From positions 57,204,237-57,268,236 of the forward strand of contig NC_088302.1 of the NCBI RefSeq assembly GCF_032854445.1: 64,000 nucleotides of DNA. Direction: 5' to 3'. The notes beneath the pieces are model-generated. The model was not told the DNA's origin and made no database searches. It was given only the letters and a program-made list of their open reading frames with translations. The position numbers and the translations under genes are program-made. Positions 1 through 64,000 of the stretch are shown in pieces; the stretch's first letter is position 1; the number at the start of each line of letters is the position of its first letter. Origin of the DNA: Liolophura sinensis (taxonomy: Eukaryota > Mollusca > Polyplacophora > Chitonida > Chitonidae).

Positions 1-1040
1 TTGTTATGGTGCTCTGGAAGCTTATTTCTTATCGTGCCCCTTTGTTATGGAGCTCTGTAAGTTTATTTCTTATCGTATCCCTTTGTTATGGTGCTCTGGA
101 AGCTTATTTCTTATTGTATCCCTTTGTTATGGTGCTCTGGAAGCTTATTTCTTATCGTGTCCCCTTGTTATGGTGTTCTGGAAGGTTATTTCTTATCGTA
201 TTCCCTTGTTATGGTGCTCTAGAAGCTTATTTCTTATCGTGTTCCTTTGTTATGGTGCTCTGTAAGTTTATTTCTTATCGTATCCCTTTGTTATGGTGTT
301 CTGGAAGCTTATTTCTTATCGTGTTCCTTTGTTATGGTGCTCTGTAAGTTTATTTCTTATTGTATCCCCTTGTTATGGAGCTCTGTAAGTTTATTTCTTA
401 TTGTATCCCTTTGTTATGGTGTTCTGGAAGCTTATTTCTTATCGTGTTCCTTTGTTATGGTGCTCTGTAAGTTTATTTCTTATTGTATCCCCTTGTTATG
501 GAGCTCTGTAAGTTTATTTCTTATTGTATCCCCTTGTTATGGTGTTCTGGAAGCTTATTTCTTATCGTGTTCCTTTGTTATGGTGCTCTGTAAGTTTATT
601 TCTTATTGTATCCCCTTGTTATGGAGCTCTGTAAGTTTATTTCTTATTGTATCCCCTTGTTATGGTGTTCTGGAAGCTTGTTTCTTATCGTGTCCCCTTA
701 CCACGGAGCTCTGTAAGTTTATTTCTTATCGTGTCCCTTTGTTATGGTGCTCTGGAAGCTTGTTTCTTGTCGTGTCCCCTTGTTATGATGCTCTGTAAGC
801 TTATCTCTCACGATATCAGGTACATATCGTGTTCTGTAAGCTTATCGATGCCCGGTCTAAACTAAATATTGTAAGCTTAGTTCTCACCCTGTCCTTTTGC
901 TCTATGATGCCCTGTAAGCTTACTTATTATAACAAGGGGACCCCGTAAGCTTACTTCTTATCGTATCCCCCTGTTATGGTGTTCTGTAAGATTATTTCTT
1001 ATTGTATCCCCTGGCTATGGTGCTCTGGAAGCTTATATTT
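1..1040. repeat. 41-bp satellite in intron 14 of SLC5 copy A
   Basis: About 20 near-identical units of TTGTTATGGTGCTCTGGAAG followed by a TTATTTCTTATCGTG segment; starts at 1, 42 and 83 give a period of 41. It decays past 800. The frames open in it are repeat artefacts. Confidence 0.93.
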
Positions 1041-1073
1041 TATTCAGTTAACAATGTGTGGTTTAAATCTCAC

Positions 1074-1174
1074 CTGTGCATACACTGACTAGTTCGGCGA
1101 CAAGAACACAGGTAAAAACACCGACCGCTCCAAAATAGACATAGGAGATGGAATAGAAGCCTGTTAGCCATGAC
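1074..1174 (-). CDS. SLC5 copy A exon 14
   Basis: 101 bp. SWLTGFYSISYVYFGAVGVF then LVAELVSVCTG|gtgaga; last transmembrane helix. Some introns differ sharply between the copies, but this exon's length matches copy B exactly. Confidence 0.87.
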
Positions 1175-4100
1175 CTGAAAATGACATCACCTCTGTTAAG
1201 AACCGAGACACAAACGATAGAGCTACATACGGGCAGTCTAAACCGTTTATTCCTTTATTTAGTGTCCAGCTACGCATCAAAACATTACGCTATCTTTTAG
1301 TGAACGATTATCCCATTGCACATATCTATGTTGTTTACAGACTTCTCAGCGCGCACAGTGGACGTTCTGACAACAGTAAAACCAAAAACAAAGATATCAT
1401 GAAGAACATAATACAAATACTCACATATCTGTGGAGGAAGTATTCGTGACGGCAGCCGGTGAGGTCAGTATGGTGTCGTTAAAAGTGCCGTTGACGTAAC
1501 AGTTGTGTACTGGTGCCGGGGGTAAGTAAGGGGTTCTCCGTGTCTGAGAGGAGAAACTAGACCCCAGAGACAGCCACATGCAGACCCCAAAGGAGAACAA
1601 AGATCCCGCGAGGGCCCCCTGTGACGCAGCATTTTCAAACAACAGAGTTACCAATTACACAATAACCCTAACCTTGTTTCCGATTTTTAACTCATTGCGT
1701 CAGAAAGATTGTTCTTTTTAAAGTAGCCTACATCCTCGCTACACAGATCTGCCTTACTTCATTAATGCACAACTTGTGTAGAGGATAAGAGAACAATAGT
1801 TTTCAACAACAGTAAAATCTGGCGACACAACCTATGTGGCATTAATTTTTTTCTTTCTAAAAAAGTCTTTTCTAATACTAAAGGCTTTTGTTCAGGTTGT
1901 TTGACAACATTATGGGGAAAAAAGAGCAAAGTTTAAAAAAAAAGTTGTAACTCAGTAAATGACTTTTTTGAGTAAACGAATGCCGCTCACTGTGTTTGCT
2001 CCTACTTACCACGGTATTGGTATAGGGAAATATACAGCTTGCGATGAAAAGACCCAGTAAAGGTCCCGTTATGGAGCCGAGGAGGCTAAAAGAAACCTGA
2101 AGACAAGAAAACATCATGACCGAAAGCTATTTAACCCCTTCTGGAGACCGGCTTCGTGTGGTTTATAGCTTTACTGTAAGCGAATATCTAACTGGGCAAA
2201 TATATTCAATACTGATGCAATCCACAAAGTCTGAAGTGTGAAGTGTAATACCTGCTGTAAAGGCCCACCAATAGTCTTTATAAGGAAGGCAACGCCAACA
2301 GACACCAAGCCAAACACCACCACTGAAACAAAACCGGTGAAGATTTAGTGAGCCTACTTCTGTACACGCTTAATGATGACCACGTTTAGAATTGAGGTAT
2401 GACTGGGGTTTATCACCACATCGGCAGTACTTCAGCAATATCGTGGTGACGCATAATCATCATATTCTACACACTGATATATGCTATATCAGGTAACACC
2501 TATTATTCGTACCCCTCTTTGCCAGCACTCTAGAACTAAAATTCTAAAGGAAGCCTATTAAATACGTTATGTGTCTTTCTCAGAGTCATAAAAAGTGAGG
2601 ACTGCTTCTAATTGCTCGAAACCAACTCAGCTGTCGTTCTATTTATTCATACACACACACACTTTTGTTTTTGTGTTCAGCATATTTCTTTTAAGCGTAC
2701 CACCGTCCTGATAGTTGTTTTATCAATGTGCAGGGAGGTACGAGTTCCGCTCCTCGCCATGCACTTAATTCCACGGAGTTACCAATGAGAGGCATGACGA
2801 CGTGCATGTCCCATACCAAAAACCCGATCATTTAAAAGTATGGCCATCTCTCTAACATAATACACTGGATACTTAGCTTACTGTTTGAACGAAAAGTTTC
2901 ACCGTATTTTAGAATGTGATGTTTAGGTGTGCAGATGCATGTTCACTCTATCCATTATGAAGAGTGGTTTGTAGCAATGCAGTTCTATATATATTACACG
3001 GCCCTATAGTGCAGTATAGTAAGATACCTTTCGTCATTCTGTGACAAAAAGGCGTAGTCAACTCACCCACAAGCTTTGCGATAATGGTGGCTTTTGTCTC
3101 AGAGGCGTGTTTCATGTGAGTCTGTAGAAAATCCGTCCACACCAACACCGATATACTACTGAGGGCCGAGGACAGTGTGCTGTAAGACAAGGTGAGTGAG
3201 AGTTAAGCGCTTAACGTCGTATTTAACAATTTTTCAGTCATATGACGTCGAAGTACGAACAAATTTCCACCTCTCGTTTATCTAGCGCTGCTTCACTGAG
3301 ACGACTTACCGAAGGCAAGTAAGCCGGCCCACCCGAGCTATTATACTGATACGGGTCAGCCATTTGTTGCACTACCCCTTTATTGCTGAACGCCAAGCCA
3401 GGAAGCTACAACTTCCTCTTTTGAGGTCTTGGGTGTGACCCGACCCAGGATTGACCCTGGATCTATCGCCCCCGAAACGAACTCTCTTCATCGGTGCCGG
3501 TGAGAGCCGAGGTCAGTGTGCGGCGAGACAAAGTGAGGGTTGAGTACAATGTGCTGTGAAACAAGGTGAGAGCCGAGAGCACTGTGCTGGAAGACAAAAT
3601 AAAAGCCGAGGACAATGTGTTGGAAGAAGTGAGACAAAGTGAGAGCCGTGGACATTGTGATACGAGACAAAGTGAGAGCGGAGGACCATGTGCTGTCAAA
3701 CAAAGTGAGAGCCGTGAACAATGTGCTTTAAGACAAAGTGAGAGCCTATAACACTGAGCTGGAAGACAAAGTAAAAGCCGAGGACAATGTCTTGGAAGTG
3801 TCAAAATTAAGATTTACGTCATGAGGGTAGACGTGACCATACATCTTATACCGGAAACACTTTATCTTATACTTCAAACATATTAACGTGTACACACACT
3901 AATGTGCACACATGCACGCACGCATACACACACACACGCACACACATACAAGCACACACATACACGCATACACATTCACGCACACACGCACACACTCACA
4001 CACGCATACATGCATACACACACACACGCATACATGCACACATGCACACATGCACATGGTGCATTTTGCCGCCTACACATATATTTATCCATTATTCTAT

Positions 4101-7100
4101 ACTTATTATACATTTTATACAAAAACAGGGACGGGTCTGAATTTTCTACCCCAAAAACTCTACTTTTCGAAGCATTTCCACGCCACTTTTACCTTTAAGT
4201 TTACACTACTTCCTGAGGTGGGTGAACACTACTTTCTGGTGCAGGGGTACACTACTTTCTGATGCAGGGGTACACTACTTTCTGGTACAGAGATACACTA
4301 CTTTCTGGTGCAGGGGTACACTACTTTCTGGTGAAGGGATACACTACTTTCTGGTGTAGGCATACATTACTTTCTGAGGAGGCAAACACTACTTTCAGGT
4401 GTAGCCGAACACTATTTTCTGGTGCGGACGAATATTATTTTCGGGTACCAAAATACACTACTTTCTGGTGTAGGTATACACTACTTTTTGGTGTCGGCGA
4501 ACACTACAATCTGGTGTAGGCGTACACTACTTCCTGCTGTAGGCGAACACTACTTTCTGGTGTAGGCGAACACTACTTTCTGGAGCAGGGGTACACTACT
4601 ATCTGGTGTAGGTATACACTACTTTTTGGTGTCGGCGAACACTACAATCTGGTGTAGGCGTACACTACTTCCTGCTGTAGGCGAACACTGCTTTCTGGTG
4701 TAGGCGAACACTACTTTCTGGAGCAGGGGTACACTACTATCTGGTGTAGGCGTACACTACTTTCTGGTGTAGGGGTACACTACTTTCTGGAGCAGGGATA
4801 CCTTCTTTTCTGGGGTAGGCGTGCACTACTTTCTGGTGTAGGGATATAATACTTTCAGTTTCAGGGGTACACTACTTTCAGGTGCGGGGATACACTACTT
4901 TCTGGTGCAGGGTACACTACATTCAGGTGCAGTGATACAATACTTTTCGGTGCAGTGATACACTACTTTCTGGTGTAGGCGTGCACTACTTTCTGGTATA
5001 GGCGAACACTACTTTCTGGTGTAGGCGAACACTAAATTCTGGTGCAGAGATACACTAATTTCAGGTGCAGTGATACACTACTTTCTGGTGCAGGGGTACA
5101 CTACTTTCTGGTGCAGTGATACAATACTTTCTAGTGCAGGGATACACTACTTTCTAGTGTAGGCGTACACTGTTTTTTGTGTAAGCGTACATTACTTTCT
5201 GATGTAGGCGTTGACTGATTTTTGGATACAGACGTAGATTCCTTTTTGGTGTAGGCGTACATTGGTTCTTGATATACGCGTAAGCTTCTTTTTGGTTACA
5301 GAGGTAGACTGATTTTTGGTGCAAGCGTACATTGCTTTTTGATGTAGGCGTGGACTGCTTTTTGGTCACAGGCGTAGACGGCTTTTCGGTTACAGGCGTA
5401 GACGACTTTTTGTTGTAGGCGTACATTGCTTTTTGATGTAGGCGTAAGCTTCTTCTTGGTTACAGGCGTGGAATGCTTTTTGGTGTAAGCCTACATTGCT
5501 TTTTGATGTAGGCGTGAACTGCTTTTTGGTTACAGGCGTAAACTGCCTTGTGGTGCAGACGTAAAGTGCTTTTCGGTGTAGGCCGCAGAAGCGTAAGATG
5601 TTAGGAAATGCTACTTTTGGGTGTAGAAGTCTACACAATATGGTGGTATTAGGCTAGGCTATTTTAGTCTGTATATTTTGTGAATGTTTCACAGTTTAGA
5701 ATGCAGAGATTGGAAATGGTGTATGTGGTAAGAACACAACACCAGCGAAAGGACTGTACCTTAGGGAGGCGCTGAACAAAGAGGCCAAAAACAGCCCAGA
5801 CAGTCCAGGTAAATTCTGGAAGAGGTCGGTTACTACATAGGGCAGTACCTGAAACAGGGAGTGAACAAATACTCGTATATCTTAAAAGAGTATAATGGGA
5901 AACTTCAAAATAAATCTGAAAGCTTATTCAAAAACTCAGGTACAAATATCTTGATTGAAATGAATGCATAACTATGGCCACACGATCTCGCTAAGTATTT
6001 TGAAAGATACAGTACTGCGTTATAGATCAGCACTGTTTAGATCTGCAGGTGTGTTGTTAATCAACAATAAATCCAATCACTTTTATTTTTTAGCATTATT
6101 GTTAATATTGATACACACTACTATCAAAACTGATAATACGAAAGACAAATATGGCTGTCATTACAATATCGCAAAATCAACGGATTTTTTGGGCACATAT
6201 ATATGTCACATATTTTTTTGATTGGATATGTAGACATGATAATAGTTCAGCATTTCCAGTTTTACAGTTAAGACGATTTAAAAAAAAATTCATTAAAGAT
6301 CTTTGAACAAACCATGGTGAAAAGATAAATAGCACGTAATCCTCTAAAAATTTTACAACATCTCTTGCCTGAATATACGTCAGTCACATCGTATCTGCAA
6401 GGTTAGTCAGATATACCCACATAAATCCCATCGATTCTGGGAAGTGACTGTGTGAGACCGGTAGCAGTGAAATCAAATTTGACGTGTACCTGATTGGCGT
6501 TACTGATAATTTTGGCCCCATATGGGTCGCAGCCCGTGTAGGAGAAGTATGCGTATGACACCATCCCCTCCAGGCAGGCAAGCGTTCCAAACACCACAAA
6601 TCCGGGAAACATGGACCATACCACGCTGCAACAGAATAGCCGTAAATACTTTCCCATATAGTCGTACATTCTTGTTGGAGAGAAGACTTCCCCGTATGGT
6701 TACATAATCACATTGTTGCAGAGACCCCGTATAGTCGTACGTGTATACACATATAGTTGTAGGGACTTTCCCGTATAGTCAAATACACATATAGTTTCAG
6801 GGACTTTCCCGTATAGTCAAATACACATATAGCTATAAAGACTCCACCGTATTGTCGTGTGTTCATATTGTTATCGAGTCGCCAGTGTGACTGGTGGACG
6901 AAATAGGGGCGTCTGGAGTAATCCACCTGACTTGTGGATACTCGCTCTATGACGATTGCTGGTCACTTTGTTCTAACCTTATCCCTGTAGTTTGTGCATG
7001 TTTCCGATAGAAGAAATGCTTTCAGATTAAGAGAAAAGAAGCTTACATTTTAGCCTGCTTTTGTGTTTTCACAGATACCACTCTTTGGATTGTCGATTGG

Positions 7101-10100
7101 TTAAACCCCATCCCCATGCTGCGGATTGCCTTCCCAAACACTAATGACCAAAAAGTGTGCCGGGTCAGCGGATTGGGATCAAAACTGAAAACAGACGTCG
7201 GAATCAGGAGAATCAAATATGTCCAAGTAATTTATTTGTTTCTTTCAATGTTGCACTCTAGGCGTCTTCTGGCAAAGATTATTCATACCATGTTAAAGTT
7301 GTTTCCTGTAAGTCACTCGACATCACACCGAAGTTTCATTTTGAAGGAAAAAAGCACAAACGAAGTACAGAAATCATTGACGGCAACAAACACTATCTAA
7401 TTTCGTGGAAAGTATGAAAAACAAGACAAGTATCTTGTGCAAAAAGAGAAAGTTTTGTACTCGAAAAACTTCACCCTTCCGCCATTGACATTAAGCAGCC
7501 ACATTTCGTGAAACCCTCCCACGCAAATTGAACCCTGGAACAGAACAATGAACAACATTCACCAAACTGGGTACTGACAACTCGAACGTCTCCTTCCCTA
7601 ACACAGCTCAAGGTATGAAGCCGGTCTTAACCTTGTTAATCTTGCGACAAACAATGCATCACGTAATTAATCTAAAGAAAACGATCTGTCAAATTTAACA
7701 GAACGTCTGTTATCTGGGTGATGCTAGAATGTATTCTGCTATTGCAGCAGATAATGCTATAACACACACATTCCATCTATTCAACACAACGATTCTATTA
7801 GATAAACATGATATTATGTTGAATATGACACAGTATTATGGTATAAGAAGAGAATACATTCTAGCATCACTTACTTTCTGGTCAAATAAACAGAATCTTT
7901 TTGAGTGTACGTTTAAGGACTATTACCAAAAGCTAAGAAAACCTTTAGATAACACCTGTAATCAGAATGTTTAACATATGTAATTTCTTGAAGGTTGGAA
8001 GCAACTTTCGAAAGAGACTTTTCTCCCTTTGAGGAAAGAGCGCAGAAACAAAATACAGAATGCCAATTTGTTGATTACCGTTTTTATGATTATAATTTTT
8101 TTAAAGACGTACAGCATAGAGAGTAAAAGCAGAGCGGCGATTACGGTGCGATAGACGTACAGCATAGAAAGTAAAAGCAGAGCAGCGACGACAGTGTGAT
8201 ACATGTAGATGACAAATTGTCAAACGTGACCAGTAAAATACGGCCTCTTGTCAATTTACCTCATTCAGGGTTTCATTCTAACTGTTCCTGTAAAGACATA
8301 GCGCATCGCGCAGAGAGCTCCAAACGCCCTTATTTTGCTGTTTATCCCTCCTTGGTGCACTGGACCTCTCGAGATGGCTCAGCTGGTAGAGCGCCCGCTT
8401 AAACCCAGGGGCAATCCTGGGTCGAGGAAGTTGTAGCTTCCTTGCTCTTAAGGGGATAGTGCAACGACTGCTTGACCCATATCAGTATAATGGCTTGGGC
8501 GGGGCGGCTTACTTGCCTTCAGTAAGTCGTCTCAGTAAAGCAGCACTAGATAAAAGAGCGGTGGAAATCCGTTCTGCTACAAGGGGCCACATTACACGTA
8601 CAAGAACTCATATGATACTTAAATATGTACATACTCAAATTGTTAAGGGCGACGTTAAACGTTGAGCACTCACTCACTAACTCTCTCACTCACTTCTCCA
8701 AGCACTAACACCACAGGAGCCTTAGAGTGTCCGCGAATAGTTTCATGTCTTATGTTAATTTTGTTCACAAGAGGATTATTGTGTAATGAATGCGCTGTCA
8801 ATCATCGGTATATTTCCCACCTATTGGACCTTCACGATGGTAATGGTAATACATCATCACAGTCTGTAAACAAATAATAGTTATCCTGTGTTAAATCATA
8901 TCATTATTTTATGTGCCACAAGTTGATGTTTTTCCTACTGTGGCTGCTGTTCATACCACTCTATGCCATCACTGCATTCTAATCATTCATCCCTCACTAA
9001 TGTTAAATAGTTTAATTAATGATCACTCATACCTCGATGTGTTTCGCGTTGTAATACATGAAGTTTTTAGGTACTGGAGGCAACAGTTTTGTGCCATGTT
9101 ACACGGAGATGTTTTATATGCATTTTTCCTACAGACACTGAACTTGTGGTTAGGTGTGCTGATTTTCCTGTGGTTACCTAGAGTATTTAAGCCTAGTCCT
9201 GAGAGATGTTAAGCTGCATAGCTTTGTTTTCTGTCCCATCGGGATTCCGTATTCGGTCATATAGATTATTGTCGTATTCCACCAGACATACGTTTCTATT
9301 CGGTAATTGTTTTGGTGAAACACTCAGTTATTTGTTTATGCCACCCATTCATGTCATTCTGAGTAAATGTAAATAATGAGACTGGGAATGCGTTCTAACG
9401 ACATACCTTTTTATATATTGCACGATATTTTATGCAAACAGCTGGTGCGAAATAATGTCGAGAATAAAGAATTTTAATTACATTTCAGCCCAAGCTCATA
9501 TCTAGGTAAGTAACCTAACAAACTGATTGTGGCCCTAATTATGTTTCACTTTTATTGTCCAGTTCATGAGTGAGATTCTGTTCTAAATGGGAGAAAAGAG
9601 TAAAAGTATTCTGACGTGTACCCCTTCGCCGTGAGTCAGTGAACACCTGACCTGTAGAAGTGAATCTAAAAACCTGTGATTTTCCGTGTAAGAAGTTTCA
9701 GTATTAGGTTCTACATCGTGACTTCCATTCCATACGTTTGTCCTATAAACAGACTGAATTCGTGCACATGTGTTTCTGTAAATGTGCTCGCACGAAACAA
9801 AAATTACCCAAAAAAAGGTACCCAAAACTATAAGAATATATGTATTTCGAGTGTGGCATCTTGATTTTTGTTTTCGTATTTTGGTTATGTACTACTTGTA
9901 TAAAATTTGTCAATGAGCGATGTGTGATTGTCTTCAGTTCCTCCCCAATTCATGACGCTTACCATGACAGTCAGCATATCACCCAACATGACACCACAGT
10001 TCATTACGCTTACCATGATCACGACAATCAGCATACCACCTAACATTACAGCACAGTTCATGAAGCTTACCATGATCACGACAGTCAGCATACAGCCCAA

Positions 10101-13100
10101 CATGACCCCACAGTCCATGACGCTTACCATGATGACGACAATCAGCATACAACCCAACATGTCACCATAGTCCATGACGCTTACCATGATCACGACAGTC
10201 AATATACCACCTAACATTACAGCGCAGTTCATAACTCTTACCATGATCACGACAGTCAGCATACCACCCAACATGTCAACACAGTCCATGACGTTTACCA
10301 TGATCACGACAGTCAATATACCATCTAACATTACAGCGCAGTTCATGACGCTTACCATGATCACGACAGTCAGCATACCACCCAACATGTCAACACAGTC
10401 CATGACGTTTACCATGATCACGACAGTCAGTATACCACCTAACATTACAGCACAGTTCATAACGCTTACCATGACAGTCAGTATACCACCTAACATTACA
10501 GCACAGTTCATGACGTTTACCATGATCATGACAGTCAACATACCACCCAACATTACAGCACAGTCCATGACGCTTACCATGATCACGACAGTCAGTATAC
10601 CACCTAACATTACAGCACAGTTCATAACGCTTACCATGATCACGACGGTCAGCATACCACCCAACATGATGACACTTTGAATAACGTCTGTCCAAATCAC
10701 GGCTTTGATCCCACCCTATAACAAAATTTGGAACGCCACACCATTTTTAGCATACAAAATCCCCTAATTCCTGCAGTAATCCGACAGATGGATGTTTTGG
10801 GCTCTCACACAATTACATTGCGATGGACGTGACTTAACATTAGTGTTGACTACATTTGTGCGGAGGGCAAACTCCGAATAACAAGGGCATATTTCAAACG
10901 TAATGTTACGTGTACTGTTCTTAGGCAGCATAAATAGAGAAAAATACATGTGGAATCGAAAATATTCAGTACATTTTGATGACTTACTAGAGATGTGTAG
11001 AACACAGAGGCTGCCGAAACAAGGACAATAGAGTAGCCGACAGGAAACCCCGAGACTGGACAGAGAAAGGGAGCATCATAATAGTACAACAACGATATTT
11101 TATGAGAATGCCACACGAAACACTAAGGCTGAACCGAATATGTGACCAGGAGAGAAAACATTGAAACTGGAGCGAACAACTGAGGAAACATTTTTTAAAG
11201 TTATCATAGGGAAGGCCGTCTTGGTAACAGAAAACACTGAAAATGGATAGCAAAAATAGGAAACATTTCAAAAGTTACAAGAACGAAGACACTGTATGAG
11301 ACAGGAAACACATACTAAAAATTATAATAAGGAAGACAATGTAAGCTATAGAAAATACTAATACTACCTGCTGCCATAGCTGTGGCCGGCCGAAAAGAAC
11401 GATCCCCATATAGAACGTCTGGAGCAAGACAGATCAAAAGTCAAAACGCTTTGATGTATAATAAAGTCACCGAACAAAATGTACCCGACTCTGCGTCATA
11501 AACAGCCAGTCGCTACTCATATTAATACGGATCCCCAAAATAAAACGATGCCTTTATCCTTGAATACTACAGACCATGTTTTTCCCAAAGAAGCTCGGGG
11601 ATTATTATGCGAAAGATGCTGATTTCTGTCAATGTAGTTAGCTTGAAAGAACAATTTCCATATAAGTTCTGTAATTATTAACCATATGAGCAGACCTGCA
11701 ATGCATCAGTGGGAGAATTAATGAAAATGCTGATATCGCGTAAAGCTACTGGGTAGAGTATCTGGTGTCTTAAATAACTCCGTGGTGTGGACGATACACG
11801 CTGCATTAGGTCAAGTCAGGATTACGTGGTGAGGACTAAGGTCAGATAATACACGGCGGATTAGGTCAAACCAGTATAACGTGCTGAGCATGTGTCATTC
11901 GTAAGGACTTAGGCCAAATAATACACGGTGGATTAGGCCAAGCATGTGTCATTCGTAAGGACTAAGGCCAAATAATACACGGTGGATTAGGTCAAACCAG
12001 GATAACGTGGTGGGCATGTGTCATTCGTAAGGACTTAGGCCAGATAATACACGGTGGATTAGGCCAAGCATGTGTCATTCGTAAGGACTAAGGCCAAATA
12101 ATACACGGTGGATTAGGTCAAACCAGGATAATGTGGTGAGCATGTGTCATTCGTAAGGACTTAGGCCAAATAATACACGGTGGATTAGGCCAAGCATGTG
12201 TCATTCGTAAGGACTAAGGCCAAATAATACACGGTGGATTAGGCCAAGCATTGTGTCATTCGTAAGGACATAGGGCACATAATACACGGTGGATTAGGTC
12301 AAGCCAGGATTACGTGGTGAACATATCTGTCATTCGTAAGGACTAAGGCCAGATAATACACGATGGGTTAGGTCAAACCGGGATAACATGGTAAACATTA
12401 ACCTTGCCAAGCACTGATTTGGTAAAACTCACAAACAGCTAGTACTGAAATGACTTTGACAAGTTTACTTTCACTGACCTGATAGAGAATCCCTAAGGCG
12501 GAGGCCACAAGCCTTATGACCCGGGAGCCGTAACGTAATTCTAGATACTGGAAAGATTGGAAACATGTAATATTAAAACCTACATAAACTTTTTATACTA
12601 GTCGGTACAAATAAACTGAGTTAAATACATATCACCCTTATTTTATATGGCCTTCAGCCATTGTTTATAGACTTAATTTTCATTTCAGCATTGTGAATCA
12701 TTGTAGACATTTGATGTTCCCAGTGCAGCCGAAACGCAGCCAGCGCTTTAACCACCTGAGTCAACAGTGTTTGAATATTTCCAGCTGATTTTTGTACAAG
12801 AAATAGTTGGTGGAGGAGGTGAAAATGTAGAAAATAAGGCAATGTGTGCGCAGTAATTGTTTGTTTCATCTCAGCAGGTAGTATGAGAACACCTTAACCG
12901 GATAACTCATTTTGTAGTGTTGCTTTCTCCAAAAACGGCTTTGGGCGTTTATTTCAGCAACTTGCGAGAGGTTGAGGAAGTTCATGTTTTAATTCACCGC
13001 TATTCGATACACTGTCCGCCGTGATAATGTGAAATATTCTTGGGTACGGCCTTAAACACCAATCAAATAAATAAATACATGTAAATATTCGATACATTTT

Positions 13101-15742
13101 ATGGTTGATGTTGTGTATATCAAACTGATCACTTGTATGTTAAATGAATTGATTTACTGTGATACCTGAGTTAATAACAATCAAATAAACAATCTCTGTA
13201 GCAGGACGCCGAGTGACTGGCAGATTCCTATCGTAGTAAACGGCAGACGGTAATAGATGCACTCCATCACGCAATCCGCCTGATAGTTTGGGAATAACAA
13301 CTAATTTTAACTTTCAAAGTTTATCTGAACTTTCATTTATACGATGGCGGTTTTTTTAATGAGTGGAGGAAATCGAAGTGCTCGGCAAAATGTATGTGCA
13401 CCATGCTGGTGGAAGATTTATTTATTTATTTATTTGATTGGTGTTTTGCGCCGAACTCAAAAATATTTCACTTGACGGCGGACATCATTATGGTGGGTGG
13501 AAACGGCCAGCATTATGGTGGGTAGAAACCGATGGACATCGGCAGGTTGCTGCAAGACCTTCCCACGAATGGCCGGAGAGGAATCCAGCATGAGCTGGAC
13601 TTGAACTCACAGTGACCGCATTGGTGAGAGACTTATGGGTCATCACACTGCGCTAGCGCGCTAACCAACTGAGCCACGGAGACCCCGCTGGTGGAAGACA
13701 TTCGGATCTTCAATGATCATTTGACTGAGCTGAGCAAAATCTCATACAAGCGTCGTCTATCACGGGTTGTATGGCGGGGGGGGGGGGGGGGGGGATCTAA
13801 AAACCTCTGTCCAAGGCTGGGATTAGACTATGAGGTTGTCTGTGGGGGATCTATATATCCCCGTCCAAGACTGGAATTAGGCTATGAGGTTGTCTGTGGG
13901 GATGGGGGGGGGGGGGTCTAAAAATCTCTGTCCAAGGCTGGGATTAGACCATGAGGTTGTCTGTGGGAGATCTAAAAATCCCTGTCCAAGGCTGAGATTA
14001 GACTATGAGGTTGTCTGTGGGGGATCTATATATCCCCGTCCAAGCTATGAGGTTGTCTGTGGGAGATCTAAAAATCCCTGTCCAAGGCTGGGATTAGACT
14101 GTGCGGTTGTCTGTGGGGGATCTATATATCCCCGTCCAAGACTGGAATTAGGCTATGAGGTTGTCTGTGGGGGGGGGGGGGGTCTAAAATCTCTGTCCAA
14201 GGCTGGGATTAGACCATGAGGTTGTCTGTGGGAGATCTAAAAATCCCTGTCCAAGGCTGAGATTAGACTATGAGGTTGTCTGTGGGGGATCTATATATCC
14301 CGTCCAAGGCTGGAATTAAGCTATGAGGTTGTCTGTTGGGGAGGGGGGGGGGGTCTAAAAATCCCTGTCCAAGGCTGGGATTAGACTGTGAGGTTGTCTG
14401 TGGGGGATCTATATATCCCCGTCCAAGGCTGAATTAGGCTATGAGGTTGTCTGTGGGGGGGGGGGGGTCTAAAAATCCCTGTCCAAGGCTGGGATTAGAC
14501 TATGAGGTTGTCTGTGGGAGATCTAAAAATCCCTGTCCAAGGCTGGGATTAGACTGTGCGGTTGTCTGTGGGGGATCTATATATCCCCGTCCAAGGCTGG
14601 AATTAGGCTATGAGGTTGTGTGTGGGGGAGGGTCTAAAAATCCCTATCCAAGGCTGGGATTAGACTATGAGGTTGTGTGTGTGTGGGGGGGGGGGGGGGA
14701 GGGTCTAAAAATCCCTGTCAAAGGCTGGGATTAGACTATGAGGTTGTCTGTGGGAGATCTAAAAATCCCCGTCCAAGGCTGGGATTAGGCTATGAGGTTG
14801 TCTGTTGGGGGTCTAAAATCCCTGTCCAAGGCTGGGATTAGACTATGAGGGTCTAAAAATCCCTGTCTGTGGGAGATCTAAAAATCCCCGTCCAGGGTTC
14901 GGATTAGGCTATGAGGTTGTCTGTGGGGGATCTATATATCCCCGTCAAGGCTGAATTAGGCTATGAGGTTGTCTGTGGAGGGTCTAAAAATCCCGTCTAA
15001 GGCTGGGATTAGACTCTGAGGTTGTCTGTGGGAGATCTAAAAATCCCTGTCCAGGGTTCGGATTAGGCTATGAGGTTGTCTGTGGGGATCTATATATCCC
15101 CGTCCAAGGCTGGAATTAGGCTATGAGGTTGTCTGTTGGGGGTCTAAATATCCCTGTCCAAGGCTGGGATTAGGCTATGAGGTTGTCTGTGGGGGGTCTA
15201 AAACTCCCTGTCCAAGGCTGGGATTAGACTATGAGGTTGTTTGTGGGGGATCTATATATCCCCGTCCAAGGCTGGAATTAGGCTATGACAAACGCCACTA
15301 AGCCATGACCCACTTCTAGTGAACACGATGAGATGAAAGTATACCTATGTAGCATCTTACCTGATACCCGCTGGTGATTCCTAAAGGATGTATGAGGGGA
15401 ACGACGACTTGAGCTATGCACAAGAATGTAAGTGGTAGACCTACGTGAATCATCCAGAACTGAGTCCCGTGTGCGTAAATCTCTGCGGGAAAACCCAGCA
15501 TTAAGATTGACGACTCATAGGACACTATAAGAGACAGCGCCACTGGAATCACGTGTAGATTTCGGTTGCCCACCACGTGTAGATTTCGGTTGCCCACCAA
15601 AAATTCAGCCGTCGTTTTTTTGACGCCCACCGGAGATGGCGAAGTAAATTCCTACGCCGGATGAAAGAGCCACCGTAAGCCCGAAAATGGTGTAGTCGAT
15701 GGAGGTGAATGAGGCTCTCTCGCGGAAGATAGGGCCTGCCAT
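1074..15742 (-). CDS. SLC5-family symporter, copy A (exons 1-14; two frameshifts in exons 1 and 3)
   Basis: Exons: 15742-15361, 12547-12479, 11418-11368, 11055-10988, 10715-10635, 7534-7461, 7184-7047, 6625-6490, 5848-5760, 3179-3067, 2322-2252, 2096-2010, 1618-1425, 1174-1074. Exon 15 should lie beyond the left edge. It is a tandem duplicate of copy B with identical phases and lengths, except exon 1 (+25) and exon 3 (-1). The +25 is a 24-bp in-frame duplication plus one extra A in an A7 run, which brings a TGA at codon 46. Exon 3 lacks one C in a CC/CCC run. Both 1-bp changes are in homopolymers, so they may be assembly errors; all splice sites and other exons are intact. If real, the gene is a pseudogene. 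Function would be as in copy B: a sodium-coupled solute symporter of the plasma membrane. Confidence 0.82.
1425..1618 (-). CDS. SLC5 copy A exon 13
   Basis: 194 bp. GALAGSLFSFGVCMWLSLGS (helix), then an extracellular-type loop with the sequon NGT and another at NTS, ending STDM. The long loop sits where SLC5A8 has its glycosylated segment. Acceptor gcgtcacag. Confidence 0.85.
2010..2096 (-). CDS. SLC5 copy A exon 12
   Basis: 87 bp, phase 0. VSFSLLGSITGPLLGLFIAS then PYTNTV|gtaagt. G-x-x-x-G-P-L-x-G-L-F is typical of SLC5. Confidence 0.87.
2252..2322 (-). CDS. SLC5 copy A exon 11
   Basis: 71 bp. VVVFGLVSVGVAFLIK then TIGGPLQQ|gtatta; one transmembrane helix. Confidence 0.84.
3067..3179 (-). 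CDS. SLC5 copy A exon 10 (sodium-site helix)
   Basis: 113 bp, phases 2 to 1. STLSSALSSISVLVWTDF, then SETKATIIAKLV. The S-T-L-S-S segment corresponds to the TM8 serines that line the Na+ site in SLC5 proteins. The acceptor cttacag is copied many times at 3485-3805. Confidence 0.88.
3193..3476 (-). mobile_element. tRNA-derived SINE, family 2, inserted beside exon 10 of copy A
   Basis: Minus strand: its 3' end (TTAACTCTCACTCAC) abuts the exon 10 acceptor region. The body carries GAAGTTGTAGCTTCCTGGC, TAAGTCGTCTCAGTGAAGC and a CATATGACTGAAAAATTG motif. It separates exon 10 from the array at 3485. Confidence 0.85.
3485..3805. repeat. About 36-bp array copied from the exon 10 acceptor of SLC5 copy A
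   Basis: Units contain the plus-strand text GAGCCGAGGACAATGTGCTG then TAAGACAAAGTGAGA. On the minus strand this is a pyrimidine tract plus TTACAG|CACA-TGTCCTCGGC, the border of exon 10 (3179). Variants still read TCACAG or TTCCAG. Confidence 0.85.
3893..4055. repeat. CA-rich microsatellite
   Basis: Imperfect CA/CACACG/CATACA run of about 160 bp in intron 9 of copy A. Confidence 0.9.
4205..5640. repeat. 24-bp array with a diverged second block, intron 9 copy A
   Basis: Units TACACTACTTTCTGGTGTAG plus GCG/GGG dominate to about 5160. From 5160 a related block alternates GTAGGCGTACATTGCTTTTT with TGGTTACAGGCGTAGAC-type units. Confidence 0.9.
5760..5848 (-). CDS. SLC5 copy A exon 9
   Basis: 89 bp. 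VLPYVVTDLFQNLPGLSGLF then LASLFSASL; donor AAG|gtacag. Confidence 0.88.
6490..6625 (-). CDS. SLC5 copy A exon 8
   Basis: 136 bp. VVWSMFPGFVVFGTLACLEG, then YTGCDPYGAKIISNANQ|gtacac. Confidence 0.9.
6708..6860. repeat. Short array in intron 7 of copy A
   Basis: Three to four units around CCCGTATAGTCAAATACACA and TATAG, starting about 80 bp upstream of the exon 8 acceptor. Confidence 0.75.
7047..7184 (-). CDS. SLC5 copy A exon 7
   Basis: 138 bp. DPNPLTRHTFWSLVFGK, then GFNQSTIQRVVSVKTQKQAK, donor AAAAT|gtaagc. Confidence 0.9.
7461..7534 (-). CDS. SLC5 copy A exon 6
   Basis: 74 bp. GSICVGGFHEMWLLNVNGGR then VKFF, donor GA|gtacaa; joins exon 7 as FDFDPNP. Confidence 0.86.
8100..8300. other. 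Intron 5 segment shared by both SLC5 copies (copy A side)
   Basis: TACAGCATAGAGAGTAAAAG to GTAAAATACGGCCTCTTGTC AATTTACCTCA matches 33588-33715 of copy B (TACAGCATAGAGAGCAAAAC, GAAATACGGCCACTTGCCTA). It is residual intronic homology from the gene duplication. Confidence 0.75.
8368..8694 (+). mobile_element. SINE family 2, intron 5 of SLC5 copy A
   Basis: Head GATGGCTCAGCTGGTAGAGC (A-box-like), AGGAAGTTGTAGCTTCCTTG, AGTAAGTCGTCTCAGTAAAG, ending GACGTTAAACGTTGAGCACT and CACT repeats. Confidence 0.87.
8700..9945. other. Intron 5 of SLC5 copy A, unique sequence
   Basis: No exon, repeat or RNA gene was recognised; short frames here show no family features. Confidence 0.6.
9950..10677. repeat. 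57-bp array copied from the exon 5 donor of SLC5 copy A
   Basis: Thirteen units; eleven of about 57 bp (19 codons) and two shortened by 6 bp. In minus-strand sense each unit carries the coding text for MLGG(I/M)LTVVIM followed by GTAAGC or GTAAAC and 18 more intronic bases. The exon 5 frame stays open through the whole array to 9885. Confidence 0.93.
10635..10715 (-). CDS. SLC5 copy A exon 5
   Basis: 81 bp to the first donor. GGIKAVIWTDVIQSVIMLGG then MLTVVIM|gtaagc. The last 33 bp and the donor are reiterated in the adjoining array, so up to 12 further equivalent donors follow in frame. Confidence 0.9.
10988..11055 (-). CDS. SLC5 copy A exon 4
   Basis: 68 bp. VSGFPVGYSIVLVSAASVFY then TSL|gtaagt; acceptor tctgtccag. 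Confidence 0.87.
11368..11418 (-). CDS. SLC5 copy A exon 3 (1-bp deletion)
   Basis: 51 bp against 52 in copy B. TFYMGIVLFG is in frame, then GGCCGGCC replaces GGCCCGGCC. Restoring one C would read PATAMAA into exon 4. Confidence 0.83.
11790..12400. repeat. Array in intron 2 of SLC5 copy A
   Basis: Composite units of AATACACGGTGGATTAGGYC plus GTGTCATTCGTAAGGACTAA; two alternating subtypes give a higher-order period. Confidence 0.88.
12479..12547 (-). CDS. SLC5 copy A exon 2
   Basis: 69 bp. YLELRYGSRVIRLV to GILYQ|gtcagt; 23 codons as in copy B. Confidence 0.87.
13016..13080 (+). mobile_element. SINE family 1, 3' fragment
   Basis: CCGCCGTGATAATGTGAAAT to AACACCAATCAAATAAATAA only. Confidence 0.75.
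13417..13686 (-). mobile_element. tRNA-derived SINE, family 1, full length
   Basis: Minus-strand element: tRNA-like head (GGCTCAGTTGGTTAGCGCGC), B-box-like GAGTTCAAGTCCAGCTC, body with CCGGCCATTCGTGGGAAGG and an ATAAATAAATAAATAAAT tail. Flanked by the 12-bp target duplication GCTGGTGGAAGA at 13405 and 13687. Confidence 0.9.
13770..15290. repeat. G-rich array in intron 1 of SLC5 copy A
   Basis: About 28 units of GATTAGACTATGAGGTTGTC, TGTGGGGG, TCTAAAAATCCCTGTCCAAGG. Some units carry runs of up to about 18 G (13778-13794), prone to slippage and possibly quadruplex-forming. Confidence 0.92.
15361..15742 (-). CDS. SLC5 copy A exon 1 (frameshifted, with 24-bp duplication)
   Basis: Starts MAGPIFRERASFTSIDY. 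After GGRQK an extra A breaks the frame (copy B has AGAAAA where A has AAAAAAA). The frame resumes as TTAEFLVGNRNLHV, with GNRNLHVV written twice by the 24-bp tandem copy at about 15546-15596. Ends HPLGITSGYQ|gtaaga. Confidence 0.85.
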
Positions 15743-15781
15743 ACTTGAAGAGGAAGTTATACTGTTATGGAAAAGACCTGA

Positions 15782-15882
15782 GAGTATTAGCGATAATGTA
15801 CCACCACAAGTACCACTAATGAACGGAATGGAGAGTATTAGCGATAATGTACCACCACAAATACCACTAATGAACGGAACTT
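15782..15882. repeat. Two-copy direct repeat just 5' of SLC5 copy A
   Basis: GAGAGTATTAGCGATAATGT and the following ACCACCACAA-TACCACTAATGAACGG occur twice about 50 bp apart. Confidence 0.85.
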
Positions 15883-16147
15883 AACCAAGTAACGGAAGGC
15901 AGCATCACATTCGTCGTCGCTGGTAGATGTCTAGTCAGTATTAGCGGAGGAGAGGAGGGGGCGGGGTAGCGATGATACGTCAGCTTTGTATGCTTATACA
16001 CAGTGTGTGCATTGGCTTCATATTTTAGGGAAATTAGGTCAGTTGAGATCACAGCTTGTTAGTCAGGTAAGTTCAGCAGCCAATGACCTGATTGTCAGGT
16101 AAAAACTGTGGAATATCATAAGCACGGGAATGCGTTGTATCAAACCG

Positions 16148-16472
16148 ACCGGTAGATCCATGATCAATCCTTGATCCATTCACACCTAAGACTTTAAAAG
16201 AGGAAGTTGTATCTTCCTCGCTTGGCGTTCAGCATGAAGGGGATACTGCAACGACTGGTTGACCCGTATTAGTATAATGGCTCGGGAGGGGCGGCTTACT
16301 TGCCTTCGGTAAGTCGTCTCAGTGAAGCAGCACTAAATAAAAGGGCAGTGGAAATCCGTCCTGCAACAAGAAGTCACATTACACGTACATGCACCCGAAT
16401 GATTCCTTCGTCGTCATATGACTGAAAAATTGTTGAGTACGACGTTAAACCCCAAGCACTCACTCGCTAAAC
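16148..16472 (+). mobile_element. SINE family 2, diverged head
   Basis: AGGAAGTTGTATCTTCCTCG, GTAAGTCGTCTCAGTGAAGC, CATATGACTGAAAAATTG, GACGTTAAACCCCAAGCAC; the head is weak. Confidence 0.83.
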
Positions 16473-17029
16473 AGGCACTTTGAACTTGGCTTCTGGCCGG
16501 TACTGTTTGAAAATAGCTGTGAAAGTTTGTACAAAAAGCAGTATCACCAGTGTTTAAGAAAGCACCAGAAATAATCCGTCGCTAAACATTACCTATGTAG
16601 CCCTGGGTCAAAATGCTCCTACCATAACACCTTTCTTGATATTGTATGACCATATATACACCTTCCAAAACTCAACTGAAAGTGATATTTCTGAATCAAA
16701 GGCCTTAAAAAGTTCTCGTATTTTGCAAATGCACAAACTTTCACCAATTCATTACCTTAAACAAGAAAGAAAATGCTTATGTCTATGTGTGTATAAAACA
16801 CAGGGGATATTTTAGGTTTGTCTATATGCACATTTACAACAACAAAAACTCTTCATGCTAACGTCTTATGTCGTGTAACTCACCTTCACGCCCACTTACT
16901 TCAGTACAACATAATTGCTTACAATTCATTTCCTGCATGTGGTTCTAAAAATAAAGACACTCAACATTATCCATAAACTAGCCCCACACTTGCCTTTGAA
17001 AGAGAACACATGCTTAAAATATTCACAAA

Positions 17030-18725
17030 TATTGTCTCTCCTGGCGTGCAAAACTGTCTCTCCTGGTGTACATCACTGTCCTTCCTGGTGTACATCACTT
17101 TCTCTCCTGGTGTGCATCACTAACTCTCCCCTGGTGTGCATCACTGTCTCTCCTGGTGTGCATCACTAACTCTCTCCTGGTGTGCATCACTGTTTCTCCT
17201 GGTGTAAATCAAGGTCTCTCCTGATGTGCATCACTGTCTCTTCTGGTGTGCAACACTGTTTCTCCTGGTGTAAATCAAGGTCTCTCCTGGTGTGCATCAC
17301 TGTCTCTTAGTGTGCATAACTGTCTTTCCTGGTGTGCATCACTCTGTCCATTAGTGTGCATCACTTTCTCCCATGGTGTGCATCACTCCCTCTTTCCTTG
17401 TGTGCATCACTGTCTTTCCTCGTGTGCATCACTATCTCTGCTGGTGTGCATCACTGTCTTTCCTCGTGTGCATCACTATCTCTCCTGGTGTGCATCACTG
17501 TCTTTCCTGGTGTGCATCACTAACTCTCTCCTGGTGTGCATCACTGTCTCTCCTGATGTGCATCACTGTTTCTCCTGGTGTAAATCAAGGTCTCTCCTGG
17601 TGTGCATCACTCCCTCTTTCCTGGTGTGCATCACTGTCTCTTTCCTGATGTGCATCACTGTCTTTCTCCTGGTGTGCATCACTGTCTCTTCTGGTGTGCA
17701 TCACTGTCTCTCTCCTGGTGTGCATCACACCCTATCTCCTGGTGTGCATTACTGTCTTTCTCGTGGTGTGCATCCCTTCCTCTCCCCTTGTTTTGCAACA
17801 CTCCCTCACCTGCTGTCCATCACTGTCTCTCCTGGTGTGCATCACTCTGTCTCTTAGTGTGCATCACTCTCTCTCCTGGTGTGCATCACTCCCTCTCTGC
17901 TCGTGTGCATCACTGTCTCTCCTGGCGTGAATCACTGTCTCTCTCCTGGTGTGCATCACTATCTTTCCTGGTGTGCATCACTATCTTTCCTGGTGTGCAT
18001 CACTGTCTCTCTCCTGGTGTGAATCACTGTCTCTCTCCTGGTGTGTTTTACTGTCTCTCCTGGTGTGCATCGCTGTCTTACCTGGTGGGCATCGCTGTCT
18101 ATCCTGGTGTGCATCTCTCCCTCTCTCCTAGTGTGCATCAGTGAATCTCCTCCAGTGCATCACTGTTTCTCTCACTCTCTCTCCCCTTCTTTTGCATCAC
18201 TCCCTCTCTCCTGCTGTCCATCACTGTCTTTCCTCGTGTGCATCACTGTCTTTTCTGGTGTGCATCACTCTCTCTCCTGGCGTGCATCACTCCCTCTCTC
18301 CTGGTGCGCTTCACTTTCTTTCCTGGTGTGCATCACTGTCTCTCCTGATGTGCATCACTGTTATTCCTGATGTGCATCACTCCCTCTCTACTGTTGTGCA
18401 TCACTGTCTCTCCTGATGTACATCACTGACCCTCTCCTGGAGTGCATCACTGTTTCTCTTGATGTGATTCACTGTTTTTCCTGGTGTGCATCACAGTCTC
18501 TATCCTGGTGAGCATCACTGTCTCTCTCCTGGTGTGCATCACTGTCTCTCCTGGTGTGCATGACTGTCTCTCCTCCTGTGCATTACTGTCTGTCCTGGTG
18601 TGCATCACTATCTCCTAGTGTGCATCACTGTCTCTCTCCTGGTGTGCATCAACCTCTTTCCTGGTGTGCATCACTCTCTCCCCTGGTGTGCATCACTGTC
18701 TCTTTCCTGATGAGCATCACTCTGT
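17030..18725. repeat. 22-24-bp pyrimidine-rich satellite
   Basis: About 70 units of CACTGTCTCTCCTGGTGTGCAT. The long frames in three registers here are repeat artefacts. Confidence 0.93.
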
Positions 18726-18899
18726 ATTTCTTAAATCCCTGTCCATAATATATTACATATATCTTAGTGATTGCCTCTGATCTGACTTTAGACGATGAGT
18801 TAAGTGGGACTATACATGTCATAATTAACTAACCATAGATTCAACGCTGATAAATACAGCTAGCCTTTATTCTGATTGCGACACCCGCCTAACCTGGTT

Positions 18900-20690
18900 A
18901 CAAGAGATGTCAGCAGAACTTCCTCTTGCAACGGGTAACACTGTAGGGACGGAGGACATAAGTGCCATTGTGTTATATAGTCCTTTACAACGGTTAAAAC
19001 CATAGGGGCTGAAGACATAAGTGTCATTGTGTTATATAGTCCCTTACAACGGGTACCACTGTAGGGACTGGGGACATAGGTGTCATTGTGATATATAGTC
19101 CCTTACAACGGTTACGCTGTAGGGAGTGGGGACATAAGTGACATTGTGTTATAATGTCCCTTACAACGGGTACCACTGTAGGGACTGGGGACATAAGTGT
19201 CATTGTGATATAGTCCCTTACCACGGGTACCACTGTAGGGACTGGGGACATAAGTGTCATTGTGTTATATTGTCCCTTACAACGGGTAACACTGTAGGGA
19301 CTGGGGACATAGATGTCATTGTGATATATAGTCCCTTACAACCAGTACCACTGAAGGAACGGAGGACAGAAGTGTCATTGTGATATATAGTGCCTTACAA
19401 CGGGTAACGCTGTAGGTAATGGAGACATAAGTGTCATTGTGATATATGGTGCCTTACTACGGGTAACACTGTGGGGACTGGGGACATAAGTATTATTGTG
19501 TTATATAGTCCCTTACAACGGTTAACACTGTAGGGACATAAGTGTCATTGTGATATATAGTCCCTTACAACGGGTAACACTGTAGAGACTGGGGACATAA
19601 GTGTCATTGTGATATATAGTCCCTTACAACGGGTACCACTGTAAGGACTGGGAACATAAGTGTCATTGTGATATATAGTCCCTTACAACGGGTAACACTG
19701 TATAGACTGGGGACATAAGTGTCATTGTGATATATAGTGCCTTACAACGGGTACCACTGTAGAGACTGGGGACATAAGTGTCATTGTGATATATAGTCCC
19801 TTACAACGGGTACCACTGTAGAGACTGGGAACATAAGTGTCATTGCGATATATAGTCCCTCACAACGGGTACCACTGTAAGGACTGGGAACATAAGTGTC
19901 ATTGTGATATATAGTCCCTTACAACGGGTACCACTGTAGGGACTGGGGACATAAGTGTCATTGTGATATATAGTCCCTTACCACGGGTAACACTGTAGGG
20001 ACTGGGGACATAAGTGTCATTGTGATATATAGTCCCTTACCACGGGTAACACTGTAAGGACTGGGAACATGTGTCATTGTGATATATAGTCCCTTACAAC
20101 GGGTACCACTGTAGGGACTGGGGACATAGGTGTCATTGTGATATATAGTCCCTTACAACGGGTACGACTGTAGAGACAGGGAACATAGATGTCATTGTGA
20201 TATATAGTCCCTTACCACGGGTAACACTGTAGGGACTGGGGACATAAGTGTCATTGTGATATATAGTGCCTTACCACGGGTAACACTGTAGGGACTGGGG
20301 ACATAAGTGTCATTGTGATATATAGTGCCTTACCACGGGTAACACTGTAGGGACTGGGGACATAAGTGTCATTGTGATATATAGTCCCTTACCACGGGTA
20401 ACACTGTAGGGACTGGGGACATAAGTGTCATTGTGATATATAGTGCCTTACCACGGGTAACACTGTAGGGACTGGGGACATAAGTGCCATTGTGATATAT
20501 AGTGCCTTACCACGGGTAACACTGTAGGGACTGGGGACATAAGTGTCATTGTGATATAAGTCCCTTACCACGGGTAACACTGTAGGGACTGGGGACATAA
20601 GTGTCATTGTGATATATACATGTAGTCCCTTACCACGGGTAACACTATGGGGACTGGGGACATAAGGGTCATTGTGATGTATGGTCCCTT
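18900..20690. repeat. About 59-bp satellite
   Basis: About 30 units of GTGATATATAGTCCCTTACA, ACGGGTAACACTGTAGGGAC, TGGGGACATAAGTGTCATT. Confidence 0.94.
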
Positions 20691-21149
20691 TTTTATCCAA
20701 CTGTTTCCTGTTAGTTTATCGCATTAATGAATTGGGAAACGCCATGGGAATGATGTACATACCCTTACATGAGTATTTCATATATTTTCGAGGAGATCCG
20801 CCAGTGATCCGTGAATGTCGAAAATCCTCGATAAATAAATAAAGAATTAAGTGAAATTAAGCGTCCCGTGATTGAGACGTTTAAAATGTATACTCTCCAT
20901 TCTCCATAGACGAGAACACTACAGACGTAAATACAGCTGATCAAAAGAAGCAATTTCTAACCGATAAAGTGTGGTTGAGGAATGTGAGAGGCAAAATTAT
21001 CTTCCCTCTTGACATAAATTCACATTTTATAAGGTATGACGTGATAATGGGTCTATTCTGCCTAGCCAGTTTGGCTTATTGGTTGTCAGTGTATGGCTGA
21101 CATGCACTGCCATCGTCTCTGTGTACAGCTGACAAGCACTGCCAGGGTC

Positions 21150-21261
21150 TCCGTGCAGATGTGATGTAATTCCCAACCTCCGCATGCTGTATGTTAAGTC
21201 ACATACGCCCCATGACCTCGATCAGATCCATGTCAAGACAGATATAGGTGTCCTTGCCGGT
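21150..21261 (+). CDS. Isolated exon-like segment, unidentified
   Basis: Bounded by gtctccgtgcag and gccg|gtaagt on the plus strand. One frame is open across it (CDVIPNLRMLYVKSHTPHDL, then DQIHVKTDIGVLAG). No partner exon or family was recognised, and it lies in a spacer between SLC5 copies. It may be a decayed exon or a chance match. Confidence 0.25.
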
Positions 21262-21770
21262 AAGTATGAATCGCTTAGCAAACCGGTTTAACACTAGTTA
21301 GGAGACGAGAAGGTCACCAGCCAGTGCACACAAGTAATACAACAACAACAAAAAAATAACACAGATTTGATGTGAGCCTAATTATGTGCATGCATTAGGT
21401 AGTACTACTTAATGTTGTCCAAATCATCGGCTAGGCCTAGAAGAGTTTTATGAAAGTAACATTAAACGTTTTAGGCCTGCTTTATTGAAACTAAGTTTCT
21501 GCACGTACTTTGTTGTAAGCAAAGATATAAATTCACCAGAAAAAAAGGTGAGAGAAGTTACTGGGTGAGCTTGTGAAGAGTCGATTGTTTTCGTGATTCT
21601 TATGCAAACAAGTAAAAGTATTAATAACATCTATTTGGAAATTTGAGGAACCATAAATCATTAGTGTTCAAGTATTCCTATGGGTACAAATTGTGACACC
21701 GTTCCCAGAACACCCGCTCCCAGGACACCCAGAAAAACAGATCGGGTTAAGGTTTTCTTGTCCTTTTTTT

Positions 21771-22156
21771 AAGCAGACGAAGAAAAAAAGACAAACTACC
21801 AGGAAAAAAGATTGAGAGGGAATTTTTCTTTTTTGAAGTGGACGAAAATAGAAAGATAAACTGCCGTGAAAGAATCTCGGGCCCCGACATAATAAGCCAA
21901 CAGGATTACGTTTTGTTTAGCGCTTTTTGTTGAAACACTCATATATGTTACAATATCATTGGGTGATTATCTCGGGGTAACTAAATCAGACACCGACATA
22001 ACCAAGCTATAATCCGATTGCTTTGTTATCTCGGGTCCCGAGATCTTCTTTTGGAAGTGTTTCTTTATTTTTTTTCGTCTGCTTAAAAAGAAAAGAAAAA
22101 CTCCCTCCCGGACTCTTTTTCTGGGAGTTTTTCTTCTTTTATTTTTGAGCCTGCTT
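21771..22156. mobile_element. Foldback (long inverted repeat) element
   Basis: The left arm (21771-21908) and right arm (22010-22156) are imperfect inverted copies. AAGCAGACGAAGAAAAAAAG on the left faces TTTTTTTTCGTCTGCTT on the right; AATCTCGGGCCCCGA faces TCTCGGGTCCCGAGATC; both inner ends carry the AGGATTA/TAATCCG pair. The spacer is about 100 bp. No coding capacity; consistent with a MITE or foldback element. Terminal duplications were not established. Confidence 0.65.
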
Positions 22157-22229
22157 AAAAAAAGATAAATTCAGACTGTAAAAGTACAAGACTAAGTACA
22201 AATCACATTCAGTTCGAAACTCTATTCAT

Positions 22230-23205
22230 GTTAATGTTCTTGGTATGTCTCATTTTTGGTCGCGGTGAACTAGCGCACAATGCATTTTTAGTTCGAAACT
22301 CTATTCAGGTTACCTTTCATGGCGTGTCTCTCTTTTGGTCACGGATGTGCAAAAATATTTTGTAAATTGTACGATTCCCAAGACGTGCAAAATAGGCAAT
22401 GGTATCCCATACATTTATCGTACATAGAAATACTGTTTCTTTTAACCAGTCGCCTGTATTCAGATATCTGTAACATTAGTCATACTCGCTTCCAAAATTG
22501 CCTTTCGTTATTGACAGTTAACAACACAAGTTCTACACAGGAAGGTGTTGGAAGTCCATATTCTTGCGCGGAAAATGAAGTTAGAACACTTTATCTAATT
22601 CACAATGTTAAACTGCATTAGCTCGCTTATATACCGAGGGTCGATCTGTTCAACTGTTTTACAATCACCTGTAAAAACAATGGCACGACATATCGGAGGT
22701 CAAGCAGTTTAGGCGTTTTACAACCACTTATAACCGTCAGTGGTACTATATGCTGCGGGTCGACCTGCCATCTATAACGGTCAGTGGTACTATATATCTA
22801 GGGTTGACCAACTCAGCCATTTTACAACCACCTATAACAGTCAACGGTACTCTATACCGGGGATCGACCAGACACCTATAACAGTCATTGGTATTCTATA
22901 CCGAGGGTCGACCAGCCTAAAACAGTCAGTGGTACTACATACCGAGGGTCGACCAGCCGCCCAAAACAGTCAGTGGTACTACATACCGGGAGTCACTATG
23001 GTGATTTGTAAGTTTATCTATCATCGTTTTCTATTCAGGTTACCATGTTTCATTTTTGGTCGCGTTGAACTAGCGCACAAGGCATGTATAGTTCGTGAAC
23101 TCTATCCAGGTTACCGTTCTTGGTATGTCTCATTTTTGGTCGCGGTGTACTAGCGCACAAGGCATCTATAGTTCGTGAACTCTATTCATGTTACCGTTCT
23201 TGGTA
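22230..23205. repeat. Dispersed 80-90-bp direct repeats
   Basis: GTATGTCTCATTTTTGGTCG, then CGGTGAACTAGCGCACAA and a TAGTTCG-GAACTCTATTCAG segment occur near 22240, 22320 (partial), 23045 and 23125. Confidence 0.8.
22622..23012. repeat. Duplicated exon-15 border array (detached copy)
   Basis: Contains repeated TATACCGAGGGTCGACCAG, CAGTCAGTGGTACTATA and TTTTACAACCACCTATAA. These are the antisense text of the SLC5 exon 15 acceptor and first codons. It ends with a piece of the 41-bp satellite, just as at 26215, so the whole block looks copied from 26030-26240. Confidence 0.78.
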
Positions 23206-23308
23206 TTTGTTACGGCTCATAGAACTACTCGAATTTCTGACTAAAAACACCTACGTGAAATTCAGTAACGCCATACATCAAAGTAGAACTCCTTTGTTAG
23301 CAGGCCTT

Positions 23309-23547
23309 TATTTATTATTTATTTATTGTTATTTGATTGTTGTTTTACGCTGTACCCGAGAATATTTCACTTATAACGGCGGTCAGCATTCTTGTGAATG
23401 GAAACCGGGCAGAGCCGGTGGGGGGAACTCTCGCGCCATTTGCAGGTTGCTGGTAGATTTCAGCTCACAGCTACCGCATTGGTGAGAAGCTCCTGGGTCA
23501 TTACGCCGCGCCGACGTGCTAATCACTTCGGCCATGGAGGCCCCCAG
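23309..23547 (-). mobile_element. SINE family 1, diverged
   Basis: Tail (TTTATTTATT runs), GAATATTTCACTTATAACGG, then GGCCATGGAGGCCCC head end. It lacks part of the central body. Confidence 0.82.
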
Positions 23548-24164
23548 ACCTTTTTTTATTTATGCATGAATATGACTACCTGTAGAATATGTTGAACAAT
23601 TTTCAGCTTTGTTAATCCCTTTTCTTTACATTCACCAAACGTCATATACATGTACCTCTCCTGCGGCACATCATCCTTATATAAACGGAGCAATGAAAGA
23701 AATACATCTCAATTTTCTGAATTTAAAATAGACGACTGACTCCCTGGACAGCACGTCTGCTTTGGATTTGTATATGTACGAATCGGCCATTTATGAATGG
23801 CAATATCCGAGAGATGCCTCTACCTGGCGTACAGGGAGCCTACATATACTGTCTGGCCTAATTTGCTAGATGATGTACTAACATCGACGAGCCTATGTCC
23901 TGAAACATTGCTGCTGAAAAAGTCAATGCTTTACTTTCAAGCGCTTCCATTCAAAGTTTCTAAAACTTTGCCAAACATATCAGCAACTTAATTACTACTT
24001 GTAATTATAGGGTCAGTGTTATCGTGCAGTTTTAATATTACCCCTTTGTTTATATGAACAGTTGCAATGAAAGCTTAACTGAGATACTTTTATAGTTTTT
24101 CTTGCATTATAGCAGTATATTTCTGTAATACTAATATGGACCTCTCAATGTTTACACATATGGT

Positions 24165-24790
24165 GTTGTGGACCAAGTACTGGACCTGACGCACCGGATG
24201 TTAGACGGGTATTTCTCTCCCACATCACCGGATGTTAGACACGTATTTCTTTTCCACATCACTGGATGTAAGACACGTATTTCTCTTCCACATCACGGGA
24301 TGTCAGACACGTATTTCTCTCCCCCATCTCTCCCATATCAAGGATGTTAGACACGTACTTCTCTTTCACATCACCTGATGTTAGACATCTATTTCTCTCC
24401 CACATCACTGGACTGCTAGACACGTATTTCTCTCCCACATCAAGGGATGTTAGACACGTATTTCTCTATTACATCACCGGATGTTAGATAGGTATTTCTC
24501 TCCCACATCACTGGATGTTAAACACGTGTTTCTCTCCCACATCACTGGATGTTGGACATCTATTTCTCTCCAACATCAAGGGATGTTAGACAGGTATTTC
24601 TCTCCCACATCACCGGATGTTAGACACGTATTTCTCTCCCACATCACTGGATGTTGGACATCTATTTCTCTCCCACATCACGGGATGTTAGACAGGTATT
24701 TCCCTCTCACATCACCAGATGTTAGACACACATTTCTCTCCCACATCACGGGATGTTAGACACATATTTCTTTCTCACATCACCGGAAAC
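24165..24790. repeat. 34-bp satellite
   Basis: About 17 units of GATGTTAGACACGTATTTCT plus CTCCCACATCACCG. Confidence 0.92.
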
Positions 24791-25064
24791 TGCTAAACAC
24801 GTGTATGTAATTCTACTTCTAGGTAAGTATCTTTTGTTAAAAATATTGTGATGCTAACTTAATTGATGTAATAGGTCTTTGAAAATTGACTTTGCATATC
24901 CTACTACCAGTTCACGGCCTCAAATGGGATTTGGATCCTCCGCTTAAGATCTTGTCATTTTACAAGGCAGATAATAAATACTTTTGACAATGAAATAGTA
25001 CAACATTATTCGTTGACGGACATTTTACTGAATACGGTTTTATGACTAAACATTCCAACAGCTA

Positions 25065-25450
25065 TAAACAGAGAGTACATATTCAGGTACAAAAACAAAG
25101 TAAATATTCAGGTACAAATCAGAGTATATATTCAGGTATAAAACAAAGTACATATTCAGGAACAAAACAAAGTAAATATGCAGGTACAAAACAGAGTACA
25201 TATTTAGGAACAAAATAGAGTACATATTCAGGTACAAATCAGAGTACATATTCAGGTATAAAACAGAGTACATATTCAGGAACAAAACAGAGTACATATT
25301 AAGGTACAAAACAGAGTACATATTCAAGAACAAAACAGGGTACATATTCAGGAACAAAACAGAGTACATATTCCGGTACAAAACAGAGTACATATTCAGG
25401 AACAAAACAGAGTACTTATTCAGGTACAAAACAGAGTATATATTCAGGCA
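25065..25450. repeat. 24-25-bp A-rich satellite
   Basis: About 16 units of AAACAGAGTACATATTCAGG plus AACAA; lies about 500 bp downstream of the copy B stop. Confidence 0.92.
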
Positions 25451-25947
25451 TAAAACAGTCATGATAGTTATCTCCCTTATCCAAGCAGTCATCTCTCTAA
25501 TTTGGCTATACCACCAGGGAATATTGCTAAAAAGTGGTCAGCTACAAACAGCTCTGATATGAAAGTGGGCATTCAATAAAAGAAATGGTAGACTAATGAA
25601 CACAACTCTACAATACATCTTGAATAATGATGAAAAGCCTGTAGCGTGCTGTGTTAGGAAATTGTGTCCTTTAAGCGCATAGGCTCGTCCTCCGGTTCTT
25701 TTTCGTGGAGAGATGACCTTGACCATGTGGTAAAGAGTGAAAGAGAAATTAGGCATATATAAGGTTAACTACAGCCGTGTTCACATGGTGAGATTTGACG
25801 ATCAACTCGTCGAATATTGCTTATCAAATCTCTTTACTTGGCAAAGGTTAGACAGGTAAGAGGGGGTTTGTGACACAAAATATATAACAGATACGATGAA
25901 TTCAACTAAAAAGGAATAAATACTTCGGTACATACAAAAATATAACA

Positions 25948-26069
25948 TTACCTGGAATGACCTTTGAATCTAAGTTGTCTTCTCCATGACTTTGGCATCC
26001 AACAGCAGAGATTGTCCCACAAAGGTGCTATATACCGAGGGTCGACTTGCACAGCCGTTTTACAACCAC
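25948..26069 (-). CDS. SLC5 copy B exon 15: cytosolic C-tail
   Basis: Acceptor ttttttatag in phase 1. Joined to exon 14 it reads STGGCKTAVQVDPRY, closely matching the STGG...DPRY of SLC5A8. It continues IAPLWDNLCCWMPKSWRRQL and ends GHSR, TAA. The stop is embedded in CAG|gtaatg, so splicing at 25952 to an unseen exon 16 is an alternative. Confidence 0.75.
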
Positions 26070-29000
26070 CTATAAAAAAACATTGGCACGACAAATCGAA
26101 GGTCAAGCAGTTTAGGTGTTTACCAAGCACTTATAATCGTCAGTGGTACTATATACCGAGGGTCGACCAGCCACCTAAAACAGTCAGTGGTACTACATAC
26201 CGAGGGTCGCTATAGTGATTTGTAAGATTCTCTCATTGTGTCGCTATGGTGATCTGTCATCGTGTCACGTTGTCATGCTGATCTATAAGCTCGTCTATCA
26301 TCGTGTCACGTTGTCATGGTGATCTGTAAGCTTATTTATCGTCGTGTCACGTTGTCATGCTGATCTATAAGCTTGTCTATCATTGTGTCAGGTTGTTATG
26401 GTGATCTGTGAGATCATCTATCATCGTGTCAGGTTGTCATGGTGATCTGTGAGATTATCTATCATCGTGTCAGGTTGTCATGGTGATCTGTGAGATTATC
26501 TATCATCGTGTCAGGCTGTTATGGTGATCTGTGAGATTATCTATCATCGTGTTACGTTGTTATGGTGATTTGTGTGCTTATTTATCATCGTGTTTCGTTG
26601 TTGGGATCTGTAAACTGATAAATCAGCGTGTCACGCTGTTATGGTGATCTGTAAGCTTATCTATCATCATGTCATGTTGTTGTTATCTGAGAGTGTATCT
26701 ATCATCATATCAGGTTGTTGTGATGATCTGTGAGCTTATCTGTCATCGCGTCAGGTTGTTATGGTCATCTATGAGCTCATCTATCATCCTGTCACATTGT
26801 GGTGACTGTGAGCTTATTTACCATCGTGTCACGTTTTTATGGTCATCAATCAGCTTATCTATCATCGCCTCACGTTAGTATGGTGATCTGTGAGCTTATC
26901 TGTCATCATGTCATGTTGTTATGGTCATCTTTGAGCTTATCTATCATCGTGTTACGCTGTTGTGGTGATCGGTGAGCTTATAAATCATCGTGTCACGCTG
27001 TTATGGCGATCTGTGAGCTTATGTCTCATCGTGCTACGTTGTTATTGTGATCTGTGAGCTTATGTCTCATCGTGCTACGTTTTTTATTGTGATCTGTGAG
27101 CTTATGTCTAATCGTGCTACGTTGCTATTGTGATCTGTAAGCTTGTCTATCATCGTGTTACGTTGTTGTGGTGATCGGTGAGCTTATAAATCAGCGTGTC
27201 ACGCTGTTATGGCGATCTGTGAGCTTATGTCTCATCGTGCTACGTTGTTATTGTGATCTGTGAGCTTATGTCTCATCGTGCTACGTTGTTATTGTGATCT
27301 GTAAGCTTGTCTATCATCGTGTTACGTTGTGGTGGCGATGTGTGAGCTTATCTGTTAAGGTGATCTGTGAGATTATATCTCACCAAGCCACAGTGGTAAT
27401 CGGTAAGGCTTTGTCTCATCACTAATGATCTGTAGCTAATTTGTTATCTCTGATCTTGTCATATTGTCATGATTATCTGTAAGCTAAGGTCATTGTGTAC
27501 GATCGCTTCTGTGACGATATGTAAGATTATATATCATCACGTCAAGTAAGCGTAAACCTACTTATCTCTGATTAAGGTAACAAACTATACGTCTTTAAAA
27601 CTTACCCGTACTTATACTGACCAGCAAGGCGACTAGCACACAGGCAAATAAACCGATCGCTCCAAAGTAGAGATAGGAAATGGAATAGAAACCTGTTAAC
27701 ACTGATCTGAAAATTGAGCATGCACNNNNNNNNNNNNNNNNNNNNNNNNNNNNNNNNNNNNNNNNNNNNNNNNNNNNNNNNNNNNNNNNNNNNNNNNNNN
27801 NNNNNNNNNNNNNNNNNNNNNNNNNNNNNNNNNNNNNNNNNNNNNNNNNNNNNNNNNNNNNNNNNNNNNNNNNNNNNNNNNNNNNNNNNNNNNNNNNNNN
27901 NNNNNNNNNNNNNNNNNNNNNNNNNATGCCATCCCGAAACGATTAGTGTTTAAATAGACCTATAGTACTTACGACAGTGGTCAGGCTTATGAGACAACCC
28001 AGACTGAGCATAAAACACCACTCTGGTCAACTTTCTCAAGAAAAATATCAATATTTACACTCCAAAAATTAATCTGTTCTTTTAACAGAATATTTATTTA
28101 TTTATTTGATTGGTGTTTTACGCCGTACTCAAGAATATTTCACTTATACGACGCCTGCCAGCATAACTATAAAGACTATTCTTGTTCCTGAAGTTTAATA
28201 TCTTTAGCTGTATACATTTAGTGTTTGACTACATCTTATCAGATACACATACATATATGGTGGAAGGAAACCGGACAGAGCCTGGGGAAACCCACGACCA
28301 TCCGTAGATTGCTGAAAGACCTTCCCACGTACGGCCGAAAGGGGTGCAAACATGAGCTGGACTTGATCTTTTAACAGAAAGCCTGAGTAATGTCAGAATG
28401 TATTCCGTTATCATAACATAATACTGTCTTGTATTCAACATAATATTTTGTTAATCAAACAGAGCCGTTATCTTAAATTAACGGAATATGTGTGTTCTAG
28501 TTCACAGAATGAACTGCTGCAATAACAGAATACATTCTAGCACCACTCAGACAACAGGTTTTCTCTTATTTAACAGAATAATCTGCTACAGATTAATTTT
28601 TGAGTTTATTAACTACTGCCTCGAATTTATGGTTTAGAGTACAAGACAACAATACAACGTCTTTACCTTAAAGAGGCGCTAAACAGAGAGGCTAAAAATA
28701 GCCCAGATAGCCCAGGTAAGGTCTGGAAGAGGTCGGTTACTACATACGGCAGTACCTGAAACAGAGAACAAATACCAGTACATCCTGTATGACCTTCATG
28801 TGACCTTCCATGTCAGCCGCAGAGTAGTTTTAAGGCTAACAATAGTGAGGTAACTCCGTTCACCTTCAGTTCACGTATACTGGCACACAGACAAGAGTTC
28901 AATTCACCTATAATGGCACACAGACAACAGTTCAGTTCACGTTTGCTGGCACACACAGAACAGTTCAGTTTACGTTTACTAGCACACAGACAAGAGTTCA

Positions 29001-32000
29001 ATTCACCTATAGTGACACACAGACATCAGTTCAGTTCAGGTATACTAGCACACAAACCGATGTGAAGTTCAATTCACCTATAATGGCACACAGACAACAG
29101 TTCAGTTCACGTTTGCTGGCACACACAGAACAGTTCAGTTCACGTTTACTAGCACACAGACAACAGTTCAGATCACGTTTACTGGCACACAGACAACAAT
29201 TCATTCCAAGTTTACTGGCACACAGACAACAGTTCATTCCACGTTTACTGGCACACGGACAACAGTTCAGTTCACGTTTACTGGCACACAGACAACAGTT
29301 CATTGCAAGTTTGCTGGCACACAGACAGCGGTTCAGTTCACGTTTACTGGTACACAGACAGCAGTTCAGTTCACGTTTACTGGCACACAGACAACTGTTC
29401 ATTGCAAGTTTACTGGCACACAGACAAGAGTTCATGTTTACTTGTTTTAATAAAATAATCTTCGTTGAACACAAACGTGCGCCAGAGACTTGAACTGTCA
29501 ATAATGTTTGTATTCCATTACAGGATTTGTTTGTGATTGACAAAGATTACACAAAACTCTTGTAGAGGAGAAATTCGTTACATAGTTACTTAATGACACG
29601 ATAAGGAAGTCTGGTGTCAGTAACGGCCGTAACATATGCACTGCTCAGTTTGTAGTTTGTAGTGCTAATTATCAGCAGTATACCATACAGTTCATACGTA
29701 AAACTAACTCTCAGCACCGTGCGTGGGAAGGTCTGCCAGTGACCTGCCAATGGTTTTGGGTTTCAGCCCTCATTACTGATAATATGGAAGTTGGTTAACT
29801 ATCATGGCAATATCGCATCATCGTCGGTGCTTTTACGCTGCAGGATTTGTTCTCTTCCTTGCCTTTTTTCTTATTTATTTATTAGAGATTTAATTGTTTT
29901 CAGGATTCAAGTATCGCGTTTTTCTATACCTATAGATATTTCTTTTGCTTTTTATTCACGTTGGGATTATTCTATTTTGCTGTACCCTGCATTCAGAAAT
30001 TATTCTATTTTGCTGTACCCTGCATTCAGAAATTATTCTATTTTGCGGGTCATGATTTGTTGTCGTTTCAGGATGCGATAAATTTATACACATCTCGATG
30101 TTCCATTATCCTGAACTCCAACCATGGTTAGTTTCAGGGAGAAATCCAAATGAAACCTCCTTACTTCTGGGTGATGCATTTGAGAATGGTTATAGTGGTG
30201 TTACCTGATTGGCATTACTGATCATTTGGGCCCCGTATGGGTCGCATAACGTGTAGGAGAAGTAAGCGTATGACACCATCCCTTCTAGGCAGGCCAGCGT
30301 TCCGAACAGCACAAGTCCGGGCAACAAGCACCATATCACGCTGCAACACAATAACCTTGTATAATTCTCTATATAAACCCATATACTGTTTTTAAACTGC
30401 CAGTGTCATTACTGGAGGAAAACGATTTGCCCGTAGTAAAACACCGGCATTTAGCAAGTAACCCACAAGATTACAGTGCACAGTGAGCACGACGCCATCT
30501 AGTGGAAACCACGTGACCTTCGGTGATACCCTGAGAGCACTGCCGACCGTTTATTATTACCATGGCTAAAGCAAAATATGCTCCAAGATATTTGTTACGA
30601 AGTTTGTTTTCGTCTTAATGGTGTCATTTGCCTATGTTTTCGACAGAACACTGCAGAGTTAACAAAAAATAACTCACATTTTGGCCTCTTTTTGTGTCTT
30701 CACAGATACTACCCTCTGGATCGTTGATTGGTTAAATCCCAAACCTACACTGCGTATTGAATTACCAAGCACTAATGACCAGAAAGAATGCCGGATCAGT
30801 GGGTTCGGATTAAAACTGAAAACAAACATCGCAAATTTTGCTCATTTTTGTTTCCAGGCAGAATGAAACATGAGGATACAACAAGTTTAATTAACGTAGT
30901 GTTTCTTTCTTTGGTATTTAACATGTACTGAAGAGTCTTTATATTGTTATGACGGCAGGGGCTCACTCTGCGCCTGGCTTACGAAACCTCTCAACTTTAG
31001 TAAATTAGTCGGAATGTTTTCTCCATGGAGAGTTTGTAAGTCATACAGTCAAACACTACAGGTTTATTGGCAGAGAAAAGCCAGGTTTATTACGAATCAC
31101 AACATGTGCAAGAAAGAGTTTGGCCCAAATGAAAAAGTCCTGCTATGTTCTGTCAATGTAGCCAGCTGGGCGTGCATGTAATGCTGACATGCATGCAGAA
31201 AGGAGACGAGGAAGAGCGTTCCCTGCTCTTGACGCCAGATTGCGCTACTTGCTTCAATTTATTTATTTTACTTATGCGACGTCGGCCAGCATATCGGTGG
31301 GTGGAAACCCACCACCATCCGCAGGTTACTGACACACCTTCCCACGGACTGCATGAGCTTTCTAACAGCGGCCGCATTGGTGAGAGGTTCTTGAGTCATT
31401 ACACTGCGCTAGCGTTAACCAGCTGAGCCATAGAGATCCCCTAATCGCTTCATGGTGCACAGAATATTGTTACATTGGCTGGTGCTCTGCTCTTGACATC
31501 AGATGGCACTAATCGCTCCAAGGTACGCAGAATACTGTCACACTGACTGGTTCTCTGCCTTTGACATCAGATGGCGCTAATCGCTTCATGGTGCGCAGAA
31601 TAATGTCACATTGGCTGGTTCTCTGCTCTTGACGTCAGATGGCACTAACCACTCCAAAGTACGCAGAATACTGTCACACTGACTGGTTCTCTGCCTTTGA
31701 CATCAGATGGCGCTAATCGCTTCATGGTGCGCAGAATAATGTCACATTGGCTGGTTCTCTGTCTTTGACGTCAGATGGCGCTAATCGCTTCATGGTGCGC
31801 AGAATACTGTCACACTGACTGGTTCTCTGCCTTTGACGTCACATGGCGCTAATCGCTTCATGGTACGCAGAATACTGTCACACTGACTGGTTCTCTGCCT
31901 TTGACATCAGATGGCGCTAATCGCTTCATGGTGCGCAGAATAATGTCACATTGGCTGGTTCTCTGTCTTTGACGTCAGATGGCGCTAATCGCTTCATGGT

Positions 32001-35000
32001 GCGCAGAATACTGTCACACTGACTGGTTCTCTGCCTTTGACGTCAGATGGCGCTAATCGCTTCATGGTGCGCAGAATACTGTCACACTGACTGGTTCTCT
32101 GCCTTTGATGTCACATGGCGCTAATAGCTTCAAGGTACGCAGAATACTGTCACATTGTTTAATTTGTACCGATAACTATAACACAGCATTTGCCGTTTAT
32201 TTTATTTGATAAGCGGTGAGGAATTTTCTAAATATGTTTAGAACATCTGGAAAAGTATTCAGTGAATTAATTCAGATTTAGAGGCTAGTTTATGTTCACT
32301 TTAAGCTAAAGCAAGCAAAAATAACAAGTTTCTTGCCACCGAGCTCTGGTAAATACCATTAAACCACCGCCCTTTGGCAGCTTCCTGACAAACTCACTGA
32401 TAAAGCCAGCTTGTGACAATCATACACACTGAATAATGCTGTACTTTAAAACTCTACTCCACTGGAACGCTATTTCTAGTTAGCAGAATAGTATCTAAAA
32501 AAAATTTTTGTTTATCACGGCACACACGAGAGCTTTAAGAAGCGACTCAGCTCAGCTGGCTGTACAGAGGTCTCAGGCCCCGAGGGACATAGGCCTGTGA
32601 CTTAAGATTGAACTGCATACTGTAAATTCGAAATGACCGCCAAACCACCAACTGCATCGTGGGTACAACCAGCGTCGGTTACAGTTCAGTCGTGCGTACA
32701 CGAGCCCTTAGTACCCAATGTAACCCTTGGGTAGAGCTGAGAAGGATCTTAAGCTCCCGCGTAGGCCGAGACATAAATTTTTATACTCCAAAAACTTCAC
32801 TCTGCCCCCGTCGCTATTCAGTTGCCACATCTTGTCAAATCCTCCAACGTATATTGATCCCTGAAAAAATGAAAATTCTTCGTTATTTTACATAGACGTC
32901 AATTAATATTTTTGTGTTACGTATTGATTGAAATACAACATCTTTAGTGAGCGCTTAACGTTTTTTTCAGCAATATTTTTCAGCAATATTTTTCAGCAAT
33001 ATGACGTTGAAGGAATCCTTAGAGCGCATGTAATTTGCCTACTTGTTGCAGGTCGGATTTCCACTGCTCCTTTATCTAGTGCTGCTCCACTGAACGACTT
33101 ACCGAAGGCAAGTAAGGCGCCCTGCCTGAGCCATTAAACTGATATGGGTCAATCAGTCATTTCAATTCCCCTCAACGCTGAACACCAAGCAGGGAAGTTA
33201 CAATTTCCTCTTTGAAAGTCTTAAGTGTGACCCGACTCAGGATTGACCATGGATCTACCGCTCCCAATAACATGCTTAGTGATTATATATACTTTCGGCT
33301 AAATATGAATTTTATCAACATGCGAATTCGTAGAGATTGATTATTGTTTTATGCAAGTCTGACAGTCTGTTTTACCCTAATTAACCAGTTCTATCCGTAA
33401 ATTCACTGACTTCACAAATCGTGCCGACCTACAGCAAACATCTTGATCTTGAACTTTTGTAAACTTTAACGATTAATCCTTCGTGTCTTGCAAGCTTGCG
33501 AGTTTACATGTTGTGTACTACGTGTATAAGTTGTGTACTACGAGTATAAGTTGTGTACAACATAACTTATAACTGGTGAAATCCGGCTACAGCATAGAGA
33601 GCAAAACCAGACTACCGACGACAGTGTGGTGGTGGCAAACAGTCACGCGTTACCGGTGAAATACGGCCACTTGCCTATTTATCTGAGTTAGGGTTTTACT
33701 CTAACTATGTAAACGCTTAAATAATAGCAAATTACACTCCTCCCAGCTCCACAACGGCTTTTGCAGAAAATTTGCATTGGTACTAATACCAATTAATTAC
33801 ACGTCACTGGTCTAGAACTACTAAAACCTGACAGACCAACCCCGATAGCTCAGTTGGTAGAGCATCCGTTTCCACAGGGTCTATCCTGGGTCAGGTCACT
33901 CCTAAGGTCTTAAAAGAGGAAGTTGTAGCTTCCTCGCTTGGTGTTCAGCATTACGGGTATAACAACTGGTTGACCCGTGTCAGTATAATGACTCGGGTGC
34001 GGCCACTTCCTTGCCCTCGGTAAGTCAACTTAGTGAAGTAGCGCCAGACAAACGAGCGGTAGAAATCCGTCCTGCAACAAAGAGGCAAAAAAGAGGCGTT
34101 AAACCCTAAACACTCACTTACTCAAACCTGAGATAGGGCGATGATTTCCGTATGGTTTATTACTCTCACCATTATAATAACAGCTAGAATTCCGCCCAAC
34201 ATAATGATAAACTGGATGGCGTCCGTCCAGATAACAGCCTTTATCCCGCCCTGGAAGGGGACCAAAACCATATAGATATAGATCAAGGAAAATCATCTAC
34301 TTCGCCTCAAACATTTGCAAGAAGCATCATAGAACACATGCATGTAGTAAGCTCGGCAAAGACAGGAAAAATTGCTCACGCTCTAAAATTGTTTATGGGT
34401 ACATATTACGACAAGAGTAAGCATATGGCTGTTTACGTGTCTATACTACGACAAGAGTAACCATATGGCTGTTTACGTGTCTATACTACGACAAGAGTAA
34501 CCATATGGCTGTTTACGTGTCTATACTACGACAAGAGTAACCATATGGCTGTTTACGTGTCTATACTACGACAAATGTCACCATATGATTGCTTACGATA
34601 CATAAAGTCATGAAAAGAGAAAACAGTGAGCACACGAGTTGGACAATGTAAATTTAAGTGTCACAAAAACCTTTTAGCCCACAAAAAGTCTTAATGAATA
34701 GGACTTGGTCACTTACTAGAGAGGTGTAAAACACAGATGCCGCGGATATAAGAACAATCGAGTAGCCGACGGGAAAGCCTGAAACTGGAGAGCGAAAAAG
34801 GAGAAATGAAGGAATGAGAGAAAAGAACACTGAGAAAAAAGTGGGTCAACTGACAATTTATACTATCGAGCTATTTTAACTCAGAAAACCAAAGAAGAGG
34901 CTACAGCAGACTCTGAGGCTGAACAGCATAGGGGCGAGAGATGAAGGAATAAGGGGAAAGATGAGGTGACAAGAGATACTGAGGCTGAACAGCAAAGAGA

Positions 35001-38000
35001 GATAAAGGAATGTGGGAAAAGAAAGAGGAAGTGACAGGAGATACTGAGGCTGAACAGCAAGGAAAGATGAAGGAATGGGGGAAAGGAAAGAGGAACTGAC
35101 AGGAGACACTGAGGCTGAACAGCAAGGAGATGAAGGAATGGTGGAAAAGAAAGAGTAGCTGACAGGAGATACTGAGGCTGGACAGTAAAGAGAGATGGCG
35201 GGATGAGGGAAAAGGCAGGGATGGTGACAGGAGATACTGAGGCTGGACAGTAAAGAGAGATGGAGGGATGTGGGAAAAGAAAGAGGAGGTGACAGAAGAT
35301 ACTGAGGCTGAACAGCAAAGAGAGATGGAGGGATGAGGGAAAAGGCAGGGATGGTGACAGGAGATACTGAGGCTGGACAGTAAAGAGAGATGGAGGGATG
35401 AGGGAAAAGGCAGGGGTGGTGACAGGAAATACTGAGGCTGGACAGCAAAGAGAGATGGCGGGATGAGGGAAAAGGCAGGGGTGGTGACAGGAGATACTGA
35501 GGCTGGACAGTAAAGAGAGATGGAGGGATGAGGGAAAAGGCTCAGGAGGTGACAGGAGATACTGAGGCGGAACAGCAAAGAGAGATAAAGGAATGTGGGA
35601 AAAGAAAGAAGGGGTGACAGAAGATACTGAGGCTGAACAGTAAAGAGAGATGGAGGGATGAGGGAAAAGGCAGAGGTGGTGACAGGAGATACTGAGGCTG
35701 GACAGCAAAGAGAGATGGAGGAATGTGGGAAAAGAAAGAGGAGCTGACAGAAGATACTGAGGCTGAACAGCAAAGAGAGATGGAAGGATGAGGGAGAAGG
35801 CAGAGGTGGTGACAGGAGATAATGAGGCTGGACAACAAAGAGGAGAGAGATGCAAACATAAAAAATCAGAAACAGAAGATAAGAGGATACATTGACGCTG
35901 AAAAACATTTACAAGATACATTAAAATGAGGACATATAGTAGGTCAGAGGAAATCCTGAAACGTGGAAACATTACAGGTTATAATATGGAAGAGACAGTT
36001 TCTAACACAAAACATTGAAATTGGACGGAGAATTAGTAATTAGTAACTCTGTATATGTGCTTGTACATCAACGCCGTATACGGGCAAAGAAGTGTATATG
36101 TGCTTGTACAGCAGCGCGGTATATCGGCAAAGAAGTGTATATGTGCGTGTACATCAACGCTGTATACTGGCAAAGAAGTGGATACAGGCAAAGAAGTGTA
36201 TAAGTGCTTGTACATCAACGCCGTATACGGACAAAGAAGTGTATATGTGCTTGTACAGCAACGCGGTATACCGGCAAAGAAGTGTATATGTGCTTGTACA
36301 GCAACGCGTTATATCGGAAAAAAGTGTATATGTGCATGTACATCAACGCTGTATACAGGCAAAGAAGTGTATACCGGCAAAGAAGTCTATAAGTGCTTGT
36401 ACATCAACGCTGTATACCGGCAAAGAAGTGTATACCGACAAAGAAGTGTACATGTGCTTGTACATCAACGCTCTATACCGGCAAAGAAGTGTATACCGGC
36501 AAAGAACTGTATATGTGCTTGTACATCAACGCTCTTTACCGGCAAAGAAGTGTATATGTGCTTGTACATCAACGCTCTATACCGGCAAAGAAGTGTATCA
36601 GTGCTTGTACATCAACGCCGTATACCGGCAAAGAAGTGTATATGTGCATGTACATCAACGCTGTATACCGGCAAAGAAGTGTATACCGGCAAAGAAGTGT
36701 ATATGTGCTTGTACATCAACGCTGTATACCGGCAAAGAAGCGTATATGTGCTTGTACTTTAATGCGGTATACCAGTAAAGAAGTGTATATGTCATTAAAA
36801 TATCAAGCTACCTGCTTCCAAAGCTGTGGCCGGGCCGAAAAGCACAACCCCCATGTAAAACGTCTGCAATAAGGGAAATCAAAATTCGACTCAGCGCCAC
36901 GCATTAACTACATTAAATGCGATGGTTTCGAAATTACATGAATATTGTCCTTTGTTGGGAAAACGTTATCTAGGGAAGTTGACATATACATTAATTAGCG
37001 ATTTTAAAGAAGATGTCTTTCACGGTTTAGTGCAATCTGTAAGCTGTAAGCACAGACCTTCTTACTCTGATAATCTGGTATAATCTGCTATCTTTAAAAA
37101 CTGCTTGTTGTCGCCTAACGATCTAGGGCAGTCGGTAAGCTGAAAATATTGAGCTACTTCGTATTACAATCATCGCAATCTGTAAGATATACATTGGTCT
37201 ACATTTGTTATGGCCCAGTAAAGACCGACCTGCTTCCTGTTATAATCTGATATATTTTGCAAGCTTTAAAAACGGACTTACATGTATTTAATGGTATTAT
37301 CTAGAACAATCTAAAAGTTTTTAAAAATGGCTTTCTTCGTCCTACTATCTAGTACAGTCGCTAAGCTGAAAATACTGTGTCTTATGATTTCTCAGAATTT
37401 ATAAGGTTTAAACAATGACCTACTTCGTTTTATGATTTAGTACAATCTTTACGTTTACAAGCTATAAACACTTACCTAACCAAGTTTACTATGACTGACC
37501 TGATAAAGAATCGCCAGACAGGAGGCCAGTAGACGGATGGCACGAGAGCCGTAACGTAGTTCTAGATACTGGAAATACAGGAAACATAAAACAACCTAGA
37601 ATTTTTCGAGCTTTGTCAGTCCAAGTGGTAAGCTCAGTTAAATAGGCCTATCTGTCGCCATCACATTTCATCTGACAGGTTGAAATTGTTTTACGTGAGA
37701 CACACTACCGAAAAGCCGCGGATATAAAATCAGAATTATTCGCATTCACTTCTAGACATGAATCGCATGCCTTGAACTTTAATGTGTAGGGGCGTCCGTG
37801 GCCTCTGATTTAGTGTTCTAGGGCAGCACAATAACGCAAGAGCTTGGCTTCTCCCCCCATAATGGGCGATGTCGTAGTAAATGGGAAATAGTCTTGAGTA
37901 CGTTTTAAAACATCAGGAAAACCGAATGTTTTTCAAAAACATATGTAGTTCACTGTCTATGTTCCGAAGGCCTCTCATGAAGGTTTCTTGTAAGTAGGAG

Positions 38001-39048
38001 TCACTTTGATGAAACGTTATTGATCTTTCTTAAGTTTAAAGCTGTAAACGTTGACACATTCAAATTTACAAGCGGTAAGAATGGACCTAGTCAAGATTAA
38101 GTTTTTCACGACACAGTGCCTCGTCTCACCGCAATGTCTTTATAATCTGAGCGCGTGGTCCTGCATTCTCCTATCATGTGGCACTCGCCTACCGTATTCC
38201 AAGAGTACCCAATAGTGGAGAATTAAATTGCTCAGACATGCACGGAAACTTGTTCTGATTTCATAGATACATCGAGTAAGTTAGAAGTCACAGTGAATAC
38301 AATAGCAGTTGTTAGCAATTTTAGCGTTTTTACTGAGTGTAATTTCCAAAGTGGAAATCATCAATTATTGTTTTGAATGATTAAACATGACTTATTTTTT
38401 TCTTGTACAAGAAAAAGTGGTGGAAGTTTTGCTACCGTAAAGACGATGTAAGAATATGCTTGGTCGAGAACTCTGATGATCGATATCACGTAGCACCTGT
38501 TGCTTTCTCCAGGGCTCTACAAGAAGGGATTCTATGTTAATTCACCAGTGTATTTCATCGTTACAATCTTGTTTGACAGTGGTAAGGTGTCTGGTGAAAG
38601 AAACCGGATTCTTGCCGCTTTTTGTATTTAATCACTCGATTTAAGTGAATGGATGTGAGAAGATGACAGTACACCGGTCTACCCGTCGTACCTGATAAGC
38701 GCTGGTGATTCCCAGCGGATGTATCACGGGAACGACGACTTGAGCTATACACAGGAACGTCAAAGGCAGGCCTACATGAAGCATCCAGAACTGAGTCCCA
38801 TGTGCGTAGATCTCTGCAGGATAACCTAGCATTAAGATTGACGACTCGAAGGACACTATAAGAGACAAAGCCACGGGAACAACGTGTAGATTTCGGTTAC
38901 CCACCAAATACTCAGCCGTCGTTTTCTGACGCCCACCGGAGATGGCGAAGTAAATTCCTACGCCGGATGAAATAGCCACCGTAAGTCCGAAAATGATATA
39001 ATCGACAGGGGTGAATGAGGCTCGCTCGCGGAAGACAGGGTCTGCCAT
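25948..39048 (-). CDS. SLC5-family sodium/solute symporter, copy B (exons 10-13 missing in gap)
   Basis: Visible exons: 39048-38692, 37568-37500, 36863-36812, 34784-34717, 34250-34170, 32860-32787, 30815-30678, 30340-30205, 28755-28667, 27706-27606 and 26069-25948. Junctions 1-9 and 14-15 keep frame. From the family: SLC5 proteins are plasma-membrane symporters with a LeuT-type core that take up solutes with Na+. The sequence most resembles the SLC5A8/A12/A6 branch (SFESSILMLGYPAEIYAHGT, SLGGIKAVIWTD, DFNPNPLIRHSFWS, CDPYGA, STGGCKTAVQVDPRY). The substrate cannot be read from sequence; monocarboxylate or vitamin transport is an inference. Exons 10-13 should lie between 28667 and 27706, where there is a 200-N gap and no matching sequence. 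Using copy A lengths, the full product would be about 583 residues (human SLC5A8 is about 610). No lesions are seen in the visible exons. Confidence 0.85.
26070..26215. repeat. Exon-15 acceptor-derived repeats next to the exon
   Basis: Immediately upstream (in gene sense) of exon 15 lie two to three more copies of TATACCGAGGGTCGACCAG and CAGTCAGTGGTACTA, partial copies of the exon's own first 40 bp and acceptor. Confidence 0.75.
26215..27545. repeat. 41-bp satellite in intron 14 of SLC5 copy B
   Basis: About 30 units of TTGTTATGGTGATCTGTGAG followed by CTTATCTATCATCGTGTCACG. Period (41), orientation and core sequence match the array at 1-1040. Confidence 0.93.
27606..27706 (-). CDS. SLC5 copy B exon 14
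   Basis: 101 bp, same length as copy A. SVLTGFYSISYLYFGAIGLF then LVALLVSISTG|gtaagt: the last transmembrane helix. It lies only 19 bp from the N gap. Confidence 0.87.
27726..27925. other. 200-N scaffold gap
   Basis: Exactly 200 N, a conventional filler, so the true gap length is unknown. It falls where exons 10-13 of SLC5 copy B should be. Confidence 0.98.
28090..28366 (-). mobile_element. SINE family 1, 5'-truncated, with internal insertion
   Basis: Tail and body present, tRNA head absent (ends at GAGCTGGACTTGATC). About 90 bp of foreign sequence sits inside. Flanked by CTTTTAACAGAA on both sides, a good target duplication. Confidence 0.83.
28667..28755 (-). CDS. SLC5 copy B exon 9
   Basis: 89 bp, phase 2 at its end. 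VLPYVVTDLFQTLPGLSGLF then LASLFSASL. L-P-G-L-x-G-L-F is conserved in SLC5. The next exon should begin with the Na+-site segment STLSS, but none is found before the gap. Confidence 0.88.
28840..29440. repeat. 33-bp array in intron 8 of SLC5 copy B
   Basis: About 17 units of CAGTTCAGTTCACGTTTACT plus GGCACACAGACAA. Confidence 0.92.
29965..30050. repeat. Short 33-bp tandem repeat
   Basis: Two and a half copies of ATTATTCTATTTTGCTGTAC plus CCTGCATTCAGAA, intron 8 of copy B. Confidence 0.85.
30205..30340 (-). CDS. SLC5 copy B exon 8
   Basis: 136 bp. VIWCLLPGLVLFGTLACLEG, then SYTLCDPYGAQMISNANQ|gtaaca. The C-D-P motif is an SLC5A8-like hallmark. Confidence 0.9.
30678..30815 (-). CDS. SLC5 copy B exon 7
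   Basis: 138 bp. NPNPLIRHSFWSLV, then GFNQSTIQRVVSVKTQKEAK. N-Q-x-x-(I/V)-Q-R is conserved in SLC5. Donor AAAAT|gtgagt. Confidence 0.9.
31258..31441 (-). mobile_element. SINE family 1, internally deleted
   Basis: GTCGGCCAGCATATCGGTGG, then GCATTGGTGAGAGGTTCTTG and GAGCCATAGAGATCCCC. The poly(TTTA) tail is followed by a shortened body. Confidence 0.78.
31440..32150. repeat. 68-bp array in intron 6 of SLC5 copy B
   Basis: About 10 units of GACGTCAGATGGCGCTAATC, GCTTCATGGTGCGCAGAATA, CTGTCACACTGACTGGTT. Confidence 0.92.
32787..32860 (-). CDS. SLC5 copy B exon 6
   Basis: 74 bp, ends in phase 2. GSIYVGGFDKMWQLNSDGGR then VKFL, donor GA|gtataa. Joins exon 7 as LDFNPNP. Confidence 0.85.
32946..33270 (-). 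mobile_element. SINE family 2, beside exon 6 of SLC5 copy B
   Basis: GAGCGCTTAACG start, GAACGACTTACCGAAGGCAA, GGAAGTTACAATTTCCTC, AGGATTGACCATGGATCTAC. Three tandem TTTTTCAGCAATAT copies lie near its 3' end (antisense). Confidence 0.83.
33588..33715. other. Intron 5 segment shared by both SLC5 copies (copy B side)
   Basis: Counterpart of 8100-8300, in the same intron and orientation and upstream (on the plus strand) of a family 2 SINE in both copies. Confidence 0.75.
33838..34125 (+). mobile_element. SINE family 2, intron 5 of SLC5 copy B
   Basis: Head CCCGATAGCTCAGTTGGTAG AGC, GAGGAAGTTGTAGCTTCCTC, CGGTAAGTCAACTTAGTGAA, ending GGCGTTAAACCCTAAACAC. The AAACCTGA flanks may be its target duplication. 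Confidence 0.86.
34170..34250 (-). CDS. SLC5 copy B exon 5
   Basis: 81 bp, phase 0. GGIKAVIWTDAIQFIIMLGG, ends AVIIM|gtgaga. GG(L/I)KAVIWTD is an SLC5 signature. Unlike copy A, no repeat array follows the donor. Confidence 0.9.
34395..34590. repeat. 40-bp array in intron 4 of SLC5 copy B
   Basis: Five units of CTATACTACGACAAGAGTAA plus CCATATGGCTGTTTACGTGT. Confidence 0.92.
34717..34784 (-). CDS. SLC5 copy B exon 4
   Basis: 68 bp, VSGFPVGYSIVLISAASVFY then TSL. The acceptor is ctctccag rather than the AG 6 bp further in, because only this one restores the family V-(S/T)-G-F. Confidence 0.87.
34800..35865. repeat. About 65-bp array in intron 3 of SLC5 copy B, beside the exon 4 acceptor
   Basis: Purine-rich units GACAGGAGATACTGAGGCTG, AACAGCAAAGAGAGATGGAG, GGATGAGGGAAAAGG. 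In gene sense they are pyrimidine tracts ending TTCAGCCTCAG. Near the exon the text GAAATGAAGGAATGAGAG resembles the units, so the acceptor tract may be the seed. Long frames on both strands are artefacts. Confidence 0.88.
36040..36790. repeat. 43-bp array beside the exon 3 donor of SLC5 copy B
   Basis: About 17 units of TATGTGCTTGTACATCAACG plus CTGTATACCGGCAAAGAAGTG, some with an extra TATACCGGCAAAGAAGTG. Confidence 0.92.
36812..36863 (-). CDS. SLC5 copy B exon 3
   Basis: 52 bp, ends in phase 1. TFYMGVVLFGPATALEA matches the TM4 region (compare the family pattern Y-x-G-x-V-x-x-x-PALAL). Confidence 0.87.
37500..37568 (-). CDS. SLC5 copy B exon 2
   Basis: 69 bp, phase 0 both sides. YLELRYGSRAIRLL to AILYQ; the YLELR(F/Y) motif is typical of SLC5. 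Confidence 0.88.
37569..38691. other. Intron 1 of SLC5 copy B
   Basis: Mostly unique AT-rich sequence with one decayed SINE (37790-37915). Unlike copy A intron 1, it has no array. Confidence 0.6.
37790..37915 (+). mobile_element. SINE family 1, decayed
   Basis: GGGGCGTCCGTGGCCTCTGA head and GAAATAGTCTTGAGTACG 3' end are recognisable, with much of the body missing; intron 1 of copy B. Confidence 0.55.
38692..39048 (-). CDS. SLC5 copy B exon 1
   Basis: 357 bp, phase 0. Starts MADPVFRERASFTPVDY; TM1 is FGLTVAISSGVGIYFAI; SGGRQKTTAEYLVGNR is the conserved loop; ends HPLGITSAYQ|gtacga. Confidence 0.92.
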
Positions 39049-39829
39049 ACTTGAGGAAGATGTGAAACAATGACAAGTAGACGAATGAAGGAGAAATTTA
39101 ACATCTATGAATTTATATGTGAAGACACAGCTGTGGCAAACTGCCCACAGGCTACTAACAATGTGTGTACATAATCCACTAGTCGCCTGTCGTTTAATGA
39201 ATGACCTGCTTTCAGCTTACGGTCAAAGTTGTTGTGCAACCATGCGTATCAAATCTTGATAACTACATTTGACAAGGTCGAATGGTTGGCTCCATGGCGA
39301 CAGTAGGCTCCTTTGTTTAAAGTAAGGGGTAGCTTTATGAGTTGGTTTAAATTCTCACAGCCTAAGACAAGAATGCACAGAGGTGTTATTTCATTGGGAC
39401 ATTCATCAAGATCTGAACAACTGTAGGCAACCACTATCGGTTGCCATAGAGACAATCGCAAACCTGCATGGGAACAGCTGCAGTCTTCCAAATCGTTAGC
39501 TGATTTCGCTTAAAAAGTCTGCTCGTTTGGTTGTATTTAGCATAGTTCTCCTACTCATTTTCATACAGACCACAGTGTCCAATAATAGACGTGATCATTC
39601 AGACGATAACGGCATGGGGTAAATGCAGTAATTACATGGCATTGTATTGCTAATTTTAATCATTATATCTTGTAAAGTAATAAAAGTGCTAAAACACTCT
39701 TTAGAACATCAGGTTTGTGTATGATTTTGAAATGTTGCAAAATGGTAAAAATATGAATATCTGTTACTCTCTTTATTACAGTGTTGAGGAAGGCAAACGG
39801 GCGAATGGAGAAATGGCGGAACATTTCAC

Positions 39830-40030
39830 TCAGTTATCGGTAGTTACCGGGAATGATTCCAGGAACACTTTACTCTGTTATCTGTAGTTAACAGGAAAGT
39901 TTCTGGGAACAATGCACTCTATTATCGGTAGCTTACAGGAAAGATTCCACTACCTGTTTACTCTATTATCGGTAGTTAACAGGAAAGATTCTAGGAACAG
40001 CTTACCCTATTTTAGGTAGTTAGCAGGCAA
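39830..40030. repeat. Short array 5' of SLC5 copy B
   Basis: Four to five units around TTACTCTRTTATCGGTAGTT and AACAGGAAAGATTCYAGGAAC. Confidence 0.8.
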
Positions 40031-40794
40031 GTTCCCAGTAGAGGTTTTACAATCGTTATTATTCACGTGATTTTCAATGTGACCACATTTGTCTGATTTC
40101 TCGTGAATTTACTGTCACTACAACATTTTAAGATGTCATTTTGACCTTCAGTGCTACATGTACCACCTTCAAAAAGTCGTTTTCCTATGAAAGTCGTCTA
40201 CCCCGGGAGTGATTCTGTTAAAATGACTCTTTTGTCATTTCTTGTAGTAAGTAAATATCTTTATAAAGTGTGCTAATTTTGTTTTGTCTTGCTATGCGTC
40301 ACAGTTTTGGGGGTATGTGTGCTCATTGTTACAGAATATGTGTGGTCTCTGCGATATGGACCACTTTGTCTGTCCTATAAGCCCTATAATCCCCCAAATT
40401 TACCCGTCATCTTCACAAGCCGGTTTTTTCTCTGTCTGCTCTGCCTTAACAAGTCTAAATGTCCCTTAATAGGATGCCTAAGTCCCATCTTTGGGTCGAA
40501 ATTAAATGTATAGCGAACGTGTCAACTGCATAGTAACATGGTAAATAGCTCTTAGTCATATAGTTCACGTCATGCGTAAAGAAAACGATACAAAGTGATG
40601 GTTGTGTGTCAACTTTGCTTATGGGTGCAAATATACGTAAATACATGGGGCTAAATGTACTTAGTTTGCCAGCTTTTAAGAAAGTTTAAGGAAGTCTCGC
40701 AGTGGATAGTTATTCCGTGTCATGACGTCTCGCCATTGCCTGGACATCACACAAGCGTACTGCTATATACCGTGGGAAAATGGACTGGATGCTT

Positions 40795-41170
40795 CATATT
40801 ATTACAGCGAGTTGCTTTACAGCTCGACTGGATGTTTCGTATTACAGCAAGTTGGTATGCAGCTCGACTGGATGTTTAATATTATTACAGCGAGCTGCTG
40901 TTCAGATCGACTGGGTGTTTCGTACTATTACAGCGAGTTGCTTATACCGCTCGACTGGATGTTTAATATTATTACAGCGAGTTCCTACAGCTCGACTGGA
41001 TGTTTCGTATTATTACAGCGAGTTTCTATAAGATTCGACTGGATGTTTCGTGTTAACGCAGCAAGTTGCTATACAGCTCGACTGGATGTTTCATATTGTT
41101 ACAGCGAGTTGCTATACAGCTCGACTGGATGTTTCATATTATTACAGCGAGTTGCTATGCAGCTCGGGCG
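40795..41170. repeat. 43-bp satellite between SLC5 copy B and the MRH-like gene
   Basis: About nine units of CAGCTCGACTGGATGTTTCA plus TATTATTACAGCGAGTTGCTATA. Confidence 0.9.
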
Positions 41171-41297
41171 ACTCGGGCAAATGTCTCACAGTATTTATTA
41201 CACTGTGTTGCTATTCACCTTAGCTGTATGTTATATACAAATATGTACAAATATCTCATGTGATACACTATTAAAGTGATGGGTCATAACAATAAAT

Positions 41298-41555
41298 TTA
41301 TTTCTTTATTTTATTTCATCTGATTGGTGTTCCTTACTCAAGAATATTTCACTTATACGACGGCGGCCAGCATTATGGCGGGAGGAAACCAGGCAGAGCT
41401 TGAGGGAAACCCACGACCATCCGCAGCTTGGTGGAAGGCCTTTCTACGTACGGCTGGAGAGGAAGCCAGCATGGGCTCCCAGTGACGGCATTGGTGAGAG
41501 GCTTCTGTGCCATTACGCTGCGTTAGCGTGCTAACCAACTGAGCCACGGATGCCC
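41298..41555 (-). mobile_element. SINE family 1, near full length
   Basis: Full order of tail, body and head (GAGCCACGGATGCCC). The flanks TCATAACAATAAA and TCATAACAACAAA form a target duplication. It lies just past the 3' end of the MRH-like gene. Confidence 0.87.
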
Positions 41556-41608
41556 TCATAACAACAAAGACAAAACGCTAACTAGTGTTTAGCAGCAGAC
41601 CATGCACG

Positions 41609-41614
41609 TTTATT
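41609..41614 (-). terminator. AATAAA overlapping the MRH-like stop codon
   Basis: The stop lies within GAAATAAACG, so a perfect AATAAA polyadenylation hexamer overlaps TAA. If used, the 3' untranslated region would be very short. The next similar hexamers are in the SINE at 41298-41555. Confidence 0.3.
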
Positions 41615-41764
41615 TCTCAGGACAGGCGTTAGGACAAGCGCACCGAGAGTGAAGGCTAAAGCTGTAAATCGTGGAGGAATAGCCTGAAGCATCACCTAAC
41701 ACGGGCACGACGGCTTTACGATCACACACCAGTGCCACCTGGAAGCTCCTGTCCTGGTCGCCAC
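41610..41764 (-). CDS. MRH-like gene exon 7: terminal exon
   Basis: Acceptor ggtttacag. Reads GGDQDRSFQVALVCDRKAV, then YSFSLHSRCACPNACPEK and TAA. The short Cys-rich end shows no transmembrane or GPI segment. Confidence 0.83.
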
Positions 41765-44700
41765 CTGTAAACCATGGAGGCATGGCTGTTATGAGCTACA
41801 CAAGAACGGGATCTCGCGGTAGTTATCATAAACATATAATGTTTTAAGCACACACAAAACTGTCATAAGTTTTATTCAAAATATCTTCGTATTATGTCCG
41901 TCGGTAGAGACAGAGTAGTCGCATCAATATTGCCTGTGGCTGTTGTTGAGTGTTGACTGATAACTGGATGAGTAGAGACAGGGTGGGCAGATTAATATTG
42001 AAAATTGGATGATGACTGTATGGGAAGGGGTGGATTGAACGTATAATTCCTGAGTATTGGATGATGATTCTATGGGAAGGGATAGATTGGGCGTATAGCA
42101 CCTAAGTATCGAACGCATAATGCCTGCGTACTGGGTGATGATTCTATGGAAAGGGGTAGATTGGACGTATAATTCCTGAGTATTGGATGATGATTCTATG
42201 GGAAGGGATAGATTGGGCTTGTAGCACCTAAGTATCGAACGCATAATACCTGCGTACTGGGTGATGATTCTATGGAAAGGGGTAGATTGGACGTATAATT
42301 CCTGAGTATTGGATGATGATTCTATGGAAAGGGATAGATTGGGCGTATAGCACCTAAGTATCGAACGCATAATGCCTGCGTACTGGGTGATGATTCTGTG
42401 GAAAGGGGTAGATTGGACGTATAATTCCTGAGTATTGGATGATGATTCTATGGAAAGGGATAGATTGGGCGTATAGCACCTAAGTATCGAACGCATAATG
42501 CCTGCGTACTGGGTGATGATTCTGTGGAAAGGGGTAGATTGGACGTATAATTCCTGAGTATTGGATGATGATTCTATGGGAAGGGATAGATTGGGCTTGT
42601 AGCACCTAAGTATCGAACGCATAATACCTGCGTACTGGGTGATGATTCTATGGAAAGGGGTAGATTGGACGTATAATTCCTGAGTATTGGATGATGATTC
42701 TATGGAAAGGGATAGATTGGGCGTATAGCACCTAAGTATCGGATGGTGGTGCTATGGAAATGGATAGATTGGTTGTATAATTCCTGAGTATTGGATGATG
42801 ATGCTATGTGAAGGGATAGATTGGACGTATAATACCTGAGAATTGGATGATAATTCTATAGCAAGGGGTAGATTGGACGTATAATTCCTGAGTATAGGAT
42901 GACGATTCTATGGAAAGGGGTAGATTGGACGTATAATACTTAAGTATCGGATGATGTTTCTATGGAAATGGATAGAGTGGACGTATTCTTGAGTATTGGA
43001 TGATGATACTATGTGAAGGGATAGATTGGACGTATAATTCCTGAGAATTGGATGATAATTCTATAGCAAGAGATAGATTGCACGTATAATACGTGAGTAT
43101 GGGATGGTGATTCTTTGGGAATGGATACATTGGACGTATAATACCTAAATATTGGATGATGACTTTATGGGAAGGGATAGATTGGGCGTACAATTAATGA
43201 GTGATGGCTAATAACTGTATGGATTGGACGTATAATACCTGAGCATTGCATGATGACTCTCTGGAAAGGGGTAGATTTAACTTATAATGCCTGTGTTGGA
43301 TGATGACTACGGGAAGATATAGATTAGATGTATAGTACCTGTGTATTGTATGATAACCTGTCCCTCATTACTCTGGATGAAGGTCGAGGGCTGCACCGCG
43401 CCTAGACGGTATGACAGATTGATGCCACCAAAGGTGTCGTTGATTTGTTGACACGCTGATACCTGCGAACAGGATCCCCCTGAAAGATAAGTAAGCAGTG
43501 ATAAGGGGTGAATACGTCTGTCGATGACAGGTGAATACGTCTGTCGATGAAATGTTAATACCTCTGTCGATAACAGGTGAATACGTTTGTCGATAACAGG
43601 TGAATACGTCTGTCGATGACAGGTAAATACGTCTGTCGATGACAGGTGAATGCTTCTGTCGATGAAATATTAATACCTCTGTCGATAACAGGTGAATACG
43701 TCTGTCGATGAAATGTTAATACCTCTGTCGATGACAGGTGAATACGATTGTCGATGAAATGTTAATACCTCTGTCGATAACAAGTGAATATGTCTGTCGA
43801 TGACAGGCAAAAACTTCTGTCGATGACAGGTGAATATGTCTGTCGATGACAAGTGAATACTTCTGTCGATGAAATGTTAATACCTCTGTCGATAACAGGT
43901 GAATAGTTCTGTCGATGACAGGTGAAAACTTCTGTCGATAACGGGTGAATACTTCTGTCGATTAAATGTTAATACCTCTGTTGATAACAGGTCAATAGTT
44001 CTGTCGATGACAGATGAAAACTTCTGTCGATGAGAGGTGAAAACTTCTGTCGATGACAGGTGAATACTTCATCATCACACATCAACCAAATATCCTAACT
44101 TAAAGCACCAGTCAAATCAGCTCTGAATCTGCGGCCTATTTGATGGCGAAGAAGAAGATTTAATTGGGTTAGTCACTGAGAACCCCGACTGTGTTTGAAG
44201 AGGCCTAGGATTGGAGTCATGAAGGCGCTCGATTGACTCCTGATATGCACTATTATGCGTAATGCCTTTCGTCAGAAGTTCTACTCATTTGCGTGGTACG
44301 TATATCTGAGCACTTAAACAAACGTTGTGATCTACATGGTCACATGCCACTATGACGTACATTTGTAACATTGCCACGCCGATAAAGCAAGACTCACCCA
44401 ACTTCAAACCTGAGCATGGATTGTAGAAGAAGTTATAGAAGACGGACGGGAACGGCTGAACCGCAGTTTGGAGCGGAGAGTAAGGGTTGTCCAGGTAATG
44501 CAAACTGATTGTCCCGGAACCGTCGTCGTATCTGCAGGTGCAGGAATCGACTTTCTGACAAAAACGCGCGGGGGCGACACATCCGCCCGGGCATGCGCAA
44601 ACGCTCCTTAGGCGAAATATCTGAAACAGACGTAAATTGCGAGAACCACAGCCTCAACAGGCTCTACACCAGTACCTTTATAATAAAGACGGGTAAGCTT

Positions 44701-47700
44701 CAAGCCGACCCTTCAGTCCTTATAAATCTTCTAACATATGATTTAATAACATTCTTTGTAGATTGCTAGCCGGTATAGACTTTTTTATATACATGCGAAC
44801 AAGGTAGTTTTCACGATGATTATACCCCCTGCCTGGGGAGGAGAGGTATAATGTGCCATATCAGGTCACAGCTTTGTTAATTAACATTATTAACATATTC
44901 CAGTTACGTCAGATTTCAAACCTTGAAATTTTGACCCTAAACTTCTTTAATGATAAACTCGACAAATTCGACGGGGCGACAAACTTGAGCATTTATTTAT
45001 TTATTTGATTGGTGTTTTACGCCGTACTCAAGAATATTTCACTTATACGGCGGAGGCCAGCATTATGGTGGGTGGAAACCGGGCAGAGTTGTCAGACCTT
45101 CCCACGTACGGCCGGAGAGGAAACTTCAGTACCAAAGTACATAGACATTTTTTTTTCTGATTTGGCTTGAAGTTTAATGTCGATTTCAACATTACTTTAG
45201 TCATATTAAGTCTGTATTGTTCTTCTTAATCACTTTTATATAATCGTGGCGCCCTGAAACCTTATGCCGAGCACACCAGATACGGAAAACTGGGCAACAC
45301 ACATGTAGTGCTAAGCAAGGGATGATTGACATTGTTAGCTTTATTATATACATCAATGGTAGAGACTAAATGCCATGACTGAGCGTAGAAATAAAGCGAC
45401 ATGCTGGTTAAGTGAGGAATTCCATAGAGAGTGGGGCAATAATACAGGGATGGTGGTTAAGTACGGAATTCCATACGCCAGTTGAGGTAGGAGGAGTCCC
45501 GATATTACAGCGATAAAACCACAAGCGAGATGACCGTGTATCAGTAAGGTAGAAATGTATTTTCGTTCACAATGCACAATACCAAACGCAGTCCAACAAC
45601 ACAACAGGAAGAGAGCGAAAACAGGCCAGAGCGCCCCCCTTGCAGGCCGGGTGGATAACTCTGCACACACACTGACATGTAACCTGAACTACAAAACCAA
45701 AATACTTTGGCGATGGAAAGAGTGGTGAACAATGCGGGGATGCTGGTTAGGTGGGGAATTACATGGCAGAGTGGGGAATAATGCAGACATGCTGAGTAAG
45801 TAAGGAATTCCATGAGAGAGTGGGGCAATAACGCAGGGATGCTGGTTAAGTGGGGAATTCCATGGAAAAGTGAGGAATAACTCAGGAGTGCTGGTTAAGA
45901 GGAATTCCATGAAAGAGTGAAGGAAAACTGCAGGGATACTGGTTAAGCGAGGAACTATATGAGAGAGTGGAAGGACGGGGGATGCTGGTTGAGGAATTGA
46001 GTGGGTAATAAGGCAGGCTTCCTGATCAGGTATGGAATCCTTTGGGAGAGTGGAGAATAATACAGAGAGGTTGGTTAAGTGAGAAATTCCATGGGAGAGT
46101 GGAGAATAATGCAGGGATGCTGGTTAAGTGAGGAATACATAGAAAAGTGAGGAATAACTCAGGCATGTTGGTTAAGCGAGGAATTATATGAGAGAGTGGG
46201 GGGAAATGTTGGTCGAGGAATTGAGTTGGTAATAAGGCAGGCATCCTGATTAAGTATGGAATTCTTTGAAAGAGTGGAGAATAATGCAGGTAGGTTGGTT
46301 AGGAGGCGATATAATGCAACATGCCAGCTAAGACAAAAATTCCATGAGAGACCCAGGTAATATGCAAGCAGTTTAACACTTACGAAGTTCTTTCCGCTTG
46401 ACTTCACGAACTCGAACACCGGTTTTTCTCGAGCTCGTCTGTCGCATACCAACTTAACTCTTGACGATCTGTAAAAGTGATTGAATGATTGAGAAGGAAT
46501 TCTATATGTATAACTCACTGATTCATGTAAGTTTCTGCAAAATATTCTATAAGTAGAACATTCAGTCCGTTGCTAAGCTGAACGACGGTACTTGCCTTCC
46601 CGCCGCGCCCATGTACATCAGTGACACGGAGTTGTCGTAATAACTGAAATCAAACTGGACATTGGACGGTTTGCCCAGGTCCAGGTTACGTTCTGCGGCC
46701 TGTCCCACGTTCTCTCGTCCACACAGAGACACGTCATGGCACTGGTTTACACTGGCGTTTTTACTGTGGATCCGGAAACCTGCCGGTGGAAGAAAAAATA
46801 TGTTTGAATTCAATTCTACATGAAAAATTGACTTTATTCTTTCTGAGAGGGACCCTAATCACATCAGTCAGGAGTAATCGAATTTCATTGCTCGGGGGTA
46901 GAGAATTCATTAGCCTGTTGTTTATGTTTACCATTTAAAGCCCTATTTATTTGTCCTACATTCTATCCCGATCCAGATAAGGGAGGAAATAGGTGGAAAA
47001 TGCACAAGTCTTTTAGTATACCTGAGGTATGAGGTTGTTATATCGACCATCGTCAGTAGATATACATCATTGGTGTTTACAGCACTCTGAGAAAAAGCCG
47101 GAAGGTGTCAATGAAAGTGAGGCCATATCAGCCTGTGAGATTATTAGCGGGTGTACGAAGTAAAATGGCCTCATCCAAGTCGCAGGTTTCTGTTAATGGC
47201 CTCTGTAATTAACTAATAGTCAAATCGATACATGTTGACTTTACCTTGACACGGGTTGTAGAGGTCTGAGTGTAAACAAGATGTTGTATGTTGACTTTAC
47301 CTTGACACGGGTTGTAGAGGTCTGAGTGTAAACAAGATGTTGTATGTTGACATTACCTTGACACGGGTTGTAGAGGTTTCAATGTGGACAAGACAATGTA
47401 TGTTAACGCTACCTTGAAACGGGTTGTAAAGGTCTGAGTGTGAAAAAAGACGATGCATTCTGACGTTACCTTGACACGGGTTGCAGAGGTCTGAGTGTAA
47501 AAAGGACGATACATTCTGACGTTACCTTGAAACGGGTTGTAAAGGTCTGAGTGTGAAAAAAGACGATGCATTCTGACGTTACCTTGACACGGGTTGCAGA
47601 GGTCTGAGTGTAAAAAGGACGATACATTCTGACGTTACCTTGACACGGGTTGTAGAGGTCTGAGTGTAAACAAGATGTTGTATGTTGACGTTACCTTGAC

Positions 47701-50337
47701 ACGGGTGGTAGAGGTTTCAATGTGGACAATACCATGTAGACAAGACGATGTATGTTTACATTACCCTGAAACGGGTTGTAGAGGTCTGAGTGCATTCTGA
47801 CGTCACGTTGACAGGGGTTGTAGAGGTCTGAGTTTAAAAAGGACGATGCATTCCGACGTTACCTTGACACGGGTTGTAGAGGTATGAGCGTTGACAAGAC
47901 GTTGCATTCTGACCTTACCTTGACACAGGTTGTAGAGGTATGAATGTGGACAATACCATGTAGACAAGACCATGTATGTTGACCTACCTTGACACGGGTT
48001 GTAGAGGTATGAGCGTTGACAAGACGTTGCATTCTGACGTTACCTTGACACGGGTTGAGGTATGAGCGTTGACAAGACGTTGCATTCTGACGTTACCTTG
48101 ACACGGGTTGTATAGGTCTGAATGTGGACAATACCATGTAGACAATACCATGTATGTTGACATTACCTTGAAACGGGTTGTAGAGGTCTGAGTGTGAAAA
48201 GGACGCTGCATTCTGACGTTACCTTGACACGGGTTGTAGAGGTCTGAGTGTAAAAAGGACGATGCATTCTGACGTCACCTTGACACGGATTGTAGAGGTA
48301 TGAGCGTTGACAAGACGTTGCATTCTGACCTTACCTTGACACGGGTTGTAGAGGTATGAGCGTTGACAAGACGTTGCATTCTGACGTTACCTTGACACGG
48401 GTTGTAGAGGTATGAGCGTTGACAAGACGTTGCATTCTGACGCTACCTTGACACGGGTTGTATAGGTCTGGATGTGGACAATACCATGTAGACAAGACCA
48501 TGTATGTTGACATTACTTTGACACGAGTTGTAGAGGTCTGAGTGTAAACAAGACGATGCATTCTGACCTTACCTTGACACGGGTTGTAGAGGTCTGAATG
48601 TAGGCAAGACGATGTATGTTGACATTACCTTGACACGGGTTATAGAGGAACTGTTTCCGGCCGTGAGTAGAGAACTGGATGGGAGACTTTGGAGAACTGA
48701 GCGCGCGCAAATTGATGGTTCCTCTTCCATCAGACAAACGGCAAGAACATTCGTCCTCCTGAAGCAAAACACGGGAATTGTAACAGAATTTTGTAACAAA
48801 CAGCTGTGCATGCCGGTTTAACTGATCATTTTGAAATCCAAACTTCAACAACGCCCTATGGATGGCCCGAACCTTAGCTCTGTAGACTGTTATCTATTCC
48901 AGCCCTTGCCATGGCGGTTTGTCGGCAAATTGGTAACGTATAATCCTGTACTGTAAGGCAAAAAATGCTTGGGCGCCATAGCACGGGATAAGGTACCCCA
49001 TTTGTTTCGAGGAATACAGGATTTCTCTACACTGAATGTAACGGCCAAACGTAAGCAAGTAATGTTAACTACTTTATGCACGCTAATGGGAGGTAACTCC
49101 GTTCTTAGTGTTTAGTGTTAACGCACAGTTATCTACCTTGTTCACAATATGGCGGCCTCCATGCGATAATGTGTTCTTCATTCCTCTACTCTCAGTAAGC
49201 GATCGTGGGAAGAATACCAATCGGTACGTCGTATAATGTGTTTATTGTCATTATAAACAGTAACAGTAACAGCAAGCAGAAATCTGCATATCTTTTTGCT
49301 ATTGCTTCATTTAGTTTCGATATTTGTGTTATTTTGGTACGTGTAGCAAAGCCACGTGGCCCGCATCCTTTTGTAATGTAAACAGATAGTGAATTTATAT
49401 TACCGAGATGTGCCACAGTTTATAAGTTCACAGTTCACGGTACATAGAGCGGGTAATTTGATGTTCTAGTCATATAAATAGTAAAGCAATATCATGTAGC
49501 GCTCTAGAATACGTTCTGAATGTTTATTATACTAATTTGTGATCCCAGTAATGTAACAACAGCACGTATTACAGCAATCAATCCGTGTTATTATTTCCTG
49601 TATGGCTATGTGACTGATACAACACTATTTCTTTGTATGTTACAGTCAATCTATCTGAGCGATGCAAACCATTAATACTGGTACTCAACGGAGTGCAATA
49701 AAACTGGGTGAAAATGCAGACAGTATTGTCGTAATACCTTTAGGATCACACTGAATATTTAATTTTTGCCCAGAATTCTTACCTTGATACATCGGAGTTT
49801 TTGCTTGCAGTTCTCGTCAGCTCCCGGGCATGCGCACGGCGAGGTCAGTTCCAGATTGTAGACCTTTACCGGCGATTCGGACAAAAACTTCAGGGATGAT
49901 TCGGTTCCATTTCCGCAAACCAGCTTGATGTACGTCTTACGGTCATCATCGCCATTGTCATAGCGAAGGTACAGACCAGAAGTGTCAGAGTCCCTGTGGA
50001 CAAAGCGAGCTGAGCTTTGCACCCCGCAGGTGTAGTTTCCAGATCCTGCCATACTGCGGACATGTTGGCAGACGGCCACGTCACCACCCCCACAGGAACC
50101 TTCTGTGAACGTGAGACAAGGGTTGAAATAAAAGTCATAAAACCCAAACACGTTCAAGAGATTGAAGGCGGCAGTGGAATCTGAGTTGGCAAGAGAGCGC
50201 AGACTGAGGACATTTCCGTTTTTGAATTTACATGTGCACGGGTCCTCGTTTACACAAGCGTTTGTGTCGGCGTTTGTTTGCAATGATACAACCAGTGTTA
50301 GAGTAAGCAAGAAGACGAGTACCGGAGCGAGAGCCAT
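41610..50337 (-). CDS. Secreted protein with three MRH-like modules (7 exons, complete)
   Basis: Exons (5' to 3'): 50337-49783, 48758-48629, 46779-46596, 46468-46384, 44620-44410, 43479-43339, 41764-41610. They total 1461 bp, giving 486 residues plus stop, and every junction keeps frame (phases 0,1,2,0,1,1). The start is the Met heading MALAPVLVFLLTLTLVV, a clear signal peptide; an in-frame upstream Met would bury it. Three modules repeat the order CxC near the start, an NPC motif, a VC(D/G) motif, then a CACP tail (SPCACPG, SVCACPGGC, SRCACPNAC). This pattern resembles mannose-6-phosphate-receptor-homology (MRH) domains, which fold as a beta-barrel and often bind glycans. No membrane anchor is seen, so secretion or residence in the secretory pathway is inferred. 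Module 1 sits in one exon; modules 2 and 3 are split by introns. The MRH label is by pattern only; another cysteine-rich beta fold is possible. Confidence 0.75.
41985..43338. repeat. 52-bp array copied from the exon 6 donor of the MRH-like gene
   Basis: Units read TTCCTGAGTATTGGATGATG, ATTCTATGGAAAGGGGTAGA, TTGGACGTATAA. In gene sense CCAATACTCAGGAATTATAC matches the true border ACAATACACAG|GTACTATAC. A higher-order period of about 122 bp is seen at 42060-42740. Confidence 0.85.
43339..43479 (-). CDS. MRH-like gene exon 6: middle of module 3
   Basis: Acceptor tatctttcag, donor ACACAG|gtacta. Reads GGSCSQVSACQQINDTFGG, ends EGQVIIQYT. The final bases plus donor recur in the adjacent array (41985-43338). 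Confidence 0.82.
43510..44075. repeat. 23-bp satellite in intron 5 of the MRH-like gene
   Basis: About 24 units of TCTGTCGATGACAGGTGAAT plus ACG, with a variant ATGAAATGTTAATACC. Confidence 0.92.
44410..44620 (-). CDS. MRH-like gene exon 5: end of module 2 and start of module 3
   Basis: Acceptor ctgtttcag, donor CTCAG|gtttga. Starts IFRLRSVCACPGGC (module 2 tail), then DSCTCRYDDGSGT, and ends FYNFFYNPCS, the same phase-1 NPC border as exon 2. This alignment of borders shows modules 2 and 3 arose by duplication. Confidence 0.82.
44992..45122 (-). mobile_element. SINE family 1, truncated
   Basis: Tail plus CGCCGTACTCAAGAATATTT to GTACGGCCGGAGAGGAA; the tRNA head is missing. Intron 4 of the MRH-like gene. 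Confidence 0.82.
45400..46345. repeat. Irregular array in intron 4 of the MRH-like gene
   Basis: Units of about 40-60 bp around GCTGGTTAAGTGAGGAATTC and CATGGGAGAGTGGGGAATAA. Confidence 0.85.
46384..46468 (-). CDS. MRH-like gene exon 4: VCD segment of module 2
   Basis: Acceptor cttttacag, donor TTC|gtaagt. Reads SSRVKLVCDRRAREKP to SSGKNF. The LVCD segment matches the last third of an MRH-type fold. Confidence 0.82.
46596..46779 (-). CDS. MRH-like gene exon 3: middle of module 2, GC donor
   Basis: Acceptor ccggcag; reads GFRIHSKNASVNQCHDVSLC at its start and SVSLMYMGAAG at its end. The donor is GGGAAG|gcaagt, a GC rather than GT donor with an otherwise perfect consensus. Only this junction joins in frame to exon 4. 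Confidence 0.8.
47235..48650. repeat. 56-bp array copied from the exon 2 donor of the MRH-like gene
   Basis: About 25 units of TGACGTTACCTTGACACGGG, TTGTAGAGGTCTGAGTGTAA and a CAAGACGATGCATTC segment. In gene sense each holds CTCTACAACCCGTGTCAAGG then TAA, against the true border CTCTATAACCCGTGTCAAG|GTAATG. Confidence 0.93.
48629..48758 (-). CDS. MRH-like gene exon 2: start of module 2
   Basis: Acceptor ttgcttcag, donor AAG|gtaatg. Begins EDECSCRLSDGRGT, ends QFLYNPCQ plus one base of a Gly codon (phase 1). The last 19 bp and the donor are the seed of the large array at 47235-48628. Confidence 0.85.
48759..49782. other. Intron 1 of the MRH-like gene
   Basis: Unique sequence; no repeats or exons were recognised. 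Confidence 0.6.
49783..50337 (-). CDS. MRH-like gene exon 1: signal peptide and whole first module
   Basis: 555 bp, phase 0 at its end (RCIK then gtaaga). It encodes the signal peptide, EDPCTCKFKNGNVLSLRSL, FYFNPC, an NYTC glycosylation sequon, YIKLVCGNGT (a second sequon) and YNLELTSPCACPG. This module is uninterrupted, unlike the other two. Confidence 0.85.
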
Positions 50338-50400
50338 TCTGTGCTTTCTGTCTGAATGGATCTGATTCCAAGTTACCAAACGAGTTCACTGCCAGCTCTG

Positions 50401-50408
50401 TATTTATA
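50401..50408 (-). promoter_or_regulatory. TATA box of the MRH-like gene
   Basis: TATAAATA on the minus strand, 64 bp before the ATG. A start site about 30 bp downstream would leave a 5' leader of roughly 40 nt. No clear initiator motif was recognised. Confidence 0.55.
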
Positions 50409-51514
50409 CTTACCTCTGTTATCTGTGACCCTGAAGTTTTCACTAGACTTAGGTCAGATTACCAAGCCCTTTCTGACTGCAAGCATTCTTGGCGCATTTT
50501 TCGTGCCTTGAAGACATTGTACATATTTATAACAGTGTCACCTGACCTCTTTGTACTGTCTAACCTTAGATCGTGTTTCCATTCCTTTGACCCCTACAGA
50601 TTTCGTCGCCTATCTTTGATCAGAAAAGCAAACATTCTGAGTGTAACTATGCTATTCTGTCTCAGAACATCTGTAATATTTAATGTCATTCGTTTGGTAA
50701 ATAACTGTAAAAAGTACGTGCTCATCTATACGGTCTCATTGTGTGGGAATAATATGCCACTTCCATTCTTTTATCCACAGATTGTTGACCTGGATACGAT
50801 TAGATTTCTGGGATCGTACTGTTGGTAGTGGTCATCGTTTGGCCCTCTAGTCTCTCACTTAGTGCATATGTACTCTGTCCAGGTCACTGTATTTGGAATA
50901 CACCCCGGGCACTATCCTTTTCCCGACATTCCAAACCAGTGTTTTTAGGATCGACACAACCGGGTGTGACCTGTAAATACCGGTGACTGTGCTAACGTGG
51001 CACAGTACAAGCGCACTCTCCTGCGGTAATCTATGTCTCCAGTGTTTTCAGAATCAAAGGAAGACAACATGGAATGGCGATGATATGGGAATATGCTGAA
51101 TATGTGTCTCAAGGCCCCTGCCTTTGTCAACACTGCTACTCTTGTCAACACTGCTACCCTTGTCAACGCTGCTGCCCTTGTCAACTCTAGAGTACATGTA
51201 TTTTATTTCTTTGCTTATTCGCTTAAATATCAGGTGTACAAAATGGGCTAAATTAATAAAGTTGGTGGAAATAAAGTCCCGTGAGCTTGATTTGGGTCGT
51301 TAAAACACTGGTATGTCAATGAACAGTAATACAATAACTGGGGAATAGCACAGGCAACTATATTACTAGGGCAAGCACTGATTTGAATTCACTACACATA
51401 TTGTGGATGAGTTAGTCAATTTCTTTGATTGACAAGATTTGGATTTAACCAAAGTATGTTAGGAGGACCGAAAGAATTTCCCAGGACTGTGGAACTGTGT
51501 ATGAAGATTTAGAT
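50409..51514. other. Upstream flank of the MRH-like gene
   Basis: No gene was recognised. A four-fold GTCAACRCTGCTRCCCTT microrepeat lies at 51125-51186. Confidence 0.55.
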
Positions 51515-51965
51515 TCTGGGCTCTACTTGTGCAAAGGTGAGCGGATGCCATGTCTGGTTGAAGAGCGGGTTCTACTTGTGCAAAGGTGAGCGGATGCCAT
51601 GTCTGGCTGAAGAGCGGGTTCTACTTGTGCGAATGTGAGCGGATGCCATGTCTGGTTGAAGAGCGGGTTCTACATGTGCAAAGGTGAGCGGATGCCATGT
51701 CTGGTTGAAGAGCGGGTTCTACATGTGCAAAGGTGAGCGGATGCCATGTCTGGTTGAAGAGCGGGTTCTACTTGTGCAAAGGTGAGCGGATGCCATGTCT
51801 GGCTGAAGAGCGGGTTCTACTTGTGCAAAGGTGAGCGGATGTCATGTCTGGTTGAAGAGCGGGTTCCACTTGTGCAAAGGTGAGCGGATGCCATGTCTGG
51901 TTGAAGAGCGGGTTCTACATGTGCAAAGGTGAGCGGATGCCATGTCTGGTTGAAAAGCGTGCTGT
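51515..51965. repeat. 49-bp satellite
   Basis: Nine units of TTCTACTTGTGCAAAGGTGA, GCGGATGCCATGTCTGGTTG, AAGAGCGGG. Ends where a SINE is inserted. Confidence 0.94.
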
Positions 51966-51978
51966 AGAGCATTCACAA

Positions 51979-52216
51979 TTTATTTATTTATTTGATTGGT
52001 GTTCTACCCAATAATATTTTACTTATACGAGCATTATAATGGAAGAGACCGGGGGAAACCCACGACCATCCGCAGGTAGCTGTCAGACCGTCCCAAGTAC
52101 GGCCGGAGAGGATGCCAGCATGAGCTGCACTTGATCTCACAGCGACCGCATTGGTGAGAGGCTTCTGGGTCATTACTCTGCGCTAGCACGCCAACCAACT
52201 GAGCCACGGAGGCCCC
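51979..52216 (-). mobile_element. SINE family 1
   Basis: Tail to head (GAGCCACGGAGGCCCC) with small deletions. The flanks GCATTCACAA at 51968 and 52220 are a target duplication inside a satellite end. Confidence 0.85.
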
Positions 52217-52275
52217 AGGGCATTCACAAAGGATAAGTAAGGAGGAAGTGTGAGCACATTATAAAGAATAAAAAA

Positions 52276-52301
52276 ACTTTTTTTTTTTTTTAAAAAAAAA
52301 G
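52276..52301. repeat. T-run/A-run palindrome
   Basis: A run of about 14 T followed by 9 A, a simple-sequence inverted repeat. Confidence 0.8.
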
Positions 52302-52334
52302 CAGTAAACTTGATAAGACCTATGTTTAATAGCT

Positions 52335-54245
52335 AAGTATACATGTAGGTTATGTGAGATGTCGTGAAAGTACCATTAGACATAATTGCTAAAAACTGGT
52401 ATTATGTGTGATGCCATTGTGAGAGTATCATTAAACTTAATTGTTAGAAACTATAGGTTATGTGTGATGCCAGTGTGACAGTATCATTAAACATAATTGT
52501 AGGAAACTATAGGTTATGTGTGATGCCAGTGTGACAGTATCATTAAACATAATTGTTACAAACTATAGGTTATTTCTGATGCCAGTCTGAGAGTATCATT
52601 AAACATAATTGTTAGAAACTATAGGTTATGTGTGATGCCAGTGTGAGAGTATCATTAAACATAATTGTTAGAAACTATAGGTTATGTGTGATGCCAGTGT
52701 GACAGTATTATTAAACATAATTGTTAGAAACTATAGGTTATGTGTGATGCCAGTTTGAGAGTATCATTACACATAATTGTCAGAAACTATAGGTTATGTC
52801 TGATGCCAGTGTGACAGTATCATTAAACATAATTGTAGGAAACTATAGGTTATGTGTGATGCCAGTGTGAGATTATCATTAAACATAATTGTTAGAAACT
52901 ATAGGTTATGTGTGATGCCAGTTTGAGAGTATCATTAAACATAATAGTTAGAAACTATAGGTTATGTGTGATGCCAGTGTGACAGTATCATTATACATAA
53001 TTGTTAGAAACTATAGGTTATGTGTGATGCCAGTGTGAGAGTATCATTAAACATAATTGTTAGAAACTATAGGTTATGTGTGATGCCAGTGTGACAGTAT
53101 CATTATACATAATTGTTAGAAACTATAGGTTATGTGTGATGCCAGTTTGAGAGTATCATTAAACATGATTGTTAGAAACTATTGGTTATGCGTGATGCCA
53201 GTTTGAGAGTATCATTAAACATAATTGTTAGAAACTATAGGTTATGTGTGATGCCAGTTTGAGAGTATCATTAAACATGATTGTTAGAAACTATTGGTTA
53301 TGCGTAATGCCAGTGTGACAGTATCATTATACATAATTGTTAGAAACTATAGGTTATGTGTGATGGCATTGTGACAGTATCATGATACATAAATGTTAGA
53401 AACTATTGGTTATGCGTGATGCCAGTTTGACAGTATCATTAAACATAATTGTTAGAAACTATAGGTTATGTGTGATGCCAGTTTGAGAGTATCATTAAAC
53501 ATGATTGTTAGAAACTATTGGTTATGCGTGATGCCAGTTTGACAGTATCATTAAACATAATTGTTAGAAACTATAGGTTATGTGTGATGACAGTTTGAGA
53601 GTATCATTAAACATAATTGTTAGAAACTATTGGTTATGCGTGATGCCAGTGTGAGAGTATCATTAAATATAATTGTTAGAAACTATAGGTTATGTGTGAT
53701 GGCATTGTGACAGTATCATTAAACATAATTGTTAGAAACTATTAGTTATGTGTGATGCCAGTGTGACAGTATCATTAAACATAATTGTAGGAAACTATAG
53801 GTTATGCGTGATGCCAGTGTGACAGTATCATTAAACATAATTGTTAGAAACTATAGGTTATGTCTGATGCCAGTGTGACAGTATCATGATACATAAATGT
53901 TAGAAACTATAGGTTATGTGTGATGCCAGTCTGAGAGTATCATTAAACATAATTGTTAGAAACTATAGGTTATGTCTGATGCCAGTTTGAGAGTATCATT
54001 AAACATAATAGTTAGAAACTATAGGTTATGTGTGATGACAGTTTGAGAGTATCATTAAACATAATAGTTAGAAACTATAGGTTATGTCTGATGCCAGTTT
54101 GAGAGTATCATTAAACATAATTGTTAGAAACTATAGGTTATGTGTGATGCCAGTGTGAGAATATCATTAAACATAGTTGTTAGAAACTATAGGTTATGTG
54201 TGATGCCAGTGTGAGAATATCATTAAACATAGTTGTTAGAAACTA
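52335..54245. repeat. 56-bp satellite
   Basis: About 34 units of ATAGGTTATGTGTGATGCCA, GTGTGAGAGTATCATTAAAC, ATAATTGTTAGAAACT. Confidence 0.95.
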
Positions 54246-54874
54246 CAAGGACCTATTTTGTGGCCTAATAGTGAAAGCGTACGCCTCGATGTCGGGAGGC
54301 CTGGAATCAATTCCGGGGTGGGTAATACTAAAGACTTTAAAAATGGTACTTTTTACTGCCTGTTCTTATCATTGAGAGGTTTGAGCAAGGAAACAGGCCT
54401 GGCTGGCCCGGTGTCACTATAGTTTTACTGGGTGGGGTGTCATGTCTGGTGTCTTCCGCATAATACTTCAGTGGCGTCAACACTTTGGCGGCAAGGACTC
54501 GTGCACAGAATATGTTCACACAACTGATGTTTCATTATCGTCATATCACTGGCAAATTGTTCAGTACAACGTAAAACCCCACAAAAGGCGTACATGCATA
54601 GAGAGAAACGAAATGCTTTGTGCGATGTCAGTGTCATTTTATCATTTAAACATACATTTTATCATTAAACTCCTACCAATAAACTATATTTCTGTTGCCA
54701 AGAATCACACGAAAGAGGGCTAGACTTGTCAGGCTTTATATAAATCGCTTTTACTTAGACTTAAGGATAGTCTCTTTGCGAAAAGCCCTGTATACACCGT
54801 ACATAACTCATAAGGAATAAAATAATTCCAGGGGATCAGAAGACGAAATCATATCATTTATAGAATACCTGAAT

Positions 54875-57665
54875 AGCTTCACAGTTTACAACCCAGTACA
54901 AGGTTGTATACCTTCACAGTTTACAACCTAGTACAAGGCTGCATACCTTCACAGTTTACAACCCAGTACGAGGCTGTATACCTTCACAGTTTACAACCCA
55001 GTACAAGGCTGCATACCTTCACAGTTTACAACCCAGTACAAGGTTGTATACCTTCACAGTTTACAAGGGGCCTCCGTGGCTCAGTCGGTTAGCGCGCTCG
55101 CGCAGCGTAATGACCCAGGAGTCTCTCACCAATGCGATCGCTGTGAGTTCAAGTCCAGCTCATCCTGGCTTCCTCTCCGGCCGTACGTGGGAAGGTCTGC
55201 CAGCAACCTGCAGATGGTCGTGGGTTTCCCCCGGGCTATCCCCGGTTTCCTCCCACCATAACGCTGACCGCCGTCGTATAAGTGAAATATTCTTGAGTAC
55301 GGCGTAAAACACCAATCAAATAAATAAATAAATAAATTACACAATTTACAACCCAGTACAAGGCTGGCTACCTTCATAGTTTACAACCCAGTACAAGGCA
55401 GCATACCTTCACAGTTTACTACCCAGTACAAGGCTGCATACCTTCACAGTTTACAACCCAGTACAAGGCAGCATACCTTCACAGTTTACAACGCAGAACA
55501 AGGCTGCATACCTTCACAGTTTACAACCCAGTACAAGGCTGGCGACCTTCACAGTTTACAACCCAGTACAAGGCTGCATACCTTCACAGTTTACAACCCA
55601 GTACAAGGCTGCATACCTTCACAGTTTACTACCCAGTACAAGGCTGCATACCTTCATAGTTTACAACCCAGTACAAGGCAGCATACCTTCACAGTTTACA
55701 ACCCAGTACAAGGCTGCATACCTTCACAGTTTACAACCCAGTACAAGGCTGGCGACCTTCACAGTTTACAACCCAGTACAAGGCTGCATACCTTCACAGG
55801 TTACAACCCAGTACAAGGCTGCATACCTTCACAGTTTACAACCCAGTACAAGGCTGCATACCTTCACAGTTTACTACCCAGTACAAGGCTGGCGACCTTC
55901 ACAGTTTACAACCCAGTACAAGGCTGCATACCTTCACAGGTTACAACCCAGTACAAGGCTGCATACCTTCACAGTTTACTACCCAGTACAAGGCTGCATA
56001 CCTTCACAGTTTACAACCCAATACAAGGCTGCATACCTTCACAGTTTGCAACCCAGTACAAGGGTGCATACCTTCACAGTTTACAACCCAGTACAAGGCT
56101 GCATACCTTCACAGTTTACAACCCAATACAAGGCTGCATACCTTCACAGTTTGCAACCCAGTACAAGGCTGCATACCATTACAGTTTACAACCCAGTACA
56201 AGGTTCTATACCTTCATAGTTTACAACCCAGTACAAGGCTGCATACCTTCACAGTTTACTACCCAGTACAAGGGTGCATACCTTCACAGTTTACTACCCA
56301 GTACAAGGCTGCATACCTTCATAGTTTACAACCCAGTACAAGGGTGCATACCTTCACAGCTTACAACCCAGTACAAGGCTGCATACCTTCACAGTTTACA
56401 ACCCAGTACAAGAATGCATACCTTCACAGTTTACAACCCAGTACAAGAATGCATACCTTCACAACTTACTACCCAGTACAAGGCTGCATACCTTCACAGT
56501 TTACAACCCAGTACAAGTCAGCATACCTTCACAGCTTACTACCCAGTACAAGGCTGCAAACCTTCACAGTTTACAACCCAATACAAGGCTGCATACTTTC
56601 ACAGTTTACAACCCAGTACGAGGATGCATACCTTCACAGCTTACTACCCAGTACAAGGCTGCATACCTTCACAGTTTACTACCCAGTACAAGGCTGCATA
56701 CCTTCACAGTTTACAACCCAGTACAATGGTGCATACCTTCATAGTTTACAACCCAGTACAAGGATGCATACCTTCACAGCTTACTACCCAGTACAAGGCT
56801 GCATACCTTCACAGCTTACTACCCAGTACAAGGATGCATACCTTCACAGCTTACTACCCAGTACAAGGCTGCATACCTTCACAGTTTACAACCCAGTACA
56901 AGGATGCATACCTTCACAGCTTACTACCCAGTACAAGGCTGCATACCTTCACAGTTTACTACCCAGTACAAGGCTGCAAACCTTCACAGTTTACAACCCA
57001 ATACAAGGCTGCATACTTTCACAGTTTACAACCCAGTACGAGGATGTATACCTTCACAGTTTACTACCCAGTACAAGGCTGCATACCTTCACAGTTTACT
57101 ACCCAGTACAAGGCTGCATACCTTCACAGTTTACAACCCAGTACAGGGCTGGCTACCTTCACAGTTTACAACCCAGTACAAGGCTGCATACTTTCACAGT
57201 TTACAACCCAGTACAAGGCTGCATACCTTCACAGTTTACAACCCAGTACAAGGCTGCATACCTTCACAGTTTACAACCCAGTACAAGGCAGCATACCTTC
57301 ACAGTTTACAACCCAGTACAAGGCTGCGTACCTTCACAGTTTACAACCCAGTACAAGGCTGCATACCTTCACAGTTTACAAACAAGTACAAGGCTGGCGA
57401 CCTTCACAGTTTACAACCCAGTACAAGGCTGCATACTTATACAGTTTACAACCCAGTACAAGGCTGCGTACCTTCACAGTTTACAACCCAGTACAAGGCA
57501 GCATACCTTCACAGTTTACAACCCAGTACAAGGCTGCATACCTTCACAGCTTACAACCCAGTACAAGGCATCATACCTTCACAGTTTACAACCCAGTACA
57601 AGGCTGCATACCTTCACAGTTTACAACCCAGTACAAGGGTGCATACCTTCACAGTTTACAACCTC
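54875..57665. repeat. 35-bp satellite, interrupted by a SINE
   Basis: About 70 units of CAGTTTACAACCCAGTACAA plus GGCTGCATACCTTCA. Because 35 is not a multiple of 3 and no unit has a forward stop, all three forward frames stay open for over 1 kb with the same 35-residue peptide period. Confidence 0.95.
55070..55338 (+). mobile_element. SINE family 1, full length, inside the 35-bp satellite
   Basis: Plus strand: GGGCCTCCGTGGCTCAGTCG head, GTGAGTTCAAGTCCAGCTC, CCGGCCGTACGTGGGAAGG, ending CAAATAAATAAATAAATAAA. The satellite text ACAGTTTACA/ACAATTTACA flanks it. It is the best-preserved copy in the window. Confidence 0.92.
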
Positions 57666-58074
57666 AGTACGGATTGACGGATTCCTCTCTGGCCTCTGGT
57701 TCTACAAATTCCTTATTCATTTAACTTTCTCCAAATAATGGAATGGTTAATCTGAATATTTTTTTCCACTACTAACTGAACTAGCATATTATTTTATATT
57801 AGGGTTAGAGCCGGATGATGGATCTATATTGCGATAAACACTGAACAAAAATCAATGTAGGCATCCTGCTTTTAAGGGAATATCATTGAATATATATTTA
57901 TATGTTCTATACCGACGCCGTTTACTCAAGAAGTGAATAATGCATGCGTAACCCAAGAATTTTACAAATGCAACATCTACTGAAAACAGGTGGATTATTT
58001 CATCGTCAATATATTTGAAAAGTTATCAATGCTCTTATTTTACACCGTTATTATTATGTAACATTTTGTTAATG

Positions 58075-59700
58075 CTTATAACCACCACTGTGTACCTGTA
58101 TGTCAATGCTTGTAACCAGAATTATGTACTCGTGTGCCATTGCTTGTAGCCAGCACTATGTACCTGTATGTCAATGCTTGTAACCAGCATTACGTACTTG
58201 TGTGTCAGTGCTTGAAGGCAGCACTATCTTCTTGCATGCCAATGCTTTAAACCAGGACTATGTACCTGTATGTCAATGCTGGCAACCACCACAATGCACC
58301 TATATGTCCACGCTTGTAACCACCACGATGTACTTGTATGTTAATGTATGTAGCCACCACTATGTACTTGTATGTCAACGCCTGTAAAAACCACTATATA
58401 CCTGTATGTCAATGTATGTAGCCAGTTCTATGTACCCGTATGTCAATGTATTTATTTATTTATTTTATTTATTGGTGTTTTACGCCGTACTCAAGACCAT
58501 TTCACTATGCACCTGTGTGTCAACGCTTGTAGCCAGCGCTATGTACCTGTATGTCAATGTATGTAGCCAGCACTATAGCTACCACTATGTAACTGGGTGT
58601 CAATGTTTATAGCCAGCACCACGTGCTTGTATGCCAATGGATATGCCCAGCAATGTACACCTGTGTGCCAATGCTTGTAGCCAGGACTATGTACCTGTGT
58701 GCCAATGCTTGTAGCCAGGACTATGTATTTGTATGCCAATGCTTGTAAACAACACTATGCACCTGTATGCCAATGCTTGTAGTGAGCATCATCTACCTGT
58801 ATGTCAATAGTTGTAACCATCACTATGTATCTGTATGTTAATGCTTGTAGCCAGCACTATGTACCTGTGTGTCAATGCTTGTAACCAGCATTGTTTACTT
58901 GTGTGTCAATGCTTGCAGCCAGCATTATATATCTGTATACCAATGCTTGTAGCCAGGACCATACACCTTTATGTCAGTTCTTCTAATCAACACTATGTAC
59001 TTGTATCTCAAAGTTTGTAACCAGCACCATCTATCTACATGCCAATGTTTGTATCCAGCACCATCTACCTGTATGTCAGTGCCTCTAATCAACACTATGT
59101 ACCTGTAGCTCAATGTTTGTAACCAGCACTATGTACTTGTATGTCAACGGATGTAGCCAGCACTATTTACATGTACCTGTACGTCAATGGATGTAACCAA
59201 CACCATGTACCTGTATGCCAATGGATGTAGCCAGCACCATGTACTTGTGCCTGTATGTCAACGGATGAAGCCGGCACCATGTACCTGTTTGTCACTGTAT
59301 GTAGCCAGCAATATGTACCTGTATGTCAACGGATGTAGCCAGCACTATGTATCTGTATGTCAACGGATGTAACCAGCACTATGTACCTGTATGTCATTGT
59401 ATGTAGCCAGCACCATGTACCTGTATGTCAACGGATGTAGCCAGCACCATTTACCTGTTTGTCACTGTATGTAGCCAGCAGTATGTACCTGTATGTCAAC
59501 GGATGTAGCCAGCACTATGTACCTGTATGTCAACGGATGTAGCCCGCACTATGTACCTGTATGTCACTGTATGTAGCCAGCACTATGTACCTGTATGTCA
59601 ACGGATGTAGCCAGCACCATGTACCTGTTTGTCACTGTATGTAGCCAGCACTATGTACCTGTATGCCAGCGGATGTAGCCAGCACTATGTACCTGTATGT
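58075..59700. repeat. 35-bp satellite (different sequence)
   Basis: About 45 units of TGTACCTGTATGTCAACGGA plus TGTAGCCAGCACTA, interrupted by a SINE tail at 58446-58505. Confidence 0.93.
58446..58505 (-). mobile_element. SINE family 1, tail-only fragment
   Basis: Sixty bases of tail and 3' body (TACGCCGTACTCAAGACCAT) inserted in the 35-bp satellite; a 5'-truncated insertion. Confidence 0.8.
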
Positions 59701-61362
59701 CTTCGCTTTTAAAGTTTGATGATACCCAAGTCTTTTATGGGCCGGTGCTTACGCGCTGTTCTTTTTCCTGCTAGTGCTATAAATATGCTGTTAATGTTGT
59801 GCCGTGTCACAATCCACATAGACATGAAGTTACAAAAGTATGTAATGTCCCCATAACTATCCACCGGATTCCTGTAGGTTACACGTTTGTGGTCGGGAAA
59901 TGGTCAAACTATGTCTAAAGCCATCTGGCACCCAAGAATCTTCCACATGCTATGCATATGCACCCCATAACACCACCATCCACCCACCAATACCTATCTC
60001 CACCCCCTGGACGCTTCCCTGGGGATGTGATAATTGGATCTCATCACACTCGAAATTTATAAATTCGTAAAAAAGACCTCGAAGCGATTTTAATTTTGAT
60101 AGTGTAACTTATCATCAATCAATGGCCGTTAAAACAATTAAGGCGCCACTTAGACAAACGTTTCTATTAATATTCACTCGTACAAAGCTAAAGTTATCGT
60201 AGGCTAAAGGGATTGTAATCATCATGGCCATACCTGCTAAACACATCTGTTGTCCTGGTAGTTGACATAACGTGGAACACTTCCGCTTTAAAAGAGACAT
60301 TTTGTCGAAAAAAATTCACAGTTTTTTGGATGGTTTAGCTGACAAACGCCCTAGGACTATACTTGCCAAAAATGTCATTTATGAGAATCAGAAGGGAAAA
60401 ATTAAGTTTAAATAACCGTACATCTACACACCAATATGTTTAAGACTGACCACAAGAGGCGCTGTTAGCAATACCCGGTGAATAGCTAATTGAATAGGTA
60501 ACGGAGCCACCAGAGCCAAATTTTTAACGCCAGAAAATTCCTACTTTAATTGTACATAAAGTAAGTGGTCAAAGCGCTACCTGACAGGACCATTCAATCA
60601 CATCTAGGCCACTAGCAGGCGCTGTTTGTAATACCAGCTCCCCAGTGAATAGTTAATAACAAAACTACGAGCCGCTAATTGTCTTCAGAGACATGACTGA
60701 GAGCGAATTTTAAATCTACTCAACCAAATACGATCTCCCTTTTTATCGACCATGTGCTAAACTATTCGTAGTTCCCAAAGACCTATTCCGGAGAACTAAA
60801 GTCATATATAGTAGTCTGCAAAATTACAACACAATGTCGGGTCTGACACTTCATATTCACTGATCATCGCTTGTCGCCTAAACGAGGGGAGGTAACCCCG
60901 TCCGAAAAAAAAAAATCACTCTTTGACCATGTTTCCAAATACTGTATAGCCACTTGCGTTCGTTGATGTCATCGGTAATGTGTCTCTTTAAAGAATGAAG
61001 TCCAGTTCTACATTTTGGAAACAAAAGCGATCATGTTAGGCCTGGATGCGTTTTCCTGGCTTTGACAATTTCCTAATTGACTGGCTTCTTCAGAATGTCT
61101 GGGATTTGTGTCGTGGGTTAGCTTGTTTACTGATTAGACATGTCAGGCGACTCGTACACGAGTGGCTGTTATGGCGATTATAGATTCAATGTCTTCAAAT
61201 TATAATTTCATAAAAAAACACGTAATACAAAAATAATAATCAAGCGGATTAGAACTGCTGTCAGACTTACTCGGAGAAGCAAGTTTCGTATAAAAATATC
61301 GTATGTCCCGAGCCATGAACAACTTCATGAATGCCTTTGCTTTGCTGTACGGTACTATATAT
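59701..61362. other. Unique intergenic sequence
   Basis: No coding exon with paired splice signals and family similarity, RNA gene or tandem array was recognised. Confidence 0.55.
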
Positions 61363-61617
61363 AGTTTTATTCATTTATTTGATTGGTGTTTATGCCGTAC
61401 TCAAGAATATTTCACTTATATAACGGCGGCCAGCTTGATGATGGGTGGAAACCGGGCAGAGCCAGGGGGAAGCCCACGACCATCCGCAGGTTGCTGGCAG
61501 ACCTTCCCACGTAAGGGCGGAGAGGAAGCCAGCATGAGCTGGACTTGAACTCACACCGCATTGGTGAGAGACTCGTTGGTCATTACGCTGCGCTAACCAA
61601 CTGAGCCACGGAGGCCC
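61363..61617 (-). mobile_element. SINE family 1, near full length
   Basis: Tail to GAGCCACGGAGGCCCC head. The flanks ATATAGTTTTAT at about 61355 and 61620 are a target duplication. Confidence 0.88.
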
Positions 61618-61649
61618 CTTATATAGTTTTATGTTGGCTGACTAAACTT

Positions 61650-62590
61650 TCAGGAGATGGTGATCAGGGTTCACCACGGGTTGTAGCTATGTGTAACCAC
61701 TACACCAGCCAATCCTAGTTTCTCTATGATGAAGGTTTGTGTTATCATGGGTAACCATTAAACCAGCCAATCCTGGTCCGTATACGATAAAGTTTTGTGT
61801 TACCACAAGCAACCACTACACCCAGTTCCCGTAAGATCAAGGCTTGTGTTTCCACGGGTAACCACTACACCAGCCAATCCTATTTCAAGGCTTGTGTTCG
61901 CACGGGTAATCACCACACCAGCCAATCCTATTTCATGTACGATGAAGGCTTGTGTTACCACGGGCAACCACTATACCAGCCAATCCCAGTTCCCGTAAGA
62001 TCAAGGCTTGTGTTTCCACGGGTAACCACTACACCAGCCAATCCCAGTTCCCGTAAGATCAAGGCCTGTGTTCCCACGGATAATCACTACACCTGCCAAT
62101 CCTAGTTCTCGAAGCATCAAGGCTTGTTTTCCCATGAGCAATCACCACACCAGCCAATCCTATTTCATGTACGATGAAGGCTTGTTTTACCACGGGTAAC
62201 CACTACACCAGCCAATCCCAGTTCCCGTAAGATCAAGGCTTGTGTTTCCACGGGTAACCACTACACCAGCCAATCCCAGTTCCCGTAAGATCAAGACTTG
62301 TGTTTCCACGGGTAACCACTACACCAGCCAATCTTATTTCCCGTAAGATCAAGGCTTGTGTTTCCACGGGTAACCACTACACCAGCCAATCCCAGTTCCC
62401 GTAAGATCAAGGCTTGTGTTTCCACGGGTAACCACTACACCTGCCAATCCTAGTTCCCGAAGGATCAAGGCTTGTTTTCCCATGGGCAATCACTTAACCA
62501 GCCAATCCTAGCCCATGTACGATGAAGGTTTGTGTTCCCACGGGAAATCATTACACCCGCTAATCCCGTTTCCTGTACGATGAAGGCTTA
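61650..62590. repeat. About 58-bp satellite
   Basis: About 16 units of GTAACCACTACACCAGCCAA, TCCCAGTTCCCGTAAGATCA, AGGCTTGTGTTTCCACGG. Confidence 0.93.
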
Positions 62591-63009
62591 TGTTCCCTCT
62601 GCCATCCGTAGAGCACCTGTGCGATGAAGCCGAGTACTCAAGCTCGAGAGGAGTTACATGGAGCCCTGGGTACATACGAACGTGGCATGCCAGAATTTTC
62701 TTGTTCTGTCATGAAAGTTACATTTACATTCCTGTAAACAAGACGAGCTCTAACCCATCGCCTTGTGTAATTCCTCCTTCCGGTTTTCATTTGTACCTTC
62801 AATTTCAATAGGCAATCCTTCGGTCAACGACAAATATACATCAACGACAAATATACATGCGTGTTTCCTAAAGGCTGAACAAATTGCTAACTGAGACTGT
62901 TTTGTTCCAGCCTTATCCCACTCGTCGTAAATATCACTGACTGGTTTTAATATACCGACACACAATTCACCCATCGTGTTGCCTCAGTGACACGTTTTGC
63001 CGAAGACAC

Positions 63010-63890
63010 CCGATATAAGGGCCTCCCCGCAGAGAAAAGGCACTGACCCAAATGCCTATCAGTACTCTTGTGTACGCTTATAGCACCCGACATAAGGGCC
63101 TCCCAGCAGAGACCACGCACTGACCCGAATGTCTATCAGTACTCTGAATACGCTCATTAACTAAAGTGTCTATCCGTACTCTGTGTAAAGGCATAGGACC
63201 ATACATAATGGTCTACCCGCAAAGATTGACAAAGTGTCTACAAGTACTCTGTGTACGCTTATAGCACCAGACGTAAGGCCTACCCGTAAAGATTGACAAA
63301 GTGTCTACAAGTACTCTTGTGTACGCTTATAGCACCAGACATAATGGCTTACCCGCAAACATTGACAAAGTGTTATCCGTACTCTGTGTACGCTTATAGC
63401 ACCAGACATAACGGCCTACCCGCAAAGATTGACAAAGTGTCTACAAGTACTCTTGTGTACGCTTATAGCACCAGACGTAATGGCCTACCCGTAAAGATTG
63501 ACAAAGTGTCTACAAGTAGGCCTACTCTTGTGTACGCTTATAGCACCAGACATAATGGCCTACCCGCAAACATTGACAAAGTGTTATCGGTATTCTGTGT
63601 ACGCTTATAGCATCAGACATAATGGCCTACCCGCAAAGATTGACAAACTGTTATCAGTACTCTGCGTACGCTTATAGCATCAGACATAATGGCCTACCCG
63701 CAAAGATTGACAAACTGTTATCAGTACTCTGCGTACGCTTATAGCACCAGACATAATGGCCTACCCGCAGAGATAGTGACCAAGTGTCTATCATTACACT
63801 TTATATGCTCGTAACACAAGACACAACGGCCTTCCCGCACAGATACTGACAAAGTGTCTATCAGTACTCTGTATGCGCTCATCAATGAAA
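63010..63890. repeat. 60-70-bp satellite at the right end
   Basis: About 13 units of GCTTATAGCACCAGACATAA, TGGCCTACCCGCAAAGATTG, ACAAAGTGTCTACAAGTACTC. Confidence 0.92.
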
Positions 63891-64000
63891 TGGCATCATG
63901 TATTACCAGACTAGCAAGCAATCTGGGCCCGGTTGTTCAAAACTGGTTTAAGACTTTATATACCAGATTTAAGCTAAGTCTTTAATTTTGTACTTAGTCT

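What the first reader, a model, noticed from the sequence alone, without database searches (positions are those of the whole stretch)
9885..10715. Minisatellite built from an exon end plus its 5' splice site, kept in frame
Exon 5 of SLC5 copy A ends MLGGMLTVVIM|gtaagc. The adjoining array repeats this text 13 times as 57-bp (19-codon) units, each with a GTAAGC/GTAAAC donor after the same codons. The two shorter units lose 6 bp, so the frame is preserved, and the exon 5 frame stays open to 9885. Any of the 13 donors could be used, each step adding 19 (or 17) residues including an extra hydrophobic MLGG-LTVVIM segment inside a transporter helix. Copy B has the same exon border with no array, so the expansion arose in copy A after or independently of the duplication. 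This could be a splice-site ladder, a length-variable protein segment, or neutral slippage.
Basis: partly seen in the sequence, partly recalled or inferred. Interest (0 to 1): 0.85.

Follow-up and report, generated by a model that had tools for sequence, protein, structure and literature searches.

The report
Minisatellites that copy splice donor sites
In a chiton transporter gene the end of an exon and its splice signal are repeated 13 times in a row; this is probably spliced out harmlessly as intron, but in a sample of other genes of the same animal similar arrays sit on the start of introns and hardly ever on the end of introns.

Summary
The array is real: on the - strand, 13 near-identical exon-5/intron-5 junctions (9 GTAAGC, 3 GTAAAC, 1 GTAAGA) lie 57 bp apart (two steps of 51), and the exon frame is open to 9885. 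"Kept in frame" is not supported: only 3 of 171 single changes of the unit make a stop, so an open frame is expected (about 0.69), and copy A has two frameshifts as assembled. The array is not unique in this genome, the chiton Liolophura sinensis. Among 127 sampled donors, 8 (7 loci, one a tyrosine kinase) have the donor copied downstream; of 118 acceptors tested in mirror image, none. The sample is SSF-heavy: 6 of 50 SSF donors, 2 of 77 others. Arrays fill 14.2% of up to 400 bp after donors, 3.5% before acceptors. In the five other TRF-confirmed donor arrays, using a later donor would bring in a stop. Best reading: recurrent tandem duplication across 5' splice sites, tolerated because the first donor is used. 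No RNA was examined; a splicing ladder is not excluded.

The parts
10635..10715 (-). Exon 5 of SLC5/SSF copy A (GGIKAVIWTDVIQSVIMLGGMLTVVIM), with the original 5' splice site directly after 10635
   Evidence: tblastn; Pfam SSF 138-164, 22.6 bits; sequence
9963..10667 (-). Array: the last 33 bp of exon 5, then 12 further exon-end + donor units (10 of 57 bp, 2 of 51 bp)
   Evidence: TRF (9966-10667); donor parsing; exon share
9885..10715 (-). Open frame running on from exon 5 through the array (276 aa)
   Evidence: open by chance
15361..15742 (-). Exon 1 of copy A; one extra base in a run of A near 15620 shifts the frame; in-frame 24-bp tandem duplication at 15550-15599
11368..11418 (-). Exon 3 of copy A (3' end placed by eye at gcagcag|gtagta); one base fewer than copy B and two paralogues, second frameshift
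7460..7534 (-). Exon 6 of copy A, next exon after the array intron
34170..34250 (-). Exon 5 of copy B, same border, no array

Best explanation
A minisatellite grew by repeated tandem duplication across the exon 5/intron 5 junction of SLC5 copy A. Such a duplication leaves the upstream exon and its first donor unchanged, so as long as the first donor (10635) is used the extra copies stay inside the intron and are removed. The same kind of event has happened repeatedly at 5' splice sites in this chiton genome and, in the sample examined, hardly at all at 3' splice sites, where extra copies would lie upstream of the true exon start. Shown: the array, its donors, the other donor-copy arrays, and the donor/acceptor asymmetry in the sample. 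Inferred: use of the first donor, neutrality, and the reason for the asymmetry.
For: Donor-centred 26-mers have a copy (>=21 of 26 bases, ungapped) within 400 bp downstream at 8 of 127 donors; acceptor copies upstream 0 of 118; donor copies upstream 0 of 108; acceptor copies downstream 0 of 145. Fisher 8/127 v 0/118 P=0.007; without copy A, 7/126, P=0.015. At >=19 of 26: 12 of 127 donors, 0 of 127 shuffled donors, 1 of 118 acceptors. TRF arrays span 6 of 127 donors and 1 of 145 acceptors (P=0.053). Periods 57, 82, 68, 67, 57 and 50 bp with different units suggest separate origins; 2 of 6 are multiples of 3, and 5 of 6 have in-frame stops before the array end. In copy A 3 of 171 single changes make a stop, P(no stop)=0.69. 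Nine-column windows as well kept as the donor: 11 of 57, 40 of 82, 54 of 68, 42 of 67, 2 of 57, 30 of 50, so donors stand out only in L111.
Against: No RNA data were read, so first-donor use is inferred. 10 of 13 copy-A donors pair with U1 equally well (-8.0 kcal/mol; the other 3 at -5.3), so nothing in the donor itself marks the first. In L111 all 8 parsed donors are unchanged. GT is intact at 46 of the 48 donors that one search prints. Synonymous variants in the copy-A array (8 of 21) are somewhat above the 22% expected. The sample is not random: 50 of 127 donors are SSF genes with 6 of the 8 cases; other families gave 2 of 77 (P=0.057). Split by sample the side bias is weaker: 19 v 8 exons in the survey (P=0.052), 8 v 3 among the exon-5 loci (P=0.23). 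Whether the other array-bearing genes are otherwise intact was not tested.
Confidence: 0.78

Rival explanations
1. Splice-site ladder: several of the 13 donors are used and give isoforms longer by 17-19 residues per step.
For: All 13 donors keep GT and 10 of 13 pair equally well with U1; exon 6 continues in the same phase and the array frame has no stop. Work on competing donors does not always favour the first (recalled, no call).
Against: Open frame expected by chance; copy A frameshifted in exons 1 and 3 as assembled; the other five TRF donor arrays have in-frame stops; added residues would follow a segment that matches SSF positions 138-164.
Confidence: 0.1
2. Donor-specific mutational hotspot: array birth is triggered at or near 5' splice sites (for example by transcription- or splicing-linked DNA structures), rather than arrays arising anywhere and being weeded out at acceptors.
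For: 15 of 34 nearest array starts within 400 bp of a donor fall between -58 and +56; arrays are about 3-fold denser 100-300 bp after donors (13.7%, 16.1%) than 100-300 bp before acceptors (4.5%, 6.0%), beyond the usual acceptor signals.
Against: Array coverage rises smoothly away from the donor, 5.8% at 0-20 bp to 17.1% at 300-400 bp, and so do copy counts (8, 9, 11 of 127 and 12 of 125 at 0, +40, +80, +120): no peak at the donor itself. At acceptors 5 of 17 nearest array ends also lie within 60 bp.
Confidence: 0.25
3. Plain coincidence: in a genome this rich in tandem arrays any border is caught now and then; donors are not special.
For: 43% of the window is tandem array; donor-border coverage (4.7-5.8%) is below the level further into the intron.
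Against: Acceptors are nearly free of arrays and copies; intron starts and ends differ (27 v 11 exons, P=0.014).
Confidence: 0.15
4. Assembly artefact (mis-stacked repeat).
For: HiFi coverage was only 14x (PMC11068029, passages).
Against: Units differ from their consensus by about 8%, and the array (0.7 kb) is shorter than the mean HiFi read of 8,347 bp.
Confidence: 0.03

Closest known systems
Minisatellites / VNTRs in introns
   Same: Head-to-tail units of 10-100 bp, several to many copies, units slightly diverged
   Different: The unit straddles the exon/intron junction, so each copy holds an intact-looking 5' splice site; recurrent at donors of several genes in the sample
Tandem (competing) 5' splice sites and alternative donors
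   Same: Several donors after one exon, as in the tandem-donor literature (search listing and abstract starts only: PMC2423196, PMC2279118)
   Different: Those are close-set sites (subtle changes of 3, 6 or 9 nucleotides in PMC2279118); here up to 13 near-identical donors 50-82 bp apart made by repeat expansion; use not shown
Intron gain by tandem duplication
   Same: Tandem duplication involving splice-site sequence (passages seen: PMC2891723; listing only: PMC4974935)
   Different: Here the intron is already present in copy B and near paralogues; the duplication enlarges it and creates no new intron

Membership tests
Minisatellite | Head-to-tail array of 10-100 bp units | tested here: met
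   57 bp x 12.4
Minisatellite | Copy number varies between individuals | not testable with these tools
   One assembly only
SLC5 / SSF transporter gene (host of the array) | Matches SSF profile | tested here: met
   Nine copy B exons joined: 7.2e-33, over cut-off. Single copy A exons are weak: exon 5 22.6 bits and part of exon 1 18.2 bits, both under the 22.8 cut-off; exon 7 of A and of B no family. The genome-wide profile search did not list the window's exons
Functional SLC5 gene (copy A) | Intact coding frame | tested here: not met
   Frameshifts in exons 1 and 3 relative to copy B; two further paralogues agree with B in exon 3, one in exon 1. But dN/dS A v B is 0.076 over 6 exons, so decay is recent or these are assembly errors
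Alternative 5' splice sites | More than one donor used in RNA | not testable with these tools
   No RNA data on hand
Intron gain by tandem duplication | New intron absent from relatives | tested here: not met
   GT follows the same exon end in 8 of 8 loci printed (copies A and B and 6 paralogues). Some more distant paralogues, such as L010 and L015, read on in frame there without an intron
Translated length-variable segment | Array frame under coding constraint | tested here: inconclusive
   Ten 57-bp units: 8 synonymous of 21 variants v 22% expected; variable columns by codon position 5, 6, 9

The most novel reading that the evidence does not exclude
This chiton genome has a continuing process that turns 5' splice sites, but not 3' splice sites, into minisatellites, so that a few per cent of introns (thousands of genes if the sample holds) begin with ladders of near-identical donors; the spliceosome normally takes the first, and some ladders, such as copy A with its open frame, give length isoforms.
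Probability: 0.25. Interest if true: 0.82.

Novelty: new variant of a known kind. Interest (0 to 1): 0.6.

Why it matters
How the spliceosome chooses among equal 5' splice sites has mostly been studied with built reporters (recalled). Here natural arrays offer 5 to 13 near-identical donors in a row, and in five of six TRF-confirmed arrays only the first can give the normal protein. RNA reads already deposited for this animal (PMC11068029) could say which are used. The donor/acceptor asymmetry would also show how selection or mutation shapes intron growth.

Tried and rejected
Frame preservation as selection: rejected (that test used the ten 57-bp later units and left out the two 51-bp ones). 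Stronger conservation of donors than of the rest of the unit: seen only in L111 of 6 arrays. A peak of array coverage exactly at donors: not seen. One shared ancestral array for the SLC5 paralogues: rejected, periods and units differ. Other donors of copies A and B: of 16 donors tested (exon 3 of each copy left out), only exon 5 of copy A has donor copies. Literature: 9 answered full-text searches (two of them with no paper) listed no paper on minisatellites made of exon end plus donor; listings only, apart from passages of PMC2891723, PMC7931591, PMC3152781 and PMC12005716. The library lacks most subscription journals and could not take the term with the sign 5', so this is weak evidence of absence.

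Rows left out of counts: of 155 loci, 28 had no confidently inferred donor and 10 no confident acceptor (borders were inferred by a script from splice-site scores, not from RNA). In the copy test 27 of the 145 acceptors had under 300 bp upstream. The 80 survey loci were chosen by hand in list order (match up to 330 bases, at least 1.5 kb apart); 40 more came (18 ABC, 2 sugar transporter, 20 ASC). A short array in L060 (18 bp x 2.1) overlaps an exon match end but does not span an inferred donor and is not counted. A donor-spanning array in L160, in a gene fetched because it already had one, is not counted; nor is the donor-adjacent array in L164, from the same later fetch of whole SSF genes.

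Full report
What was checked. On the - strand exon 5 of an SLC5-like gene ends GTGATCATG|gtaagc at 10635, and the sequence then repeats exon end plus intron start: 13 junctions in all, counting the exon's own, with 10 steps of 57 bp and 2 of 51 bp. TRF reports 9966-10667, period 57, 12.4 copies. The exon frame stays open to 9885. Copy B has the same border without an array. A DNA search of the genome with the exon 5 end listed 13 matches, all in this array; that tool skips common words, so this does not prove the sequence unique.

Where it is. The window's own genome has 609,464,459 bases in 632 contigs. Size and number of scaffolds, a contig of 37,343,639 bases equal to the stated N50, and contigs of 25,057,479 and 19,479,325 bases agree with the chiton assembly published as Liolophura japonica (passages of PMC11068029), since corrected to Liolophura sinensis (whole text of PMC12441733). 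43% of the window is tandem array of period 10 or more, in 44 merged arrays.

Is the frame kept? The unit has no stop in the exon frame, and only 3 of its 171 possible single changes would make one. With 21 distinct variants among the ten 57-bp later units, the chance of seeing no stop is about 0.69. A length of 57 is a multiple of three, which one length in three is, and both 51-bp units lack the same six bases, so one event suffices. Variants are 8 synonymous and 13 not, against 22% expected synonymous: a slight excess, not convincing.

Is copy A a working gene? As assembled, exon 1 has one extra base in a run of A and exon 3 one base fewer than copy B; two other paralogues agree with copy B in exon 3, and one of them in exon 1. 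Against decay, A and B differ by dN 0.089 and dS 1.16 over six exons, ratio 0.076, so copy A was probably constrained for most of its history. Either it broke recently or these are consensus errors of a 14x HiFi assembly.

Is the array unique? No. The exon 5 peptide finds 35 homologous exons in the genome, copies A and B included. Three of 35 have an array that runs from the exon end over the donor: copy A (57 bp), L003 (82 bp x 6.4) and L031 (68 bp x 5.7). A survey of 120 more exons (20 each of SNF, P450, tyrosine kinase, other SSF, ABC or sugar transporter, ASC) added L079, a tyrosine-kinase exon, and L111 and L115, two exons at one SSF locus. In total TRF arrays span 6 of 127 inferred donors and 1 of 145 inferred acceptors, L144 (P=0.053).

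A direct test needs no repeat finder. The 26 bases centred on the donor recur (at least 21 of 26 identical) within 400 bp downstream at 8 of 127 donors: the six above, L054 (SNF) and L113 (SSF). The mirror test at acceptors gives 0 of 118; donor copies upstream 0 of 108; acceptor copies downstream 0 of 145. Fisher P is 0.007, or 0.015 without copy A. At 19 of 26 the figures are 12 of 127 donors, 0 of 127 shuffled donors and 1 of 118 acceptors; at 18 of 26, 15, 2 and 1. Arrays also fill 14.2% of up to 400 bp after donors and 3.5% of up to 400 bp before acceptors, in 120 exons with both borders (27 against 11 exons, sign test P=0.014). Split up, the survey gives 19 against 8 (P=0.052) and the exon-5 loci 8 against 3 (P=0.23). 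Caution: 50 of the 127 donors are SSF and hold 6 of the 8 cases; the other families have 2 of 77 (P=0.057); L111 and L115 count as one locus, so 8 donors are 7 loci; some sampled exons are close paralogues.

What the other arrays say about use. Of the six TRF arrays only copy A reaches the array end without an in-frame stop; the others have 4, 9, 8, 16 and 8 (one of the last 8, in L115, lies before the exon), and four of the six periods are not multiples of three. In each of the five a stop comes within the first copied unit, so only the first donor can give the normal protein. Donor 9-mers stand out as well kept only in L111. The simplest account is that the first donor is used and the copies ride along in the intron. 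This is inference: no RNA was read, and the integrity of those genes beyond the exons seen was not tested.

Why donors and not acceptors? Duplicating a donor leaves the upstream exon and its first donor as they were; duplicating an acceptor puts a second acceptor upstream of the true exon. That selection filter would explain the asymmetry at the borders. It does not obviously explain why arrays are also about three times rarer 100-300 bp before acceptors than after donors, so a mutational bias toward intron starts is kept as a rival.

Novelty. Minisatellites and competing donors are both known. A recurrent class of minisatellites built on 5' splice sites was not found in nine answered searches, which cover open papers only. 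I file it as a new variant of a known kind.

Noticed in passing
window 1-64000: 43% of the window is tandem array in 44 merged arrays, while the genome paper's repeat table gives 0.08% for 'other (simple repeat, microsatellite, RNA)' and 14.04% unclassified, and a word search found 'tandem' 0 times in its main text.
   Followed up: partly
window 1-808 and 26252-27353: The arrays after copy A and after copy B align with each other (both have a 41-bp period, roughly 66-73% alike), so some arrays are old or spread as a family.
   Followed up: no
window 24000-28660: With a recalled SLC5A8 probe, copy B shows no match for the 3' part of the gene that copy A has between about 3181 and 1559; copy B may be truncated, or may use copy A's 3' exons.
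   Followed up: partly
window 15550-15599: In-frame 24-bp tandem duplication inside coding exon 1 of copy A, VGNRNLHV twice.
   Followed up: no
L160 6605-7853: The gene of L031 carries a second donor-spanning array, 129 bp x 9.7, with in-frame stops.
   Followed up: partly
L107 from base 599 (oriented): A degenerate 16-bp repeat that is little more than the donor itself (AGCAG|GTAAGC...) follows an SSF exon; it counts as a donor copy at 20 of 26.
   Followed up: no
L144: The only acceptor-spanning array found, 115 bp x 4.2 in an ASC channel exon; also the one acceptor copy at 19 of 26.
   Followed up: partly
L003 1581-2060 and L031: In these two arrays units also hold acceptor-like CTTGCAG, CTTCCAG or CTTACAG where the exon has its own CAG, so a unit could look like a small exon.
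   Followed up: no
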